Origin: Chitinophaga pinensis
Lineage (GTDB): Bacteria; Bacteroidota; Bacteroidia; NS11-12g; UBA955
Length of the DNA stretch: 64,000 bases
Direction of reading: 5' to 3'
Assembly (NCBI GenBank): GCA_945871905.1
Contig: CAMBXL010000005.1
Span: forward strand, 1-64,000
In this document: in pieces, positions 1 to 64,000 of the stretch
How positions within the stretch are numbered: the first letter of the stretch is position 1
Layout: each line of letters starts with the position of its first letter
The notes under the pieces: model-generated
Told to the model about the DNA's origin: nothing
What the model saw: the letters and a program-made list of their open reading frames with translations, nothing else
Databases searched by the model: none
Translations under genes and position numbers: made by a program

Positions 1-115
1 TAGCAAAAAAAAGGTTGCTTATGTTACAAAACGCTGGCGACTAATTGCGACAATATTAAAGCGAATACCGAGACCAATTTATGACAAAATGTAACGACAA
101 AAATGAACAACGAAG

Positions 116-247
116 GCATAACACGGGTTTGGCAAAAGTGGCGGTTCAGAGCTCCGCAGACACATTTGTGGTTAATCAAAGTTTGGTTCTCCGCATTAAA
201 ATTTATGGTTAAAATCGCCACCTTCTTGTAGCTGCGAAACGTTATGC
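116..247. repeat. cassette-like intergenic inverted repeat (attC-like)
   Basis: A 132-base element bounded by the exact complementary heptamers GCATAAC (116-122) and GTTATGC (241-247). A second pair lies inside: GTGGCGGTT (138-146) against AATCGCCAC (213-221), with one G-T wobble. The centre is not strongly paired. Two nested arm pairs with an unpaired middle is the plan of an integron attC site or of other Bacteroidota intergenic repeats. The ends do not fit the attC consensus GTTRRRY exactly, and no integrase gene is visible, so the integron reading is tentative. The rest of bases 1-292 shows no convincing gene. Confidence 0.45.
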
Positions 248-292
248 GGAAACCTTACAAGGACAAACATTACAGACTACAATCTTTAAGAA

Positions 293-1633
293 ATGGATAG
301 ACGACATTTTATAAGACAATCAACTTTATTCTCAATTGGTGGACTTTTAATTCCTTCAACCTTTCTTTCTGCTTGCAGAAAAGAAACCTTATTTGAAGAC
401 ATAAATTATGACGGAAAAGTTATCATTATTGGTGCGGGGGCAGCTGGGCTATATGCAGCATATATATTAAAATCAAAAGGAATAGATTTTCAGATTTTAG
501 AAGCTTCTGCAAATTATGGTGGACGTCTTGGTAAGCTAACAGGTTTTGCCAATTTCCCGATTGACACAGGTGCTCAATGGTTGCATGGTAAAAATAGCAT
601 TTTGGGCGACTTGATTACTAAGTCAAACACTAAAATCACGTTAGACGATAGTGAAACAAAATATTGGTTCAATAATCAATTAGTGAATTATTTGCCCCAA
701 AACACCGCTATTTTTGAAGGTGATGATTTGCCAGATATTTCATATAATGATTACTCTTTGCAAAAAGGATTAGGTAATGAATACAAATACATTATAGAAA
801 ATATGGCAGGTGACCAAGGTGCAGCGGCTACTCGGCTTTCTGTATTTGGCAATAATCAAGATGAAGAAAATTGGAACTCTGGGGACGATGATTTTAAATT
901 TCAAGAAACTTTCTTTGATTTAATTGATAAAGAAATTGCAAGTCAAGTAAAAGATAAAATTCTACTCAATACCATTGTTTCTAAAATTGATTATACACAA
1001 TCAGAAATTATAATAACTGATAGTAATAATAACTTGTTTAAAGCCGACAAGGTAATTATCACTGTCCCAATACCAATTCTAAAATCGGGAGATATTCAAT
1101 TTATTCCAACACTACCTAATGAAAAAACAACTGCATTTTCAAAAATAGGAATGGATGCAGGAATGAAAGTTTTTTTAAAATTTAGCAATAAATTCTTTGA
1201 CCAAAATATAATCGGAGGACCTATTTGTGCGGCTTATGCAGATGATAGCATAGGCAAAGCACAAAATGACAATGTATTGCTTGCTTTTATTATGGGCGTT
1301 CAAGCCGAATACTTAACTACATTAGGAAGTGACACTGCTATTACAACTGCATTACTTCAAGAGTTAGATACAATGTATAACGGACAGGCAACGGCGTCAT
1401 TTGTTGCATCGCATGTTCAAAACTGGACAATAAATCCATTTGTTAAAGGAGCATACTCTTATAGCACAATTGGCATGGGAGATGCAAGAAAAGTTGCAAC
1501 AAAACCGATAAACAAAAAACTATATTTTGCCGGCGAAGCAATGAATACAAATGGACACCATCAAACTGTTCATGGTGCAGTAGAAACTGGTTATAGAGAA
1601 GTTATAAATATTTTAAACGACATAAAAAAATGA
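293..1633 (+). CDS. flavin monoamine oxidase family protein, exported lipoprotein
   Basis: FAD-dependent amine oxidase-type protein of 446 residues, a usual length for the family. The N terminus has a twin-arginine start (MDRRHFIRQS), a hydrophobic stretch and a lipobox LSAC ending at C28, so it is probably exported folded by Tat and lipidated. The dinucleotide-binding motif GAGAAG is at residues 47-52, followed by an acidic FAD-ribose contact near ILEAS. The C-terminal FAD motif YFAGEAM is near residue 411, followed by HHQTVHGAVETG. Substrate cannot be read; polyamines, amines or amino acids are possible. The next gene overlaps its stop by four bases (ATGA), so the two are probably co-translated. 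Confidence 0.85.
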   Translation: MDRRHFIRQSTLFSIGGLLIPSTFLSACRKETLFEDINYDGKVIIIGAGAAGLYAAYILKSKGIDFQILEASANYGGRLGKLTGFANFPIDTGAQWLHGKNSILGDLITKSNTKITLDDSETKYWFNNQLVNYLPQNTAIFEGDDLPDISYNDYSLQKGLGNEYKYIIENMAGDQGAAATRLSVFGNNQDEENWNSGDDDFKFQETFFDLIDKEIASQVKDKILLNTIVSKIDYTQSEIIITDSNNNLFKADKVIITVPIPILKSGDIQFIPTLPNEKTTAFSKIGMDAGMKVFLKFSNKFFDQNIIGGPICAAYADDSIGKAQNDNVLLAFIMGVQAEYLTTLGSDTAITTALLQELDTMYNGQATASFVASHVQNWTINPFVKGAYSYSTIGMGDARKVATKPINKKLYFAGEAMNTNGHHQTVHGAVETGYREVINILNDIKK

Positions 1634-2310
1634 GAGCAATATTATTGGGCATGTTGTTTTTTACATTTAATAGCATAAAAGCCCAAGAGTTTAGAACTGA
1701 TATTTCTTACAAATATATTTTTGCCAATAAGTGGGATAAAGCTATTCAAACCTACAATTTTAGCAGACCATTTCTTGAAGAAAAACAAGCATTGCTGATG
1801 CACGGACTAAATGCTTCAGTATCTTACATTTTTAAATCTTCTAGCAGTTTTAAACACGGAATAAATATTTCATATAGCTATTTTAAAAGTTCGGCTGAGA
1901 ATGAAAACTTGAACAACATCTTAAATTTGCATTTTTTAAACTTAGGTTACATCATTCATTATGAAAACAATGAAAAAACTAAAGGACTATACACTGACCT
2001 AATTATCTCGGCAGTATCAAGCGGACTTTTTAGAAATGTGAATGATGAACCTTTTGAATATGACGGCACAAGGTCAAAGGCATTTGGTATTGGAGGAGAC
2101 ATGAGTGTAAGAGCAGGTTATTACCTAAACCTCAAAAACAAAATTAATCTATCTCCTTTCGTTCTTGTTGGTTACACACCTTATTTTTATTCACCCAATA
2201 GTGAAGCGGTAATTAATCAAACCAAAGGGCTGGTGAGTAATAATTGGACTGGAATATTTACTACACAAGTTGGTTTGACCTTTCATATTAGACACCAACA
2301 AAATGACTAA
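1630..2310 (+). CDS. hypothetical outer-membrane beta-barrel-like protein
   Basis: Protein of 226 residues with a cleavable signal peptide ending near SIKAQ (residue 19). The rest alternates short aromatic and polar strands (ISYKYIF, ASVSYIF, INISYSYF, GVGYTPYF-like ends), as in small outer-membrane barrels of Bacteroidota. It has no recognised family. It overlaps the amine oxidase stop by four bases, which implies a shared transcript and possibly a surface partner of the lipoprotein oxidase. Function unknown. Confidence 0.6.
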   Translation: MRAILLGMLFFTFNSIKAQEFRTDISYKYIFANKWDKAIQTYNFSRPFLEEKQALLMHGLNASVSYIFKSSSSFKHGINISYSYFKSSAENENLNNILNLHFLNLGYIIHYENNEKTKGLYTDLIISAVSSGLFRNVNDEPFEYDGTRSKAFGIGGDMSVRAGYYLNLKNKINLSPFVLVGYTPYFYSPNSEAVINQTKGLVSNNWTGIFTTQVGLTFHIRHQQND

Positions 2311-2655
2311 CACTATTACGACTAATCGAAAAATGGCATCCGATAACAGAACCTACCCAAAAGCGATAGGATTTATCTTCCCTCCTCTTTTTATATTTAG
2401 ATTCGTATCTTCAAAACTATCATTCTCCAATCCTAAGGGAACCCAAACTATAGCTCTCTAAAGCATTAAGGCTATCTAAATTAGCCATAAACCTTCCATT
2501 CCCATTAGTGACCTTTTTCTAGGTTAATCTAATATTCTTAGGGTATCCCAACTATTCAATCCCCAAAAAAACATTATTACTTCAAACTACCAACAAGAAT
2601 TTTTATCTTCGCACACGTTTTTGCCTCCAATAAAAAAATAGGCAAAACTAAAAAA
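2311..2655. other. non-coding stretch with leader hairpin before the monooxygenase
   Basis: 345 bases without a supported gene. The right end holds a TATCTTCG box (2604-2611), a variant of the Bacteroidota -7 element. Next comes a hairpin with 8-base arms TTTTGCCT (2619-2626) and AGGCAAAA (2640-2647). It would form at the very start of the transcript, 8 bases before the ATG at 2656. It could be a leader that controls translation or stabilises the mRNA. No known riboswitch is recognised. Nothing else stands out. Confidence 0.4.
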
Positions 2656-4101
2656 ATGGCGAATTTTATGGCGACTGATTGGACCGTTTGTGAGGAATGC
2701 AAAGGACTCGGAAAAAAATACCGAGCGATTAAAAAACCCGTAAAAAAGGTTCACCATTCGTTGTCAAACACAAGTGAACCACCTGAACTTACTCCGCCAA
2801 AATTCCATTTAGAAAACTGTTTGATTTGTGATGGCAAGGGACTTATTCCGGCTGTCACCCCTCCTACTGTCGACACATCGCTTTTCCCACATATCGCTAT
2901 TATAGGTGCCGGCATTGGTGGAGTTGCACTTGCAGTAGCTTGTTTGCACCGTGGTATTCCGTTTACTTTGTTCGAACGTGATGATAGTTTTGATGCACGT
3001 TCGCAAGGGTATGGATTAACCTTACAACAGGCCAGTAAAGCCATGGCAGGATTAGGAATTACAACACTTCATAAGGGTGTGGTTTCTACCAAACACATCG
3101 TGCACAATCCTGATGGCAAAGTGGTGGGTGAATGGGGCATGCGCAAGTGGATGGAGATAAACCCTGATGCGAAACCTCGAAAAAATAACATCCACAACAT
3201 ACACATTGCCCGTCAGGAACTCCGATTGGCATTACTGAATCAATTGGGTGAACATACCAAAGTGCAATGGGGACATCAATTGACCGAATTAGAAACAATA
3301 AGCCATAACAAAGTAAAATTGAGTTTTATGGTCAATAATAACATGAAACAAGTTAGCGCAGATTTGGTAGTGGGTGCCGATGGGATAAGAAGTGCAGTGC
3401 GAAAAATCACCATTGGCGAAGAAACCACTCCCCTGCTTTACTTGGGTTGTATCGTTATTTTAGGCATTTGTAAACTCAATGCTTTACAACATATCCAAAG
3501 TCACCTGCTCGATTCGGCTACGGTTTTTCAAACTGCCAATGGTCACGAGCGTATTTACATGATGCCTTATGACGCTGAATCGGTAATGTGGCAACTAAGT
3601 TTTCCTATGTCCGAAGAAGTGGCCAAAACATTAAGCGCAAATGGCGCCTCTGCACTAAAAGAAGAAGCCTGCAATAGAATAAAATGGCATACACCCATTC
3701 CAGAAATTTTAGCATCAACAGAGGTCGTCAATATTTCGGGATACCCTGTTTACGACAGAGAATTACTAAATCCAGAATGGTTGAAAAATGCCGGTTCAAT
3801 AACCTTAATAGGAGATGCCGCCCATCCAATGAGTCCGTTTAAGGGACAAGGGGCTAATCAAGCATTAATTGACGCATTGGTAATAGCAAGAACCATTTAC
3901 GTCAATTGTAAAACCACCAATCAATGGCAAAAAACAGGATTAAGAACTGAAGTTTTAGATGCATTTGAGAATGAAATGATTCACCGCAGTGCTGTTAAGG
4001 TCAAAGAATCGAGGGCAGCGGCACAATTCCTTCATTCGGATGTTGTGCTACAAGAGGGTAATATTACCCGTGGCGGTTGTGCCAAGACTTTAATGGAATA
4101 G
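2656..4101 (+). CDS. FAD-dependent monooxygenase with N-terminal DnaJ-type zinc ribbon
   Basis: 481 residues. The first 65 carry two CxxCxGxG motifs, CEECKGLG (12-19) and CLICDGKG (55-62), which resemble one zinc site of the DnaJ cysteine-rich domain. After that begins a PHBH/UbiH-type flavoprotein monooxygenase: the GxGxxG motif GAGIGG at 84-89 with a downstream acidic residue (FERDD), a mid-protein DG motif (VVGADGIRS), and the second FAD motif GDAAHPMSPFKGQGAN near residue 390. Family members hydroxylate or epoxidise aromatic and terpenoid substrates using NAD(P)H; the substrate here cannot be read. The role of the zinc ribbon is unknown. An alternative start at M5 would not change the domains. 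Confidence 0.8.
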   Translation: MANFMATDWTVCEECKGLGKKYRAIKKPVKKVHHSLSNTSEPPELTPPKFHLENCLICDGKGLIPAVTPPTVDTSLFPHIAIIGAGIGGVALAVACLHRGIPFTLFERDDSFDARSQGYGLTLQQASKAMAGLGITTLHKGVVSTKHIVHNPDGKVVGEWGMRKWMEINPDAKPRKNNIHNIHIARQELRLALLNQLGEHTKVQWGHQLTELETISHNKVKLSFMVNNNMKQVSADLVVGADGIRSAVRKITIGEETTPLLYLGCIVILGICKLNALQHIQSHLLDSATVFQTANGHERIYMMPYDAESVMWQLSFPMSEEVAKTLSANGASALKEEACNRIKWHTPIPEILASTEVVNISGYPVYDRELLNPEWLKNAGSITLIGDAAHPMSPFKGQGANQALIDALVIARTIYVNCKTTNQWQKTGLRTEVLDAFENEMIHRSAVKVKESRAAAQFLHSDVVLQEGNITRGGCAKTLME

Positions 4102-4251
4102 AGAAATTTGATTTCTATATAAATAGATAAAAAAGCAAGTGAATCGTAAACCCACAAATCAGTATAAGAAAAGGTCTTTTGATAATCAAAAAACATTAGT
4201 ACACAATCAATTGTTTTATATAAAATCTTTAATGGTTTTAAAAAAATAAAA

Positions 4252-4791
4252 ATGATAAAATACATATTAATATTACTGACAATTAGCTTAAACACTCATT
4301 CAAACGTGAATAAAATTTACACTTTTTCAACTCAAACGAACATTAAGGAATGGCGTGTTGTGAACGATGGAGTTATGGGTGGAATATCCAAAAGCTCATT
4401 GGCTCTTAATGACACAGGGAATGGCAAATTCTCAGGACATGTTTCTTTGGCTAACTATGGAGGATTTGCATCGATACAATTGAATACATCGATAAAACTA
4501 GATGATGAAAAGAAGTTCATTGTATTGCGAATAAAAGGAGATGGCAAGCGCTATGAATTTCGTTTAAAGGGATTAAATTCACAGTCTGAGTCATACGTTC
4601 ACCAATTTAGCACTTCAGGGAAATGGGAAAATATCAAGTTAGCACTGAACGAATTTTACCCACAATACAGAGGCAGTAAATTGAATATTCCAAATTTCAA
4701 TTTTAATAGCATCGAACAACTGAGCTTTTTAATAGCCAACAAGCAAGAAGAAGACTTCGAATTATTAATCGATTGGATAGGTATAGAGTAA
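4252..4791 (+). CDS. CIA30 family protein
   Basis: 179 residues with the CIA30 (complex I intermediate-associated protein 30) hallmark WRVVNDGVMGG at residues 34-44, then a beta-rich domain ending FELLIDWIGIE. In eukaryotes the family chaperones assembly of respiratory complex I. Bacterial members are mostly uncharacterised, and the fold is a galactose-binding-like jelly roll. A hydrophobic N terminus (residues 2-13) could be a weak signal peptide. It stands alone between unrelated genes. The family call is firm; the function in this organism is not known. Confidence 0.8.
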   Translation: MIKYILILLTISLNTHSNVNKIYTFSTQTNIKEWRVVNDGVMGGISKSSLALNDTGNGKFSGHVSLANYGGFASIQLNTSIKLDDEKKFIVLRIKGDGKRYEFRLKGLNSQSESYVHQFSTSGKWENIKLALNEFYPQYRGSKLNIPNFNFNSIEQLSFLIANKQEEDFELLIDWIGIE

Positions 4792-4965
4792 GCTAGTGAT
4801 TACAAAGTAACTCTTTTGGTAAAGAAATCAATTAACTATCGAACAAAAAAATCATTATGATAACTTTGTGAAGATTTTAAAATCCTTCTCCTTTTTCAAA
4901 ACTAAAAAAAACTGTAATAAGCGAAACTTAATTACACAATAAAGTCCAGTTAAATGCCCTTTTAG

Positions 4966-4996
4966 TTGTTTTTTTTAATTGAATTTAATAAATTTG
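4966..4996 (+). promoter_or_regulatory. candidate Bacteroidota promoter for the 5070 gene
   Basis: TTG at 4966-4968, 20 bases, then TAAATTTG at 4989-4996, matching the TTG / TAnnTTTG pattern. Transcription would start near 5003. The leader then contains a small hairpin TCTGT-N6-ACAGA at 5019-5034 before the TTG start at 5070. Confidence 0.5.
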
Positions 4997-5069
4997 TTTA
5001 AAATATCGCAACGAAATCTGTTTATTGACAGATAGATTGACACACTAAAATAATTAAATTATAAATCTC

Positions 5070-5807
5070 TTGAAAACCATAAAACCTCTAATCACACTGA
5101 CTCTGACTTTAACAACATTTTGTTCCTTTGGGCGTGACAAAACAAATGACAATTTTCCTACCGACTTCAAAAGAGTTCAAATAGGTTTTAATATTTCACC
5201 TGACCTTTGTTTTCGTACTTTAAAGGGCAACGAAAACAGTGCTACAAGCAATTTTGTTATGAAAAACAACAAACAAAGAGAAACTTTAAAAGTGGCTTAT
5301 ACTGCTGGACTGAATGTCTGTTATAATATCAAAAAATCCATTGGCATTGAGACAGGCATTCAATATTCTAACAAAGGATTCCAAACAAAACTAGATAAAG
5401 TAGTCCCTTTAGTGCCTGACCCTACTAATCCAGATAAATTCAAATACATTTTCAACTATCATTACTTAGACTTTCCCTTAAAGGTCAATTTTACTTTTGG
5501 AGAAAACAAAGTTCGCTTTTTTAGCAGCGCAGGAATAACGACCAATCTCTTTTTAAAACAGATACAAACCAATGCTTATAACTTCCCAGACCGCACTGTT
5601 AGAACTTCTAATCCAACAAGGTACGATTACAAAAAAGTAAATCTATCACCGAACATTAGCATTGGTATTGATTATAAAATTAACGAGAAAATGAATTTGA
5701 GAATTGAACCAACATTTAGATATGGTGTAATAGCAATCAGTGATGATCCAGTAACCGATTATTTGTATAACGGCGGATTAAATATAAGTTATTATTATGG
5801 TTTATAA
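5070..5807 (+). CDS. outer-membrane beta-barrel protein (PorT-like family)
   Basis: 245 residues starting at TTG, with a signal peptide (LTLTLTTFCSFG) and an eight-strand-type barrel pattern: FKRVQIGFNISPD, IETGIQYSNKGF, YLDFPLKVNF, SIGIDYKI and a C-terminal aromatic strand NISYYYGL. This is the common small barrel domain of Bacteroidota, often labelled PorT family. PorT itself acts in type IX secretion, but many paralogs have no known role and I cannot tell which this is. No alternative ATG lies near the signal peptide, which supports the TTG start. Confidence 0.7.
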   Translation: MKTIKPLITLTLTLTTFCSFGRDKTNDNFPTDFKRVQIGFNISPDLCFRTLKGNENSATSNFVMKNNKQRETLKVAYTAGLNVCYNIKKSIGIETGIQYSNKGFQTKLDKVVPLVPDPTNPDKFKYIFNYHYLDFPLKVNFTFGENKVRFFSSAGITTNLFLKQIQTNAYNFPDRTVRTSNPTRYDYKKVNLSPNISIGIDYKINEKMNLRIEPTFRYGVIAISDDPVTDYLYNGGLNISYYYGL

Positions 5808-5815
5808 ACCATAAT
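5794..5815. repeat. 22-base perfect palindrome over the stop codon of the barrel gene
   Basis: ATTATGGTT-TATA-AACCATAAT reads the same on both strands and includes the TAA stop (5805-5807) of the barrel gene. There is no T tract after it, so it is a poor intrinsic terminator. It may act as an mRNA 3' hairpin or a protein-binding dyad. Confidence 0.4.
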
Positions 5816-5949
5816 CTTCAAGACCAATTAAACAAATTATATAAGCTTAAGAAAATTCACCAAACCCATAGACAATAATTCAAAAGAAGAAGAAAAGGAA
5901 GAAGAAGACTAAGTCTATCTTATAGTCATGTTTATAAACTATCACATCT

Positions 5950-6624
5950 ATGAATGACTTTTACAAACTACACAAATTATTTCAATGGCCTGTTGCGCTG
6001 CTATTGCTCGTTATAGGATTTACTCCTTTGTTAACTTTAATCGAATTTAGTCACAAAGAGCCCCTATTTTATTTAATTTTCATATTATACATCCCTTTAG
6101 CACAATTTACATTTACTCCATTTTTTAAGCTTATCGGTGTTTATCGTTATTACTCTCCTATGCTTTTAGGATACATGGCAAATGACAAACAGATTGATTT
6201 ACACAGTGGAACTACTTTTGATTATTTATGGGTAATGAGAAAAGTGAAACCGGGAATTGAAATGAGAAATCGAATATTGATGTATCAATTAGAAGGATTA
6301 ATAAACATCATCCAACAAATCGAAAGCAACAAGATCCCTCAAACGGTTAATATTATTGGCACTTCTTACTTCTTTTCTGACAGAACATTGAAAAAATTAG
6401 GGTTTGAAATTGTAATGCCTTCTTTGTTTTATAGGTTAAATATTCTGGTAAACTTTATAGACTTAACGTACTTGTATTCTCTCTCGAAAGGAAGATTTAC
6501 TATCCCCAATTTATTAAACGTAAAAAAAGCATCTATTTCAGGAGATAAATTAGTAGAAAACAAAAAGAATATTGAAGAAATCGCCTCACTACTGAGCAAA
6601 AAACAAAGACACAAAAATAATTAA
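5950..6624 (+). CDS. hypothetical membrane protein
   Basis: 224 residues, no family recognised. Two hydrophobic segments near the N terminus (about residues 14-32 and 37-58) suggest a membrane hairpin. A soluble region with an alpha/beta look follows (TVNIIGTSYFFSD), then a basic tail ending KKQRHKNN. The middle part LKKLGFEIVMPSLFYRLNIL resembles the end of a small acyltransferase or nucleotide-binding fold, but no motif proves it. It stands alone; the upstream gap carries a purine-rich tract (5880-5910). Confidence 0.45.
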   Translation: MNDFYKLHKLFQWPVALLLLVIGFTPLLTLIEFSHKEPLFYLIFILYIPLAQFTFTPFFKLIGVYRYYSPMLLGYMANDKQIDLHSGTTFDYLWVMRKVKPGIEMRNRILMYQLEGLINIIQQIESNKIPQTVNIIGTSYFFSDRTLKKLGFEIVMPSLFYRLNILVNFIDLTYLYSLSKGRFTIPNLLNVKKASISGDKLVENKKNIEEIASLLSKKQRHKNN

Positions 6625-6886
6625 TCTAGAGTTTTTGAATTAAAATCTAAACATCAATAAAAACCCCACCAAGCAATCCTCTAACAACCAATGTTTTCGA
6701 GCAACTTAATATGAAATTAAAGCTTGCAAACAAATAATAATTAATTAACCTTTACTTGGCTAAAATTCGCTTAATTGCAGCGCATTAAATCTAGCAAAAT
6801 AAGACAACTCAAAATAAGCGACTAAAGCTAAAAGTAGAAATCAATTTTAGCAGTTTTTTTTTTGAAGTTATTCTAAAAAAGCAGCC

Positions 6887-7537
6887 ATGGTTAAACAAAA
6901 AAAAATATCGGTTTTAATGGCCGTTTATAATACTAACTTCAGTTATACTAAAAGAGCCATTGATTCGGTCTTAAAACAAGACTTCCAAGATTTTGAACTC
7001 ATCATTATTGACGATGGCAGTAAGGAAAACAACCGTGAATCATTGTTGGAATACGCTGAAAAGCATGAAGACAAAATCATTTATATTCGACACAGCAACC
7101 GTGGTCAATCAGAATCAATCAACCGCGGTGCATTATACAGCTTGGGTGAATACATCACCATTTTAGACAGCGACGATGAATACAAACCTAATCATTTGAG
7201 CGCTTGCCTTCGCGAAATAGAAGGTCTTGACTTAATATGCTCAACTACGGAAACCATCGTTGACACCGAAAATGACTATTATGTACCTGACAAAGATGAC
7301 TATACCAAACTAATTCATTTGGATGATGTTGTTTTATTTGGCACCTTATTCGGACAGAAAAAAGTATTTACAGATTTAGATTTTAAAACGGGTTTCGCAG
7401 CAGATGCTGATTTTTTTGAACAAGCTGCTGCAAGATTTCGTGTAAAAAAACTAGACTTACGCACCTATATTTACCATCGTAACATTCCAAACAGTATTTG
7501 CGCCACGCTTAAAAAAGCAAATTTTGCTAATGCCTAA
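6887..7537 (+). CDS. glycosyltransferase family 2 protein
   Basis: 216 residues with the GT-A fold signatures of family 2: N-terminal ISVLMAVYN (8-15 region), nucleotide-binding IDDGS (41-45), and the metal-binding DSDD (94-97, within TILDSDDEYKP). It transfers a sugar from a nucleotide-sugar donor, probably at the cytoplasmic side; acceptor unknown. It is shorter than typical members (about 300) and lacks membrane helices. The next glycosyltransferase-like gene starts two bases after its stop, so the pair is one operon. A run of ten T lies 24 bases upstream of the ATG. Confidence 0.82.
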   Translation: MVKQKKISVLMAVYNTNFSYTKRAIDSVLKQDFQDFELIIIDDGSKENNRESLLEYAEKHEDKIIYIRHSNRGQSESINRGALYSLGEYITILDSDDEYKPNHLSACLREIEGLDLICSTTETIVDTENDYYVPDKDDYTKLIHLDDVVLFGTLFGQKKVFTDLDFKTGFAADADFFEQAAARFRVKKLDLRTYIYHRNIPNSICATLKKANFANA

Positions 7538-7539
7538 TC

Positions 7540-8307
7540 ATGGCAGTTGATATTCCTTTTTTCAAACCTAACACGAACCTTGTAATGGCTTGTCATATTA
7601 CAGGCATTCACGATGTTAATCGCAATATGACGCTTGCTGATGACGACTACAATTTGGTTAAAGATTGGGCTGATTCTATTACTGCGGCTAATTTACAAGG
7701 GGTTATTTTTCACAATAATTTTACCGTTGAAACTTGCAAAAGGCATGAAAATGACAATATTTCATTCGTCAAAATAAACTACAACCCACAATTCAATCCC
7801 AACGTTTACAGGTATTTTATCTACAAGGATTTTCTGCAAAAACAGATCAATCAACTCAATGCAGTCTTTGTAACTGATATTACAGATGTTGTTCTTGTTA
7901 GCAATCCATTTACAAGCCTCTATTTCGAAGAAAACCCTACTTCATTATTTTGTGGAGATGAACCCAAAATCCTTAATAATGAATGGATGATAGCTCATTC
8001 AGAAAATCTAAGAACCAATATTAGTGATTATTCAGACTATGAGAAGAAATATGGTCATGAAATACTTTTAAACTGTGGAATAATAGGTGGCAAAGCTGCC
8101 CTATTGTTTGACTTTATTGAAAAGCTTTGTCAAATTCATGAGGAGGCTAATTCGGAAAACAAAACTGAATACACTGGGGACATGGGTGCATTTAACTACT
8201 TAGTTAGAACACAGTTTAATAAGTTCTTAAAGCATGGCGCACCCGTTAACACCCAATTTAAAATGTACGAAACCACACGGAATGATTGCTGGTTTAGACA
8301 CAAATAA
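7540..8307 (+). CDS. glycosyltransferase-like protein with DxD-type motif
   Basis: 255 residues. The layout is that of a nucleotide-diphospho-sugar transferase: an N-terminal beta strand (NLVMACHITG), then a strand carrying acidic residues (VFVTDITDVV, 109-118) where a metal-binding DxD usually sits, then GDEPKIL and an NCGIIGG segment typical of GT-A acceptor regions. It somewhat resembles DUF616 or hexosyltransferase-like families, but I do not assign one. Directly behind GT2 with a two-base gap. Its last 154 bases recur downstream at 8385-8538, so a second copy of the gene once existed. Confidence 0.6.
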   Translation: MAVDIPFFKPNTNLVMACHITGIHDVNRNMTLADDDYNLVKDWADSITAANLQGVIFHNNFTVETCKRHENDNISFVKINYNPQFNPNVYRYFIYKDFLQKQINQLNAVFVTDITDVVLVSNPFTSLYFEENPTSLFCGDEPKILNNEWMIAHSENLRTNISDYSDYEKKYGHEILLNCGIIGGKAALLFDFIEKLCQIHEEANSENKTEYTGDMGAFNYLVRTQFNKFLKHGAPVNTQFKMYETTRNDCWFRHK

Positions 8308-8312
8308 TTGAG

Positions 8313-8385
8313 CCGTTGTTGGTGTTATCACCAACAACCAATTTTCAGTATGCTTGCTTGTCGTTGGTGATAACACCAACAACGG
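8313..8385. repeat. 73-base palindromic element with 23-base terminal inverted repeats
   Basis: Left arm 8313-8335 and right arm 8363-8385 are perfect reverse complements (23 bases). Each arm is also nearly self-complementary (GTTGGTG-TTAT-CACCAAC), so it can fold either as one long hairpin or as two small ones. It sits 5 bases after the stop of the glycosyltransferase gene, and its right edge touches the truncated copy of that gene. This is the shape of a MITE- or REP-like element. There is no T tract, so it is not a standard terminator. Confidence 0.6.
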
Positions 8386-8538
8386 GAAAACAAAACTGAA
8401 TACACTGGGGACATGGGTGCTTTTAATTATTTGGCAAGAACACAGTTTAATAAGTTCTTAAAGCACGGCGCACCCGTTAACACCCAATTTAAAATGCACG
8501 AAACCATGCGGAATGATTGCTGGTTTAGACACAAGTAA
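8385..8538 (+). pseudogene. truncated 3' end of a second glycosyltransferase copy
   Basis: Bases 8385-8538 repeat 8154-8307 with an offset of 231 bases and about 11 differences, including the stop codon. The frame is open and would give 50 residues ending CWFRHK. Six of the nine changed codons are synonymous; the replacements are V to A, Y to H and T to M. This suggests the copy diverged while still coding. The 5' three quarters are missing and the palindromic element abuts the break, so this is a remnant, not a gene. Confidence 0.75.
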
Positions 8539-8633
8539 TTGTCACGATTTGAGACAATACAAAGAACTGAAAAAGCATTAACTTTGTTTGCTGAGATAAA
8601 GAGATTTAACACATTTCCTATTAATTTAAAACA

Positions 8634-9179
8634 ATGAATAAAAGCAAAAGAAAATTAATCCTTTACATTTCTTGCTCCTTAGACGGTTACATTGCCAAAC
8701 CTAATGATGACCTCAGTTTTCTTTCTATTGTGGAGCATGAAGGGCAAGACTATGGCTATGCGGACTTTGTGCAATCGGTAGATACTGTTATTATAGGTCG
8801 CAAAACATACGATTGGGTTGTAGGACAAGGTTATGAGTTTCCTCATTCAGACAAGGAATCGTATGTCATTACAAGACAAGCTAGACCCAATAAAGGGAGT
8901 ATAAACTTTTACAAAGGAGACTTAAAATCATTGGTAACGGAATTAAAAAACAAAGAAGGAAAAAATATTTTTTGTGATGGCGGCTCTGAAATTCTCAATC
9001 AACTTTTGACTGACAAATTATTTGACGAACTCATTCTTTCAATAGTTCCAATCATTGTTGGAAACGGAACTAAACTTTTTAAAGAAGGTATTCCAGAACA
9101 AGAACTTAAACTTAAATCGGTCAATCATTTTGAAAAAGGACTTGTTCAATTGCATTATGAGTTGAAAAAGGGTGAATGA
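8634..9179 (+). CDS. dihydrofolate reductase / RibD C-terminal family protein
   Basis: 181 residues of the DHFR-like RibD_C family: strand 1 with the SLDGYI motif (15-20), GRKTYDW (55-61) that binds NADPH, and later DGGSEILNQLL and the C-terminal IPIIVGNGTKLF segment. Length is typical of the stand-alone members annotated as dihydrofolate reductase family proteins. Most of these are not the folate enzyme, and their reductase substrate is unknown. A TAACTTTG box at 8579-8586 may be its promoter. It stands alone. Confidence 0.82.
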   Translation: MNKSKRKLILYISCSLDGYIAKPNDDLSFLSIVEHEGQDYGYADFVQSVDTVIIGRKTYDWVVGQGYEFPHSDKESYVITRQARPNKGSINFYKGDLKSLVTELKNKEGKNIFCDGGSEILNQLLTDKLFDELILSIVPIIVGNGTKLFKEGIPEQELKLKSVNHFEKGLVQLHYELKKGE

Positions 9180-9238
9180 TTTATCTTAAGTATTGTTTCT
9201 TAAAAACAAAAAAAACAACACTTTCAAATAAAAATCTA

Positions 9239-9246
9239 TAAATTTG
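9239..9246 (+). promoter_or_regulatory. TAnnTTTG box just before an ATG (possible leaderless start)
   Basis: TAAATTTG ends 5 bases before the ATG at 9252. Starts in Bacteroidota lie roughly 4-7 bases after this box, so the mRNA would have almost no leader. No clear TTTG box is seen 20 bases upstream, which lowers confidence. Confidence 0.35.
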
Positions 9247-9251
9247 AAGTT

Positions 9252-9605
9252 ATGAAAAACTCAAAAATACTTTTAGCACTCACATTGTTTTTTGGAATAT
9301 TTGCAACAATTAACCTAAATGCTCAAAGTAAAAAATCGCAAACCGAGACTTTCAAAGTTTGGGGAAATTGTGGAATGTGTAAAAAAACAATTGAGAAATC
9401 ATTAAATTCCAAAGGTATTTCAAAAGCGGAATGGAACATGGAAACAAAAATGATGACTGTCGTTTTTAATCCTAAAAAAATAAGTTTATCACAAATTCAT
9501 AAAAAAATTGCAAGTGTTGGTTATGATACTGAACAGGAAACAGCAAGTGATGAAGTTTATAATAAATTGCACGGCTGTTGCAAATACGAAAGAAAAAACA
9601 GATAA
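9252..9605 (+). CDS. secreted heavy-metal-associated (HMA) domain protein
   Basis: 117 residues: signal peptide to about residue 24 (INLNAQ), then one HMA ferredoxin-like fold with the metal-binding GNCGMC (38-43), the helix KKTIEKSLN and the strand WNMETKMMTVVF. HMA domains bind Cu(I) or other soft metals through the two cysteines. Export to the periplasm suggests metal capture there rather than cytosolic chaperoning. The tail adds a second cysteine pair, GCCKYERK. It is first of three closely spaced genes (gaps of 3 and 1 bases), so an operon. Confidence 0.8.
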   Translation: MKNSKILLALTLFFGIFATINLNAQSKKSQTETFKVWGNCGMCKKTIEKSLNSKGISKAEWNMETKMMTVVFNPKKISLSQIHKKIASVGYDTEQETASDEVYNKLHGCCKYERKNR

Positions 9606-9608
9606 GTC

Positions 9609-10133
9609 ATGAGAATTCTATTTTTATTGAGCGCATTAGTTTTACTAAACTTTCAAGCAAATGCACAAATTTCAAAAGCCGAACTCATTGCAAACGGACT
9701 AACCTGTTCTATGTGCAGTAATGCAACATACAATCAATTAAAAACAATCTCTTTTTTAGATAGTATTGACACCGATGTTGAACACACCAAATTTATTTTA
9801 TATTTCAAACAAAATACGCCCTTTGATTTAAAAACAATAAAATCAAAGGTAGAAGATGCTGGATTTTCGGTTGGATCATTGGTACTTTTCATGATGTTTG
9901 ACAACATCGCGGTTGAAAACGATTTTCATTACAATGTGGGTGACATCACATATCATTTTATGGATTCCAAAAAACAAATACTAAATAACATCAGTCAGGT
10001 ACAAGTGATAGACAAAGGTTTTGTAAGCGACAAAGAATATAAAAAATACCTGAAAATGGCTTCAAAATATCCTTGTTACAAAGTTGGTAAAATGGAAAAC
10101 ATCAAAACCTTATATCACTTAAAAGTTATATAA
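9609..10133 (+). CDS. secreted HMA-type metal-binding protein
   Basis: 174 residues with a signal peptide ending near FQANAQ (20) and an HMA domain whose metal motif is LTCSMC (32-36). The domain continues with SFLDSIDTDVEHTKFILYF and IKSKVEDAGF. The last 90 residues form a second region of unknown fold (NDFHYNVGDITYHFMDS). It follows the first HMA gene by 3 bases and precedes the barrel gene by 1 base. Likely the periplasmic partner in a copper or heavy-metal handling set; the metal is inferred. Confidence 0.72.
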   Translation: MRILFLLSALVLLNFQANAQISKAELIANGLTCSMCSNATYNQLKTISFLDSIDTDVEHTKFILYFKQNTPFDLKTIKSKVEDAGFSVGSLVLFMMFDNIAVENDFHYNVGDITYHFMDSKKQILNNISQVQVIDKGFVSDKEYKKYLKMASKYPCYKVGKMENIKTLYHLKVI

Positions 10134-10134
10134 A

Positions 10135-10950
10135 TTGAAAAGGATTTTAGTCTTAATACTATTATCACTATTCGTTTTTGGAACAAAAGCACAGGAATTG
10201 TTTTTATTAACTAATCCTGCCAGCAATGTACCCAAAAATACAATGGTTTTAAGAGGCATGAGTACCTTTTTCCAAAGGACATTAGACCAAACGGTCAGCT
10301 ACCATTTTATGCCTGAAATAGAATACGGCTTGTCCAAAAAGATAATGTTAATAGCCAACGGTTTTGTGAGCAATGAAAACAACAAAGCAACATTTGAAGG
10401 GGCTAGTTTATTAACTCAATACCGTTTTTATTCAAATGATGCAGCAAAAAAACATTTTAGAATGGCAGTTTGGAGCAGAATTGCAATGAACAATGCTGAT
10501 ATACATCAAGAAGAAATTGAACTAAACGGCCAAAATTCTGGCGTAAGGATTGGACTTACAGGAACTCAACTTATACATAAAACTGCGATAAGCTCTACCC
10601 TTTCCTATCAAAAAGCTTTCGATAATTTCATTAATAAATTACCCATTAATTATGCCACTAATTCCGTTGACTATACATTGTCGATGGGACAATTGGTTTT
10701 ACCCAAAAAGTATAAAAGCTTTAACCAAACAAATGTAAACTTAATGCTGGAAATGTTGGGACAAACACACTTAGAAAACAGCAATTCCTTTTTAGACATT
10801 GCACCAATGATTCAATTCATATTCAGAAGTAAAGCAAGACTAGACATTGCATACAGGCGACAATTATATAGCACAATATACAGAACACAGCCCAATGGAA
10901 TTATCATAAACTTTCAGTACAGTATCTTTAATGTGATTAAGAAAAAATGA
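10135..10950 (+). CDS. outer-membrane protein of the HMA operon
   Basis: 271 residues from a TTG start one base after the previous stop. It has a signal peptide (LVLILLSLFVFGTKAQ) and repeated amphipathic strands (YHFMPEIEYGL, FRMAVWSRIAM, GIIINFQYSIF), which indicate an outer-membrane barrel. It resembles the proteins that follow HMA genes in other Bacteroidota and that are usually left as hypothetical. The close linkage suggests it carries or senses the same metal, but nothing in the sequence shows that directly. Confidence 0.6.
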   Translation: MKRILVLILLSLFVFGTKAQELFLLTNPASNVPKNTMVLRGMSTFFQRTLDQTVSYHFMPEIEYGLSKKIMLIANGFVSNENNKATFEGASLLTQYRFYSNDAAKKHFRMAVWSRIAMNNADIHQEEIELNGQNSGVRIGLTGTQLIHKTAISSTLSYQKAFDNFINKLPINYATNSVDYTLSMGQLVLPKKYKSFNQTNVNLMLEMLGQTHLENSNSFLDIAPMIQFIFRSKARLDIAYRRQLYSTIYRTQPNGIIINFQYSIFNVIKKK

Positions 10951-10965
10951 AATAAACAAACTACT

Positions 10966-11235
10966 ATGATAAAGACAATCGCTTACTTCATCGAAATTAT
11001 CAATTGGTTCAAAATAGTATTATCACCAACCATAATAGGGGTAATTTTGGGGTATTTAATTTATTACAATTTTCCAACTAATTACGGTTTAGTTGCAAGT
11101 ATTTCATTGAGTAGTTTAGGGCTAATATTAGGAATAGTTTGGGCTACTAAAATTTGGAAAAACAAAGGTACCTCCTTTTTCATGTCACGCGTGGAGGCAA
11201 GTCCTGATATTGATGAAGCCATAAAGCCCAAATAA
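10966..11235 (+). CDS. small membrane protein
   Basis: 89 residues with two predicted membrane helices (about 19-36 and 43-62) separated by a short turn, and a soluble tail RVEASPDIDEAIKPK. No family recognised. It starts 15 bases after the barrel gene and is probably the last gene of the HMA operon. Confidence 0.55.
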   Translation: MIKTIAYFIEIINWFKIVLSPTIIGVILGYLIYYNFPTNYGLVASISLSSLGLILGIVWATKIWKNKGTSFFMSRVEASPDIDEAIKPK

Positions 11236-11330
11236 TTTGCTTCATAATCATTTATAATAAATGACAACAATCAGTTTAATTATTAAACTGAAGTTTTAGC
11301 TTTACATTTTTATTATCGCAACTAAAATCC

Positions 11331-11846
11331 ATGTCACTAAAAATCATTTATTTACTTTTAATTACCTCTGCTATGAACACCTTAAATGCACAAAAACTTC
11401 AGACAGTTCCATTTGTCAATTTAGCCAAATATGCTGGTAAATGGTTCGAAATAGCTTCATTTCCACAAACTTTTCAAAAAGGCTGTCACAACACCATTGC
11501 AGAATATACCTTGTCTGACAAAGGCTATGTGATTGTTGAGAATAAATGTAACCGAGACAGTTTAACTGGCAAACTTTCTTCAATAAAAGGAAAAGCATTT
11601 GTAGATAAAAACTCAGGCAATGCCAAATTAAAAGTTCAATTTTTCTGGCCATTTAGAGGCAAATACTGGATTATTGATTTGGCAGACGATTATAGTTATG
11701 CAGTGGTAAGCAATCCTAGCAAAAAGTATTTATGGATACTGTGCCGCACATCAACAATGGACAGCGCCATTTACGAGCAAATATTAGAACGATTAAAGCA
11801 AAAAGGATTCGACCTTAGTAAACTTCAAAAAACCAAACATATATAA
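11331..11846 (+). CDS. blc: lipocalin family protein (Blc-like)
   Basis: 171 residues, signal peptide to about residue 20, then the lipocalin first motif YAGKWFEIASFP (34-45) and the bacterial Blc features VENKCNRDSLTG, GKYWIIDLADDYSYAVV and the end segment LWILCRT. Blc proteins bind lysophospholipids or fatty acids at the envelope. Here there is no lipobox cysteine at the cleavage site, so the protein is probably soluble in the periplasm rather than lipidated as in E. coli. It converges with the minus-strand glycosyltransferase at 11861. Confidence 0.85.
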   Translation: MSLKIIYLLLITSAMNTLNAQKLQTVPFVNLAKYAGKWFEIASFPQTFQKGCHNTIAEYTLSDKGYVIVENKCNRDSLTGKLSSIKGKAFVDKNSGNAKLKVQFFWPFRGKYWIIDLADDYSYAVVSNPSKKYLWILCRTSTMDSAIYEQILERLKQKGFDLSKLQKTKHI

Positions 11847-11860
11847 CTAATATATATTAA

Positions 11861-13354
11861 TCATTTTTCTATTGAATCCTTTTCTATACTTTTATACCAA
11901 TAATAGTACTCATCGTGTTTAATCCAATTGGCATAACTCTTAAATAAATAATAGTCTTGATGGAATTGCTTTAATGACACAGAATCTAAATAAAACTTCT
12001 TATTGTATGAAAAATGATAGGTATGAACAGTGTCGGGCAACTGCCATCCAAACACCAAATCAACCTTTTTGCCTCTTTGTACCAAACTATCCCCTGTTTT
12101 TAAAACATCTTGTAAACTTACACTGTCTTTATTTTCTTTGGTAAAATGTGTAAATCGTGCCATCTTCTGTTCTCTTAAAACCCAAAATGGATAAGGATAA
12201 TAATACATGACAGATTCCATAATATAATCAGGTTCAGCAATGATTACCCTTTCTGTCACATGCGACAATTGTAAATAGTGCCCCAATTCATTGGCATTTG
12301 AATTTTTGAAACGGAAGTCCATTCCATAAGCTTGATATCCTTTGTAAAACAAAACTGTTAATATAAATGTAAACGAAATTATACCCAATCCCATCAAATT
12401 TCTAACCGTTGTTGACCTTTTAAAATCCAATTTCAAATCTTCGTAACTACCAATTATTAATGCTATAAATCCAAATATAAACACCCCTTGATGATGGAGG
12501 TAATTTTCTCTAATGTTCTGATGAAAAAAACTCATTATTATCATCAATGCAAAGGCCAAAAGCATAATACTTTTCCTTCTAAAAAAAATCAACAAACTCA
12601 ATAACAGCAGCAACGTTGTTAACTCACGTTCTAAGGGAATTGACAAACCTAACAATTGAGGGAATCCGATTCCAACATCCCACACATGCACCCAAGACAA
12701 CTCATTCCAAGTCCAAGTCTTAACAACAAGACTTTGTTCATTGGGCAAACAAGTTAATACCGCAAAAAAGACAGAAAGTATTACAAGTCCAATCGCTACA
12801 ATTTGACCCATTCTCAATTTTGGGTTTTGTAAGATGTACAAGGTCAAAAATACTGGCGTAAACATGGTTGCATAAAAATTAGTTTGGGGTAGTATTACCA
12901 AACAAATCAATGGCAATAATCCCTCCTTTTTTTGCAACAACATACAGGCAAACCAAAATATCAAAAACACTGATATACCATAATTTCGCGAATTGATGGA
13001 ATATTCATAAAGACCGTAAAACCCAAAAACAATGAGGACAGCAAAAAGCCAATGAATTTTAGTTTTGAACAATAGTAAATAAACAAATCCAAAGGCAAAC
13101 AATAATGACAAAAAGCCTAAAACTAAGGGTGTATTAAACAGCGAATGAAATACTTTTAACAATAAATACCACAATATTGGATGACCTTCATTTTTTAAAT
13201 TCGCAAATAAATCAAGAAAAGAATCCGAAGAAAGGGCAATACTCAAAGGTCTTACTTCATCGCGCCAATAGACATGATTAACAATGCCGTATACGACTAG
13301 AGCTCCCCAAGTTATAAAAACCAAAAGTCGAATACTTCTATCGACTTTTGCCAT
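11861..13354 (-). CDS. GT39-like multi-spanning membrane glycosyltransferase
   Basis: About 497 residues if started at the ATG at 13354, which lies one base after the stop of the asparaginase gene. The longer frame to 13414 would overlap that gene by 59 bases and is less likely. The N-terminal half has the GT-C pattern of PMT/ArnT enzymes: after helix 1 comes WRDEVRPLSIA with the catalytic-type acidic residue, then NEGHPILWYLLL. Ten or so hydrophobic helices follow, then a C-terminal soluble domain. Such enzymes move sugars from polyprenyl carriers. Substrate unknown. Last gene of the pyr operon. Confidence 0.72.
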   Translation of the reverse strand: MAKVDRSIRLLVFITWGALVVYGIVNHVYWRDEVRPLSIALSSDSFLDLFANLKNEGHPILWYLLLKVFHSLFNTPLVLGFLSLLFAFGFVYLLLFKTKIHWLFAVLIVFGFYGLYEYSINSRNYGISVFLIFWFACMLLQKKEGLLPLICLVILPQTNFYATMFTPVFLTLYILQNPKLRMGQIVAIGLVILSVFFAVLTCLPNEQSLVVKTWTWNELSWVHVWDVGIGFPQLLGLSIPLERELTTLLLLLSLLIFFRRKSIMLLAFALMIIMSFFHQNIRENYLHHQGVFIFGFIALIIGSYEDLKLDFKRSTTVRNLMGLGIISFTFILTVLFYKGYQAYGMDFRFKNSNANELGHYLQLSHVTERVIIAEPDYIMESVMYYYPYPFWVLREQKMARFTHFTKENKDSVSLQDVLKTGDSLVQRGKKVDLVFGWQLPDTVHTYHFSYNKKFYLDSVSLKQFHQDYYLFKSYANWIKHDEYYYWYKSIEKDSIEK

Positions 13355-13355
13355 A

Positions 13356-14387
13356 TCAGTGCATTTTAATAGAGTTAAATTGAGGCAGTTGAAGGTCCAC
13401 TGTTTTAGTTTCACCTGTCACCATACCACCAAAATTTTTATTTTCAGTCGCAATGTAATGATGCAAGGTCGCATTATCAGCCTCTGACAAAAGTTGCATT
13501 TTTTCAACAATTGCTTGAGCCACATTGTATTGAGGCCCCATTTTACCATCGTCAATTTTAATACATACCCCCAATTGTTGCTTAACAATACCTAAAGAAT
13601 ATACACCATCAGCGCCTGTTTTACCTATCAACTCCCCTTTTGAAAGCCTCATAAGGTCGGTGCAATATCTGTGTTTACCGGCTATCATTTCAGGGAACTC
13701 TACAATAGAATCAACCATTAATTTGCAAGCATTTTGAACCGATTGGTCGAACTTATTAGGCGCAACTAATTGTCTGTAAGCGATGGCTTGGTTGTAAACA
13801 GGGAAAGAAAAAATAGGTGCAGAACAACCATCAACGCCTTGTTTTATTAAACTCACAGGATACTCATGAAAATCAGAAATAACAGTTAAGATAGTTTGAT
13901 GAAGCGCATGAGTTGGCTGAATATAAGTGGCAATATCTAAATTATTGTAAACGCAATAGGCCAGAAATCCTGCATGTTTTCCACTACAATTGTTGTGAAT
14001 TTTTTGAGGTTTTATGTCATTTTTAATCAACAAATATTGGTCTTCTCTGAGTGTAGGCATTTGAGGACCACATTGTAAATCTTCTTCTTTTAAGCCAATT
14101 TTATTTAAAATAGAACGAACCGTTTCCACGTGGGTTGGTTCACCATTGTGACTCCCGCACATAATTGCTATTTCTTTCCTAGTAAACCCAAAATACTCAA
14201 TAGCGCCAGAACAAAGCAAAGGGATTTGTTGAAAAAACTTAAGTGCAGAACGCGGAAAACAAACTTGTTTTACATCGCCTTGTTGGTATAAAATATGATT
14301 ATCAGAATCTACAACACAGATAACACCACGGTGAAAACTTTCCAAAACGTCTCCACGCATTACTTCTACTAAAATCGGGTTACTCAT
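13356..14387 (-). CDS. asparaginase (asparaginase_II family)
   Basis: 343 residues matching the PF06089-type asparaginases: MRGDVLESFHRG at the start, then MCGSHNGEPTHVE, NNCSGKHAGFLA and VDGCSAPIFSFP, and the C-terminal block GKTGADGVYSLG. These enzymes release aspartate and ammonia from asparagine and are unrelated to the E. coli AnsA/AnsB type. Its first base is shared with the pyrB stop, so translation is coupled. Making aspartate next to PyrB, which consumes it, gives a sensible metabolic pairing. Confidence 0.85.
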   Translation of the reverse strand: MSNPILVEVMRGDVLESFHRGVICVVDSDNHILYQQGDVKQVCFPRSALKFFQQIPLLCSGAIEYFGFTRKEIAIMCGSHNGEPTHVETVRSILNKIGLKEEDLQCGPQMPTLREDQYLLIKNDIKPQKIHNNCSGKHAGFLAYCVYNNLDIATYIQPTHALHQTILTVISDFHEYPVSLIKQGVDGCSAPIFSFPVYNQAIAYRQLVAPNKFDQSVQNACKLMVDSIVEFPEMIAGKHRYCTDLMRLSKGELIGKTGADGVYSLGIVKQQLGVCIKIDDGKMGPQYNVAQAIVEKMQLLSEADNATLHHYIATENKNFGGMVTGETKTVDLQLPQFNSIKMH

Positions 14388-15319
14388 TAATTTTTTGTAA
14401 TATTATTAGCTAGCAAGAACATACAAGCCATTCTGATGGCAACGCCATTCTCCACTTGGTCTAAAATGATACTTAAGTCACTATCAGCAACCTCACTTGT
14501 TATTTCCACGCCTCTATTGATTGGTCCGGGATGCATAATAGTAATTGGTTTATCAAGCTTTTTAATTAAGTCCATTGTTAATCCATATTGTAAACTGTAT
14601 TCCCTTAAAGAAGGGAAATATTTATCATCTTGTCTTTCCATTTGAATGCGCAACATATTGGCAACATCGCACCATTGAAGGGCTTTTTCCAATTGATGTT
14701 CCACTTTTACACCCAACTGTTCTATGTGTTTGGGAATTAAGGTTGTTGGTCCGCAAACCATCACCTCGGCACCTAATTTATTAAGACACAATATGTTTGA
14801 CAAAGCAACTCTACTGTGTAAAATATCCCCCACTATTAATACTTTTTTTCCTGCCACATCGCCATAAGTTTCGCGAATAGAATAAGCATCCAAAAGGGCT
14901 TGAGTGGGATGTTCATGAGTACCGTCACCTGCGTTTAATATAGCAGCATCAATGTGTTTAGACAAAAACACACACGCTCCAGGACTAGGGTGACGCATTA
15001 CCACCATATCCACTTTCATGCTTAATATATTTTTAACAGTATCTATCAATGTTTCACCCTTAGTAACCGAAGAGGAAGAGGATGAAAAGTTGATAATATC
15101 GGCACTTAGTCTTTTTTGGGCAAGTTCGAATGAAATTCTTGTTCTAGTAGAGTTTTCAAAAAACAAATTAGCAACAGTAATATCACGAAGAGAAGGTACT
15201 TTTTTTATCGGACGGTTAATAATGGCTTTAAAGTTATCTGCCGTTTCAAAAATCAGTTGAATATCCGCTTCTGAAAGGTCTTTAATGCCCAATAAATGAT
15301 TTACTGATAATTTACTCAT
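14387..15319 (-). CDS. pyrB: aspartate carbamoyltransferase catalytic subunit
   Basis: 310 residues, the normal length. It joins carbamoyl phosphate and aspartate in the first committed step of pyrimidine synthesis. Visible motifs: carbamoyl-phosphate loop FENSTRTRISFE (55-66), MRHPSPGA, HPTQALLDAY and the aspartate-binding HPGPINRG. No pyrI regulatory gene adjoins it, so it fits the type controlled through PyrR. It overlaps the pyrR stop by eight bases and shares one base with the asparaginase start. Confidence 0.95.
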   Translation of the reverse strand: MSKLSVNHLLGIKDLSEADIQLIFETADNFKAIINRPIKKVPSLRDITVANLFFENSTRTRISFELAQKRLSADIINFSSSSSSVTKGETLIDTVKNILSMKVDMVVMRHPSPGACVFLSKHIDAAILNAGDGTHEHPTQALLDAYSIRETYGDVAGKKVLIVGDILHSRVALSNILCLNKLGAEVMVCGPTTLIPKHIEQLGVKVEHQLEKALQWCDVANMLRIQMERQDDKYFPSLREYSLQYGLTMDLIKKLDKPITIMHPGPINRGVEITSEVADSDLSIILDQVENGVAIRMACMFLLANNITKN

Positions 15320-15848
15320 GCGTTTTTAACCAAACTTTATAATTATTTTCTTGCCAATCTACTTTAACTTTCTGATTTTGACCTCTTGTATCAATGGATT
15401 TACCAACATAATCGGCACTAATTGGATTCTCTCTGTGGTATTTTCTGTCAATCAATACACACAATTCTACTTTATCGGGTCTGCCAAAATCCACCAAAGC
15501 ATCCATGGCACTTCTGATAGAACGTCCTGTGTACAAAACATCATCTATTAAGATAATTTTCAACCCTTCGGTACTAAAAGGAATGTGAATAGGACTGGCA
15601 GACAACTGCTTTTCGGAAGACCTGAAATCATCTCGATAAAAAGTAATGTCCAATTCACCGTAATTGATTTTTTTTCCTATAATTTCTTCAATCTTATTTT
15701 TAATAAACCTAGCTGGCAAAACACCTCTGGGTTGCAAACCAATGATAGCTGTATTAGAAAAATCATCGTAGTTCTCTATCAACTCATAAGCCAACCTGTT
15801 GAGGGTTACAATAAGTTTGTGGTGATCAAATAATAATTTTTCTTCCAT
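15312..15848 (-). CDS. pyrR: bifunctional pyr operon regulator / uracil phosphoribosyltransferase
   Basis: 178 residues of the type I phosphoribosyltransferase fold with the PRPP loop IDDVLYTGRS (101-110) and the flexible-loop YRDDFR. PyrR binds UMP and pyr mRNA to control attenuation in Firmicutes and can have UPRT activity. In Bacteroidota its RNA-binding role is less well established. It starts three bases after the EVE gene stop and leads directly into pyrB. I did not identify a clear PyrR-binding loop upstream, since the preceding gene is abutting. Confidence 0.93.
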   Translation of the reverse strand: MEEKLLFDHHKLIVTLNRLAYELIENYDDFSNTAIIGLQPRGVLPARFIKNKIEEIIGKKINYGELDITFYRDDFRSSEKQLSASPIHIPFSTEGLKIILIDDVLYTGRSIRSAMDALVDFGRPDKVELCVLIDRKYHRENPISADYVGKSIDTRGQNQKVKVDWQENNYKVWLKTHE

Positions 15849-15851
15849 TGT

Positions 15852-16262
15852 TTATTTCGTTTCGGAAAGTTCTAAAATGATATCAAATTCATATTGAGTT
15901 AGCTTCATAACACTCAAACGACCTTGTTTAACTAAACCAATATTTGCCAAACGACTGTCATTTTTTATTTGTTCTAAAGTAACTGTTTTTTTGAGTGTTT
16001 GAAATGGTGCAACATCCACAACAACCCAATTGGCATCTTCGGTTGTAGGGTCTTGGTAATGTTCTTTAACTATTTTTACAATTCCCACAATCTCTTTACC
16101 TTCATTGCTGTGATAAAAGAAACACAAATCCCCTTTTTTCATTTCTTTGAGGTTATTTCTTGCTTGGTAATTGCGAACACCGTCCCAAAAAGTCTTCTTG
16201 TCTGCCAACATTTGTTGCCAAGAGTACTTAAATGGCTCCGATTTTATCAACCAATGATTCAT
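15852..16262 (-). CDS. EVE domain-containing protein
   Basis: 136 residues covering one complete EVE domain (PUA-like, thymocyte nuclear protein 1 type): MNHWLIKSEP at the start, then FWDGVRNYQARNNL, GDLCFFYHSN and VDVAPFQTLKK. EVE domains recognise modified bases in nucleic acids; some are fused to restriction or defence enzymes, but single-domain ones like this are widespread. First gene of the minus-strand operon EVE-pyrR-pyrB-asparaginase-GT. The ATG is at 16262; a TTCATTTG box sits a few bases upstream on the minus strand, so the leader may be very short. Confidence 0.88.
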   Translation of the reverse strand: MNHWLIKSEPFKYSWQQMLADKKTFWDGVRNYQARNNLKEMKKGDLCFFYHSNEGKEIVGIVKIVKEHYQDPTTEDANWVVVDVAPFQTLKKTVTLEQIKNDSRLANIGLVKQGRLSVMKLTQYEFDIILELSETK

Positions 16263-16428
16263 TCATGCAAATGAAATGAAAAAAAATTGACTTTTCAACA
16301 GAAACAAAGAAAGATTATTCACTTAATATCTTGATAACTTAAGAGACAATCTTTCTTAATTAATTTTCAACATGAATAAAATCTAATAATAAAATTTGTA
16401 CTTTTGCTGTCACAAATAAGAATACGTT

Positions 16429-17538
16429 TTGGAAAATTTCATTGTATCAGCTAGAAAATATCGCCCTTCCGTTTTTGACGAAGTGGTGGGTCAAAGGCAT
16501 ATTACTGATACATTACTCAATGAAATCAACTCCAATCAACTAGCGCAATCATTTTTATTTACTGGCCCAAGAGGTGTTGGTAAAACAACTTGTGCCCGTA
16601 TTTTAGCTAAGATTGTAAATCAAACTGAAAATGACAATCCTGACAACGATTACAGTTTCAATATCTTTGAACTAGATGCTGCAAGCAACAACTCTGTTGA
16701 TGACATTCGTGGTCTTATAGAACAAATTAGAATCCCGCCACAAACTGGTAAATACAAGGTTTATATTATTGACGAGGTTCACATGTTGTCCTCACAAGCT
16801 TTTAATGCTTTTCTAAAAACCCTTGAAGAGCCTCCTAAATATGCGATTTTTATTTTAGCGACGACTGAAAGACATAAAGTTCTTCCCACAATATTATCTC
16901 GCTGCCAAATCTTCAATTTCAGAAGAATTCAGGTTAACGATATGGTAGAGCATCTTAAAAAAATTGCTTTAAAAGAAAATATCGAAGTTGAGGAGGAAGC
17001 CCTCCACGTTATTGCTGAAAAAGCAGATGGCGGTTTGCGTGACTGTTTATCAATATTCGACCAAATGGTTAGTTTTTCTAAAGGGAAAATTACCTACGAA
17101 AAAGCCATTGAAAACTTAAATATTCTTGATAGAAGTGTTTACTTCAAAATGACTGAAGCAATTATAAGTCAAGATATTGCCCAAACACTAAATTCATTTG
17201 ACAACATCATCCAACTTGGTTTTGATGGTCAATTATTCCTAAACGGATTAAGCGACCACTTCAGAAATCTATTGGTTTGCAAAAACACAAATACACACAA
17301 ACTTTTGAATGTAAGCGAAAACCACAAAGAACGCTACAAAATTCAAAGTGAGGAGTGCCAATTGTCTTTCTTACTCAACGCACTAAATATCAACAACCAA
17401 TTTGATATTGAATACAAAATGAGTAAAAACCAACGTTTACACATTGAACTTGCCCTATTAAAACTCTGCCACATTAAAAGTTTAATTCAATCTAATTTAT
17501 CATTGGAAGAATTAAAAAAAAAAGTGATGAGTATATAG
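16429..17538 (+). CDS. dnaX: DNA polymerase III subunit gamma/tau, unshifted (gamma-like) product
   Basis: Clamp-loader ATPase read from a TTG start. Walker A GPRGVGKTT (46-54), Walker B DEVH (115-118), sensor 1 LATTE and arginine-finger SRC (157-159) are all present. The four zinc cysteines found in E. coli DnaX between Walker A and DAASN are absent, as I recall for flavobacterial DnaX. The zero frame stops at 17536 after 369 residues, close to the end of the third clamp-loader domain. This follows ten A at 17514-17523. Reading shifted by -1 there continues to 18134 and gives 568 residues, a usual full length. A TACTTTTG box lies at 16399-16406. Confidence 0.88.
   Translation: MENFIVSARKYRPSVFDEVVGQRHITDTLLNEINSNQLAQSFLFTGPRGVGKTTCARILAKIVNQTENDNPDNDYSFNIFELDAASNNSVDDIRGLIEQIRIPPQTGKYKVYIIDEVHMLSSQAFNAFLKTLEEPPKYAIFILATTERHKVLPTILSRCQIFNFRRIQVNDMVEHLKKIALKENIEVEEEALHVIAEKADGGLRDCLSIFDQMVSFSKGKITYEKAIENLNILDRSVYFKMTEAIISQDIAQTLNSFDNIIQLGFDGQLFLNGLSDHFRNLLVCKNTNTHKLLNVSENHKERYKIQSEECQLSFLLNALNINNQFDIEYKMSKNQRLHIELALLKLCHIKSLIQSNLSLEELKKKVMSI
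17514..17523 (+). other. A10 slippery run at the end of the dnaX zero frame
   Basis: Ten consecutive A, read TTA AAA AAA AAA GTG in the zero frame. One extra A in the mRNA, loss of two, or a -1 ribosomal slip opens the tau frame. Loss of one A gives a stop immediately (AAG TGA). GGAAG lies at 17505-17509, five bases upstream, and a weak 5-base stem (17536-17540 with 17551-17555) lies downstream. In other bacteria dnaX uses slippage at A-runs to make two products. Confidence 0.6.
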
Positions 17539-18134
17539 CTTCTGTTAAAGAGCTAAAGAACAAACGTTTGATTGATTCCAACAAACCCAAACATGGTGTT
17601 TTTGAGTCTGAACTAGCAACCAAAGAATACAAACTCCCAAAGATTCCTTCCAAAGGCACAATAATAGTTGAGGACAATGCCAAACAAATTTCTATACTTG
17701 AATTAGCCAAAGATGAAGAAACTGTCATTAAAATATCAGAGGACTTAATTAAACAAAGCTTGCCTCCAATGGAACAAGTGCCTTCGCTGAATGAAACAAC
17801 ATTAACTGCTGCGAATCAATCATTTGGAAAAAGCAAACCCATTGCACTCGCCTCTCTCTTTAAAATTCTAAAATATGAATTAGTAGGAATCAATATCAAT
17901 GTTCATTTAACCAAGCAACAAATCGAAAAAATTGGGGACCATAAAATTGATTGGCAAATTTATTTAAGGCAATATTTCCAACTAAATGAAATTGTTTTAA
18001 ATTTCAATGAAGACAATAGCGTTGAAGCTCCTAAAATTGCCTACACATCTGCTGAACAGTTTAAAGAAATGTATGATGAAAACAAGTCTATCCAAGAACT
18101 TGTAAAAACGTTCAACTTAAAAATCAAGTATTAG
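17523..18134 (+). CDS. dnaX: DnaX tau-specific C-terminal region (frame -1)
   Basis: The -1 frame is open without interruption from the A10 run to the stop at 18132-18134 and adds 203 residues (SDEYIASVKELKNK onward) to residue 365 of the zero frame. It holds a low-complexity linker and then a compact C-terminal domain (SKPIALASLFKILKYELVG, WQIYLRQYFQ), as in the Bacteroidota DnaX tail that contacts the polymerase. There is no credible independent start, since the first one (TTG 17568) has no signal and no separate function. Its stop overlaps the convergent O-antigen ligase gene by 11 bases. Confidence 0.75.
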   Translation, partial: SDEYIASVKELKNKRLIDSNKPKHGVFESELATKEYKLPKIPSKGTIIVEDNAKQISILELAKDEETVIKISEDLIKQSLPPMEQVPSLNETTLTAANQSFGKSKPIALASLFKILKYELVGININVHLTKQQIEKIGDHKIDWQIYLRQYFQLNEIVLNFNEDNSVEAPKIAYTSAEQFKEMYDENKSIQELVKTFNLKIKY

Positions 18135-19635
18135 TTTGGCTCGACTTATTGTGCTGGTGGTGGTACATTTTCAGAGCTGTAATAATGGCTAAATAACCCC
18201 AAAATGGTGCTGCAATTTTATCAAAATCAGTAAAGTTATTCAAAAAAGAATGTACATAATAGGTGAACAAACCAAGCATTACAGCCGTTGTTAAACTCTT
18301 TACCCATAGCAATACTGAAGGGTGATAAATGAGCCCCATTGCCAAATAAATAGAACTTAAAAAAACCGCAACCCAACTCAAAAAACCAATCAGTCCCATT
18401 TCGGAAAGGGCATTAAAATATTCACTGTGTGTGTTACCCAAATCACCACTGTTTGTACTAATAAGTGTTAAGTTTTCGGGTCTTTGAAAAGGGGCATATT
18501 GAAACGTGTATGTTCCGGGACCGAAACCAAAAACAGGCCTTTCTTTGAACATTAAAACAGCGCATTGCCACCTGTTTACTCTTTCCAAATTGGAAGGATC
18601 TGTCGTGATATTTGAAACAGATTGTGCGTGTGATTCTATGTCATCGGCACTCCCCTGCTTATTCTTTTCTAGACTGTATAAAAGTTGGTCTTGCTTAATC
18701 CAAGCAATTGATAAAACTAAGAGCAAAGCATACATCATGTGCTTAAAAGAAACTTTGAACTGCAAAAGCACGTAAAAAAACAATGCTGCCAACAAACTTA
18801 TCCATGAAGCACGGGTGTATGAAAAAATAATTCCCACAACCAAAACAATGAAGATACTTAAAAAGACTGAGCGATAAATCCAATTAAAATTGAACAACTG
18901 ACCACGCAAAGCAAACATTAAGGCTACGGGAACCAAAAATGAAATATAGGCCGAATACATGGTATGTTCTTGAAAAAAAGGCTTCATAATATCATACCCC
19001 CAACCTCTAGAAAAATCTTCTCTTGCGTGTTTAACCAAGGTGTAAAAAACAACTATAACCGTTCCATAAAGCAAATAAGATAGAAACTTTCTCATTACGC
19101 TAGGGTTCTTAAATAAATGGAGTAAGAAAAAGTAAAAAACAACCATAAACCAAGTACGGGCCAAAAAGTACTTAAGAGAAACCATCGGCATTGAGCTTGC
19201 AAAAACGGTCACAAACATCCATAACCAATTGATAACTATAAATAACATTAAAGGATTATTGAATAATGAAACCTTTATTTCTCCATTGATAAACAACTGG
19301 ATAACATAAACCAAAAACAACAACCATATCATTGGTTCTGTTGGTAAAGACAAGCCAAAACCACCTCCAACATCATCTACAAACAATGAAAATGGAATTA
19401 AAAAACAAAGGATTAAAGTATAAAAAACTGGTCTGTAAATACAGATATAAACTGCAACTAGCGCAACAGGTAATAAGAGCATTTCATAAACCCCAAAAAA
19501 CAAAGAAATACCAGTGATAGCAATAAAAAGCAATCCAATTGCATAGATTACTTGGTTTGATTTTTCTTTGAAATGGATGTTTAGATAATTCAAATTAAAC
19601 AGACTTGGTCGTTTGAATTTTTTCGTAAATGGCAA
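18124..19635 (-). CDS. O-antigen ligase / Wzy-type polymerase family membrane protein
   Basis: 503 residues with about 12 hydrophobic helices. The Wzy_C signature is present: FSYTRASWISLLAA and, in the large periplasmic loop, PVFGFGPGTYTFQY followed by GNTHSEYFNALSEMGLIGF. These proteins either ligate O-antigen to lipid A core or polymerise polysaccharide repeats; the family cannot be split by eye. The start at 19635 overlaps the chain-length gene by 41 bases; no better internal start precedes the first helix. Third gene of the flippase, chain-length, ligase operon. Confidence 0.83.
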   Translation of the reverse strand: MPFTKKFKRPSLFNLNYLNIHFKEKSNQVIYAIGLLFIAITGISLFFGVYEMLLLPVALVAVYICIYRPVFYTLILCFLIPFSLFVDDVGGGFGLSLPTEPMIWLLFLVYVIQLFINGEIKVSLFNNPLMLFIVINWLWMFVTVFASSMPMVSLKYFLARTWFMVVFYFFLLHLFKNPSVMRKFLSYLLYGTVIVVFYTLVKHAREDFSRGWGYDIMKPFFQEHTMYSAYISFLVPVALMFALRGQLFNFNWIYRSVFLSIFIVLVVGIIFSYTRASWISLLAALFFYVLLQFKVSFKHMMYALLLVLSIAWIKQDQLLYSLEKNKQGSADDIESHAQSVSNITTDPSNLERVNRWQCAVLMFKERPVFGFGPGTYTFQYAPFQRPENLTLISTNSGDLGNTHSEYFNALSEMGLIGFLSWVAVFLSSIYLAMGLIYHPSVLLWVKSLTTAVMLGLFTYYVHSFLNNFTDFDKIAAPFWGYLAIITALKMYHHQHNKSSQTNT

Positions 19636-20617
19636 AAACTAATGCAGAAAATAAAATGGTGGCCATGAGAGTTACCAAAACAATTAATTTTCTTACTGGA
19701 TAAGCGCGTTGTTCAGCCACATCGGCACCACTTACTGTAAATTTATTATTCAATGTTTCCTTAACATCTACTTCGGCTCTTTCAAATTTGGCTTTCAGTG
19801 CCGAAAAACGCTCAAGCTCCAAAAGTAAAGTCTCCGACAAGGAAGTGAAATTACCACCATGCTGAGCTAAATTCTTCTGTTGTTCCATTAAGTCTAACAC
19901 TTTGTTCATGTTTCCGGCAGCCCTAGCTTTGTATATTTCCTCTGACACAGCTCTGGTTTGTTCGATATAGTTTGTAACACCTTCCAAACCCAACTTATAC
20001 ATATCTTCCTTTATTTTATTGATTTCGTTTTCTTTGGCATCCATTTGACGTTTGATAATTTCCAAAGCAGGTATAGCTACATCCAATTGAATTTCGTTTT
20101 TGATAGAATCGTATAAATCTAAAATTCCGTTCGCCATTTTGGCGGCCATTTCAGGATTTTCATCCATTACATCTACTTTTATAGAAAGATATCTCGTTCT
20201 TGAAAACTTAAAATTTGAACTAATTTTTTCATTTAACCTTGTTTTTTTCAAATTACTTTTGGGATCAATTTTGTAATGTTCCATCAATTTGTAATTCTTA
20301 ATTAAACGTTCTGTAAGCTTAGAAGATTGTAAAATTTGTAAAGCTTTTTCAGCTTCTTCTTCTGCACCAAACTCTAAAACATCTTTTTGTCTTTGGTTTA
20401 ATTCCGCTAACAAAGCATTACTAATGGAATTGTTAGTCGTTGGATAAAAAACAACTGTTGACTGATATTTGGGCGTAATCATAAACGACACAACCGAAGA
20501 GATTACTATTGCCAAGACAGACAATACAATAAACTGTTTTCTCCATCTGTAAAAAAGAGAAACAACATCAGCAAAAGTTATAATACCACTTGAAGGTTTT
20601 TCGAAAGAATTTTCCAT
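19595..20617 (-). CDS. Wzz/GumC-type chain-length determinant protein
   Basis: About 340 residues from the ATG at 20617 (MENSFEKPSSG); the upstream extension to 20656 has no support. It has the Wzz layout: transmembrane helix near residues 30-50 (FIVLSVLAIVISSVVSF), a long periplasmic part rich in coiled coil (LKIIKRQMDAKENEINK region), and a second helix near the C terminus (LIVLVTLMATILFSALVF). No tyrosine-kinase domain is fused. It sets polysaccharide chain length with the polymerase encoded next. A gap of 68 bases separates it from the flippase gene. Confidence 0.85.
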   Translation of the reverse strand: MENSFEKPSSGIITFADVVSLFYRWRKQFIVLSVLAIVISSVVSFMITPKYQSTVVFYPTTNNSISNALLAELNQRQKDVLEFGAEEEAEKALQILQSSKLTERLIKNYKLMEHYKIDPKSNLKKTRLNEKISSNFKFSRTRYLSIKVDVMDENPEMAAKMANGILDLYDSIKNEIQLDVAIPALEIIKRQMDAKENEINKIKEDMYKLGLEGVTNYIEQTRAVSEEIYKARAAGNMNKVLDLMEQQKNLAQHGGNFTSLSETLLLELERFSALKAKFERAEVDVKETLNNKFTVSGADVAEQRAYPVRKLIVLVTLMATILFSALVFAIYEKIQTTKSV

Positions 20618-20685
20618 GCTCAATAAATGAAACGCAAAAATAAGAATTTTAAGCAATTCTCAAGGCTAACTTAATTTAAAGTATT

Positions 20686-22125
20686 TTATTGTGCCTTATT
20701 TTTCAAGAAATTAACAAAAGTATGAGGATTTATTAACTTCAATAGAATTGATAAAAGGACAGAAAAAATGACAAATAACCCCAAACTTAGTATGGTATTA
20801 CCAATTGCTTTTACAAAAAAGAAGACACCAAACAGACAAATTATAAAAAGGAGGTAACGCATTACTAGGCTGAATGATAACTTAAAATGGTATAAATGAA
20901 AACATCTAAACAAACATAAAAGTGCAAATACACTTTGTGTTACCAATGTTGCAACAGCTGCACCTATGATATTGTGTTTTGGGATAAGTATAAAGTTTAA
21001 CAATAAATTAACTATTAAAGCGGTAGCTGCGAACAAAATCAGGTAATAAATATCCTTTTGAGCCGTTAACAAAGTGCTAAAAACAAAGATTAACGCCATT
21101 GGGATAAAGCTAAGCATGATTATTTTAAAAGTTTGTGAGGAATATTGCCACACAGACACATCTGCGTAATCATACATCATTTTCATGATTCTTTCGTTGT
21201 AAAACATGGAACCCAACCCCACAACAAGTGCTGTTAACAACAAAATAGTCGTTGCGGTTTTGGTTAATGGCTTAACATCCTCATTATTAGCTAGCAATTT
21301 GGCAAACATAGGAAGTAAAAGTCCCGCAAATAGCATTGCAAACATGGAGGAGGCATCCAAAAAGCGATAACTCTGAGCGTACAATGAAGAGTAATAATTG
21401 GGATTATCAAGAAGAATGTTCATCAGCACAACATCCACACGAGTGTACAATCCCATCAATGCAAACAAGAGAGCAAATGGGAGACTTTTTCTGATAAGTA
21501 ATTTCACTTCAGTTGTATTGACCTTATAGGACATTGCTTCAATTTGTGCATAAAATTTAATATTGTAAAGCATTGCAATGAGTAATGTAAAGCACAATGC
21601 TAAGAGTTGTGCTGATGCAAAATAATAAACATTAATCCATTGAAACCAATACAACAAGACACACAAAATAATTCCAAAAAACTTATCACTCACTGACAAA
21701 AAACTATCTATCTTGTAATGATGAAGTCCGTTTATATTACTTCTAAAATACAATATAAAAGAAGTCACGATTTGACTTGCTGCCACTATCATCAAAAGAG
21801 ATACATTGACTTGTTTGACCCACCCTAAAGTAAAAACAATACCAAAATACAGTAGAGAAAAAATCAGTTTGAGACTAACCAATGTTTTAAGATTTTTTTT
21901 AAAAAACAAAGGGTCCGATGCGACATGTGTATTGTTAAAGCTTTGAATACCGATGTCTAGGAGAACCCCAAAAACCAAAGACAAATTGAGAACAATATAG
22001 TATTCGCCGTAAGCAGTCCCCAGTAAATTGTTGGCCATTCTATCTATCAATAAAATCCAAATAGGTTTGACAACCAAATTAAGACCTTGTAAAAGAAATA
22101 AATTTTTTAGAAATAATGACCTCAT
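20686..22125 (-). CDS. oligosaccharide flippase family protein (Wzx-like)
   Basis: 479 residues, 12-14 hydrophobic helices, and the MATE/Wzx pattern: MANNLLGTAYGEYYIVLNLSL in the first helices, PFALLFALMGLYTRVDVVLMN at mid-length, and LLNFILIPKHNIIGAAVAT near helix 11. It moves undecaprenyl-linked sugar units to the periplasmic face. First gene of the operon with Wzz and the ligase. Divergent from the THX gene, whose promoter lies in the 170-base gap. Confidence 0.86.
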   Translation of the reverse strand: MRSLFLKNLFLLQGLNLVVKPIWILLIDRMANNLLGTAYGEYYIVLNLSLVFGVLLDIGIQSFNNTHVASDPLFFKKNLKTLVSLKLIFSLLYFGIVFTLGWVKQVNVSLLMIVAASQIVTSFILYFRSNINGLHHYKIDSFLSVSDKFFGIILCVLLYWFQWINVYYFASAQLLALCFTLLIAMLYNIKFYAQIEAMSYKVNTTEVKLLIRKSLPFALLFALMGLYTRVDVVLMNILLDNPNYYSSLYAQSYRFLDASSMFAMLFAGLLLPMFAKLLANNEDVKPLTKTATTILLLTALVVGLGSMFYNERIMKMMYDYADVSVWQYSSQTFKIIMLSFIPMALIFVFSTLLTAQKDIYYLILFAATALIVNLLLNFILIPKHNIIGAAVATLVTQSVFALLCLFRCFHLYHFKLSFSLVMRYLLFIICLFGVFFFVKAIGNTILSLGLFVIFSVLLSILLKLINPHTFVNFLKNKAQ

Positions 22126-22238
22126 TAATTTTTACAAAAAAACAATAATAAATAGACATTTCAATGACAAATTATTTAGGCACATTCATTGTAAGCATTC
22201 GATAAAACAAAGATTGATTTGATAATATAAACGAAATA

Positions 22239-22270
22239 TTTTGATAATTTAAAATTATCGACTACATTTG
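22239..22270 (+). promoter_or_regulatory. Bacteroidota promoter for ribosomal protein THX
   Basis: TTTTG at 22239-22243, 19 bases, TACATTTG at 22263-22270. This matches the -33/-7 consensus closely. The start would be near 22277, with a 19-base leader before the ATG at 22296. Confidence 0.65.
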
Positions 22271-22295
22271 CCAATAAACAACATATAAAAATACC

Positions 22296-22481
22296 ATGGG
22301 AAGAGGAGATCAACGTACAAAAAAAGGTAAAATTACAGCTGGCACATACGGCGTAAGTAGACCTAGACCAGTTGCTAAAGCAACACCGTCTAAAGCTGAA
22401 GCAAAAGCCGCTGCACCAAAAACAGTAAAAGTAAAAGCAGAGCCAAAAGCAAAAGCGAAAGCAAAAAAAACCAAAGATTAA
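22296..22481 (+). CDS. 30S ribosomal protein THX
   Basis: 61 residues beginning MGRGDQRTKKGKITAGTYG, the conserved core of the small subunit protein bTHX, which in Thermus sits in a cavity at the top of the 30S head. The core is followed by a basic, alanine- and lysine-rich low-complexity tail (KAEAKAAAPK and KAKAKAKK), as is common in Bacteroidota versions. It has its own strong promoter and a clear terminator, so it is a single-gene unit. Confidence 0.93.
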   Translation: MGRGDQRTKKGKITAGTYGVSRPRPVAKATPSKAEAKAAAPKTVKVKAEPKAKAKAKKTKD

Positions 22482-22509
22482 TTTAAAAGAACAAGCAACT
22501 ATTAAAAAA

Positions 22510-22553
22510 TGCTAAATTGGCCTCTCTAAGATAGACCAATTTAGCATTTTTTT
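22510..22553 (+). terminator. intrinsic terminator after THX
   Basis: Arms TGCTAAATTGG (22510-22520) and CCAATTTAGCA (22536-22546) form an 11-base perfect stem, followed at once by seven T (22547-22553). This is a textbook rho-independent terminator, ending 11 bases before the RluA gene start. Confidence 0.9.
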
Positions 22554-22563
22554 ATTCACATAC

Positions 22564-23592
22564 ATGACCACACAAGATAACATCGAAGAAGAAGACATAG
22601 ACCTTTACGAACACCATCGCTTTATTGCAGATAAGGGACAAACCCCCATGCGATTAGATAAGTTCGTTACAATGAGAATTGAAAATGCAACCAGAACTCG
22701 TGTTCAAAAAGGAATTGACATCGGCAGTATTTTAGTTAATGACCGCGCCTCTAAAAGTAATTATGCAATAAAACCCCATGATATTGTTACTGTTGTTCTT
22801 CCTAATCCTCCGCGTAACCCAGAACTAATTCCCGAAAACATCCCGATTGATATTATATACGAAGACGATGAATTGTTATTGGTTAACAAAAATGCTGGTT
22901 TAGTGGTTCATCCAGGTTTTAATAACTACTCAGGAACTTTAATCAATGCCTTGGTTTATCATTTCCAAAACCTACCTGCTTTCTCTTCAGACCAAAGGCC
23001 TGGACTAGTTCACCGTATTGACAAAGACACGAGTGGTTTATTAATTGTTGCCAAAACAGAGGATTCTATGGTTCACCTTGCCAAGCAATTTTTCGACCAC
23101 AGTATTAAAAGAATATACAAAGCCATCGTTTGGGGCGACTTGAAAAAAGACAGCGATACCATTATTGGGAATATCGGTAGAGATGTTCGCGACCGAAGAC
23201 TTTCTGCAGTATTTGCAGACCCAGCTGTTGGCAAACATGCCGTTACCCATTACCGAGTTTTAGAAAGATTTGGATTTTGCACCCTTATTGAATGTCAGTT
23301 GGAAACCGGAAGAACTCACCAAATACGTGCACACATGAGACACATAGGTCATACCTTATTTGCTGATGATGCTTATGGCGGGAAAAAAGTAATGGTGCAA
23401 AGTAAAATGCCCAAGTTTGACACGTTTATCAACAATTGTTTTCAAATCCTGTCAAGACAAGCTTTACATGCTCAAACGCTGGGTTTTATTCATCCACAAA
23501 CCAAAGAGTTTATGAATTTTGAGACAGAATTACCAGAAGACATGAGCCAGTTGTTGGACAAGTTTAGAACATACGTTCAGCAGAATTATTAA
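22564..23592 (+). CDS. RluA family pseudouridine synthase (RluD-like)
   Basis: 342 residues. An S4-like RNA-binding domain (about 28-90: MRLDKFVTMRIENATRTRVQ) is followed by the synthase domain with the catalytic motif HRIDKDTSGLL (150-160; nucleophilic aspartate D153) and the later GRTHQIRAHMRHIGH. It isomerises uridines in 23S rRNA. The S4 domain plus length favours RluD (helix 69 modification) over RluA, but that is inference. It ends in a four-base overlap with the convergent cinA. Confidence 0.9.
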   Translation: MTTQDNIEEEDIDLYEHHRFIADKGQTPMRLDKFVTMRIENATRTRVQKGIDIGSILVNDRASKSNYAIKPHDIVTVVLPNPPRNPELIPENIPIDIIYEDDELLLVNKNAGLVVHPGFNNYSGTLINALVYHFQNLPAFSSDQRPGLVHRIDKDTSGLLIVAKTEDSMVHLAKQFFDHSIKRIYKAIVWGDLKKDSDTIIGNIGRDVRDRRLSAVFADPAVGKHAVTHYRVLERFGFCTLIECQLETGRTHQIRAHMRHIGHTLFADDAYGGKKVMVQSKMPKFDTFINNCFQILSRQALHAQTLGFIHPQTKEFMNFETELPEDMSQLLDKFRTYVQQNY

Positions 23593-24830
23593 TTAGAAAG
23601 TACCAATTCTCGCAGCATAGCTAAGGCCATGTTACTCGACCTTCCTATTACATTACTTCTGTCACCTATAAAGTGAAAGGTTTGCACTATGGTTTTTTGT
23701 GCCGATGACACCCCTATAACTACTGTACCAACCGGTTTTTCCTCACTGCCACCACCCGGACCAGCAATCCCTGATACGGCAATTGAAAAATCTGTTTGTA
23801 ATCTTTCCCTCACACCATTTGCCATTTGCTCAACAACAGGTTCACTAACCGCTCCTACTGTTTCAAATAAAATGGACTCAACGCCTAATTGATGGTGTTT
23901 TACTGAATTACTATAGCTTACAACAGACCCTACAAAAAACTGAGAAGCGCCTGACAATTGGGTTAACTGTTGTGAAATAAATCCTCCTGTACAACTCTCA
24001 GCAATACTCAAGGTATAATGGTGTTTGATAAGCAATTGTGAGACAATTTCAGGGAAGGTTAAATCATTTTCTGCAATTACCCCTTCTTTGATAATCTCCT
24101 TAATTTTGTTTGCATAAATTTCAATTTCATCTACAATAGAACCATCATGTGAACTTGCTCCGGTCAACCTCAATCTCACTACATTCAGATTAGGCAAGTA
24201 TGCAAGCTTTATAGTTGGAGGCAATGACTCTTCAACCTCTTTAATTTTTAAGGCCAATAAAGATTCAGGAATATTAAAGGTAACCATTGTTTTGTAATAC
24301 AATGGAGATTGAGAAAATTTTTCCTTGATGAGGGGCAATGCTTTTAATTCAAAAATACGTTTCATTTCATAAGGCACGCCTGGTAAACTTATAATAACGG
24401 CGCCCTCTTTCTCGAACCACATTCCGGGAGCTGTTCCCCACTCATTGTATAGCGTTAAACAAGATTCGGGCAATTCGGCTTGCATTACATTAATTTCAAG
24501 CATTTTACGACTTCTTTTTTCGAAAAAAAGTTCCAATTGTTGAACTACTCCTTGGTCGATTCGCCAACCGGTATTAAAAAACTTAGCCAAAGTTTTTTTA
24601 GTAATGTCATCCTTAGTTGGCCCAAGACCTCCTGTTAAAATAATTAATTGAGACCTTTTTAAACTTTCTTCTAATTGGTGTATTATATCCTCTTCAGTGT
24701 CACTGATACATGTTTTACTCTTGACTTCAATATTATTTTTAAACAACAATTGTCCCAACCAAGCACTGTTAGTATCAACTACTTGACCAAGTAATAACTC
24801 ATCCCCTATCGATATTATTTCAGCTTTCAT
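23589..24830 (-). CDS. cinA: CinA family protein (nicotinamide-nucleotide amidohydrolase)
   Basis: 413 residues in two domains. Residues 1-170 are the MoCF-like domain (ISIGDELLLGQVVDTNSAWL, LTGGLGPTKDD) found in COG1058 proteins, which hydrolyse ADP-ribose or related pyrophosphates. About 255-413 is the CinA C-terminal domain (SIAESCTGGFISQQLT, AVSGIAGPGGGSEEKPVGTV) with NMN deamidase activity, which recycles pyridine nucleotides. Both are complete. Convergent with RluA, divergent from the type IX cargo gene. Confidence 0.92.
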   Translation of the reverse strand: MKAEIISIGDELLLGQVVDTNSAWLGQLLFKNNIEVKSKTCISDTEEDIIHQLEESLKRSQLIILTGGLGPTKDDITKKTLAKFFNTGWRIDQGVVQQLELFFEKRSRKMLEINVMQAELPESCLTLYNEWGTAPGMWFEKEGAVIISLPGVPYEMKRIFELKALPLIKEKFSQSPLYYKTMVTFNIPESLLALKIKEVEESLPPTIKLAYLPNLNVVRLRLTGASSHDGSIVDEIEIYANKIKEIIKEGVIAENDLTFPEIVSQLLIKHHYTLSIAESCTGGFISQQLTQLSGASQFFVGSVVSYSNSVKHHQLGVESILFETVGAVSEPVVEQMANGVRERLQTDFSIAVSGIAGPGGGSEEKPVGTVVIGVSSAQKTIVQTFHFIGDRSNVIGRSSNMALAMLRELVLSN

Positions 24831-24877
24831 TTCAATTGCAAATATTCATTAATTAATTCATTTAACAATTATCTTAA

Positions 24878-24909
24878 TTTTGGGAATTTGAATTATTGTT
24901 ATATATTTG
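24878..24909 (+). promoter_or_regulatory. Bacteroidota promoter for the 24925 secreted protein
   Basis: TTTTG at 24878-24882, 19 bases, TATATTTG at 24902-24909. The start falls near 24915, giving a leader of only about 10 bases before the ATG at 24925. Confidence 0.6.
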
Positions 24910-24924
24910 TTTGTATAAGATTAC

Positions 24925-26400
24925 ATGAGACTGAAGTTATTTATTTTTTTATTACTTTTTGTTCAAATAAAATCTTTTGAATTGTCGGCTCAATGTAATA
25001 ATTCAGTTGTACCCCCTACTACTATTAACAACATTTATATAACCCACAATTATTCAGGAAGTGTTACTTTTTATACCACAGCATTCATTTCTAATTGTGC
25101 AACGGGCAACGTAACCACTCCACCAAATTCTGTATGGTTAGGAAGGAATGGCTCTTTCAGTTACACCTTAAATTTCAATACAAATGTGAATAATTTGGTC
25201 ATTGCCATTTCAGCAACAGGTAATTCAGTCAATGAAAACTTTGTATTTACGACCAACAGAGGAAACCCAAACATTACAAGTAGTTTTAATTGTTTAACAA
25301 TGATTGTCGGAAATGAAATTATTAGTGGCAGTCAAACTAATCCTGGAGCAAGCGGAAGTTCAGGTGGTGGCGGTGGTGGCATTTTTACAATTTCCAATAA
25401 TATTCCTTTTAATAAACTCACAATTACTGGCAACGGCGGTCAAAATGGATCCTTGTTAGCATTGTGTAGTAGTTCTATCATTTTAGTTAATAAATCGTCT
25501 TTCTTTTCACAAACCATCTATCGTTGCCCCAATTCCCCATTTGCAATAGGCAATAAATCGCATACTGTCCCAGGAAGATATATTGACACATTGGTCAATT
25601 ATTTAAATGCCGATTCTATTGTAACTACCACTTTAATCCATCACCCTAGCTATCAACAAACTATTTCAAGTACAATTTGTGAGGGTGACACTTTTAAAAT
25701 GGGATCAAAAAAATACACTGAATCAGGGGTTTATGTAAATAACTATGTAAGTAGATTGGGGTGCGACTCCATTGTTACACTCAACTTAAATGTGAATGTC
25801 AAAACCGAAAAAAACATAGAATTTACAATTTGTGATGGGGATACATTATTATTAAACAACAAAGTCTATTCAAAAGAAGGATTATTTCAAGATACTTTGG
25901 TAAATTTCAGAGCTTGTGACTCTTTACTAAACATAACAATTAATCAGATTGAAAAATCATATTATACATACAATTACTTCATTTGTCCGGAGGATACCAT
26001 TATTCACAACAATCAAATTTTCACTGAAATAGGAGAAACAATTGAAATTTTAAAATCATACCGAAATTGCGATTCCATAGTAAGTATTAAAGTGCAATTA
26101 TTACCCAAGTTAAACGAGTGTAAAGATGCCACTTTTTTCATCCCAACAGCATTTAGTCCAAATAACGACGGACACAATGATGTTTTTAAAATAGAAGGTG
26201 AACACATTAAAGAAATAGAAATGATGATTTTTAACCGTTGGGGCGAAATATTATTCCAAAAAACAGACCAATCGGCTCAATGGGATGGATATTATCAACA
26301 GGATATCTGTCAAGATGGATTGTACTTTTATCAAGTAAAAATAAAAGCCAATAACCTCAAAATCTACTACAAAAATGGCACAATTCATTTGATAAAATAA
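24925..26400 (+). CDS. type IX secreted protein with gliding-motility-type (type B) C-terminal domain
   Basis: 491 residues. The signal peptide ends near SFELSAQ (23). Residues about 24-195 are a beta-rich region with a glycine/serine stretch (SSGGGGGG). Four cysteine-rich repeats of about 45 residues follow, built on C-x-x-D-T and (G/A/N)CDS(I/L) (for example ICEGDTF...GCDSIVTL), then the type B sorting domain FIPTAFSPNNDGHNDVF, MMIFNRWGE, WDGYY, GLYFYQVKI. It is exported by the type IX system and exposed or released at the surface. The repeats suggest an adhesive or structural role; no enzyme motif is seen. Confidence 0.85.
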   Translation: MRLKLFIFLLLFVQIKSFELSAQCNNSVVPPTTINNIYITHNYSGSVTFYTTAFISNCATGNVTTPPNSVWLGRNGSFSYTLNFNTNVNNLVIAISATGNSVNENFVFTTNRGNPNITSSFNCLTMIVGNEIISGSQTNPGASGSSGGGGGGIFTISNNIPFNKLTITGNGGQNGSLLALCSSSIILVNKSSFFSQTIYRCPNSPFAIGNKSHTVPGRYIDTLVNYLNADSIVTTTLIHHPSYQQTISSTICEGDTFKMGSKKYTESGVYVNNYVSRLGCDSIVTLNLNVNVKTEKNIEFTICDGDTLLLNNKVYSKEGLFQDTLVNFRACDSLLNITINQIEKSYYTYNYFICPEDTIIHNNQIFTEIGETIEILKSYRNCDSIVSIKVQLLPKLNECKDATFFIPTAFSPNNDGHNDVFKIEGEHIKEIEMMIFNRWGEILFQKTDQSAQWDGYYQQDICQDGLYFYQVKIKANNLKIYYKNGTIHLIK

Positions 26401-26521
26401 GTTGCTTAATAGTAAAAATAGGTTCAAATAAAGCAAACAAAAGACAGGCTAGAAACTTGCTCTTTTTTATCAACAATTCTATAAAATCAATCTCAAAACC
26501 TTAATTTTACGAAATCAAATT

Positions 26522-29500
26522 ATGCCCGAATTCGTCCATTTACACAACCACACTCAATACTCTTTGTTAGACGGAGCTGCCTCTATCAGCAAACTCTATA
26601 AAAAAGCGGTTCAAGACAATCAAAAAGCCATTGCCATTACCGACCACGGGAATATGTTTGGTGCTTTCCAATTTGTGGCAGAAGCAACTAAATATAACAA
26701 AAATGGAGAAGTTATTAAACCAATCGTTGGATGTGAGTTTTATGTTTCAGAAGATAGATTTAGAAAAAATTTTACCAAAGACGACAAAGATGTGAGATAC
26801 CACCAATTGCTTTTGGCGAAAAATGCAACTGGATATAAAAACATATCAAAACTGTGTTCGTTGGGTTATTTGGAAGGCATGTATGGCAAATATCCAAGAA
26901 TAGACAAAGCCCTAATTGCTGAATATCACGAGGGATTGATCGCCACTTCTTGCTGTTTGGGGGCTATTATTCCAAGAACCATCCTCAAAAAAGGTGAAGC
27001 TGCTGCAGAAGAAGAATTAAAATGGTGGTTGGATATTTTTGGAGAAGATTTTTACATTGAAATACAAAGACATCAGTTGAACGACGAAATTATCGTAAAC
27101 GATACTTTAATGAAGTTTGCCAACAAATACCAAATTAAAGTTATAGCAACCAATGATTCCCACTATGTTGATGAGGCTGATGCCAATGCTCATGATATAT
27201 TGTTGTGTATAAACACCAACGAAAAACTAAACACTCCCAAAATTATAGACTACGGGGATGAGGAAACAAGTACAAAAGGACGTCGATTTGCTTTCCCTAA
27301 CGACCAATTTTATTTTAAAACCCAAGCACAAATGAATGTGCTGTTCAGCGATATTCCCGAGTCGCTCGACAACACTTTAGAAATAGTTTCAAAAATAGAA
27401 ACGCTCGACCTAAAAAAGGAAATTCTACTTCCTAATTTTCCCATTCCTGACTCCTTCAAAACCCATACCACCTCACTCAAAATTGACGAAAAAACCACTT
27501 TAGAACCAGATGTTTTAAATCAATGGGAATATTTAAAAGACCTGACTTTTAAAGGCGCCAAAAAAAGATATACTGATATTACTCCCGAAGTGGAAGAACG
27601 ATTGACTTTTGAACTCGACATTATCCGAAAAATGGGGTTTGCCGGATATTTTCTTATCGTTTCCGATTTCATTAGAGCAGGAAAAGATTTGGGTGTTATC
27701 GTTGGGCCGGGACGTGGATCTGCTGCAGGTAGTGCCGTTGCTTATTGTATTGGAATTACCAGCATTGACCCCATTAAGTACGACTTACTCTTTGAACGTT
27801 TCCTAAATCCTGACCGTAAATCAATGCCCGATATAGATACCGACTTTGATGACGAAGGCAGACAAAAAGTAATAGATTATGTGGTTGAAAAATACGGCAA
27901 ATCGCAAGTAGCTCAAATTGTTACTTATGGAAAAATGGCGGCAAAAATGAGTGTTAAAGATGTGGCACGTGTTATGGATTTCTCCATGGAAGAATCCAAC
28001 CATTTAACCAAATTGTTTCCAACCAAACCAATTGGTATTACCCTCAAACAAATATTACATGCCAAAATAGAAGGTGCCGAAGAGGTTATTGAAAACGAAG
28101 ACCCTGATGTAGAAGGTGATACTACTGAAATTGAAAACAAAGATACTATCGTCATTAGAAGAGAAGAAGTTCAAGGTATAATGCAACTTCGAGAGTATTA
28201 TAATGACAAGCAAAACACCAATGGCGAAGTTCTTCGACAAGCTGAATTATTAGAAGGTTCTGTAAGAAACACAGGGGTTCACGCTGCCGGTATCATCATT
28301 GCACCAAAAGATTTAAAGGAAATTCTACCCGTTGCAATTTCAAAAGATTCTGAATTATACCTGACCCAATATGATGGAAAAGTGGTAGAAGATGCCGGTG
28401 TTATTAAAATGGACTTTTTAGGATTAAAAACCCTATCTATTCTAAAAACAGCGGTTGATATTATCAAAATGAACAGGGGCATAGAAATTGACATTGACAC
28501 GCTCCCATTAGATGATGAACTAACTTACCAACTTTACCAAAAGGGCGAAACCAATAGCACCTTCCAGTTTGAAAGTGTGGGAATGCAGAAATACTTGAGA
28601 GAATTAAAACCCGATAAATTCGAGGATTTAATTGCCATGAATGCCTTATACAGACCGGGACCGATGGAGTACATTCCCTTGTATATCAAAAGGAAACACG
28701 GATTGGAAGAGATTAACTACGACATACCTGAGCTCGAAGACCACCTCAAAGATACTTATGGAATTACTGTTTACCAAGAACAGGTGATGCTTTTGAGTCA
28801 GTCCTTGGCAGGATTTTCAAAAGGGAAAGCTGACATATTAAGAAAAGCAATGGGAAAAAAGAACCTCAATGACTTAATGAAATTGAAGGATGATTTTATG
28901 GCAGGTATTAAAGAGAGAAACTTAGATGCCAACCGTTGTGAAAAAATTTGGAAAGATTGGGAATCATTTGCCTCTTATGCTTTTAACAAATCACACTCAA
29001 CTTGTTATGCTTTTGTATCCTATCAAACCGGTTATCTTAAAGCGCATTACCCAGCTGAATTTATGGCATCGGTTCTATCAAACAACACGAATAATCTTGA
29101 AAAACTCAGCTTTCACATGGAAGAATGCAAACGAATGGGTGTTCCTGTGTTAGGCCCTGATGTGAATGAGAGTCACATACAATTTACAGTAAATGCAAAG
29201 GGTGAAATTCGTTTTGGTTTATGTGCAATTAAAGGTGTAGGTGATGGACCAGCCTTTAATATCATAGAAGAAAGAGAGAAAAATGGACCTTATAAAAGTA
29301 TATTTGATTTAACTTCTCGTTGCAACTTGCGGAATGTCAATAAAAAAACATTAGAGTCATTGGTCAAGGCAGGTGCTTTTGATTTTGACCCTACCTACCA
29401 CAAAGCTCAATATATAACCGAAATGGGAGGTACTACAGGGTTAGAAACTGCTTTGAAATATGGAATCAATTTTCAGGCTTTACAAAACAGCAATCAAAGC

Positions 29501-30229
29501 TCATTGTTTGGGGACAAAAGCGACAGTACCATCAATTTACCTCTTTTACCTAAAGTAGAGCCTTTTACTATTATTCAAGAATGTGAACTTGAAAAAGAAA
29601 TGGTTGGAATATACATTAAAATGCACCCTTTGGACACCTTCAAACTTGAGTATCAAACCATTGTTAACACCAAATTACATGAATTAAATGATTTAGGACC
29701 TCTTGAAAACAAAACTTCTATAGCTGTAGCAGGTGTTATTTTAGAAGAAAACACCTTTACTTCGAAAAAGAATCAAAAATTCAACAAATTCAAACTACAA
29801 GATTATGATGGTCAGTATGATTTTTATTTGTCGGGAGAAACTTTGGACAACTTTGGAAAATATATCAATAAAGGGGAATTTGTATTAATCAATTGCACCG
29901 TAACGAAAAGTAAATACGCCACTAGTCCCGATGCTAAATTGTATTTGAATATTATTTCTATCAAACGAATGGAATATCTTAAAAAAGATTGGTTTAAATC
30001 CCTGTTGATAAATCTATTAGTCAACAAATTAAGTCATCAGACTATAGAAGATTTACAAGCAATAATAGAAAAATTTCCAGGCGATAAATCCCTTGAATTT
30101 AACCTCATTGATACTCAAAAAAAATATAAGATTAACACCTACAGCAATGACAAGAAAATTGAGATTTGCGAAGAGCTTATTTTTGAGCTTAAAAAAATCG
30201 ATGTAGATTATACCATATTAAAAAATTAG
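26522..30229 (+). CDS. dnaE: DNA polymerase III subunit alpha
   Basis: 1235 residues, the replicative polymerase. The PHP domain starts at HLHNHTQYSLLDG (6-18), the palm carries the catalytic acidic motif PDIDTDFDD (436-444), and later parts include YRPGPMEYIPLYI, the HhH region KKTLESLVKAGAF and a C-terminal OB fold (TSIAVAGVILEENTF). Length and order match DnaE1 of Bacteroidota. The ATG at 26522 gives MPEFVHLHNH, the usual N terminus. No interruption despite many short A-runs. Confidence 0.96.
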   Translation: MPEFVHLHNHTQYSLLDGAASISKLYKKAVQDNQKAIAITDHGNMFGAFQFVAEATKYNKNGEVIKPIVGCEFYVSEDRFRKNFTKDDKDVRYHQLLLAKNATGYKNISKLCSLGYLEGMYGKYPRIDKALIAEYHEGLIATSCCLGAIIPRTILKKGEAAAEEELKWWLDIFGEDFYIEIQRHQLNDEIIVNDTLMKFANKYQIKVIATNDSHYVDEADANAHDILLCINTNEKLNTPKIIDYGDEETSTKGRRFAFPNDQFYFKTQAQMNVLFSDIPESLDNTLEIVSKIETLDLKKEILLPNFPIPDSFKTHTTSLKIDEKTTLEPDVLNQWEYLKDLTFKGAKKRYTDITPEVEERLTFELDIIRKMGFAGYFLIVSDFIRAGKDLGVIVGPGRGSAAGSAVAYCIGITSIDPIKYDLLFERFLNPDRKSMPDIDTDFDDEGRQKVIDYVVEKYGKSQVAQIVTYGKMAAKMSVKDVARVMDFSMEESNHLTKLFPTKPIGITLKQILHAKIEGAEEVIENEDPDVEGDTTEIENKDTIVIRREEVQGIMQLREYYNDKQNTNGEVLRQAELLEGSVRNTGVHAAGIIIAPKDLKEILPVAISKDSELYLTQYDGKVVEDAGVIKMDFLGLKTLSILKTAVDIIKMNRGIEIDIDTLPLDDELTYQLYQKGETNSTFQFESVGMQKYLRELKPDKFEDLIAMNALYRPGPMEYIPLYIKRKHGLEEINYDIPELEDHLKDTYGITVYQEQVMLLSQSLAGFSKGKADILRKAMGKKNLNDLMKLKDDFMAGIKERNLDANRCEKIWKDWESFASYAFNKSHSTCYAFVSYQTGYLKAHYPAEFMASVLSNNTNNLEKLSFHMEECKRMGVPVLGPDVNESHIQFTVNAKGEIRFGLCAIKGVGDGPAFNIIEEREKNGPYKSIFDLTSRCNLRNVNKKTLESLVKAGAFDFDPTYHKAQYITEMGGTTGLETALKYGINFQALQNSNQSSLFGDKSDSTINLPLLPKVEPFTIIQECELEKEMVGIYIKMHPLDTFKLEYQTIVNTKLHELNDLGPLENKTSIAVAGVILEENTFTSKKNQKFNKFKLQDYDGQYDFYLSGETLDNFGKYINKGEFVLINCTVTKSKYATSPDAKLYLNIISIKRMEYLKKDWFKSLLINLLVNKLSHQTIEDLQAIIEKFPGDKSLEFNLIDTQKKYKINTYSNDKKIEICEELIFELKKIDVDYTILKN

Positions 30230-30244
30230 ATTTAATTTGCAGTC

Positions 30245-30898
30245 ATGTTAAGTAAAGAGCAAATAGCACAAAGAATAGCCATGGAATTGAAAGATGGTTA
30301 TTATGTTAATTTGGGAATTGGAATTCCTACATTGGTTGCCAATTACATTCCAGCAGGTGTAGATGTTGTTTTACAATCTGAAAATGGATTACTTGGCATG
30401 GGACCATTTCCATTTGAGGGTGAAGAAAATGCTGATTTAATAAATGCCGGAAAGCAAACTATTACAACCGTGAATGGTTCTGCATTTTTCGACAGTGCCA
30501 TGAGTTTTGGAATGATTAGAGCCGGAAAAGTTGATTTAACAGTATTGGGTGCTATGGAAGTTAATGACAAGGGTGATATTGCCAATTGGAAAATACCCGG
30601 TAAAATGGTCAAAGGAATGGGTGGCGCTATGGACTTAGTGGCAAGTGCCAAAAACATCATTGTAGCGATGCAGCATGTCAACAAAGCAGGAGAATCAAAA
30701 CTACTTAAAGAGTGCAGCCTACCAATAACGGGATTGGCTTGTGTAAAAAAAATAGTAACCGAATTAGGCGTTTTTAATATCAACGAAAATGGTTTTGAAC
30801 TGATAGAAAAAGCCGCAGATGTTTCGGTTGAATACATACAAGAAAAAACAGAAGGAAGATTGACTATAAGTAGTGAGCTTAAAGACATTACTTTTTAA
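30245..30898 (+). CDS. scoB: 3-oxoacid CoA-transferase subunit B
   Basis: 217 residues with the family start (EQIAQRIAMELKDGYYVNLGIGIPT) and the catalytic glutamate E46 in SENGLLGMG, which forms the acyl-glutamyl/CoA thioester. It transfers CoA from succinyl-CoA to acetoacetate in ketone-body or PHB use. Subunit B is complete, but the subunit A gene that usually precedes it is absent here; the neighbours are dnaE and a cystathionine synthase-like gene. The A subunit must lie elsewhere if the enzyme works. Confidence 0.9.
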   Translation: MLSKEQIAQRIAMELKDGYYVNLGIGIPTLVANYIPAGVDVVLQSENGLLGMGPFPFEGEENADLINAGKQTITTVNGSAFFDSAMSFGMIRAGKVDLTVLGAMEVNDKGDIANWKIPGKMVKGMGGAMDLVASAKNIIVAMQHVNKAGESKLLKECSLPITGLACVKKIVTELGVFNINENGFELIEKAADVSVEYIQEKTEGRLTISSELKDITF

Positions 30899-30927
30899 TT
30901 GAATACAACAAATAAAGAACTTATATA

Positions 30928-32073
30928 ATGAAATTTGGAACCAAAGCATTACATGCAGGAATAGAACCTGATCCAACTACAGGAGCCGTTATGACTCCTA
31001 TTTATCAAACTAGCACCTTTGTTCAAGAATATCCAGGCAAACACAAAGGCTATGCTTATGCGAGAGGAAAAAATCCAACTAGAACTCAACTTGAAAACAA
31101 CTTAGCTGCGTTAGAAAACGGCAATCATGCCATTTGCTTTAGTAGTGGAATGGGTGCAATAGACGCTGTAATTAAACTATTAAAACCAGGAGATGAGGTT
31201 ATTACAGGAGACGATATCTATGGAGGTTCATACCGAATGTTTTCTAAGATATACGAACCTTTTGGAATTAAATTTCATTATATCAACTTATACGATGCTA
31301 GCAATATTGAAAAATACATCAATAGCAATACAAAATTGATTTGGGCAGAAACTCCAACCAATCCAACTCTTAAAATTGTTGACATTGAAGCAGTTTCTGC
31401 AATAGCAAAAGCCAATCATATTACCTTAGCTATTGACAATACTTTTGCTTCACCTTACCTTCAAAACCCTTTGGATTTAGGGGCAGATATCGTTATGCAC
31501 AGTGCAACTAAATATTTAGGCGGACACAGTGATGTAGTAATGGGGGCTTTGGTTGTAAATGATGATGAATTATACCAAAGACTTCATTTTATTTTGAATA
31601 GTTGTGGTGCTAATCCAGGCCCTATGGATAGTTTTCTAGTTTTAAGAGGCATTAAAACGCTTCATTTAAGGATGAAAGCCCATTGCGAAAACGGAGAAAA
31701 AGTGGCACACTTCCTAAAAAATCACCCAAAAATTGGTCATGTTTATTGGCCAGGTTTCGAAGATGCAAATGGTCATCAAATTGCAAAAAAACAAATGCGT
31801 GGATTTGGCGGTATGGTTTCCTTTACACTTAAAGGAGATGATTTTGATGCTGCTATGCGTTTTGCTTGTAATGTTAAAGTATTTACACTTGCAGAATCAT
31901 TAGGAGGAGTTGAAAGTTTGGTCAATCATCCTGCAAGTATGACACACGCAAGTATTCCAAAAGCAGAGAAAGACAAAGCCGGTGTTGTTGATGGTTTATT
32001 GAGACTTAGTGTTGGTGTCGAAGATATCGAAGATTTAATTTTAGACATAGATCAAGCTCTTGATTTGGTTTAA
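30928..32073 (+). CDS. cystathionine gamma-synthase/lyase family PLP enzyme
   Basis: 381 residues of the Cys/Met metabolism PLP family: GAVMTPIYQTSTF, the PLP-phosphate contact YARGKNPTR, SSGMGAI, and the Schiff-base lysine K195 in HSATKYLGGHSD. The sequence does not separate gamma-synthase (metB), gamma-lyase and beta-lyase (metC) with certainty. It lies 29 bases after scoB and may be co-transcribed, though the functions are unrelated. Confidence 0.88.
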   Translation: MKFGTKALHAGIEPDPTTGAVMTPIYQTSTFVQEYPGKHKGYAYARGKNPTRTQLENNLAALENGNHAICFSSGMGAIDAVIKLLKPGDEVITGDDIYGGSYRMFSKIYEPFGIKFHYINLYDASNIEKYINSNTKLIWAETPTNPTLKIVDIEAVSAIAKANHITLAIDNTFASPYLQNPLDLGADIVMHSATKYLGGHSDVVMGALVVNDDELYQRLHFILNSCGANPGPMDSFLVLRGIKTLHLRMKAHCENGEKVAHFLKNHPKIGHVYWPGFEDANGHQIAKKQMRGFGGMVSFTLKGDDFDAAMRFACNVKVFTLAESLGGVESLVNHPASMTHASIPKAEKDKAGVVDGLLRLSVGVEDIEDLILDIDQALDLV

Positions 32074-32482
32074 TTTTCAAAAATTGTAGGAATCTATTTT
32101 GTCATGGTGATTCAATCGATCAGAGTGGATGATGATTGCAAATAATACCACAATGAGGCTTTTATTTACAGAGCTAAATGAATTTTTGATAACCTCACGC
32201 TGAACAGCGTGAGACAATTAATCATTATTTACAGACGCCTCGCAAGGAGTCTCTAACATTAACTATTTGCCGATAGCTATCGGGACTATTAAGCATCTCC
32301 CCAACTGTCATTTCGAAGAAGGAGACATCTTTTACCGACAGCTTTTGTGCTTGATGTTGGTCTCGGTTTAAAAGAAAAAAAGAATTTAAAGCCTTGATAA
32401 AATGCAATCGAAGTTGAAAACTTTAACGCAAATGTGTTCGATTGAATTCATATTTTTGCAGTTAAGTTAAGAATTAAAAAAT
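32074..32482. other. non-coding stretch with hairpins and repeat-like fragments
   Basis: 409 bases without a supported gene. A perfect hairpin CTCACGCT-GAAC-AGCGTGAG lies at 32194-32213. CCGATAGCTATCGG near 32268-32281 is a second dyad. The text between (for example GTCATTTCGAAGAAGGAGAC near 32307-32326) looks like a decayed copy of intergenic repeats that I recall as common in Bacteroidota. A TATTTTTG box at 32451-32458 probably drives the next gene. Confidence 0.45.
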
Positions 32483-33106
32483 TTGAAAACGGGGAATCTT
32501 TTTTTTGTACTATTGTCTGTATTATCTCTTTTTTCATGCAATCAAGAAAAATCTGGCGTTAATCAACTTTCCCAATCTGATGAGAATAAAGCAACCATCA
32601 TTATTCAACCTTTTGATGAATTTCCCGAAAATGAAACCCAAACAATAGCAGTCGAATTAACAAAAGTCTACTCAAAGGTTACTATCAATAAAAATATCCC
32701 TTTTCCTAGTAATTCGATTAACCCTTCAGGCAAAAGATACCGTGCCGATTCTTTAATTAAATATTTGAGTAAACATGCACCTAAAAATACGCTTATAATT
32801 GGACTAACTAATAAGGACATAAGTACACAAAAAGGGGAAATCAAAGATTGGGGTGTGTTTGGTTTAGGTTATTGTCCTGGCAAATCTTGTATTGCCTCAA
32901 ATTTTAGATTAAAAGGTAAGAATAGAGCTGAAAAGTTATACAAAGTCGCTATTCATTAACTTGTTCATACCCAAGGCCTTCCCCACTGCCCCATAAAAAC
33001 TTGTTTGATGCGAGATGCAAAAGGCAAAGATGTTTTAAACGAAGAAAAAGAATTTTGCAATAAGTGTAAAAAGGGTTTAATGAATGCCAATTGGGCTTTT
33101 AAATAA
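32483..33106 (+). pseudogene. archaemetzincin-type metalloprotease gene with stop codon at the catalytic glutamate
   Basis: From a TTG start the frame encodes a lipoprotein signal (LLSVLSLFSC, C19) and an archaemetzincin (M54) body including TLIIGLTNKDIS and GVFGLGYCPGKSCIAS, then ends at residue 158, which is the first active-site histidine. The next codon is TAA (32957-32959). The same frame then continues L-V-H-T-Q-G-L-P-H-C, CPIKTC-LM, FCNKC and stops at 33104-33106. The family motif is HELGHxxGLxHCx4C...CxxC, so TAA replaces the catalytic Glu codon (GAA) and GTT replaces the Gly codon. All other zinc ligands remain. As read, the product lacks the active site. A nonsense mutation, a base error or readthrough are the options. 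Confidence 0.82.
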
Positions 33107-33107
33107 A

Positions 33108-34466
33108 ATGAATAAAAAATATCTAATAAAAAACATTAACATCGTGAATGAGGGTTCTATCATAACAAGTGATGTACTCATAGAAAATGGATTGATTAAA
33201 AAAATTGGCGTTATCAATGATTCAGAAAGTCATGTGATTGATGGCACTAATCAATTTCTATTTCCAGGTATTATTGATGGTCAAGTGCATTTTCGCGAGC
33301 CTGGACTAACTCACAAAGGCGACCTATACACAGAGAGTAAAGCTGCCGTTGCAGGAGGCACCACCTCATTTATTGACATGCCCAATACTGTTCCAAATGT
33401 ATTGACAATGGAAATTTTAAACGATAAATACAATATTGCTTCAAAGCAGTCTTTGGCTAATTATGGTTTTTTCTTGGGCGTCAATGGAGACAATCTTGAC
33501 GAAGTAATCAAACTTGACAAAAGTAAATTACTTGGTGTTTCGGATGATGGTCTCTATTTCACAAAAAAAGGGAATCTACTTGCTGACAATCCTGATACGA
33601 TGGAAAAACTATTTGCTAACTGCAAATCCATAATAGCGATTCATTCTGAGAAAGAGAGTATTGTTGAAGAAAACGAAAACCATTACAAAAACCTATATGG
33701 AGAAGATGTCCCTGTTAAATTTCACCCAATAATAAGGAGCGAACAAGCCTGTTATGAAGCTACAAAAAGAGCCATTGATATCGCAAACAAGCACAATGCT
33801 AGACTTCATATCCTCCACTTAACAACTGAAGCTGAAACACATTTATTCAGAAACGATATCCCTTTAAAAGAGAAAAAAATAACGACCGAAGTGTCTGTTC
33901 ACCACCTTTGGTTTAGTGACAAAGATTACGACAAATTGGGCACTTTAATCAAATGGAATCCTGCTATTAAAACCGAAAAAGACAAAAACGGATTGTTAAA
34001 AGCCCTTTTAGAGGACAGAATTGACATTGTAACAACAGACCATGCACCTCATTCAATCGAAGAAAAAGAAAAAACTTATTTCAATGCAATGTCTGGTGCT
34101 CCTATCATTCAACATTCATTAAACATTATGTTGGAATTTTACAAAAAAGGCCAAATTTCTCTTGAAAAAATTGCTGAAAAAATGTGTCACAATCCAGCAA
34201 TTCTTTATGATATTTCAAAGAGAGGATTTATTCGTGAGGGTTATTATGCAGACTTATGCATTGTTGACTTAAATTCAGACTGGACCGTTAATAAAGACAA
34301 TCTTTTATATAAATGTGGCTGGTCACCTCTAGAAGGCACCTCTTTTGGAACCCAAATTACACACACTTTTGTCAATGGTAACTTGGTGTACAACAATGGA
34401 CAATTTGACGAAAGTTATAGAGGACAAGCCCTAGAGACAAGCGAACAAGTTAGGCAACAGGCTTAA
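33108..34466 (+). CDS. pyrC: dihydroorotase
   Basis: 452 residues from the ATG at 33108, one base after the preceding frame ends; an upstream in-frame ATG at 33084 lies inside the protease remnant and is less likely. Amidohydrolase fold: metal-site motif DGQVHFREPGLTHKGD (57-72, with Gln in place of the first His of DxHxH, as I recall from other Bacteroidota versions), VAGGTTSFIDMPNT, and the late metal residue in TTDHAPHS. It closes carbamoyl aspartate to dihydroorotate, the step after PyrB, whose gene is 18 kb away. Confidence 0.88.
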   Translation: MNKKYLIKNINIVNEGSIITSDVLIENGLIKKIGVINDSESHVIDGTNQFLFPGIIDGQVHFREPGLTHKGDLYTESKAAVAGGTTSFIDMPNTVPNVLTMEILNDKYNIASKQSLANYGFFLGVNGDNLDEVIKLDKSKLLGVSDDGLYFTKKGNLLADNPDTMEKLFANCKSIIAIHSEKESIVEENENHYKNLYGEDVPVKFHPIIRSEQACYEATKRAIDIANKHNARLHILHLTTEAETHLFRNDIPLKEKKITTEVSVHHLWFSDKDYDKLGTLIKWNPAIKTEKDKNGLLKALLEDRIDIVTTDHAPHSIEEKEKTYFNAMSGAPIIQHSLNIMLEFYKKGQISLEKIAEKMCHNPAILYDISKRGFIREGYYADLCIVDLNSDWTVNKDNLLYKCGWSPLEGTSFGTQITHTFVNGNLVYNNGQFDESYRGQALETSEQVRQQA

Positions 34467-34478
34467 ACATTACTAATA

Positions 34479-34955
34479 ATGTTTAAAAACAGAAAACTTC
34501 TTATTGCAACTAAACACAAAAAAGAAAGTGTTATTGCTCCCATTTTAGAAAAAGAATTGGGTGTTATTTGTTTTACTGACGACCATTTTGACACAGACCA
34601 ATATGGGACTTTTAGTGGCGAAATAGAGCGAATAAACGACCCGATTACAACGCTAAAAAACAAATGTTTGAGCGCAATGGAACAAAATAATTGTGATTTA
34701 GCCGTTTCAAGTGAAGGTTCTTTTGGCCCACATCCTACTCTCTTTTTCGCAAATGCAGATGATGAGTTTTTAATCTTTATTGACAAAAAGAACAACATAG
34801 AAATTATAGTTAGAGAACTGAGCACATCAACCAATTTCAGTGGCAAAGAAATAAATTCAAAAAATGAATTAATGGATTTTGCTCAAAAAATTGGCTTTCC
34901 TTCACATGGATTGATTTTAAAAAAAAAACAGTCAATCATGTGGACAAAAAATTGA
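34479..34955 (+). CDS. DUF6671 family protein, N-terminal part (frameshifted gene)
   Basis: 158 residues as read. The text matches the first half of DUF6671 proteins: LLIATKHKKESVIAP at the start, GTFSGEIERIND, SSEGSFGPHP (the most conserved block), STNFSG and GFPSHGLIL. It then runs into ten A at 34919-34928 and ends soon after in QSIMWTKN. If one A is removed, the frame continues as NSQSCGQKIEKGI into the second half at 34927-35319, giving 279 residues, a normal family length. So this is one gene broken, or slipped, at the A-run. Starts 12 bases after pyrC. Confidence 0.75.
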   Translation: MFKNRKLLIATKHKKESVIAPILEKELGVICFTDDHFDTDQYGTFSGEIERINDPITTLKNKCLSAMEQNNCDLAVSSEGSFGPHPTLFFANADDEFLIFIDKKNNIEIIVRELSTSTNFSGKEINSKNELMDFAQKIGFPSHGLILKKKQSIMWTKN

Positions 34956-35319
34956 AAAAGGTATAGTGGATTTTGTAAAGCTTAACGATGTTTATGAGCT
35001 GTTAAAAACAGACAATCAAGCGCTTTATGTAGAAACAGACATGAGGGCCATGTATAATCCAACAAGAATGGAAGTTATAAAAACAGCAACTACTAAATTA
35101 GTTTCTAAAATCATGTCTTGTTGTCCTCAATGTGAAATACCTGGATTTGACGTTACTAAAGCAAACAAAGGACTTGCATGCAATTTGTGCGGATTTCCAA
35201 CTAACTCCATTTTAAGTTACATTTATGAGTGTCAACATTGTAATTTCACAAAAACTGAAATGTATCCTCACAACAAGCAATTTGAAGACCCAATGTATTG
35301 TGACAATTGCAATCCTTAA
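34927..35319 (+). CDS. DUF6671 family protein, C-terminal part (frameshifted gene)
   Basis: The +1 frame from the A-run gives 130 residues: KGIVDFVKLNDVYELLK, the conserved VETDMRAMYNPTRMEVI, and a zinc-ribbon region with four cysteine pairs (CCPQC, CNLC, CQHC, CDNC). A credible separate start is lacking; the apparent GTG at 34966 begins inside the conserved KGIVD segment. Function of the family is not known. The cysteine pairs indicate zinc binding. Both halves look well conserved, which argues for a recent break, slippage rescue or a sequence error rather than an old pseudogene. Confidence 0.7.
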   Translation, partial: NSQSCGQKIEKGIVDFVKLNDVYELLKTDNQALYVETDMRAMYNPTRMEVIKTATTKLVSKIMSCCPQCEIPGFDVTKANKGLACNLCGFPTNSILSYIYECQHCNFTKTEMYPHNKQFEDPMYCDNCNP

Positions 35320-35477
35320 AATGATAATTTCTATATTTCTATAAATTTTTTCTTAAAAAGTGACGACTTAGATCTTAAAAACATCCAAGTTGACATATTA
35401 ATATGGCTAAACTGGAACAAAAGTCAATAAAAAAAGTAAATATCGGATCAGTCTGTTGCTCAGATAATAAATAAGTA

Positions 35478-35510
35478 TTTTGAATTCAATACAAACAATT
35501 CATACATTTG
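35478..35510 (+). promoter_or_regulatory. Bacteroidota promoter for the YdeI-like gene
   Basis: TTTTG at 35478-35482, 20 bases, TACATTTG at 35503-35510: near-perfect consensus. The start would be near 35517, with a leader of about 34 bases to the ATG at 35551. Confidence 0.68.
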
Positions 35511-35550
35511 TATCAAATAATAATTATAAATTCAATCAAATACAAATAAA

Positions 35551-36207
35551 ATGATTCAATTAAATCCAAAAGTTGACTTATATATCAAAGACGGTTGTGG
35601 CAGGTGTGCCTTACATGCTACTCCCAAATGCAAGGTAAATAAATGGCAAATTGAGCTTGAAACACTCAGGCAAATAGTGTTAGAAAGTGGATTAACCGAA
35701 GAACTTAAATGGGGCGTTCCGGTTTACACCCATTTGGGCAAAAACATCCTAACAGTTAGCGCTTTGAAGGATGTGTGTATTATTGGATTTTTCAAAGGTG
35801 TATTGATAAAAGACACTCAAAATATGCTGATAAAACAGGGGGAAAATTCACAATCGAGTCGCATTGTTAAATTCACATCAGAAAACGAAATTTTGAACCA
35901 TCAAGATACTCTAATTGATTTTATACATCAAGCCATTCAAATTGAAGAAATTGGACAAAAAGTCGAATTTAAAAAAGATGACATTTCCGTACCTGAAGAG
36001 TTAGCCCTGAAGTTTAAAGAAAATCCAGCCTTTAAAACTGCTTTTTACGCATTAACCCCTGGCAGACAAAAAGGGTATTTACTCTATTTCAGTCAAGCCA
36101 AGCAGTCTGCAACTCGCACACAACGAATTAACAATTATACCCAAAAAATATTTGAAGGCATTGGCTTTCACGACGAGTATAAAATGAATAATAAAGTATC
36201 TCATTAA
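35551..36207 (+). CDS. YdeI/OmdA family protein with DUF1801 domain
   Basis: 218 residues. The first 130 are a DUF1801 (YdhG-like) domain: LRQIVLESGLTEELKWGVPVYTH and ILTVSALKDVCIIGFFKGVLI. The C-terminal 70 residues are the OmdA-type segment (VPEELALKFKENPAFKTAF, PGRQKGYLLYFSQAKQSATR). An N-terminal GCGRCALHATPKC adds three cysteines, as in other Bacteroidota members. Family members are linked to stress or bacteriocin tolerance, without a settled biochemical role. Followed after 14 bases by the serine hydrolase. Confidence 0.82.
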   Translation: MIQLNPKVDLYIKDGCGRCALHATPKCKVNKWQIELETLRQIVLESGLTEELKWGVPVYTHLGKNILTVSALKDVCIIGFFKGVLIKDTQNMLIKQGENSQSSRIVKFTSENEILNHQDTLIDFIHQAIQIEEIGQKVEFKKDDISVPEELALKFKENPAFKTAFYALTPGRQKGYLLYFSQAKQSATRTQRINNYTQKIFEGIGFHDEYKMNNKVSH

Positions 36208-36221
36208 TCTTTCACTTCAGC

Positions 36222-37268
36222 ATGTTGGAAAAAAAAGCAATCGAACTACAACAGATTTTAGAAAACACCATTGATGGTAAAAAAGTATTTGGTTGTAATT
36301 TTGCAATGAAGTACCAAAATGAATTTTGGCAAGGGACTGCAGGCAATTTCGAAATTGATGATTCATATTTCATTGCAAGCACAACTAAGCTTTTTACAAC
36401 TGCTTTAATTTTGAATTTAAGGGCATCAGGGGCATTGTCGCTCAACGACCCAATTCATTTGTACCTAGACAAAAGCATAATTGATAGCCTTTTGGTATTT
36501 AAAGGCACCGATTATTCCCAAAAAATAACCATTCAACACTTATTAAGTCACAGCAGCGGATTAGCAGATTATTTCCAAGACAAGGAATCCAATGGAAACA
36601 GTTGGGAAGATGAGCTAAAACAAGGAAGAGACAAGGCGTGGACTTTCGAGAAAGTGATTACCAAAACTAAAAACATGCGTCCGAAATTCGCCCCCGGAAG
36701 CAATGGCAAAGCGCATTATTCCGATACAAACTTTCAATTACTTGGTAAAATAATTGAAACTATAACAGGCAAAAACTACACAAGTTTTTGTGAAGAAAAA
36801 ATCATTCAACCACTTCAATTAAAACACACCTACCTTTACGAAAACCCTAATGATCAAACACCGCATGCCATGTATTATAAAAACGGTGTTTTAAACATTC
36901 CTCAAGCAATGGCATCGTTCAAAAGTGATGGCGGCATGGTTTCAAACACAAAGGATTTATTATGCTTTACAGAAGCCTTTTTTAATGGGCAGTTGTTCCC
37001 CAAGGCATACATTAATGAACTTCAGGTTTGGAACAGAATATTTTTCCCTATGCAATCAGGGATAGGTATTCACAGGTTCAAGTTACCTTGGATTTTCAAT
37101 CCTACAGGCGCTGTTCCTGAACTGATAGGACATTCGGGACTATCGGGCACATTAGCCTATTACAGCCCCAAACACGAATTATTTATAGTTGGGACAGTGA
37201 ATCAAATAGCTTATCCAGATTTATCCTTTAAAACGGCCATTAAACTCATTAGAAAGGCGATTCAATAA
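36222..37268 (+). CDS. serine hydrolase, beta-lactamase (class C/PBP4*) family
   Basis: 348 residues with the three active-site elements: STTK (53-56), YSD (166-168, in place of YxN) and HSG (304-306, in place of KTG). This set is typical of D-aminopeptidase, esterase and PBP-like members rather than true AmpC. No signal peptide is seen, so the protein appears cytoplasmic, which argues against a role in antibiotic hydrolysis. Probably co-transcribed with the YdeI-like gene. Substrate unknown. Confidence 0.85.
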   Translation: MLEKKAIELQQILENTIDGKKVFGCNFAMKYQNEFWQGTAGNFEIDDSYFIASTTKLFTTALILNLRASGALSLNDPIHLYLDKSIIDSLLVFKGTDYSQKITIQHLLSHSSGLADYFQDKESNGNSWEDELKQGRDKAWTFEKVITKTKNMRPKFAPGSNGKAHYSDTNFQLLGKIIETITGKNYTSFCEEKIIQPLQLKHTYLYENPNDQTPHAMYYKNGVLNIPQAMASFKSDGGMVSNTKDLLCFTEAFFNGQLFPKAYINELQVWNRIFFPMQSGIGIHRFKLPWIFNPTGAVPELIGHSGLSGTLAYYSPKHELFIVGTVNQIAYPDLSFKTAIKLIRKAIQ

Positions 37269-37406
37269 AAAACATCCTTTAAATAATTGTGCAAGGCACA
37301 AAATATGAAGTTAAGTAAATGAGATGCCAGAGGCAAAGACGGGGTTAACTCGCAAGATGCGAGCGAGAACGGATAGAGGCAGCTATGATGCAGTTAATGC
37401 ATTATA

Positions 37407-38105
37407 CTAATTCGTTTTTTTCGTATTAGTAATATCCAAAACAGTTCCATCTTTCAGGAATATCCTTGAACCTGTTGCATTTTTTCTTATTTCAATAATA
37501 AAATTGTAATTGATTAAATGACTTCTGTGTGCGCGATAAAAAAGCGATTCAGGCAATCTATCAACGAAATATTTTAAGGTTTTCGATACATAAATTTCTT
37601 TGTCTTCATAGTAAAGAAAACAATAATTCCTGTTGGCTTGTATTCTTGTAATTTTATGACAATTGAATAATTGATTTTTTTCTTGACCTACCACCAATAT
37701 GAAGTCGTGTTCAACGTTTGACAATGAATACAAGTCTTGGTTATCTTTAATTATATTCCTTATACAATCTTTTAACTCAGACAAAACAATAGGTTTTGTT
37801 AGATAATATTTAACACTATTTCTAATAGCATTGATAGCAAAATGTTCATGTGCGGTAAATAACACAACTTTAGCTTTGAGCTCATCTGGCAAACGAGACA
37901 GAAATTCAAATCCATTCAACTCTGGCATTTCAACATCTAAAAAAATAACATCGACGCTTAAATATTCAAGTTCTTCTAAGGCTAATAAAGGCGATGTAAA
38001 AGACTGTAAAAGAAACAGTTCAGAAGAAAAAAACGTACAAATTGTTTTCTCAAAAGCAGTGATTGAGGCTTCATTGTCATCTATAATTATTGCGTTTAAT
38101 ATCAT
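37407..38105 (-). CDS. LytTR family response regulator
   Basis: 232 residues. Receiver domain (1-125) with acidic pair D9/D10, phosphoacceptor D57 (IFLDVEMPELNG) and K104 (LTKP). LytTR DNA-binding domain from about 135 to the end (ITRIQANRNYCFLYYEDKEIYVSKTLKYF, FYRAHRSHLINYNFI). Encoded 15 bases after the sensor kinase gene, so the two form a two-component pair. It is a paralog of the regulator at 45506. All phosphorylation residues are intact. Confidence 0.92.
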   Translation of the reverse strand: MILNAIIIDDNEASITAFEKTICTFFSSELFLLQSFTSPLLALEELEYLSVDVIFLDVEMPELNGFEFLSRLPDELKAKVVLFTAHEHFAINAIRNSVKYYLTKPIVLSELKDCIRNIIKDNQDLYSLSNVEHDFILVVGQEKNQLFNCHKITRIQANRNYCFLYYEDKEIYVSKTLKYFVDRLPESLFYRAHRSHLINYNFIIEIRKNATGSRIFLKDGTVLDITNTKKTN

Positions 38106-38120
38106 TAATCTTTTATTGGT

Positions 38121-41021
38121 TTATGGTTCTAACAAATAAGGAATGTTGACTATAACTTGAGTCCCCAAAACATTTCCTGATTCGTTCTTTATTGTTTCAA
38201 TTTTAAAAAAGGCATCTACTTTCAATAACTTGCTGTAGGCTTTCAATCTGTTTTGTATATTTTCTAATCCATATGACTTTCTATCTGTACTCTTTTTTAA
38301 AAAACCAACACCGTTGTCTGTAATTATTACTTGTAATGTTTTATTAAGCTTCCTTATATTGAATTGAATCTGCTTAAGATCCAAATTATTAGGAATTAAA
38401 CCATGTAAAATAGCATTTTCAACAAATGGTTGAAAAATCATGGTAGGCACTTGTACATTTGATAAATTGGCAATGGGATTATCGGAATAAAACTGATAGT
38501 TAAAATCAATTTTAACATTTCTAATAAACCCCTCTAATCTTATGTATTCAGAGAGTGTTTGTAATTCCTGTTCCAATGAAATAAAACTGAAATCAGACTT
38601 CTCCAAAACATTTCGCATCACCTTACCGTATTGCCCTATAAACTCGAACGCTTTTTCTTTGTCGTTGTCTAACACTAAACTTTGAAGAGTCAACAATGAA
38701 TTACTTAAATAATGAGGGGTCATTTGCAATCGGAGTGCTTTCAATTCACTTTCCAAAAGTGTTAATTCATTTTTTATCTTTCTTTGTTTTCTATCACTAA
38801 CAGCACGAATAAACAGTAGAATGATGGATATAAAAAAACAAGAATACACTAAATACATCAAATTAGAAGCATACCACGGCGGTATCACTTTAAGGGTAAT
38901 TAATTTATAATTTAGCTTATTTCTGTCTCCTATTTTTCTATAAATAATTTGATAGGTTCCTTTTTTCAATGACATCAAGCTTATGTCTTGATTTTGAACT
39001 TTATGCCAATCCTGACTTATATTTGGGATTTGATATTCCAAATGGGGTTGATTGGGTAAATTAAAATTGGGACTTGAGACCGAAATCTGAAAATTAGTAA
39101 ATCCTTCTGTGAGTGTGTAGGTATTATTAATAAGCAATTTTTTGTTATTAAGGATGACCTCGTCAATTGTAATTGGATTATTACTTAAAGTATTTGGCAA
39201 TGAATATGGATTTAGAGTGACAACACCTGTCATACTTGAAAAGGCCAAATGTCCGTTTGGCAACACAATGCCGGAATTGGAAAAACGGCCATTAAATTCA
39301 TTACTTTCTAAACCATTTGTCGTGTTGTAATAATTTAAATAAATTGGATGCCTTTTGTTTTTCAGGAATGCCTTTATTTCATCAATATGAATCTGAAACA
39401 AGCCGTTATTAGTGGGTATCCAATAAAACCCTAAGGTATCTTTGAGGTAATAATGTGCAAAATTCAAATCTCCATCATCGTCACTATAAAATGAGGTTAT
39501 TTTAAATTGATTATCCAATAAGTAGATACCTGCCCCATAAGTAAAAACCCAATACTTTTGGAGTGAAGAATCAAACTTAATTTGCCTCACTTCCTTATTA
39601 TTAAAGAAAGACAAACGCAATGATGTTTTTGATTTTAAATCACAAACATGAACACCTTGATCTCTGCTACCAAGTAACCATTTATTTTGATTAGTAATTT
39701 TACAAGCTGTTGTAATGAAATCCATATTGGAATTAAATAATACCTCTAATTCATTGGCCGTTTTAAACCTCAATATTTTGTTACCTCTAATTAAATAGGA
39801 TTTGCCTTCAAATTTTACCTCATCAATAAAATCTTTGGTATTATCAAATGTATTTTTATTAAGTTTCTTGACAACATAATTTTTGCCTGAAATATCAATA
39901 AGCACGTCTTTTGTCAAGAAAGAAATTGTGTCTAAATTTTTATTGTACCACAAACTTGAATAATTGGTTGCAGATTTCGTACCCAATAATTCATAGAATG
40001 AATTCCCTATTATCTCCGAGTTTCTATTGGTTAAAACACGGTACACTTCATTTTCATTTATTATCAATTTGTCTCTCAATAGGTTAGATTTAAAAACATT
40101 AAGTTTAATTAAATAAAAACCTAAACTACGTGAATAAACAAATTGTTGATTATACTCTTTGGGGGAATCAACTATGGTTATTTTATCATTAATATTTAAT
40201 TGATATTCAAACTTAGTAAATTTCAATCCACTACTTGACTTAGTAACTGTAAAAACATCATTACCTGCATTAAGCGTAACAAGACCGTTGTTTTGGTTAA
40301 TCCACAACTGATTAATTTTGAATTTGTGATGCAGTTCTTTTTCTAAATCGCAAACAAATTCAACTTTAGATTGATCTATTGAAAATATCTTTTTGTTTCT
40401 ATCAACTATATAAAGCTTACTGTTTAAGTCAAAAACACTTTCAATATCATGAATGAAATTTTGATTATGCAATTTGGTTTTGCCATTGTATAAAATATTC
40501 GCCTCATTAAATAGATAGTATGTGTTTTTATCAATCCAATATAACTGACTCGTTTTATTTATATAAGACTCCATTTCCCCTTTGGATAATGTACAATCAT
40601 CATTTAGGAAAATGATTTTTTTATTCATAGAAACAATAAAATCTACTCCAAATTTTTTATTAGAAAGTTTAAGTAATTTTGACTTACTATCAATAAGAAA
40701 CAATTGATTAACATCGTTAGTCACAAATAATCTTCCGTCTGTTTTTTTTTCGATTACATAAAATCTGTTTGATTTTATAAAATCAAAATCCTTACTAGAA
40801 TAGTTAAAAAAAATTTGCCCATCGAATCTGGATAATCCAGCTTGAGTTGCCAACCAAAAATAACCATTTCTATCAAAACTAACATCACTTATCAAATTGG
40901 TCAACAATCCATCTTGTGAGGTATATTTAAAAGCAAGAAAATCATTCTTGTCATCTTGTGAAAATAAATAAGTGAAACATACTATATTCAAAACAAGTAT
41001 AAAGCCGATTTTTTGCATCAT
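38121..41021 (-). CDS. hybrid-type sensor: beta-propeller/Y_Y_Y periplasmic domain with LytS-like histidine kinase
   Basis: 966 residues. Signal peptide (IGFILVLNIVCFTYLFS), then about 600 residues of two-component-regulator propeller repeats (first one QDGLLTNLISDVSFDRNGYFWLAT-type), a Y_Y_Y-like domain (about 650-730), one transmembrane helix near 738-758, and the His_kinase domain with H near residue 770 in QMTPHYLSNSL, then the ATPase motifs FVENAILHG and TDNGVGFLKK. The phosphoacceptor box has PHY where PHF is usual. It lacks the fused receiver and HTH of the large hybrid systems, and signals to the adjacent LytTR regulator. Ligand unknown. Confidence 0.88.
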   Translation of the reverse strand: MMQKIGFILVLNIVCFTYLFSQDDKNDFLAFKYTSQDGLLTNLISDVSFDRNGYFWLATQAGLSRFDGQIFFNYSSKDFDFIKSNRFYVIEKKTDGRLFVTNDVNQLFLIDSKSKLLKLSNKKFGVDFIVSMNKKIIFLNDDCTLSKGEMESYINKTSQLYWIDKNTYYLFNEANILYNGKTKLHNQNFIHDIESVFDLNSKLYIVDRNKKIFSIDQSKVEFVCDLEKELHHKFKINQLWINQNNGLVTLNAGNDVFTVTKSSSGLKFTKFEYQLNINDKITIVDSPKEYNQQFVYSRSLGFYLIKLNVFKSNLLRDKLIINENEVYRVLTNRNSEIIGNSFYELLGTKSATNYSSLWYNKNLDTISFLTKDVLIDISGKNYVVKKLNKNTFDNTKDFIDEVKFEGKSYLIRGNKILRFKTANELEVLFNSNMDFITTACKITNQNKWLLGSRDQGVHVCDLKSKTSLRLSFFNNKEVRQIKFDSSLQKYWVFTYGAGIYLLDNQFKITSFYSDDDGDLNFAHYYLKDTLGFYWIPTNNGLFQIHIDEIKAFLKNKRHPIYLNYYNTTNGLESNEFNGRFSNSGIVLPNGHLAFSSMTGVVTLNPYSLPNTLSNNPITIDEVILNNKKLLINNTYTLTEGFTNFQISVSSPNFNLPNQPHLEYQIPNISQDWHKVQNQDISLMSLKKGTYQIIYRKIGDRNKLNYKLITLKVIPPWYASNLMYLVYSCFFISIILLFIRAVSDRKQRKIKNELTLLESELKALRLQMTPHYLSNSLLTLQSLVLDNDKEKAFEFIGQYGKVMRNVLEKSDFSFISLEQELQTLSEYIRLEGFIRNVKIDFNYQFYSDNPIANLSNVQVPTMIFQPFVENAILHGLIPNNLDLKQIQFNIRKLNKTLQVIITDNGVGFLKKSTDRKSYGLENIQNRLKAYSKLLKVDAFFKIETIKNESGNVLGTQVIVNIPYLLEP

Positions 41022-41200
41022 TTTTGAATATATATTCCTAAATTTAAATAGAAATTAAATTACAATAATACTAAATTTAATTAATAATGTAAAATTATTA
41101 CTCTTTCAATTACCAAAAAATACATGTATAACAAGATATTCTCTCACTAAACCTGATTTTACAGATATAACAACTTCGCCAATCAAGCAAAATTATGTAT

Positions 41201-41848
41201 TTATTTAAGTAAAAAAGAATTACTTTGATTAGACTCCGAAACTACATTATAATGTAAGTTATAAAGTTCACCTTTGCTGTGAATTTCTAGCTTTTTGTAT
41301 ATTGCGCTGATGTGTTTTCTGGTTGTGTCTAATGAAATAATTAGGTTATTGGATATCCCTTTATAAGAAACCCCACTCAGGAGTTGTTCAAAAACCATAA
41401 GTTCTCTTTTTGAAAGTAATTTATATTTTTTTCGATTATTGCCAAATACCATAATATTGACATCTCGATTGTATTTATAAAACATGAACAAAATATTGCT
41501 ACTTATGTAACTACCTCCCATTGTTACTAAAGCAATAATATAAAGCAACTCACTTGTTTTTTGTGTTTGGTGTACAAAATTTGTAACCCCCATTTGTATG
41601 GCATTAAACAATAGCTTATCATTTTCTAAATCATTGAATACAATGAATCTTGAATTTACAAAAGGGGCAATATTTTCTAAGCTATCGTTACAATAAATAG
41701 TGATATAATGTTGTGACTTTTGTGGCAACGCTTCAACATACTTCTTCAAGCTAGAAAAAATCCCTTTTACGAAGTATTGCTGAGAAAGCATTACTTTTAA
41801 GGTTTCTGCCTGTTCTTTATTTTTGTTGATGATAATTAAATTATACAT
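41201..41848 (-). CDS. LuxR-family regulator with degenerate receiver domain (paralog 1)
   Basis: 215 residues. The C-terminal 65 residues are a normal LuxR/GerE helix-turn-helix (LSKRELMVFEQLLSGVSYKGI, LDTTRKHISAIYKKL). The N-terminal 130 residues have the fold pattern of a receiver but not its chemistry: NKNK stands where the acidic pair should be, CND where the phosphoacceptor strand ends, and NFVH where the conserved lysine should be. It shares LENDKLLFNAIQMGV-NFVH with the gene at 44175. It is therefore probably controlled by binding rather than phosphorylation. Confidence 0.8.
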   Translation of the reverse strand: MYNLIIINKNKEQAETLKVMLSQQYFVKGIFSSLKKYVEALPQKSQHYITIYCNDSLENIAPFVNSRFIVFNDLENDKLLFNAIQMGVTNFVHQTQKTSELLYIIALVTMGGSYISSNILFMFYKYNRDVNIMVFGNNRKKYKLLSKRELMVFEQLLSGVSYKGISNNLIISLDTTRKHISAIYKKLEIHSKGELYNLHYNVVSESNQSNSFLLK

Positions 41849-41948
41849 TTGGTTTACTTTGCTTTAAAATATTAATAGTGTTCTCAACGATTGTTTAATG
41901 ATAAGTTTTAACTAAATGAAAGTTGATTTTTTTATTTTTGCTTCGTTT

Positions 41949-42242
41949 TCATTCTCCATAAATTAATTTTATTAAATATTTAACTTCGTTTTTGTCTTTT
42001 CTTTTGACGCGTCTTTTTTCTTTAGTATCAATGGTTAATAAATGTAAAAAATACTGCCTGTAAATACTTTTGGGAAATTTCAAGTACTTTAAATAGACAT
42101 TGTCTTTGTAAACAAGTGAAATATTTAATTTATTGACATCATTAAAAACTTTTTCATTTGAATACTTTCTAATCAAATCTCTTTTTAAATTTTCAAGTTT
42201 TGTGAATTCTGAATTTTCGTTATTTCCCAACTTTATTGTCAT
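41949..42242 (-). CDS. hypothetical protein
   Basis: 97 residues, strongly charged, no signal peptide and no recognised family. Basic C-terminal part (TKEKRRVKRKDKNEVKYL). It starts 4 bases after the stop of the thioredoxin-fold gene at 42247, so they are co-transcribed and perhaps function together. Could be a small nucleic-acid- or partner-binding protein; nothing visible decides. Confidence 0.5.
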   Translation of the reverse strand: MTIKLGNNENSEFTKLENLKRDLIRKYSNEKVFNDVNKLNISLVYKDNVYLKYLKFPKSIYRQYFLHLLTIDTKEKRRVKRKDKNEVKYLIKLIYGE

Positions 42243-42246
42243 AATT

Positions 42247-43329
42247 TTAATGAGTCATTAAATTTTTTATTTGTTCATATCCACTGTATTTCCCTACCAC
42301 TTTTTTTTCTTTATCCAATACTATAAATGTAGGAGTTGCTGCAATGTAATTTTTAGCGGCAGCCTCTGTCCTCCACCCTTTGTAATCACTGGTATGCAAC
42401 ATGTTTGGTAAACCATTAATAGTTTTTTGTTGTAATTTGGGGTCGGTATCCAAACTTACGGCAATAACTTTAACCTCTTTGCGTGTTGCGGCCCATTCAT
42501 TTAACTTGGGCATTTCTTCCATACAATGCGGACAAGCGCTGCTCCAAAACACCACAATGGATTTTTCGGATTTTACTTTATACAAACTTCCACCTTTACT
42601 ACCCTCGGCAGCTGCTCTTGGGCTAAGCATTTCTATCTTAAAATCGGGTGCCAAATTCCCTACTTTCATAGCAGCATAACCCTCCATGCGTCTTTCAAAT
42701 TCCGTTTTTTCAAAATTATCAAAACAACGATTGGCTAAATCCTTGTAATTTTCATCTAAGTATTGCAACACCTCCTCTTCACCTATTTGTTTAAATCCTA
42801 ATGTAAGATACTTGTATGCAAACTCATGAATTTGTTGATGCTCCGAAAATTGCCTTATTATTACATCCACTGCACGCTTAAACCCATCTGTTTTTTCTTC
42901 AGCAGAAAAGTTCAAGTAAGGATTCATCCAATAGCGGAGATAGTTGAGAATATGCTCGGTATAAAGGGGTGTATTTAATAAGTGGGGATTGCTAGCATTA
43001 AAACCACCCCAAAAATGCTCTCGTCTTTCATAGTCTTGAATGCGAGGATCTTCGATAGGATTTGTGAAATAATAAGGCCTATTTGCCACCATTTCGTAGG
43101 CCCAAGTATTTTTCATCAATACATTGGCATATTTGGTATTGTCTATAAATCTACCTCTAACAATTATACTGTCTTGAGCAAAGGCGTTTGAACTTGGGAA
43201 AAATAGTGCTATTAAAAGTAGAATATTAAAAAACAAGAGAGTGCAAACACTACTAAATTGCCCTCCTACTAAAACCTTTAGCATCACTTTATTTTCCATT
43301 GCAGAATTGATGTTCAAATTTTTATTCAT
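42247..43329 (-). CDS. TlpA-like thiol-disulfide oxidoreductase with long N-terminal domain
   Basis: 360 residues. The N terminus reaches the membrane with a signal or anchor (NILLLIALFFPSSNAFAQ, about 35-52). Residues 55-220 form an alpha-helical domain of the DUF5106 kind. From 225 on there is a TlpA/AhpC-type thioredoxin fold with the redox motif CPHC (266-269, in FWSSACPHCMEEM) and the cis-proline strand ATPTFIVL. It acts on disulfides in the periplasm. Alternative starts at M11 or M16 are possible, since the first ten residues are polar. Upstream is the long non-coding stretch. Confidence 0.82.
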   Translation of the reverse strand: MNKNLNINSAMENKVMLKVLVGGQFSSVCTLLFFNILLLIALFFPSSNAFAQDSIIVRGRFIDNTKYANVLMKNTWAYEMVANRPYYFTNPIEDPRIQDYERREHFWGGFNASNPHLLNTPLYTEHILNYLRYWMNPYLNFSAEEKTDGFKRAVDVIIRQFSEHQQIHEFAYKYLTLGFKQIGEEEVLQYLDENYKDLANRCFDNFEKTEFERRMEGYAAMKVGNLAPDFKIEMLSPRAAAEGSKGGSLYKVKSEKSIVVFWSSACPHCMEEMPKLNEWAATRKEVKVIAVSLDTDPKLQQKTINGLPNMLHTSDYKGWRTEAAAKNYIAATPTFIVLDKEKKVVGKYSGYEQIKNLMTH

Positions 43330-44174
43330 TTATACTTTTTAAAACCACTTCTTTAGGCTTATTGCATTTTCTATTTTCCATTTTTACATATTTATCATCC
43401 GTAGCCATTTAAAAAATCCTGATATAACCCCTGAGTCCTTTTCAACTAGAATTGATATTGGACTCATTATTGTTAAAACTCCTGATAAATATCATTTCAG
43501 AAAAAACAAATTTATCGATAAACTATTCGCCCTATTTTTTATTTCATTCAAAGTGGCCAACTATTTATCAAACGACCTTCCTAGCTACTTGAAGTAGCCC
43601 ATGTAGTTATCGAGCATTTGCAAAAAATAGAGTTTTTACAATTAAAAAAGACCACATAAAGATGTTAAAACATCATCTATTCCTAAAAATACAAATCCCG
43701 AAAATATCAATATTGTACTATAATGAATTCAATAAATAGTATATATTATTTATATAATTGAATTAAAATACACAAACATTGCCTATTTTATAAACAAATT
43801 TATAATTACAAGTTACACAATATTTATAATTATTACTTAAAATTAACCCTAAAATTAAACATGATAAACTACACAATTAAAAAAAAATGATGTTTTCATC
43901 AAAAAACAGGCGTTAAAAAAGCTTAAAAAGGAGCTAAAAATACCCCTTTTTAAAAATGCTCGATAATTAGATGGTCACTTAAATTACAAAAAAGGGGGGG
44001 TTCGTTAACTACTTGGTCACTTTGAATGGATTTTTAATTTTTTGAGTTTTAATTCTTCTTAAATTCGAAACAAATTAATATAACATTAATTGCAATTTAA
44101 AAAAAATAATTATTAAAACATAGAACTAATTTATTAAAAAAAACTTACGCAACTATAAAACAAAACTGCTACAA
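43330..44174. other. 845-base divergent non-coding region with repeated sites
   Basis: The longest gene-free stretch, very AT-rich, between the divergent thioredoxin and LuxR genes. It has a near-perfect dyad GCTACTT-G-AAGTAGC (43584-43598), a dyad GATGTT-AA-AACATC (43661-43674), and three copies of a TGG(T/C)CACTT site: 43549-43560 on the minus strand (TTGGCCACTTTG), 43971-43980 and 44013-44024 (TTGGTCACTTTG). CCCCTTTTT near 43943 can pair with the run AAAAAAGGGGGGG ending at 44000. No RNA family or ORF is recognised. It looks like a regulatory region for the flanking genes. Confidence 0.45.
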
Positions 44175-44846
44175 ATGTTAAAACTTATTATTATAAACAA
44201 ATCAATAGAACAGGCCGAGGATTTAAAAATAACATTGGGTAATTACTACTTTATACAAGGCTATTACATCACTTTTGAAAAGTTAGCTGAAAGCCAAGAC
44301 ATTAAATCAAAAAATACACAAACAAATATTATTATCTATTGCAATAAAGATGTAAATGAATTAACCAAAATAAAGAAAGAATTCAAAAGTGCAGAAATAA
44401 TCATTTATAATGACTTAGAAAACGATAAACTTCTATTTAATGCAATTCAAATGGGTGTAAAAAACTTTGTTCATTACTCTCAAAAAAAAAATGAGTTATT
44501 GGATATTATCGAAATAGTGGGCTTGGGCGGTTGTTACATAAGTAATTCTATTACATATAAACTATTCAGCTTCATACAAAAAATAGGTGAATTAATGTTA
44601 GGCAAAACAATAGGACAATACCACACTTTATCAAAAAGAGAGATAACTGTGTACGAATTACTTTTAAGTGGCATTTCATACAAGGACATAGCTAAAAAGC
44701 TCAGTATCTCAATAGATACCATCAGAAAGCACATCAGCAGAATATACAAAAAACTAAAAATAAACAGCAAGGGCGAACTTTACAATTTGCATTTTAATGT
44801 GCTGGCCAACTCAAAATACTATCAACAACTATCCTATCAATATTAA
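44175..44846 (+). CDS. LuxR-family regulator with degenerate receiver domain (paralog 2)
   Basis: 223 residues, clearly homologous along its length to the 41201 gene (LIIINKSIEQAEDLKITL at the start; NDLENDKLLFNAIQMGVKNFVH in the middle). HTH is intact: LSKREITVYELLLSGISYKDIAKKLSISIDTIRKHIS. As in paralog 1, the acidic pair is NKS, the phospho-Asp position reads YCNK, and the switch lysine is replaced by H. It points away from paralog 1 and toward the receiver and LytTR genes that follow with gaps of 24 and 44 bases. Confidence 0.8.
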   Translation: MLKLIIINKSIEQAEDLKITLGNYYFIQGYYITFEKLAESQDIKSKNTQTNIIIYCNKDVNELTKIKKEFKSAEIIIYNDLENDKLLFNAIQMGVKNFVHYSQKKNELLDIIEIVGLGGCYISNSITYKLFSFIQKIGELMLGKTIGQYHTLSKREITVYELLLSGISYKDIAKKLSISIDTIRKHISRIYKKLKINSKGELYNLHFNVLANSKYYQQLSYQY

Positions 44847-44870
44847 TTCAATAATATAATCATCTTATTC

Positions 44871-45461
44871 ATGAATACTTCAAGAAAAAACAAACAAGAT
44901 TCAAGCTTTTTATTTTACAATATCTGTATTGTAGACCAATCCAACATCTTCGAGCTAGTACTAAAAAAAAGCATAGAAAAAAGTCTCAATAAAACTACCA
45001 ATTCATTTGTGTTCTTCCATCAAAGCATTGATGAAATTAATCCTTTGGATATAAACCCAATTGACATCCTTTTTATTGATTACAACGACATATTACTCCC
45101 TCATTTTAACGGATTCTTTGCTAAAATGAAGAAAAAAAACCCAAGTATGAAATTGATTATATCTTCAAATGAATTACTACACATTGATTTTATAAAACTA
45201 TACACCTATAACATCAATGGTCTGTTTTCCAAAAGCTTAAGTATAAAATTATTTAACATTTATTTTAAACGCGTTTTGGCTCAAACGATTTACATCGACC
45301 ACAATTCTATCGGCAATGTTATTACTAATGAAAAAAAACAAAAATTAAAATTCTATTACAAATCGGTTTCGCTTCAAAATTTGGAACTGATTCAACAGCG
45401 ATATAAACAATATACACCTTATTTTATAAACAAAGAGGCTATGCCATTTGTTGAATCATAA
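44871..45461 (+). CDS. receiver-like protein without recognised output domain
   Basis: 196 residues. Residues 15-135 resemble a response-regulator receiver: ICIVDQSNIFE (one acidic residue left of the pair), ILFIDYND with a possible phosphoacceptor, MKLIISSNE, and FSKSLS with a candidate lysine. The C-terminal 60 residues are helical and basic (EKKQKLKFYYKSVSLQNLELIQQRYKQ region) and do not match a DNA-binding family I recognise. It lies 24 bases after the LuxR paralog and 44 before the LytTR regulator, so it is probably part of the same transcript. Confidence 0.6.
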   Translation: MNTSRKNKQDSSFLFYNICIVDQSNIFELVLKKSIEKSLNKTTNSFVFFHQSIDEINPLDINPIDILFIDYNDILLPHFNGFFAKMKKKNPSMKLIISSNELLHIDFIKLYTYNINGLFSKSLSIKLFNIYFKRVLAQTIYIDHNSIGNVITNEKKQKLKFYYKSVSLQNLELIQQRYKQYTPYFINKEAMPFVES

Positions 45462-45505
45462 AATAATATCAATTTATTTAAACGCAATTCAATCAGTGAC
45501 TAAAA

Positions 45506-46240
45506 ATGGGAATATGTAGTGCAATAATTATTGACGATCAAAAAGAAGCTATAGAATCATTAAGTAAAATGATTGCTCATTTTTTTAATGAAGATATTAA
45601 AATTATAGGCACCTTCAACTCCGGGGAAGAAGCCATAACTTTTTTATCGGAGAAAGAACCTGATCTTATTTTTATTGATATTGAAATGCCTGACTTAAGT
45701 GGGCTAGAAACCATAAACTTGCTACCCAATAATAACAAAGCAAAAATTATTATCATATCAGGTAATGAAAAATATGCTATTGAAGCTTTAAAATACAATG
45801 TATATGATTATTTACTAAAACCATTTTCTATATCTGATTTTAAAACCTTTATCAAAAGAATAAATAATGAAAACGAAACCAACAATTCTAAAAATGAGCA
45901 TTTAAAATCAAATACTATCGTGATTGTCTGCAAAACAAAGACCTATTTCTTGGAATTTCCGCTTATTAATCACATTCAGTCTTTAGCATCTCATTCAATC
46001 ATCCATTTACAAAATAAAGAAATACTAATACCCAAATCCTTAAAGTATTTTGAAGATATACTTCCACAAACTCTTTTTTTCTCACCCAATAGAAGTCATC
46101 TTGTCAATTTAAACTTTGTTAAAGAAATACGCAAATCAGAAGTTAATGGCGTTATTATGGTTTTGAAAGACGACTCTATAATTGAAATGTCCAAAAAGAA
46201 AAAAGCTAACTTTATGTCTCAATTCAAATATAAGTTTTAG
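45506..46240 (+). CDS. LytTR family response regulator (second copy)
   Basis: 244 residues, receiver plus LytTR, paralogous to 37407. The acidic pair D10/D11, phosphoacceptor D58 (IFIDIEMPDLSG) and K105 (YLLKP) are intact. The DNA-binding part (INHIQSLASHSIIHLQNKEILIPKSLKYF, FSPNRSHLVNLNFVKEI) is complete. There is no adjacent kinase; the sensor at 38121 is the nearest candidate partner. Followed by a terminator-like hairpin at 46293. Confidence 0.9.
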   Translation: MGICSAIIIDDQKEAIESLSKMIAHFFNEDIKIIGTFNSGEEAITFLSEKEPDLIFIDIEMPDLSGLETINLLPNNNKAKIIIISGNEKYAIEALKYNVYDYLLKPFSISDFKTFIKRINNENETNNSKNEHLKSNTIVIVCKTKTYFLEFPLINHIQSLASHSIIHLQNKEILIPKSLKYFEDILPQTLFFSPNRSHLVNLNFVKEIRKSEVNGVIMVLKDDSIIEMSKKKKANFMSQFKYKF

Positions 46241-46292
46241 TTATTGGGGTGTTCAAAAAGTTATAAATATCTTGTTCATTTTTACGCCCTTA

Positions 46293-46318
46293 AGCCGTTA
46301 AACGGCTGGTCTTTTTTA
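46293..46318 (+). terminator. terminator-like hairpin, first copy of a repeated element
   Basis: AGCCGT-TAA-ACGGCT (46293-46307), then GG-TC and six T. It ends the LytTR transcript. The same unit, with AGCCGTTACACGGCTGG and TCTTTTTTTAT, recurs at 47824-47852 and, slightly changed, at 47944-47972, on the other side of the Abi gene. Confidence 0.7.
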
Positions 46319-46363
46319 TGCCAGTAAATAATACCAATCATTTCAGTTGTAAAATAATTTGTG

Positions 46364-46395
46364 TTTGAGATAAATTAAAAAAAATTGTACATTTG
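46364..46395 (+). promoter_or_regulatory. strong Bacteroidota promoter for the Abi leader and gene
   Basis: TTTG at 46364-46367, exactly 20 bases, TACATTTG at 46388-46395. This is the best promoter match in the window. Transcription should start near 46401, five bases before the hairpin. Confidence 0.72.
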
Positions 46396-46400
46396 CATCA

Positions 46401-46449
46401 ACAGTACCCGCTAGCATACCGTAAGATCTGCTAGCGGGTCATTCTTTTT
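46401..46449 (+). ncRNA. hairpin leader RNA in front of the Abi gene
   Basis: The predicted transcript opens with a perfect 11-base stem, ACCCGCTAGCA (46406-46416) and TGCTAGCGGGT (46429-46439), a 12-base loop TACCGTAAGATC, and then CATTCTTTTTAT. The T-rich tail could end a short RNA of about 50 bases or act as an attenuator, with some transcripts continuing into the gene at 46456. A structured RNA has been described before some abiF genes; I could not compare it with this one. No homology claim is made. Confidence 0.5.
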
Positions 46450-46455
46450 ATAGCT

Positions 46456-47379
46456 TTGGCAAACAAAACTCCATCTTCTATTGCAGATCAAATAGCCTTG
46501 TTGAAACAAAGGGGTATGCTTTTCAATGACGAGCAATCTGCACACCACTTTTTAGAAAACATTAGTTACTACCGTCTTAAAGGCTATTGGTGGGACATGC
46601 AAGCTGATATTGCTTTACACACATTAAAACCAAATACCTATTTCGAGGATATTATCGAGCGATATAACTTCGATAGGCGATTAAGATTAATTCTATTTGA
46701 TGCAATTGAAAGAATTGAAATTGCATTAAGAACAAAAATGATTTATCATTTATCAATTGCCTATGGAAGCTTGTGGTATTTAGATTCTAACTTATTCGAA
46801 ACTATAAGTTTACCTTCCAATCCATCGGTAACAATTCATCAAAATACAATTATTGAACTGAAAAAAGAGTTTTCCCGAAGTCAGGAAATTTTCATTAAAG
46901 ACCAAAGAAATAGATATCCGAATCAAGATGCTGATTCTTGGAAAATTCTAGAAGTTGCTTCAATGGGAACATTATCAAAGTTTTACAAAAACCTAAAACA
47001 TCAATTGCCTGAAAAGGCAACAATTGCAAAAGAAATGGGACTAAACTTGCATAGCGAACTTTCTAGTTGGTTAGAAGCAATTACCTATGTTAGAAATATC
47101 ATTGCACACCATTCCAGACTTTGGAGTAGGAATATGGTTAAAATTCCTATTGAAAGAATAAATAATCCAAAATCAGACTGGTTGAATAGTGCGTTACTTC
47201 CAGTGCAATGCAAAAAACCATTTTTGATTATAACAACAATGATTTATGTTTGTAATGAGGTTACACCCAACCATCAGATTAAGAAGAAAATTCTAGATCT
47301 TTTTACAACGTCTCACAATCTCCCGATTTATAAATTAGGCTTTTTAAACAATTGGCAAAAGCACCCAATCTGGAAATAA
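46456..47379 (+). CDS. Abi family (Abi_2 / AbiD-AbiF type) abortive-infection protein
   Basis: 307 residues from a TTG start. The N-terminal region (IALLKQRGMLFND, LENISYYRLKGYW) is the Abi_2 hallmark. Near the C terminus RNIIAHH (213-219) fits the HEPN RNase motif R-x4-H, with R213 and H218. HEPN proteins cut RNA and stop growth during phage infection; in the abiF group an associated small RNA is thought to restrain the toxin. All catalytic residues are present, so the gene looks functional. It stands alone with its own promoter and hairpin leader, next to repeats and a tRNA gene. Confidence 0.85.
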   Translation: MANKTPSSIADQIALLKQRGMLFNDEQSAHHFLENISYYRLKGYWWDMQADIALHTLKPNTYFEDIIERYNFDRRLRLILFDAIERIEIALRTKMIYHLSIAYGSLWYLDSNLFETISLPSNPSVTIHQNTIIELKKEFSRSQEIFIKDQRNRYPNQDADSWKILEVASMGTLSKFYKNLKHQLPEKATIAKEMGLNLHSELSSWLEAITYVRNIIAHHSRLWSRNMVKIPIERINNPKSDWLNSALLPVQCKKPFLIITTMIYVCNEVTPNHQIKKKILDLFTTSHNLPIYKLGFLNNWQKHPIWK

Positions 47380-47492
47380 TATTGGCGCTGTATTTTTTAC
47401 ACTAACAATTGTGCTGTTGGTGAGCGCATTATTTTTGCAACCCATATTGGTGCTAACTGAATCTGTTTTTTAATGTTTTTAATATCCTGTTC

Positions 47493-47762
47493 TTATGTCT
47501 TGTTCCTAATCTGCGTTATCATTACAATAGTTATATAGTCCTTACAAATTTGTATAATTGCAAGTAGAATTAGGCCTGCTTTAGTACCAGCTCCAATCAT
47601 ATTTCTAGGGTTGGTAGGTTTCAATAGAATCTTCTGTTTACCAAAACATATTTTTCTATTATGACCACTTATATAGAACTCTATATACAACGGTAAATTA
47701 GTTTTAAAAAACAAATTAAATTTGCAACGTGCCCTCCATTTGCTTGAGCTAAGCTCAGACAA
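47493..47762 (-). CDS. small putative protein, weak support
   Basis: An open frame of 89 codons between the Abi gene and the tandem repeats, with one hydrophobic segment (about residues 60-82, GAGTKAGLILLAIIQICKDY). No family recognised. Its first seven codons lie in the repeat unit, so the real start may be internal. No promoter or ribosome signal is seen. It is the only sizeable frame in this non-coding stretch and could be a remnant. Confidence 0.2.
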   Translation of the reverse strand: MSELSSSKWRARCKFNLFFKTNLPLYIEFYISGHNRKICFGKQKILLKPTNPRNMIGAGTKAGLILLAIIQICKDYITIVMITQIRNKT

Positions 47763-48008
47763 AATTCTCAGAGATTATTGACATGATCTCTATGTGGGGT
47801 GGCTTCAAGATTCTACAAAACCTAGCCGTTACACGGCTGGTCTTTTTTTATACCCTTTTTTGTGCTTGAGCTAAGCTCAGACAAAATTCTCAGAGATTAT
47901 TGACATGATCTCTATGTGGGGTGGCTTCATGACTCTACAAAACCTAGCCATTACATGGCTGGTCTTTTTTTATGCCCTTTTTTGTGCTTGAGCTATGCTC
48001 AGACAAAA
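47741..48008. repeat. 122-base tandem direct repeat, 2.2 copies, with embedded terminators
   Basis: Units begin at TGCTTGAGCT: 47741, 47863 and a partial third at 47985 (period 122). Units 1 and 2 are almost identical. Each contains a dyad TGAGC-TAA-GCTCA, an AGAGAT/ATCTCT hairpin, AGATTCTACAAAACC (AGACTCTACAAAACC in unit 2), a terminator-like AGCC(G/A)TTACA(C/T)GGCTGGTC hairpin and a run of T. AAGATTCTACAAAACC is also the sequence just after the CCA end of the tRNA, read on the minus strand. The last unit and the tRNA terminator meet tail to tail. Confidence 0.85.
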
Positions 48009-48017
48009 AAAGGGTAT

Positions 48018-48043
48018 AAAAAAAACCTCAATAAAATTGAGGT
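48018..48043 (-). terminator. intrinsic terminator of tRNA-Ser
   Basis: On the minus strand, ACCTCAA-TTTTA-TTGAGGT followed by eight T (the A-run 48018-48025 on the plus strand). It ends the tRNA transcript 13 bases past the CCA. Confidence 0.85.
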
Positions 48044-48055
48044 TTTGTAGAATCT

Positions 48056-48143
48056 TGGCGGAGAGTAAGAGATTCGAACTCTTGATACCTTGCGATATAC
48101 ACGCTTTCCAAGCGTGCTCCTTAAACCACTCGGACAACTCTCC
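48056..48143 (-). tRNA. tRNA-Ser(GGA)
   Basis: 88 bases including an encoded CCA. Acceptor GGAGAGT/ACTCTCC plus G and CCA. The anticodon stem CACGC/GCGTG holds loop TTGGAAA with anticodon GGA. A long variable arm (TATCGCAAGGTATC) marks a class II serine tRNA, and the T arm is AAGAG-TTCGAAT-CTCTT. All arms are intact. Confidence 0.96.
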
Positions 48144-48444
48144 TTTTTATAATGGATTGCAAAATTAATGTTTTTTACATCAAAAATGATTAGTTTTATT
48201 CTAAAATTTCTTTTAAAAATTGAAACTATATTATCTTTTTTAAATCTATAATAGGCTAATAATTTATTTTGTTCTTTTTTTTAATAATACAATATTTATT
48301 ATAAAAAAATTACATTTATTTTAGGTGGATATACTCTATCGAACAAAAAAGCACACCATAAATAAATTTTAAGTAATTAAAAATCAAAAACTTATTAGTT
48401 TTAAATTATTTTTTAAATTATTCTTAATTTAATATATTTGCAAT
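48144..48444. other. AT-rich gap before the type IX cargo operon
   Basis: 301 bases with no supported gene. The only clear signal is TATATTTG at 48433-48440, whose last base is four bases before the ATG at 48445. No TTTG box is seen at the expected distance. Transcription from this box would give a leaderless mRNA. The start of the tRNA transcript must also lie here, but I see no convincing minus-strand box. Confidence 0.4.
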
Positions 48445-48966
48445 ATGATTTTCAGAATATACTTAATTTTAATATTATTTACAACTAGTATTAAAATAAA
48501 TGCCCAAAATGTACATTTCCAAAATACAGATGGTAGCAAAACCAGTTACAACTTAAATGATGTTCGTAAAGTAACAATGGAAAATAACAAAGTGCAAGTG
48601 CACATGAAAGACGGCAACTTGTACGAGCGCGATATGGCAGCTTTGCAAAACTACAGATTTGATGAGAATCAAAGCACTTCAGTTATTGATAATATTATTA
48701 ATGAAGGAAATCAATTACAACTTGTAATTTTCCCTAATCCTACAGATAATTTGGCTCATATAACTTACACTCTAAAAAATGCGGATAATATAAAATGTAC
48801 TATTTTGGATTTACAAGGCAAAGTAGTAAAAGAAATAAATGTAGGCAAACAAAGTATAGGTGAGCAAAAACAATCTATTTCACTTGAAAATTTAGCCGCC
48901 GGTAATTACACGGTTCAAATTCAAGGTCAAAATTTTAGTATCCACAAGAAAATTGTTAAACAATAA
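48445..48966 (+). CDS. small type IX secreted protein with type A sorting domain
   Basis: 173 residues. Signal peptide ends near SIKINAQ (21). A short domain (NVHFQNTDGSKTSYNLNDVRKVTME) is related to the repeats at the start of the next protein. Residues 90-173 are a type A C-terminal sorting domain (VIFPNPTDNLAHITYTL, ILDLQGKVVKEI, LAAGNYTVQIQ, HKKIVK). It is exported by the type IX system and anchored or released at the surface. Its stop overlaps the next start by one base (TAATG). Confidence 0.83.
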   Translation: MIFRIYLILILFTTSIKINAQNVHFQNTDGSKTSYNLNDVRKVTMENNKVQVHMKDGNLYERDMAALQNYRFDENQSTSVIDNIINEGNQLQLVIFPNPTDNLAHITYTLKNADNIKCTILDLQGKVVKEINVGKQSIGEQKQSISLENLAAGNYTVQIQGQNFSIHKKIVKQ

Positions 48967-51197
48967 TGAAAAAGATAATTTTTAGTTTAATTGGCATTTG
49001 TACCTTATTTTCATCAAATGCACAAAGTAATATGGTCATTCATCAAGGCAATGGCTCTATTCTTAGTTTACCATTACAATCCATTGATAGTGTTAGATTT
49101 ATACTTATACCTTCTCCTGTTACAAAAAAAATATTTCAAAACAACGGTAATATCTTGAGTTTATCTGTAGCAGACATTGATAGTATTACATACAAAATCC
49201 CTAATAGAAGTTCATTACCAACTATAAGTAGCCAAACTGTAACAGTATTATCTAGTTCTTCTGCATATGGTGGAGGAAGTATTAGTGCAGATGGTGGTTC
49301 AGTTGTGACTCAGAGAGGTGTTTGCTGGAATACATCTCCTAATCCTACTATTGCTAATAATTTCACAGTAGATGGGTCGGGTTTAGGAGTATACAACAGT
49401 ACAATGCAACCACTTTCTCCGGCTACAACATATTACATGAGAGCCTATGCAACTAATTCTAATGGAACATCATATGGCAATCAAATTTCATTTGTAACAA
49501 ATAATCCTAACACAAATGGTAGTTTACCAACAGTTTTATCAGAAAATATTGAATTAATTAAGAATTTTGGTTTGTTTTCAGGTGGAAATGTAACAAATGA
49601 CGGGGGACTTGTAGTAACTTCACGAGGTGTTTGTTGGGCTGTTGGAACAACACCAACTATTAACAACAATAGATCTATCGATGGTGCTGGTGTTGGAGTA
49701 TACATTAGTGGTTTTGAGAACTTACAACCTAATACTCAATATTTTGTTAGAGCATACGCTACAAATGATGCAGGTACTGCTTATGGCAACTCATTTGCAT
49801 TTAACACTTCTGATTTCCCGGAATTGTTTTCTGACACATTCAAAAGCAGAACATACTGTGATATTTCTTATAACAATGTTAATTATGATAAATATGGTTA
49901 TAGTTATTTTAATTACAATCAACCTATTTATGATATTGGACTATTTGAGGCAAAATTTAGATTGCCATGGAAATTATCTTCATCAGGTTACAAGGAATAT
50001 GGAATAGTATGGTCAAAATCCATTAATCCTAAAATAAACGGTAATAAAAAAACCATCGTTGAAGAATTTATAGTTACAGCTCAACAAAATGATTGTGGGG
50101 TTTGGAGAGTAATAAACGGTCAAAACATAATTGGCCAAAAACTTATAATTGATTCCTCATTTACGATAACTAATTTAGAAAAAGGTGCTGAATATTTTGT
50201 TCGCGTGTATGCAAAACACAGTAAAGGCTATATTTATTCTAAAAACTACAGTTTTAAAACGAAATCAGGCATTCCAAACGTTAAAATTAATAACATAAAC
50301 TACATTACAGCAAAAACAGCAAACATCCCATTTGAAATTACTGAAACTAATGGTTCAACTATTAATAAAATTGATGTTTTAACTAGCCTAAATAAAAATA
50401 CAGGATTTGTGAATGATGAGTTTTATGACAATCCTCCGATTAATCAAACACTTGATTGGTATTTAACTCAATTAAAACCCTCAACTAAATATTATTTTAA
50501 GTTATTTTTTGAAACAAATACTGGAACATATTATAGCTTTGTAGATAGTTTTACAACAATTCCCGAATTTATGTATCAAGCTGGACAAGGCGTTACATTT
50601 GACAATCACAACTACAAAACTATTCAATTAGGTAATGGTCAAGAATGGTTTCAAGAAAATTTAAAAACGTCTATTTATTCCAATGGTGATCCTATTCTTA
50701 AAATTAACAATTTAACAGATTGGAATTCGACATCAAATGGAGCCTGGGTATACTATAACTATGATAGTATTAACAATAATACAATTGGAAAGTTGTATAA
50801 TTATTATTCCATTACAGAAAGTAGAAATATTTGTCCATTAGGATGGCATATTCCTACTCAAAATGACTGGGATAGTTTATTATCATTCATTAATCCATCT
50901 ATTGATAAAAACTGCTCAAGTTGTTGGGTTGGAACTCAAGCCATTCAAATAAAAATCGACAATAGTTCATTCTGGCCGAATATCAATTATGCCAATAATG
51001 AAAGTGGATTTTCAGCCTTACCAGGTGGCTTAATAAATGAATTTGGTTTTTCTAGTATCAACAATGGAATCTTTGGAACTTCAACTTATGATACTGATAA
51101 ATATACTGTCTATCTTTTAAGAAATGACACTTTAAACATTGGACGTATTTTTGAGGATAAAAAAGTTGGATCTTCAATTAGATGTGTTAAAAATTAA
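48966..51197 (+). CDS. FISUMP-domain surface protein with fibronectin-like repeats
   Basis: 743 residues. After the signal peptide come two copies of a short motif (GNGSILSLPLQSIDSVRF and NGNILSLSVADIDSITY), then two well-formed repeats of about 95 residues (RGVCWNTSPNPTI to YYMRAYATNSNGTSYG; RGVCWAVGTTPTI to YFVRAYATNDAGTAYG) and two diverged ones. The last 170 residues are a FISUMP domain (GQEWFQENLKTSIYSNGD, CPLGWHIPTQNDWDSLL, SGFSALPGG, SIRCVKN). Such proteins are cell-surface or envelope proteins with an unknown ligand. No C-terminal sorting domain is seen, so its neighbour may guide or pair with it. Confidence 0.82.
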   Translation: MKKIIFSLIGICTLFSSNAQSNMVIHQGNGSILSLPLQSIDSVRFILIPSPVTKKIFQNNGNILSLSVADIDSITYKIPNRSSLPTISSQTVTVLSSSSAYGGGSISADGGSVVTQRGVCWNTSPNPTIANNFTVDGSGLGVYNSTMQPLSPATTYYMRAYATNSNGTSYGNQISFVTNNPNTNGSLPTVLSENIELIKNFGLFSGGNVTNDGGLVVTSRGVCWAVGTTPTINNNRSIDGAGVGVYISGFENLQPNTQYFVRAYATNDAGTAYGNSFAFNTSDFPELFSDTFKSRTYCDISYNNVNYDKYGYSYFNYNQPIYDIGLFEAKFRLPWKLSSSGYKEYGIVWSKSINPKINGNKKTIVEEFIVTAQQNDCGVWRVINGQNIIGQKLIIDSSFTITNLEKGAEYFVRVYAKHSKGYIYSKNYSFKTKSGIPNVKINNINYITAKTANIPFEITETNGSTINKIDVLTSLNKNTGFVNDEFYDNPPINQTLDWYLTQLKPSTKYYFKLFFETNTGTYYSFVDSFTTIPEFMYQAGQGVTFDNHNYKTIQLGNGQEWFQENLKTSIYSNGDPILKINNLTDWNSTSNGAWVYYNYDSINNNTIGKLYNYYSITESRNICPLGWHIPTQNDWDSLLSFINPSIDKNCSSCWVGTQAIQIKIDNSSFWPNINYANNESGFSALPGGLINEFGFSSINNGIFGTSTYDTDKYTVYLLRNDTLNIGRIFEDKKVGSSIRCVKN

Positions 51198-51202
51198 ACC
51201 TT

Positions 51203-51251
51203 TTGATTTAATATAAGTAAATTATCAATTGATTTACTTATATTAAATCAA
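51203..51251 (+). terminator. long AT-rich hairpin after the FISUMP gene
   Basis: Arms of 20 perfectly paired bases (51203-51222 and 51232-51251) around a 9-base loop, starting 5 bases after the stop and followed by a T/C-rich stretch (51255-51280). Probably the operon terminator, unusually long and AT-only apart from a few pairs. Confidence 0.7.
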
Positions 51252-51260
51252 GCTCTTTCT

Positions 51261-51293
51261 TTTTGTCTCTTTCTTTTTTTAATTGTAGGTTTG
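51261..51293 (+). promoter_or_regulatory. Bacteroidota promoter for the rhodanese gene
   Basis: TTTTG at 51261-51265, 20 bases, TAGGTTTG at 51286-51293. The ATG at 51298 begins four bases after the box, so this transcript should be leaderless or nearly so. Confidence 0.6.
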
Positions 51294-51297
51294 TAAC

Positions 51298-51900
51298 ATG
51301 AAATTTATTGAATTGGACCAAATCCAACAGTATGAAATTCTGGATACTCGAATTCCCGACCTTTTTGAACGTGGTTTCATTCCCCGTTCTATCAACGTGG
51401 GTCTTAATGGTTCTTTTGAACAAAAAATAAAAACTGTATTTCCCAATACCTCTACCCCATTATTGGTTGTATCTGACAAAAATGAACTCTCACTCAATCA
51501 ATTAAATGAATTGGGTTACACCAATCTCGTTTTTTTAGAAAATGGTTTTAAAACATACGCCCAAGCACAATTGCCTATTGATGTTATTATCAGTGTGTCA
51601 ACTGAAGAGTTTGAACTCGACCTTAATTTTAACAATGAATTTGTTGTGGATGTTCGCAAACCCGAAAAATACAACAGTGGTCATGTGCTCGAAGCTATTA
51701 ATATCCCCTATACTGAACTGCCTACTCAAATTCACACTTTACCCAAAGACAAAGTTATTTACTTGTATTGTAGCAGTGGCTATAGCAGTATGATTGCCTC
51801 AAGTTTGCTCAGAAAAAATGGCTTTCTACTGATTAAAAATGTGTATGGAGGAATTGAACAAATTAGTAAAACTAAAATTCCAATTATTCAAAACGCTTGA
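51298..51900 (+). CDS. tandem rhodanese-like protein, second domain active
   Basis: 200 residues. Residues 105-195 are a rhodanese domain with VVDVRKPEKYNSGHV and the active-site loop YCSSGYSS, catalytic cysteine C158. Residues 1-95 repeat the fold (ILDTRIPDLFERGFIPRSINVG, LLVVSDKNE) without a cysteine, so that half is structural. It looks like the C-terminal part of the MBL-fold/rhodanese proteins, here free-standing. It probably handles persulfide sulfur. The next gene's TTG start overlaps its stop by four bases. Confidence 0.85.
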   Translation: MKFIELDQIQQYEILDTRIPDLFERGFIPRSINVGLNGSFEQKIKTVFPNTSTPLLVVSDKNELSLNQLNELGYTNLVFLENGFKTYAQAQLPIDVIISVSTEEFELDLNFNNEFVVDVRKPEKYNSGHVLEAINIPYTELPTQIHTLPKDKVIYLYCSSGYSSMIASSLLRKNGFLLIKNVYGGIEQISKTKIPIIQNA

Positions 51901-53432
51901 ACTTTATTCGCCGAATAAATCGAACAAATTTTATGCTTTTCGTGGCCTTTTGGCTGCTGTTCAATGCATTTATTGGTCGATTTGACAGCTTCAACAAACC
52001 ACCTATGGGGGTTCATCAAAGTGCGCAGTGTGATAGGCTCTCTTTGGCACAAAACTATTACTACAATGGTTTTCGCTTTTTTTATCCCGAAGTCAATGAA
52101 AATCGATGTATAGACGGCATCGTTTCGTGTGAATTTCCCTTGATGAGTTATTTGGCTGCGGGTTTATTTAAAATAGGCTCGTACAATGAGTTTTATTTTC
52201 GATTACTCAGTTTTTTAGTCTTTAGTATGGGTATCTATGCACTTTTTCTTCTGTTATTGCGTTATTTCAATCCATTTATTTCACTTGCCCTTATTGGATT
52301 GTTCAATGCCTCTCCTATTGTTCTTTTTTATGCCAATAACTTTTTGCCTGACATCGCCTCTCTTGGTCTTGCTTTGTGTGCTTGGTATTTCTTTTTCAAA
52401 GGATTTGTGGTTCATTCCTACTTACCGGCACAACTCACAAAAACAGATTCGCTCCTTTTTTGCTTAACCCTTAGTTTGAGTATTGCTATCAAAACTACCT
52501 CAATGATTCAGTGGCTTACCCTATTTTTTGTTGGTTTTATTGCCATACTCTTTCCAAGTAAATTCAAAATTCAAGCCCCAAAAATCCTATTCACGCTGCT
52601 TATAGTTTCTTTAATTACACCAGTTTCATGGTATTTTTGGAGTCAACATTTGGGTAAAACACACAACAGCGCCTATTTTTTAATGCAAATCCCCGACTTT
52701 ACCGGTTGGAATGATTATTTCGACGATTGGCATGTCTATTTGGCTAATTGGCCTTCGCAAACCTATACAGAACCAGTCATATACGTTTTGTTTGGTTTGT
52801 TAGTTTTAAATCTGTTTCTATACCCCTTTTTAAATAAAACTTTGTGGCTAATTTCCTCCATCAACACATTAGGAACTTTGGCTTTTTTATCATTAATGAT
52901 TCATCAATTTAAGTATCACGACTATTATGTATTGTGCTTACTTCCTTCTTTTTTTCTGAATTGGATTTCACTGGGGACTGCAATTAAACAGTTAAAACCT
53001 CAATTTTGGCTTATAAAAATCAGTGCTATTGTCCTTTTATTAGTTGGGCTCAACTATCAATTCAACTTTGGCAAGCGATACCTAAAAGAACGTTATACGC
53101 AAGGTAATTACTGGGAACAGTCTCACATTAACGCTTTTGACTATGGGGCGCTTAAAACACAATTAAACAATATCGGCATAAACAGAAAGGACTGTGTGAT
53201 GGTTGGTTATGACATTTCCCCCAATAATATTTTATATTACCTTCATTTGAATGGTTTTAGATTTTTTAAGGATCAAGATGAACGCTTAATCATAGAAAAC
53301 ATAGAACGAAGACATCCCAATATACTCATCAGCAATTCTAGCGATTTTGAACAACAAGTAATGCCTTATGTAAAAGGATTACAATTGGTTCATACATACA
53401 AAAACATCCGAGTTTACAACATTATATATTAA
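51897..53432 (+). CDS. GT39-like membrane glycosyltransferase
   Basis: 511 residues from a TTG start inside the last codons of the rhodanese gene. N-terminal helix then GVHQSAQCDRLSLAQNYY, FYPEVNEN and CEFPLMSYLAAGLFKIG, which resemble the first periplasmic loop of PMT/ArnT-type GT-C enzymes. About ten hydrophobic helices follow. The C-terminal 110 residues form a soluble part (DCVMVGYDISPNNILYYL). It likely uses a polyprenyl-linked sugar to decorate lipid or protein. Substrate unknown. It converges with the arylsulfotransferase-like gene. Confidence 0.68.
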   Translation: MNFIRRINRTNFMLFVAFWLLFNAFIGRFDSFNKPPMGVHQSAQCDRLSLAQNYYYNGFRFFYPEVNENRCIDGIVSCEFPLMSYLAAGLFKIGSYNEFYFRLLSFLVFSMGIYALFLLLLRYFNPFISLALIGLFNASPIVLFYANNFLPDIASLGLALCAWYFFFKGFVVHSYLPAQLTKTDSLLFCLTLSLSIAIKTTSMIQWLTLFFVGFIAILFPSKFKIQAPKILFTLLIVSLITPVSWYFWSQHLGKTHNSAYFLMQIPDFTGWNDYFDDWHVYLANWPSQTYTEPVIYVLFGLLVLNLFLYPFLNKTLWLISSINTLGTLAFLSLMIHQFKYHDYYVLCLLPSFFLNWISLGTAIKQLKPQFWLIKISAIVLLLVGLNYQFNFGKRYLKERYTQGNYWEQSHINAFDYGALKTQLNNIGINRKDCVMVGYDISPNNILYYLHLNGFRFFKDQDERLIIENIERRHPNILISNSSDFEQQVMPYVKGLQLVHTYKNIRVYNIIY

Positions 53433-53469
53433 TAATTAGTTCAATAAAACTGAAGAGGTATATAAAAAG

Positions 53470-53496
53470 AAAATCCCCAATTAGATTGGAGATTTT
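53470..53496. terminator. bidirectional terminator between convergent genes
   Basis: AAAATCCCCAAT-TAG-ATTGGAGATTTT: a 12-base stem with one C-A mismatch, flanked by A on the left and T on the right, placed between the stops of the glycosyltransferase (53432) and the arylsulfotransferase-like gene (53531). It can serve both directions. Confidence 0.7.
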
Positions 53497-53530
53497 CAAT
53501 GAACATTTTAAATAATCTGAGACACACTCA

Positions 53531-56170
53531 TTATATCTTGGTAAGCTTGATAAGCTTTGTTTTATTGATAACTAAAGTATAAATACCTGCCGAGTAATTG
53601 GACAAATCAAGCATTGAAGATTCATTTGCTTTCAAAATATATACTCTACCATAAATATCCACTAATTCTAAAGACCAAATAGTTTCACTTGAACTTATTT
53701 TAAGCCAATCAATGACTGGTTGTGGATACACTATTGTTTCATTTGAAATCATTTCATTAACATTTAATTTACCCGCAGTTTTGAATATCCATTTGGCTGT
53801 ATCGATACCTTCATAAAAGACACCTAAATCATTTTTCACAAAATTAGATGGTATTTCAATTCCAATGAATGCCCCATTTACAAAACTCTGACTAGGCGTA
53901 ATGGTTAATACGCTATCTAACAAGGTTAATTCACTACTATTAGCAGATATGGTTTTAAACAATTGTTTATTTTGATAAACTTTTATTTGACTACCTGCAT
54001 TCATTGTAACATTTTGGTTAAACTTAATAGTTAATGGAGATGTTGTAGAGATATCTTTTGAAAGATGGGCAGGCGTTAACTGACTCATTTTTGGAGAGGC
54101 TGCCATAGTGAAGTACCAAGTACCATAGAAAATTGGAAAGCTTTTTTGCTTGTACACATCTATAAAACATGAATCGGTTGATATAACAACCAAAGAACCT
54201 GGCTTAAAGGCTTGAGTTGGCGTAATTGTAACCACTGAATCCACAACTTGTATGGCATTACTTCCTACAGCAATAGTTTCTTTTAAACTTCCGTTTACAA
54301 AAATTGAGATATTACCATTATTCGCTTTGCTAACATTATCTTTAAAGGTAATGGTTGGCAATACATTTGGCAATACATTTACTTGTAAATTTTCAGGTGA
54401 CAAACGACTTACTACAGGTTTCTTTTCTAAAGTGTAAAAGTACCAATCTGCTATTTTAATTTCAGGTGCATAAATATTGAAAGACGAATCTCTGAATGAA
54501 TTGGCGGTTACATTTACCTCTATTTTTGAATTAATAGGCAACTCTTTAACAGGATTAATCACAATAACTCTCCCATTTGCTTTGACATTACTTGATGTTA
54601 CATTGATTGTTTCAAATAATGTGTTATTCGCATAAATCCTTATTGTACCTGCTAGTCTTTTCAAAACTGTTTCATTAAACTCAATTGCTAAATCCTCATT
54701 TGGCAATATCATTTTAGCATCTTTTTCAGGAGATAGTCTTACTAATTTAGGTGCAACATTTTCATAATTACAGGTATAAGGACGAGAATTTCTTTCTATT
54801 GCCCCTTTGGAAGTTAGGGTTCTATTTTTAAATGCGCCAAATGTATTGGGATAAAACGAACATCTAAAAACATAACCATTTCCAAAAGTTCCGTCAGTGC
54901 TTATTGTATTGCCTTCTAATGGACTTTTATACTCCCATACAATTTTCTTTTTTGGAGTAACTTCAAAAAATCGACCTTGCACACCACTACAAATTAATGT
55001 ATTTCCATTAGGCAAACGATTTGCTCCTGATATCACAACTGAGAAAAAATCAGTTGGAATAGAGTCTTTGTAAGTCCATGAAAAATTGTTTGGACCATAG
55101 GGCATATTCATTTTATAAGCATTATTCGACAAATCGGGTATTTGAAAGACATCAACAGTTGAATAAAAAGTATCTCTTTCCTGACCATTATTGAATATCA
55201 TAATTTTACCTGAGTCTAAATACCCTCCAGGAATCCAATGGGCATCATGTTGTTTAAAAAGCTTGCGATCATTTTTTATACCCCAACCATAGGCTTCAGG
55301 ATTTCCCCAACGGTATATAATATCTCCACCCATTCCTGAATTTCCTCCTTGGTGGGTTCCAGCTTCGGCCTTTGAGGTACTATGGTCAATGACCCAAACT
55401 TCTGATATATTGTGTGTGCTTATAATAATTTGATCTGTTTTTGCATTATAAGCTACCGAATTGGCATGAATCCAATCAAACGTTTTTAAATTGGTGGCAT
55501 AATTGATGTTCATTAATTCAGGGTGGTCTGATATAATACCGTAATTGGGTTTATTGACATCCACATCTTGAATAATATGGTCAAACAAATCCCATTGCCA
55601 TACAATTTCAGCACTGTCTTTTCCAATAGGGCGTAACTCAATTATTCTTTCACCCCACAATTGGTCGCCACCTGTACCCTGTTGGAAATTTTCGGACCTA
55701 CGACCTAATGCCATTGCTTCAAGTTTAGTAATGTGATGCCAAGCCAAAACAAGAATATTGCCATTTGGCATAATTTCAATATCATGGTGTTGAGTTAATG
55801 AATCATTAAACACTTCATAACTCCATAATAGTTTTCCAAACCAATCATATTCTTCAATATAGCCCCCTTTTCCACCCGCTGTTAAAAAACCAGTGTCACT
55901 GTGAACACCTGTTTTTATTAAATGACCTTCAGCTGTTAAATAAGAGGATAAACTAGGTGGTGTAAGGGTTTTCCATTGATGTACTTTTTGACCACATTTG
56001 TTAATTAAATAAGTAGTATCGCAATTCATAGGAGAAAATAGAATATATCCATTTTCATCATTACCGGGGAGTTTCTTCTTTAAACCGAATGTTTTCTGAG
56101 CATAAGACTGAGAAAAAGAAGAATTAACAAAAAAAAGAACGAGTGTTAAGAGAGAGAAAAATTTGTTCAT
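53531..56170 (-). CDS. arylsulfotransferase-like secreted protein with Ig-like repeats and type IX sorting domain
   Basis: 879 residues from the ATG at 56170 (MNKFFSLL), which starts the signal peptide; the frame to 56200 adds ten residues without support. Residues about 25-480 form an arylsulfotransferase (ASST) propeller: ENGYILFSPMNCDTTYLI, HHDIEIMPNGNILVLAWH, WIHANSVAYN, KQHDAHWIPGG, RLPNGNTLICSGVQGRFFEV. Then three Big_5-type Ig-like domains (each starting near LSPE or LTPA; for example LPTITFKDNV) and a type A sorting domain (IVYPQPVIDWLKI, GIYTLVINKTKLIKL). Whether it transfers sulfate or is only an adhesin cannot be told; several histidines typical of the active site are present. Confidence 0.82.
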   Translation of the reverse strand: MNKFFSLLTLVLFFVNSSFSQSYAQKTFGLKKKLPGNDENGYILFSPMNCDTTYLINKCGQKVHQWKTLTPPSLSSYLTAEGHLIKTGVHSDTGFLTAGGKGGYIEEYDWFGKLLWSYEVFNDSLTQHHDIEIMPNGNILVLAWHHITKLEAMALGRRSENFQQGTGGDQLWGERIIELRPIGKDSAEIVWQWDLFDHIIQDVDVNKPNYGIISDHPELMNINYATNLKTFDWIHANSVAYNAKTDQIIISTHNISEVWVIDHSTSKAEAGTHQGGNSGMGGDIIYRWGNPEAYGWGIKNDRKLFKQHDAHWIPGGYLDSGKIMIFNNGQERDTFYSTVDVFQIPDLSNNAYKMNMPYGPNNFSWTYKDSIPTDFFSVVISGANRLPNGNTLICSGVQGRFFEVTPKKKIVWEYKSPLEGNTISTDGTFGNGYVFRCSFYPNTFGAFKNRTLTSKGAIERNSRPYTCNYENVAPKLVRLSPEKDAKMILPNEDLAIEFNETVLKRLAGTIRIYANNTLFETINVTSSNVKANGRVIVINPVKELPINSKIEVNVTANSFRDSSFNIYAPEIKIADWYFYTLEKKPVVSRLSPENLQVNVLPNVLPTITFKDNVSKANNGNISIFVNGSLKETIAVGSNAIQVVDSVVTITPTQAFKPGSLVVISTDSCFIDVYKQKSFPIFYGTWYFTMAASPKMSQLTPAHLSKDISTTSPLTIKFNQNVTMNAGSQIKVYQNKQLFKTISANSSELTLLDSVLTITPSQSFVNGAFIGIEIPSNFVKNDLGVFYEGIDTAKWIFKTAGKLNVNEMISNETIVYPQPVIDWLKISSSETIWSLELVDIYGRVYILKANESSMLDLSNYSAGIYTLVINKTKLIKLTKI

Positions 56171-56353
56171 ATATAGAAATCTTTTTAATAAAGGATACAA
56201 ATATTAAATAAATCTTTACATTAACATTCATTTAATATAAATAATGACAGTCTCATGACAAAACTAAAGTGTCTGAAAATCAATTAATTAACATTATTTA
56301 CATGTAAAATGTGAATAAATTAACTAATTACTAGTAAAAGTAAAAAATATCTA

Positions 56354-59300
56354 TTACTGAATCGTGTATCTCAACTTAGCACCAAAGGTTGTTAATGCAG
56401 TTGGGAAAGCGTTAGAAGCATAAGGCGTAGAGGCTCTTCTGTCGTAAAATATAGTTAAATTGACATTTGTATTGACCATGTAATTAATATTAGGACGAAT
56501 TAACACGACCCTTTGTCCATTAGCGGCAGTATTTGTGTTTTGGTCAACTTTACGAATAATGGTATAGTTATTCTGAATACTTACATCTAAATCCATTTGT
56601 AAGTCATTCACTAAATTCACTCTTTTACCATTGACTTTAATTGGCAATTTTATTCCATTTACCCTGTACCCTAATCTAAACACCATTTCTTTACTGCTCA
56701 TTTCCGTTACATTGGCATTGGGAACAAACAAAGTTATGTTTCTATTTGAGTTGTATTTAAAGTTGGTGGTAATCCCTGATTTTGTAGTTAAGTCTATCCC
56801 AATTAATGGGTTAAATTGTTCACGAATAGAAACATTATTAATATTCAACTGACTTACCAAATCCTTACCTCCTTGAGCCGTAGCTTCAGGATTGTATTGC
56901 AAATTGCTGGTATAGCCACTAACATTATAATTACCGACATATCTGTGTTGTATCGTTATGTTTGAAAATATTTTACCAATTGCTTTTATTTTATTGAGTC
57001 CATTATAATTTATAGCCCAGTTTGGTAAAGGTAAGTTTCTAAACGGACTCAATGATACAGACGATTGATTCGCACCAGAATATGCGGCTAAGAAGGCTGG
57101 AATTAATGTATTTTGAGATGTGGCACCATATCCAAAATAAAACTTACCTCTATTAGTTGTATCCACCCTTTTATTCACTACCCTGTCATCTAAATTGGCT
57201 TGACGTTGTGAAATTACAAACCTATAGTTTTCAAAGTTATCATAATTGTTACTTCTCCATCCATTTTTAGCATTGACAGGATCATTTGCTGTTTGGATAA
57301 ACACACTTGACATAGAGAAATTCCCTGTTTCTGTCATTGCAAAATCTCTCCAATCTTTTAAAGTATCGTCATATCTAAATAAAGACTGTATGGAATTCAT
57401 TTGTGACAAATTAAAATTCACTTGAATTCTAAAATCTTTCATAGGTTCTAATGTTGCATTTCCTTGTATAGTTTTGGAATTAGTTTGGGTGTAAAAATTG
57501 TTTAACCTTAAATCATTGCTCAAATTACCATTTTGTGCCAAATTATAACGGGTGTTATTTTCTTGACTTCCCAAAATAAATGGCAAGCCAGGGGCATTTT
57601 TGGCAAAATTTTGACCGAAGTAATCGATTTGCTCATTGAAACCAGGCAATAAAATTCCTTGACGTAAGGTGTAATTAACACTACCATTTCTCAACATCAT
57701 CAGTGCACGTAAAAAACCTGTCCCCGGAGATGGCTTTTCTTTTTCGTTCTTAGCTGTAGCAGCAGAACCTTGATCTTTAGCATCTTTTACAGGTGGTTTT
57801 TTGCTACCCCCTTGGTTGATTTTCTTCAAGAATGGAATTTTATTGTATAAATTAACAAAGTTAAATTGTGAATTTACATTCAAATCTCTGCTATTCGAAA
57901 TCGTATTTCCAAAGGTACTGAAAGCTGGTGGTGCTTGCGTCCAACCATAATTAGCCCCATATTTCACTTGGGTTTGAATCCAATTCAAAAATCCAACCTT
58001 AGCAAAAGGAACAGTGTAGTTGAATACAGCAATCTGATTAAAATCTCTCATTCTTCCCAAAGCCCAAAAATCCTTGCGAATACTGTCTCTTTGCAAGTTA
58101 TTGGTAATTTCACCAAATGGTTCTTGAACACGACTATTAACCGTTGCTGAATAATCTAATTTCAAACTTTTGGTGAAAGGGAAGTTAACATTAAACACCC
58201 TTTGCATGGTAAAATTCTTATCAAACAATCGAGGTGTTAATTGCTTAAATAAATCATTCGAACGGCTTAATTTTTCTGAGTACAAACGGTCTACATCAAA
58301 ACGAACTAATATGGTTTGAGGCAAGTAATTCAAGTTGAAATCTCTTAAAATTTGAAGTCTTTTGTTTTTTATAAACTTGAACGGTTCCCATGGTTTTGAC
58401 TTGGGATTATAAGTGTATCCCAAACTTCCGTGGTAAGTTTTGGTAAATTGATCTTCAACTTGAATATTTCGACGCTTTAAGTGAATAAATGAATAGGTTA
58501 AGTTGAAATTAGAAATACTCCAAGGCATTACAGGACCTGTTCCGGTGTGATTTTTTCTAACGTTTGTGAAATTTATACTGTACCTCGAATTATAATCCTC
58601 GGCCGCTCTTAATACTTCTTTTTTCTGATCTTCGGGCAAGCGGGCAACAGAAGATTTCAACTCCACGTCGGGATTCAAAGGATTGAACTTAGGACGCAAG
58701 ATAGTTCCACTGTAACCAATAAACATTGGGATATTAACCCCTGCTTTTTGAGGAAAAAACTTACCTAATTCAAAAGCAGATGACAAATCATATTGGTAAT
58801 TGTCACTTAAATTACGCTCGTTTAATCGTTTGTCTATACCACCAAAACCGATGGTTGAAATATTTCCTGATGCAGATAAGGTTGCAAAGTCTGCCATTTG
58901 AGCCACCACACGTCCTGTTGTAGCCCAACCGCCCTTGTTTGAAATATCCGTAACACGCATTTCATTGAACCACACTTCGCCACATTTAGGATTGTCTGTA
59001 TTGTTACGAATACCAAGCATTATCACCCTAACATTGCTCAGATCAGGCAATCCTAAAATGGTTATACGATGGCCTTTTTCATTAAAATAGAAAAATGGTC
59101 GGTTTAGTTGAACATTAGCATCTTCTCTTTTTGTTTTTGAATTGAATAAATCTGCCAAAGCAAAATTAAATTCATTTTCAGCCATCCAAATTTTATCAGG
59201 AGCTATAGTTCCATTTGGTGTTATTTTTAAAGGAATTTCATATTCGTAATAATTACCAACCAAATCTGTTCCTATTCGAATAAATGCTGACAAGTCGCCA

Positions 59301-62300
59301 TCATTCAATTGGTCGCCCTCGGCGTGAACAAACATTTTAAAATTCTTATAATTTCGAATGTCGAAATTCAATGCTTTAAAAGCGCCTCTTGCATCTCCTG
59401 ACTTTAAATTACAAACTCTCAACGATAAAGACTGTTCATTTTGTTGAACAAAGTTTTGAGAGGCAGGGTCACGAACACGGTCAATCCCCGGAGGTTCTAT
59501 GTAGCGAATAGGTGTTCTTTTTCCGTTTTCTTCAATATTAACCGTTGAAACTACAAAGGCTGTATTATCATTAGGATCTAAAGGAACTACAGCCCCTGGC
59601 TTGGTCATAGAATTGGTATATCTTCTCCAATCGGCCCTTACCAACTGAAAGTTTGCCATCCTTAAAATTGTGCTGTCGGTAAATCCTTTTAGATACATTC
59701 TCATAAAACGAATCGACTTAAAATCAGAAATATTGCCGACTGTTCTGGTGTATTCACGAATTGGAATTTTCAATTGAATCCATCTAATTTTTTCCGTTTT
59801 GCCATTTTTTAGTAATTTATTGACTTCAGAAATATCGGTCACAAATCCTTTTCCAATCTCAATATCATCAGGACTTAAATTTACTTCGTAATTAAAGTAG
59901 TCTTCAGTTTGATTCATGGTAAAATCATTGTTTATGTCTTCGTTATCAGGTAAGTTGGTAGCAGATTCAGGAGAACCATCAGGCAATTTATTAAGCGTTG
60001 AATTCCCCTCCAAATTATTGAATTTTTTATATCTGCTGATAACTGATGCCAACTCAGAATCGTATGCAGCAACTCTATTGTGTGCGTAATTATCATTAGC
60101 AGGGTCTTCAAATGCTTTTAAATAGATTGTGGAATTGGCGCCGAATACATCTCTTAAAGAATCTAAATATTTGGAATAGAACAAACGTTCGTCTTGATCA
60201 TTCATTCCGTCTAATCCCACATCTTGAAAAGGTCGAGCAGAGGGCTCATTGTCGAATGCATTGTTTAATTGTGGCAATAACGGCACCCTTCCAAATACAG
60301 AAGTATCAGCATCTCCCAAATTGCCCAAAGGACTGAATCCATTTTCGAAAGTTTTTCTTCTGTCAGGTAAAATATCCTCACTTACATTACCTAAATCAAT
60401 ATACAATTTACCCTTGTTTGAGCCGGTAGAATTGTAAAAGAACGGGTCCATCATCCATATTTCGATATAATCAATATTGGCTGCTTCAAAGTCGTTACTT
60501 TCAATTCTTCTCATTATACCACCCCAAGTATTTTCAGGTTTACTGAAAGTGCCATTTGCGTTAAAATTACTTGAATTTGGATTGAAATTATATTGACCTC
60601 TTTCTTTTGGGAAATAAGCCAAATCAAAAGTTGATAAAATATTAGGTGCGCCTTGTTGAATTTGTTTGTTCGGAAAAACCTCTGTAACTGTAACCTCTCT
60701 CATGTAGTGATTACTTTGCATTTCCACATCACTTGCAATGTGGGCAGGTGTAAATCTGTCTCTTCTGTAAAATGTAGGGTCAATATTATACCATGACAAT
60801 TTAGACCTTTGGTAACCCCAAGTCTTTTTATCAGAAGCATTCAACTGCCATTCGGGGAAAAGAAAAGGTTGGTTCTGAGGGATACTTGCTAATTTCCAAT
60901 TGCTAACTAATCTTAAGTCAAAAGTAGTTTCAGCCCCTTCAAAATCATCCAAGTAACTAACCCCTCTTTGGTTGTTTTGACCTAAAGCTTTGCCAGGGAA
61001 TAATCTTGCATACTCACCTTGTGCAGACAATTTACTTTCTGCTTTGGTTTGAATAAAAGGCAATTTATCTACCAACTTGGTTAAAAACAAGGAAGGAGAA
61101 TTGTAGCTGAAGTCGAGCCCAAAAATAGTATTTAAAAGAGGATCGTCATTAATATTGGTTTTGGGAGTCAGAGCTCTTTCATACATGTGTAAGATTGTTC
61201 CACCCAATAATAATTTTTTATTAGCAGCATAATCAAAACGAGTACCGAGCAATGTTTTTTGTTGAATATTAAACAAACTGTTACTCTCTGATGACACTTT
61301 AATAACGGCACCCGATTGTAAAATCCCTTGATTGATAATCGTTACTTTACCTGCGTTGTAATCAACTATAAAATCCACATTTTCAGTCAATTTAGTTCCA
61401 TTAGCCGTAACTACTACAGAACCTTGTGGAACGTTAAGTGCATTTAATGAAATTTCATTACTACTACTTCCTTTGTATGACCCTTTTAGGAAAAACTTAT
61501 TGTGAGTGACATCTTGTTCTGCCATCCACTTAGTACTGTCATACAAAGCATCAAACACGTATTTGTCTGCCACTTGTTTATTCCCATCAAACTTACTTCT
61601 AAGAAAATCACCGAAGGGTTCTCTTACGGGGAAAATAACTCTACCATATCGACTTTGAAAAGTAACATCTTCAATAACATCTAACACCCCATCTGGTTTA
61701 GGTTCTGCCTGACGGTTTATTTTATCCATGTTCATTACCCTAATTAATGGATTGCCATTGCTTAATTGAGGGAAATTTTGAACCGGCATGTAATTCAAAT
61801 CAGCTCCTGAGGGGTCATCGTTATAAATAACGTTAAAATCCAAATCGGAAGTATTGATATTAAAGGAACCTAACGAGTAAATATTCTTCATCATCAATTC
61901 CCACATAGGAATTTTAGTTCTGATGATGTTATTTTTTAACATTTTCACCATCAATACTCTACTGTTTGCACGGTCGCTTGCTACTTCTGAGGCAAACTCT
62001 CCTACTTTGTATATTTGACCATTGAAAGTGTATTCAAAAGCAACTGCTAAAATTTCATCATTATTTAGTGCTGTATTTAAGGATACATAACCCAATCTTT
62101 GGTTAACGTTAAATTCATTTTCGTTCAACTGTCGTGCATATGTCAAAAGTTCGTAATCCAAGCCTTGTTGGTATTGCGGATATTGACTGTTTAATGCATC
62201 AATAGTAGACTTGGACAAACGAATGTTATTGCTCCCTGCTCCATTTGTGAAATTATTGTAAATGGTATTGTGTTCATTAGAAGTTCTTGGGTCAAGGAAA

Positions 62301-63592
62301 CCTGGAATTCTAGCATTTGCATTGTAAGGATTGGTTTCACCCAAATCCATTATAGACAATACATCTCTGGTATTTTCGAAATTTCCGCTTCTGTTGGTAA
62401 CCCATATTTCAACACGGTTAATAAAAACACCTGAAGCAACAAGAGGTAAATTTGACAAGGCATTGTCATATTGGTCTTTGAAAAACTGACCAAGAAAATA
62501 GTGTCGATTTTGGTCGTAGTTGTGCGCTTGGATATTGAATTGTGTTATTTGAGCACCACCATTAACCGTTGTTTCTGTTCTTTGCCCTTTGTTTTGCGTG
62601 GCTATTACAGACATTTTCAATCGACCAAATTGCCAATCTGTTTTAATCCCAAATAAAGATTGTCCTGCTTGAATTAAACTTCCATTTAAAGGCAAACTCA
62701 CATTTCCGAGTTCTATCTTTTTCAACATTTGATCTTCCTTACCCACCCAATCTAATTTGGTTTGATTGTCAAAATCAAACGTTGCGTCTGTATCGTACTT
62801 GATTCCTAGGTTAAGCGCATTGCCAATTTTTCCTGTTACGTTTAATTGTATTTTTTGATCAAAATCAAATTGTCCTGTTTTTTGTTGTCTTGCACTAAAT
62901 TGTGGATTCCTAACGGTATTAAAATTTCCTCCAAAAGTTAATTCAGCCGATCCACTTGGTTGAATATCAATTAAACCACCTCTGAATACTTTGTCTAATA
63001 CATCTGGTGTTTTAATGAGCTCAATCTTGTTATTGTTGTTGTATCCACTAGAACCTGCATTACTTTTGGCACGTTGGTCATAGTATCGTTTGCGTTCATC
63101 AGCTGCGGTTTCTGCCAAATATTCGTCTCTTGTTAAAGACTTAACCAAAGTTTTGCGTCCACCTACTTGCTTGTAAACATCATATCGTTTGGTCTGAGGA
63201 TTGTATTGAACGTCTTTTTTAACAGAGGGGTCTAATAAATCGATATTATTTTTATAATCAGGTTTATCATCTTTAACATTGTCTTTTATTGGAAATGCTA
63301 ATTTACCTGAATCTTTAACACCTTTTTTACTAGTATCATTTGGAAAAATTAAATTAAGTTGAGTTTCTTTAACAGATGATGATGAAAGGATTGATTCATT
63401 TTTTGATTTTTTGATTTCTACATTTACTGACTTTTCATTTGTTTCCACAAAAAAAGAATCAATGATTGAAAGCATATCAGCACTGAACATACCTTTATAC
63501 GACCCTCCCAAAATGGGCAGAGTAAAACAAAACAGAACGAATCCAATAAGATTCTTATGTCCAAGCCTACTGGCGCTTTTTAAAAAATCCAC
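56354..63592 (-). CDS. sprA: SprA, type IX secretion outer-membrane translocon
   Basis: 2412 residues, the usual size of SprA (Sov in Porphyromonas). It is the very large outer-membrane barrel through which type IX cargo passes, and it is needed for gliding. N-terminal signal region (LIGFVLFCFTLPILGG), then SprA blocks: GGLIDIQPSGSAELTFGGNF, ALNLGIKYDTDATFDF, RVEIWVTNRSGNFENTRDVL, YLDDFEGAETTFDLRL, WFNEMRVTDISNKGGWAT, and a C-terminal strand ending AKLRYTIQ. No interruption. It fits the several type IX cargo proteins in this window. Confidence 0.95.
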   Translation of the reverse strand: MDFLKSASRLGHKNLIGFVLFCFTLPILGGSYKGMFSADMLSIIDSFFVETNEKSVNVEIKKSKNESILSSSSVKETQLNLIFPNDTSKKGVKDSGKLAFPIKDNVKDDKPDYKNNIDLLDPSVKKDVQYNPQTKRYDVYKQVGGRKTLVKSLTRDEYLAETAADERKRYYDQRAKSNAGSSGYNNNNKIELIKTPDVLDKVFRGGLIDIQPSGSAELTFGGNFNTVRNPQFSARQQKTGQFDFDQKIQLNVTGKIGNALNLGIKYDTDATFDFDNQTKLDWVGKEDQMLKKIELGNVSLPLNGSLIQAGQSLFGIKTDWQFGRLKMSVIATQNKGQRTETTVNGGAQITQFNIQAHNYDQNRHYFLGQFFKDQYDNALSNLPLVASGVFINRVEIWVTNRSGNFENTRDVLSIMDLGETNPYNANARIPGFLDPRTSNEHNTIYNNFTNGAGSNNIRLSKSTIDALNSQYPQYQQGLDYELLTYARQLNENEFNVNQRLGYVSLNTALNNDEILAVAFEYTFNGQIYKVGEFASEVASDRANSRVLMVKMLKNNIIRTKIPMWELMMKNIYSLGSFNINTSDLDFNVIYNDDPSGADLNYMPVQNFPQLSNGNPLIRVMNMDKINRQAEPKPDGVLDVIEDVTFQSRYGRVIFPVREPFGDFLRSKFDGNKQVADKYVFDALYDSTKWMAEQDVTHNKFFLKGSYKGSSSNEISLNALNVPQGSVVVTANGTKLTENVDFIVDYNAGKVTIINQGILQSGAVIKVSSESNSLFNIQQKTLLGTRFDYAANKKLLLGGTILHMYERALTPKTNINDDPLLNTIFGLDFSYNSPSLFLTKLVDKLPFIQTKAESKLSAQGEYARLFPGKALGQNNQRGVSYLDDFEGAETTFDLRLVSNWKLASIPQNQPFLFPEWQLNASDKKTWGYQRSKLSWYNIDPTFYRRDRFTPAHIASDVEMQSNHYMREVTVTEVFPNKQIQQGAPNILSTFDLAYFPKERGQYNFNPNSSNFNANGTFSKPENTWGGIMRRIESNDFEAANIDYIEIWMMDPFFYNSTGSNKGKLYIDLGNVSEDILPDRRKTFENGFSPLGNLGDADTSVFGRVPLLPQLNNAFDNEPSARPFQDVGLDGMNDQDERLFYSKYLDSLRDVFGANSTIYLKAFEDPANDNYAHNRVAAYDSELASVISRYKKFNNLEGNSTLNKLPDGSPESATNLPDNEDINNDFTMNQTEDYFNYEVNLSPDDIEIGKGFVTDISEVNKLLKNGKTEKIRWIQLKIPIREYTRTVGNISDFKSIRFMRMYLKGFTDSTILRMANFQLVRADWRRYTNSMTKPGAVVPLDPNDNTAFVVSTVNIEENGKRTPIRYIEPPGIDRVRDPASQNFVQQNEQSLSLRVCNLKSGDARGAFKALNFDIRNYKNFKMFVHAEGDQLNDGDLSAFIRIGTDLVGNYYEYEIPLKITPNGTIAPDKIWMAENEFNFALADLFNSKTKREDANVQLNRPFFYFNEKGHRITILGLPDLSNVRVIMLGIRNNTDNPKCGEVWFNEMRVTDISNKGGWATTGRVVAQMADFATLSASGNISTIGFGGIDKRLNERNLSDNYQYDLSSAFELGKFFPQKAGVNIPMFIGYSGTILRPKFNPLNPDVELKSSVARLPEDQKKEVLRAAEDYNSRYSINFTNVRKNHTGTGPVMPWSISNFNLTYSFIHLKRRNIQVEDQFTKTYHGSLGYTYNPKSKPWEPFKFIKNKRLQILRDFNLNYLPQTILVRFDVDRLYSEKLSRSNDLFKQLTPRLFDKNFTMQRVFNVNFPFTKSLKLDYSATVNSRVQEPFGEITNNLQRDSIRKDFWALGRMRDFNQIAVFNYTVPFAKVGFLNWIQTQVKYGANYGWTQAPPAFSTFGNTISNSRDLNVNSQFNFVNLYNKIPFLKKINQGGSKKPPVKDAKDQGSAATAKNEKEKPSPGTGFLRALMMLRNGSVNYTLRQGILLPGFNEQIDYFGQNFAKNAPGLPFILGSQENNTRYNLAQNGNLSNDLRLNNFYTQTNSKTIQGNATLEPMKDFRIQVNFNLSQMNSIQSLFRYDDTLKDWRDFAMTETGNFSMSSVFIQTANDPVNAKNGWRSNNYDNFENYRFVISQRQANLDDRVVNKRVDTTNRGKFYFGYGATSQNTLIPAFLAAYSGANQSSVSLSPFRNLPLPNWAINYNGLNKIKAIGKIFSNITIQHRYVGNYNVSGYTSNLQYNPEATAQGGKDLVSQLNINNVSIREQFNPLIGIDLTTKSGITTNFKYNSNRNITLFVPNANVTEMSSKEMVFRLGYRVNGIKLPIKVNGKRVNLVNDLQMDLDVSIQNNYTIIRKVDQNTNTAANGQRVVLIRPNINYMVNTNVNLTIFYDRRASTPYASNAFPTALTTFGAKLRYTIQ

Positions 63593-63904
63593 TTACAAAA
63601 AATTACTTAAAATACTAAAAATCAATGTGTAATATTACTAACAATAGGCTTTTGGTGTTTATTATCGATATGCGAATATAACGAAGTTTTGAAATAATTA
63701 TTGTATTTATGTAAATTTTGACAAAATCATTGCAAATAATATATCTAATAAACTAAATAACAATCAATTAATCCTATAATTCTAATTCAATCTTAATTTA
63801 AATTATTTTAACAAGTAACCCCTTATTTGATAAACGCATTCACTTTTGAATTTTTAAACCATTGCCTAATATAAATATTAAAATCATTTGTTTAAATTTG
63901 CGAT
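63593..63904. other. divergent intergenic region upstream of sprA
   Basis: 312 bases, AT-rich. On the minus strand TATATTCG, 80-90 bases before the sprA ATG, may be its -7 box. On the plus strand TAAATTTG (63893-63900) ends four bases before the GTG at 63905. No RNA or other gene is seen. Confidence 0.4.
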
Positions 63905-64000
63905 GTGTTCAAACGAAATATTTTATTTATTGTAATCTTTAAGTCTGTTACCTCTTCTTATGCACAAGAGGCCTTTAAAGGCTTTTCCGTGAATTTGTTT
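63905..64000 (+). CDS. partial secreted protein, cut by the window end
   Basis: From GTG at 63905 the frame is open to the edge (32 codons): MFKRNILFIVIF, then a signal-peptidase-like end (TSSYAQEAFKG). The overlapping ATG at 63903 is in another frame and stops after ten codons. Probably an exported protein divergent from sprA; family unknown. The TAAATTTG box four bases upstream would make it leaderless. Confidence 0.55.
   Translation, partial: MFKRNILFIVIFKSVTSSYAQEAFKGFSVNLF

Follow-up and report, generated by a model that had tools for sequence, protein, structure and literature searches.

The archaemetzincin gene (peptidase family M54) at 32483..33106 on the forward strand of the window, as we call the whole 64,000-nucleotide stretch of DNA analyzed, carries a premature TAA exactly at the codon of its catalytic glutamate. 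In our interpretation, which we give a probability of about 0.77, the archaemetzincin was a dispensable secreted protein with a lipobox, and its gene has recently suffered a loss of function. This reading is based on the stop itself, the intact remainder of the gene, the pattern of conservation, a patchy distribution, the presence of other broken copies and the fact that the stop is not shared.

Anatomy and identity of the interrupted gene

With a TTG start assumed, the gene comprises 207 codons on read-through and is of the lipoprotein type. The frame before the premature stop (32483..32959, +) encodes a signal peptide, the lipobox cysteine (Cys19) and the N-terminal portion of the fold, amounting to 158 residues with an incomplete zinc site. 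The codons around the lesion are CAT (His158, 32954-32956), TAA (32957-32959, +) at the position of Glu159, CTT (32960-32962), GTT (Val, 32963-32965, +) at the position of Gly161 of HExGH, and CAT (His162, 32966-32968). The frame after the lesion (32966..33103, +) reads TQGLPHCPIKTCLMRDAKGKDVLNEEKEFCNKCKKGLMNANWAFK and runs to the original terminal stop TAA (33104..33106, +). After the premature stop, Leu, Val and His162 are followed by TQGLPHC, Cx4C, CLM and CNKC, and His162, His168, Cys169, Cys174, Met176, Cys192 and Cys195 are all kept. The terminal stop ends one base before an intact pyrC-like dihydroorotase gene (33108..34466, +), whose ATG lies at 33108. The placement of the stop at the catalytic glutamate, and the survival of the histidine and cysteine zinc ligands and of the terminal stop with pyrC one base on, were thus correctly described in an earlier note on this DNA.

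With the stop masked as X, the translation scored 27 bits against Pfam PF07998 (cut-off 24.4), and a profile built from the gene and its relatives matched the solved archaemetzincins 2x7m, 4axq and 3zvs (E=7e-27 for 2x7m). The formal M54 motif is HEXXHXXGXXHCX4CXMX17CXXC. The zinc-binding histidines of HxxxHxxGxxH are present in the read-through frame (His158, His162 and His168, with Gly165), as is the four-cysteine element Cx4CxM...CxxC (Cys169, Cys174, Met176, Cys192 and Cys195). The gene therefore shares with the known archaemetzincins (AfAmzA and the three solved structures) the profile, all His and Cys ligands and the extended motif minus the Glu. It differs from them in having a stop for the catalytic Glu of HExxH, a Gly-to-Val change in HExGH, a lipoprotein signal and a spacer of 15 rather than 17 residues between CxM and CxxC, the shorter spacer being the same in an intact relative (G014). 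From its sequence, the gene is a descendant of the M54 family whose product is predicted to be no active member. Cys19 of the lipobox is conserved among family homologues, which together with the signal peptide suggests that the ancestral archaemetzincin was probably a lipoprotein.

Translation of this gene would end after His158 and give a truncated 158-residue lipoprotein devoid of the catalytic Glu, of two zinc-binding His (the second and third) and of the four-Cys zinc element, so that presumably no protease is made. Between the premature stop and the zinc site there is no start codon, and reinitiation would thus not rescue the product. Accidental read-through would seldom insert Glu and would still give Val at position 161, a substitution that is itself expected to damage the site. 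In the archaeal enzyme AMZ-tk, the E183Q replacement leaves minimal activity (PMC4681839). Premature termination might in addition reduce the translation of pyrC, which starts one base past the original stop, if the two genes are coupled.

Conservation among homologues and age of the lesion

To place the lesion in context, we used 110 homologues besides the window gene, taken from the genus, the family, the order and named genomes; the last were scanned with an alignment query, a single-protein scan having given no matches there. Glu159 is invariant in all of them (110/110), none has a stop at codon 159, and Gly161 is found in 109/110, the exception being an Ala in Chitinophagaceae bacterium LY-5 (L136). 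The earlier note had presented the glycine change as a departure from the M54 motif; its conservation is confirmed here, but the position is not included in the formal motif. Homologues that normally end before the site had been raised there as grounds for abandoning the claim; none of the 110 ends there, and the claim stands.

Conservation reaches at least 85% in 41 alignment columns; the window gene differs in only two of them, Glu159 and Gly161, and keeps the other 39. Because the homologues use GAA or GAG for Glu159 and GGN for Gly161, the minimal path is one base change per codon, from which we infer the ancestral letters at both codons. Of the two G-to-T changes described earlier, the TAA and GTT codons are thus directly seen, while the direction of change derives from the relatives; the changed bases lie at 32957 and 32964, a distance of seven and not eight as had been stated.

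When identity after the stop was compared with identity before it, the mean excess was 0.157 for the window gene and 0.145 for intact genes (rank 61/97), and the terminal branch of the window gene in the tree is near the median. Divergence after the stop is therefore no greater than in intact genes, suggesting that inactivation was recent. Counts of new stops and of hits on conserved codons put the neutral divergence accumulated after inactivation at an estimated 0.009 substitutions per site (95% upper bound 0.04) on the assumption that the Gly change followed the stop, and at no more than 0.026 substitutions per site if both changes were simultaneous; the order and timing of the changes are in this sense estimates. 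No second archaemetzincin that could compensate was found in the genome, in which the window gene is the only M54 match. The gene thus has the marks of a recent pseudogene, namely a disabling lesion in an otherwise family-typical sequence, intact relatives and no compensating second copy.

Distribution, genomic setting and other broken genes

The archaemetzincin gene is patchily distributed, being present in about a third of the order (34 of 108 genomes). In the tree the window gene groups with Flavobacterium copies (L091, an intact homologue from Flavobacterium amniphilum, and L094; support 0.92), apart from the copies of its own genus, and no archaemetzincin adjoining pyrC was found among the relatives. 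Just upstream lies a dispersed intergenic repeat (32215..32342, +), of which the genome has 14 other partial copies. Together, the distribution, the tree position, the lack of the pyrC adjacency elsewhere and the upstream repeat are consistent with an accessory gene that moves horizontally, and the gene was probably acquired in this way; we envisage that it was gained horizontally and would have been lost repeatedly in related bacteria. The partial copies of the repeat elsewhere are 77-97% identical, and the repeat contains the palindrome CCGATAGCTATCGG. The genome also has a second dihydroorotase gene (C8:34187-35506), 50% identical to the pyrC of the window, and two dihydroorotase genes occur in several members of the genus as well.

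Four other archaemetzincin copies are broken: one by a nonsense codon, two by frameshifts and one as a fragment. The nonsense case is that of the cultured strain Cloacibacterium rupense CGMCC 1.7656 (L120, match 4001-4543), in which an in-frame TAG, a substitution and not an indel, occupies a codon that specifies Gln in 75/111 sequences. Like the window gene, it is an otherwise intact homologue with a single in-frame stop; its TAG is located upstream of the zinc motif, leaving HELGH intact, whereas the TAA of the window gene is inside the motif. In G022 (L038) a single frameshift lies near an N-terminal A-rich run, and in G046 (L024) a single frameshift directly follows GLP, in a C run (C4); both could represent slippage or draft-genome errors. 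The fragment is a second copy in G007.

A hexamer-based screen for lone stops was run over 613 kb of the genome (contigs C5 and C1), and its output consisted largely of tandem genes sharing one frame. The one clear lone-stop case is a LigB-family dioxygenase gene (L170, C5:82894-83805, -), situated on the window's contig outside the window; its frame is interrupted once, by a TAG at C5:83092, and is continuous from there on. An outer-membrane-like frame (L181, C1:84344-84706, -) is a possible further case, interrupted in frame by TAA at 84503 and by more stops downstream; the fragment gave no Pfam match. The archaemetzincin gene itself was missed, so the screen undercounts. The last 48 codons of the gene have an in-frame hexamer score of -5.6, which we count against the null-allele reading, although the stretch is short and Cys/His-rich.

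Weighing the alternative readings

The earlier note had left three options, a very recent inactivation, a sequence error, and a stop that is read through or recoded. If the bases at both codons were consensus errors, the real genome would hold an intact archaemetzincin. Such an artefact is unlikely, but it deserves weight: two changes seven bases apart in a gene otherwise fully conserved would be accounted for, the genome is a 31-contig draft, and the 33 tRNA genes found in it do not include one for tRNA-Ile, which indicates that the assembly is imperfect and incomplete in repeats. The frameshifts of G022 and G046 also sit in homopolymer runs, a frequent type of draft error; the lesion of the window gene, however, consists of two substitutions rather than homopolymer indels. 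It lies 33 kb inside a 196-kb contig, the 14-mer carrying it is unique in the genome, leaving no donor for a misassembly, and a broken copy is found in a cultured strain too (C. rupense). The sequence is thus probably correct. The two departures both fall inside HExxH with nothing else lost (p=0.007 for random conserved codons, a post hoc value, since its place in the motif was the reason for choosing the site), and this clustering, which counts against a null allele arisen by neutral hits, speaks for an artefact or for one event changing two bases rather than for two independent hits. The simpler explanation of the cluster is either a consensus error or a mutation of several bases at once. 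Within the reading of a real allele, we consider it quite possible, at somewhat under an even chance, that both changes arose at once, in a multi-nucleotide mutation caused by template switching or an error-prone polymerase, and not as successive neutral hits. Against a single event, the altered 14-mer has no donor template elsewhere in the genome and the altered motif no above-chance near match in the window, and two independent hits could still have given the same result. A donor for the altered motif by gene conversion or template switch was accordingly rejected, none being present in window or genome.

The retention of the post-stop frame with all zinc ligands would also be expected if the TAA were decoded, for instance as Gln, into a full-length, catalytically dead zinc protein. 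There is precedent for such a product in CarG of Myxococcus xanthus, an M54 homologue in which the catalytic Glu is replaced by Gln (PMC3427221). CarG resembles the window gene as an archaemetzincin lacking the catalytic Glu; it is, however, intact and has an established regulatory role, whereas the window gene contains a stop codon and a full-length product is not expected. Since a functional dead archaemetzincin exists, a product of this type is conceivable, but the present data give no sign that it is made. Selected in-frame stops have likewise been proposed for bacteria in a study that argues for frequent prokaryotic read-through (PMC7918605). The genes described there resemble the window gene in that one in-frame stop interrupts a frame that is conserved apart from it, but only stops common to two or more genomes are counted in that study, and the stop described here occurs in a single genome, with 0/110 homologues sharing it at codon 159. 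A global reassignment of TAA to sense was rejected, since TAA is the commonest terminator (233/313 sampled long frames) and also ends the archaemetzincin gene itself. Among the 33 tRNAs found, a set that is incomplete and without tRNA-Ile, none has a UUA, CUA or UCA anticodon, and the folding of the 100 bases that follow the stop is no more stable than that of shuffled sequences (z=+1.1), with no stable stem-loop. With no shared stop, a common terminator, no suppressor tRNA found and no stem-loop, recoding to a functional protein comparable to CarG appears very improbable. We regard as fainter still the variant in which low-level decoding of the TAA would yield a little full-length, protease-inactive archaemetzincin as a CarG-like zinc-bound partner, the truncated lipoprotein being the main product. 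A very recent inactivation is consequently the best supported of the three options, in that only two of the 41 conserved columns differ, post-stop divergence is normal and other copies have been broken independently.

The window gene is, in our reading, an ordinary recently inactivated accessory gene and not a new way of reading stops. It offers a worked example of how a lone stop at a catalytic residue can resemble recoding, with relatives broken elsewhere and another lone-stop gene on the same contig. Judging from their recurrent loss, secreted archaemetzincins in Bacteroidota seem to be accessory.
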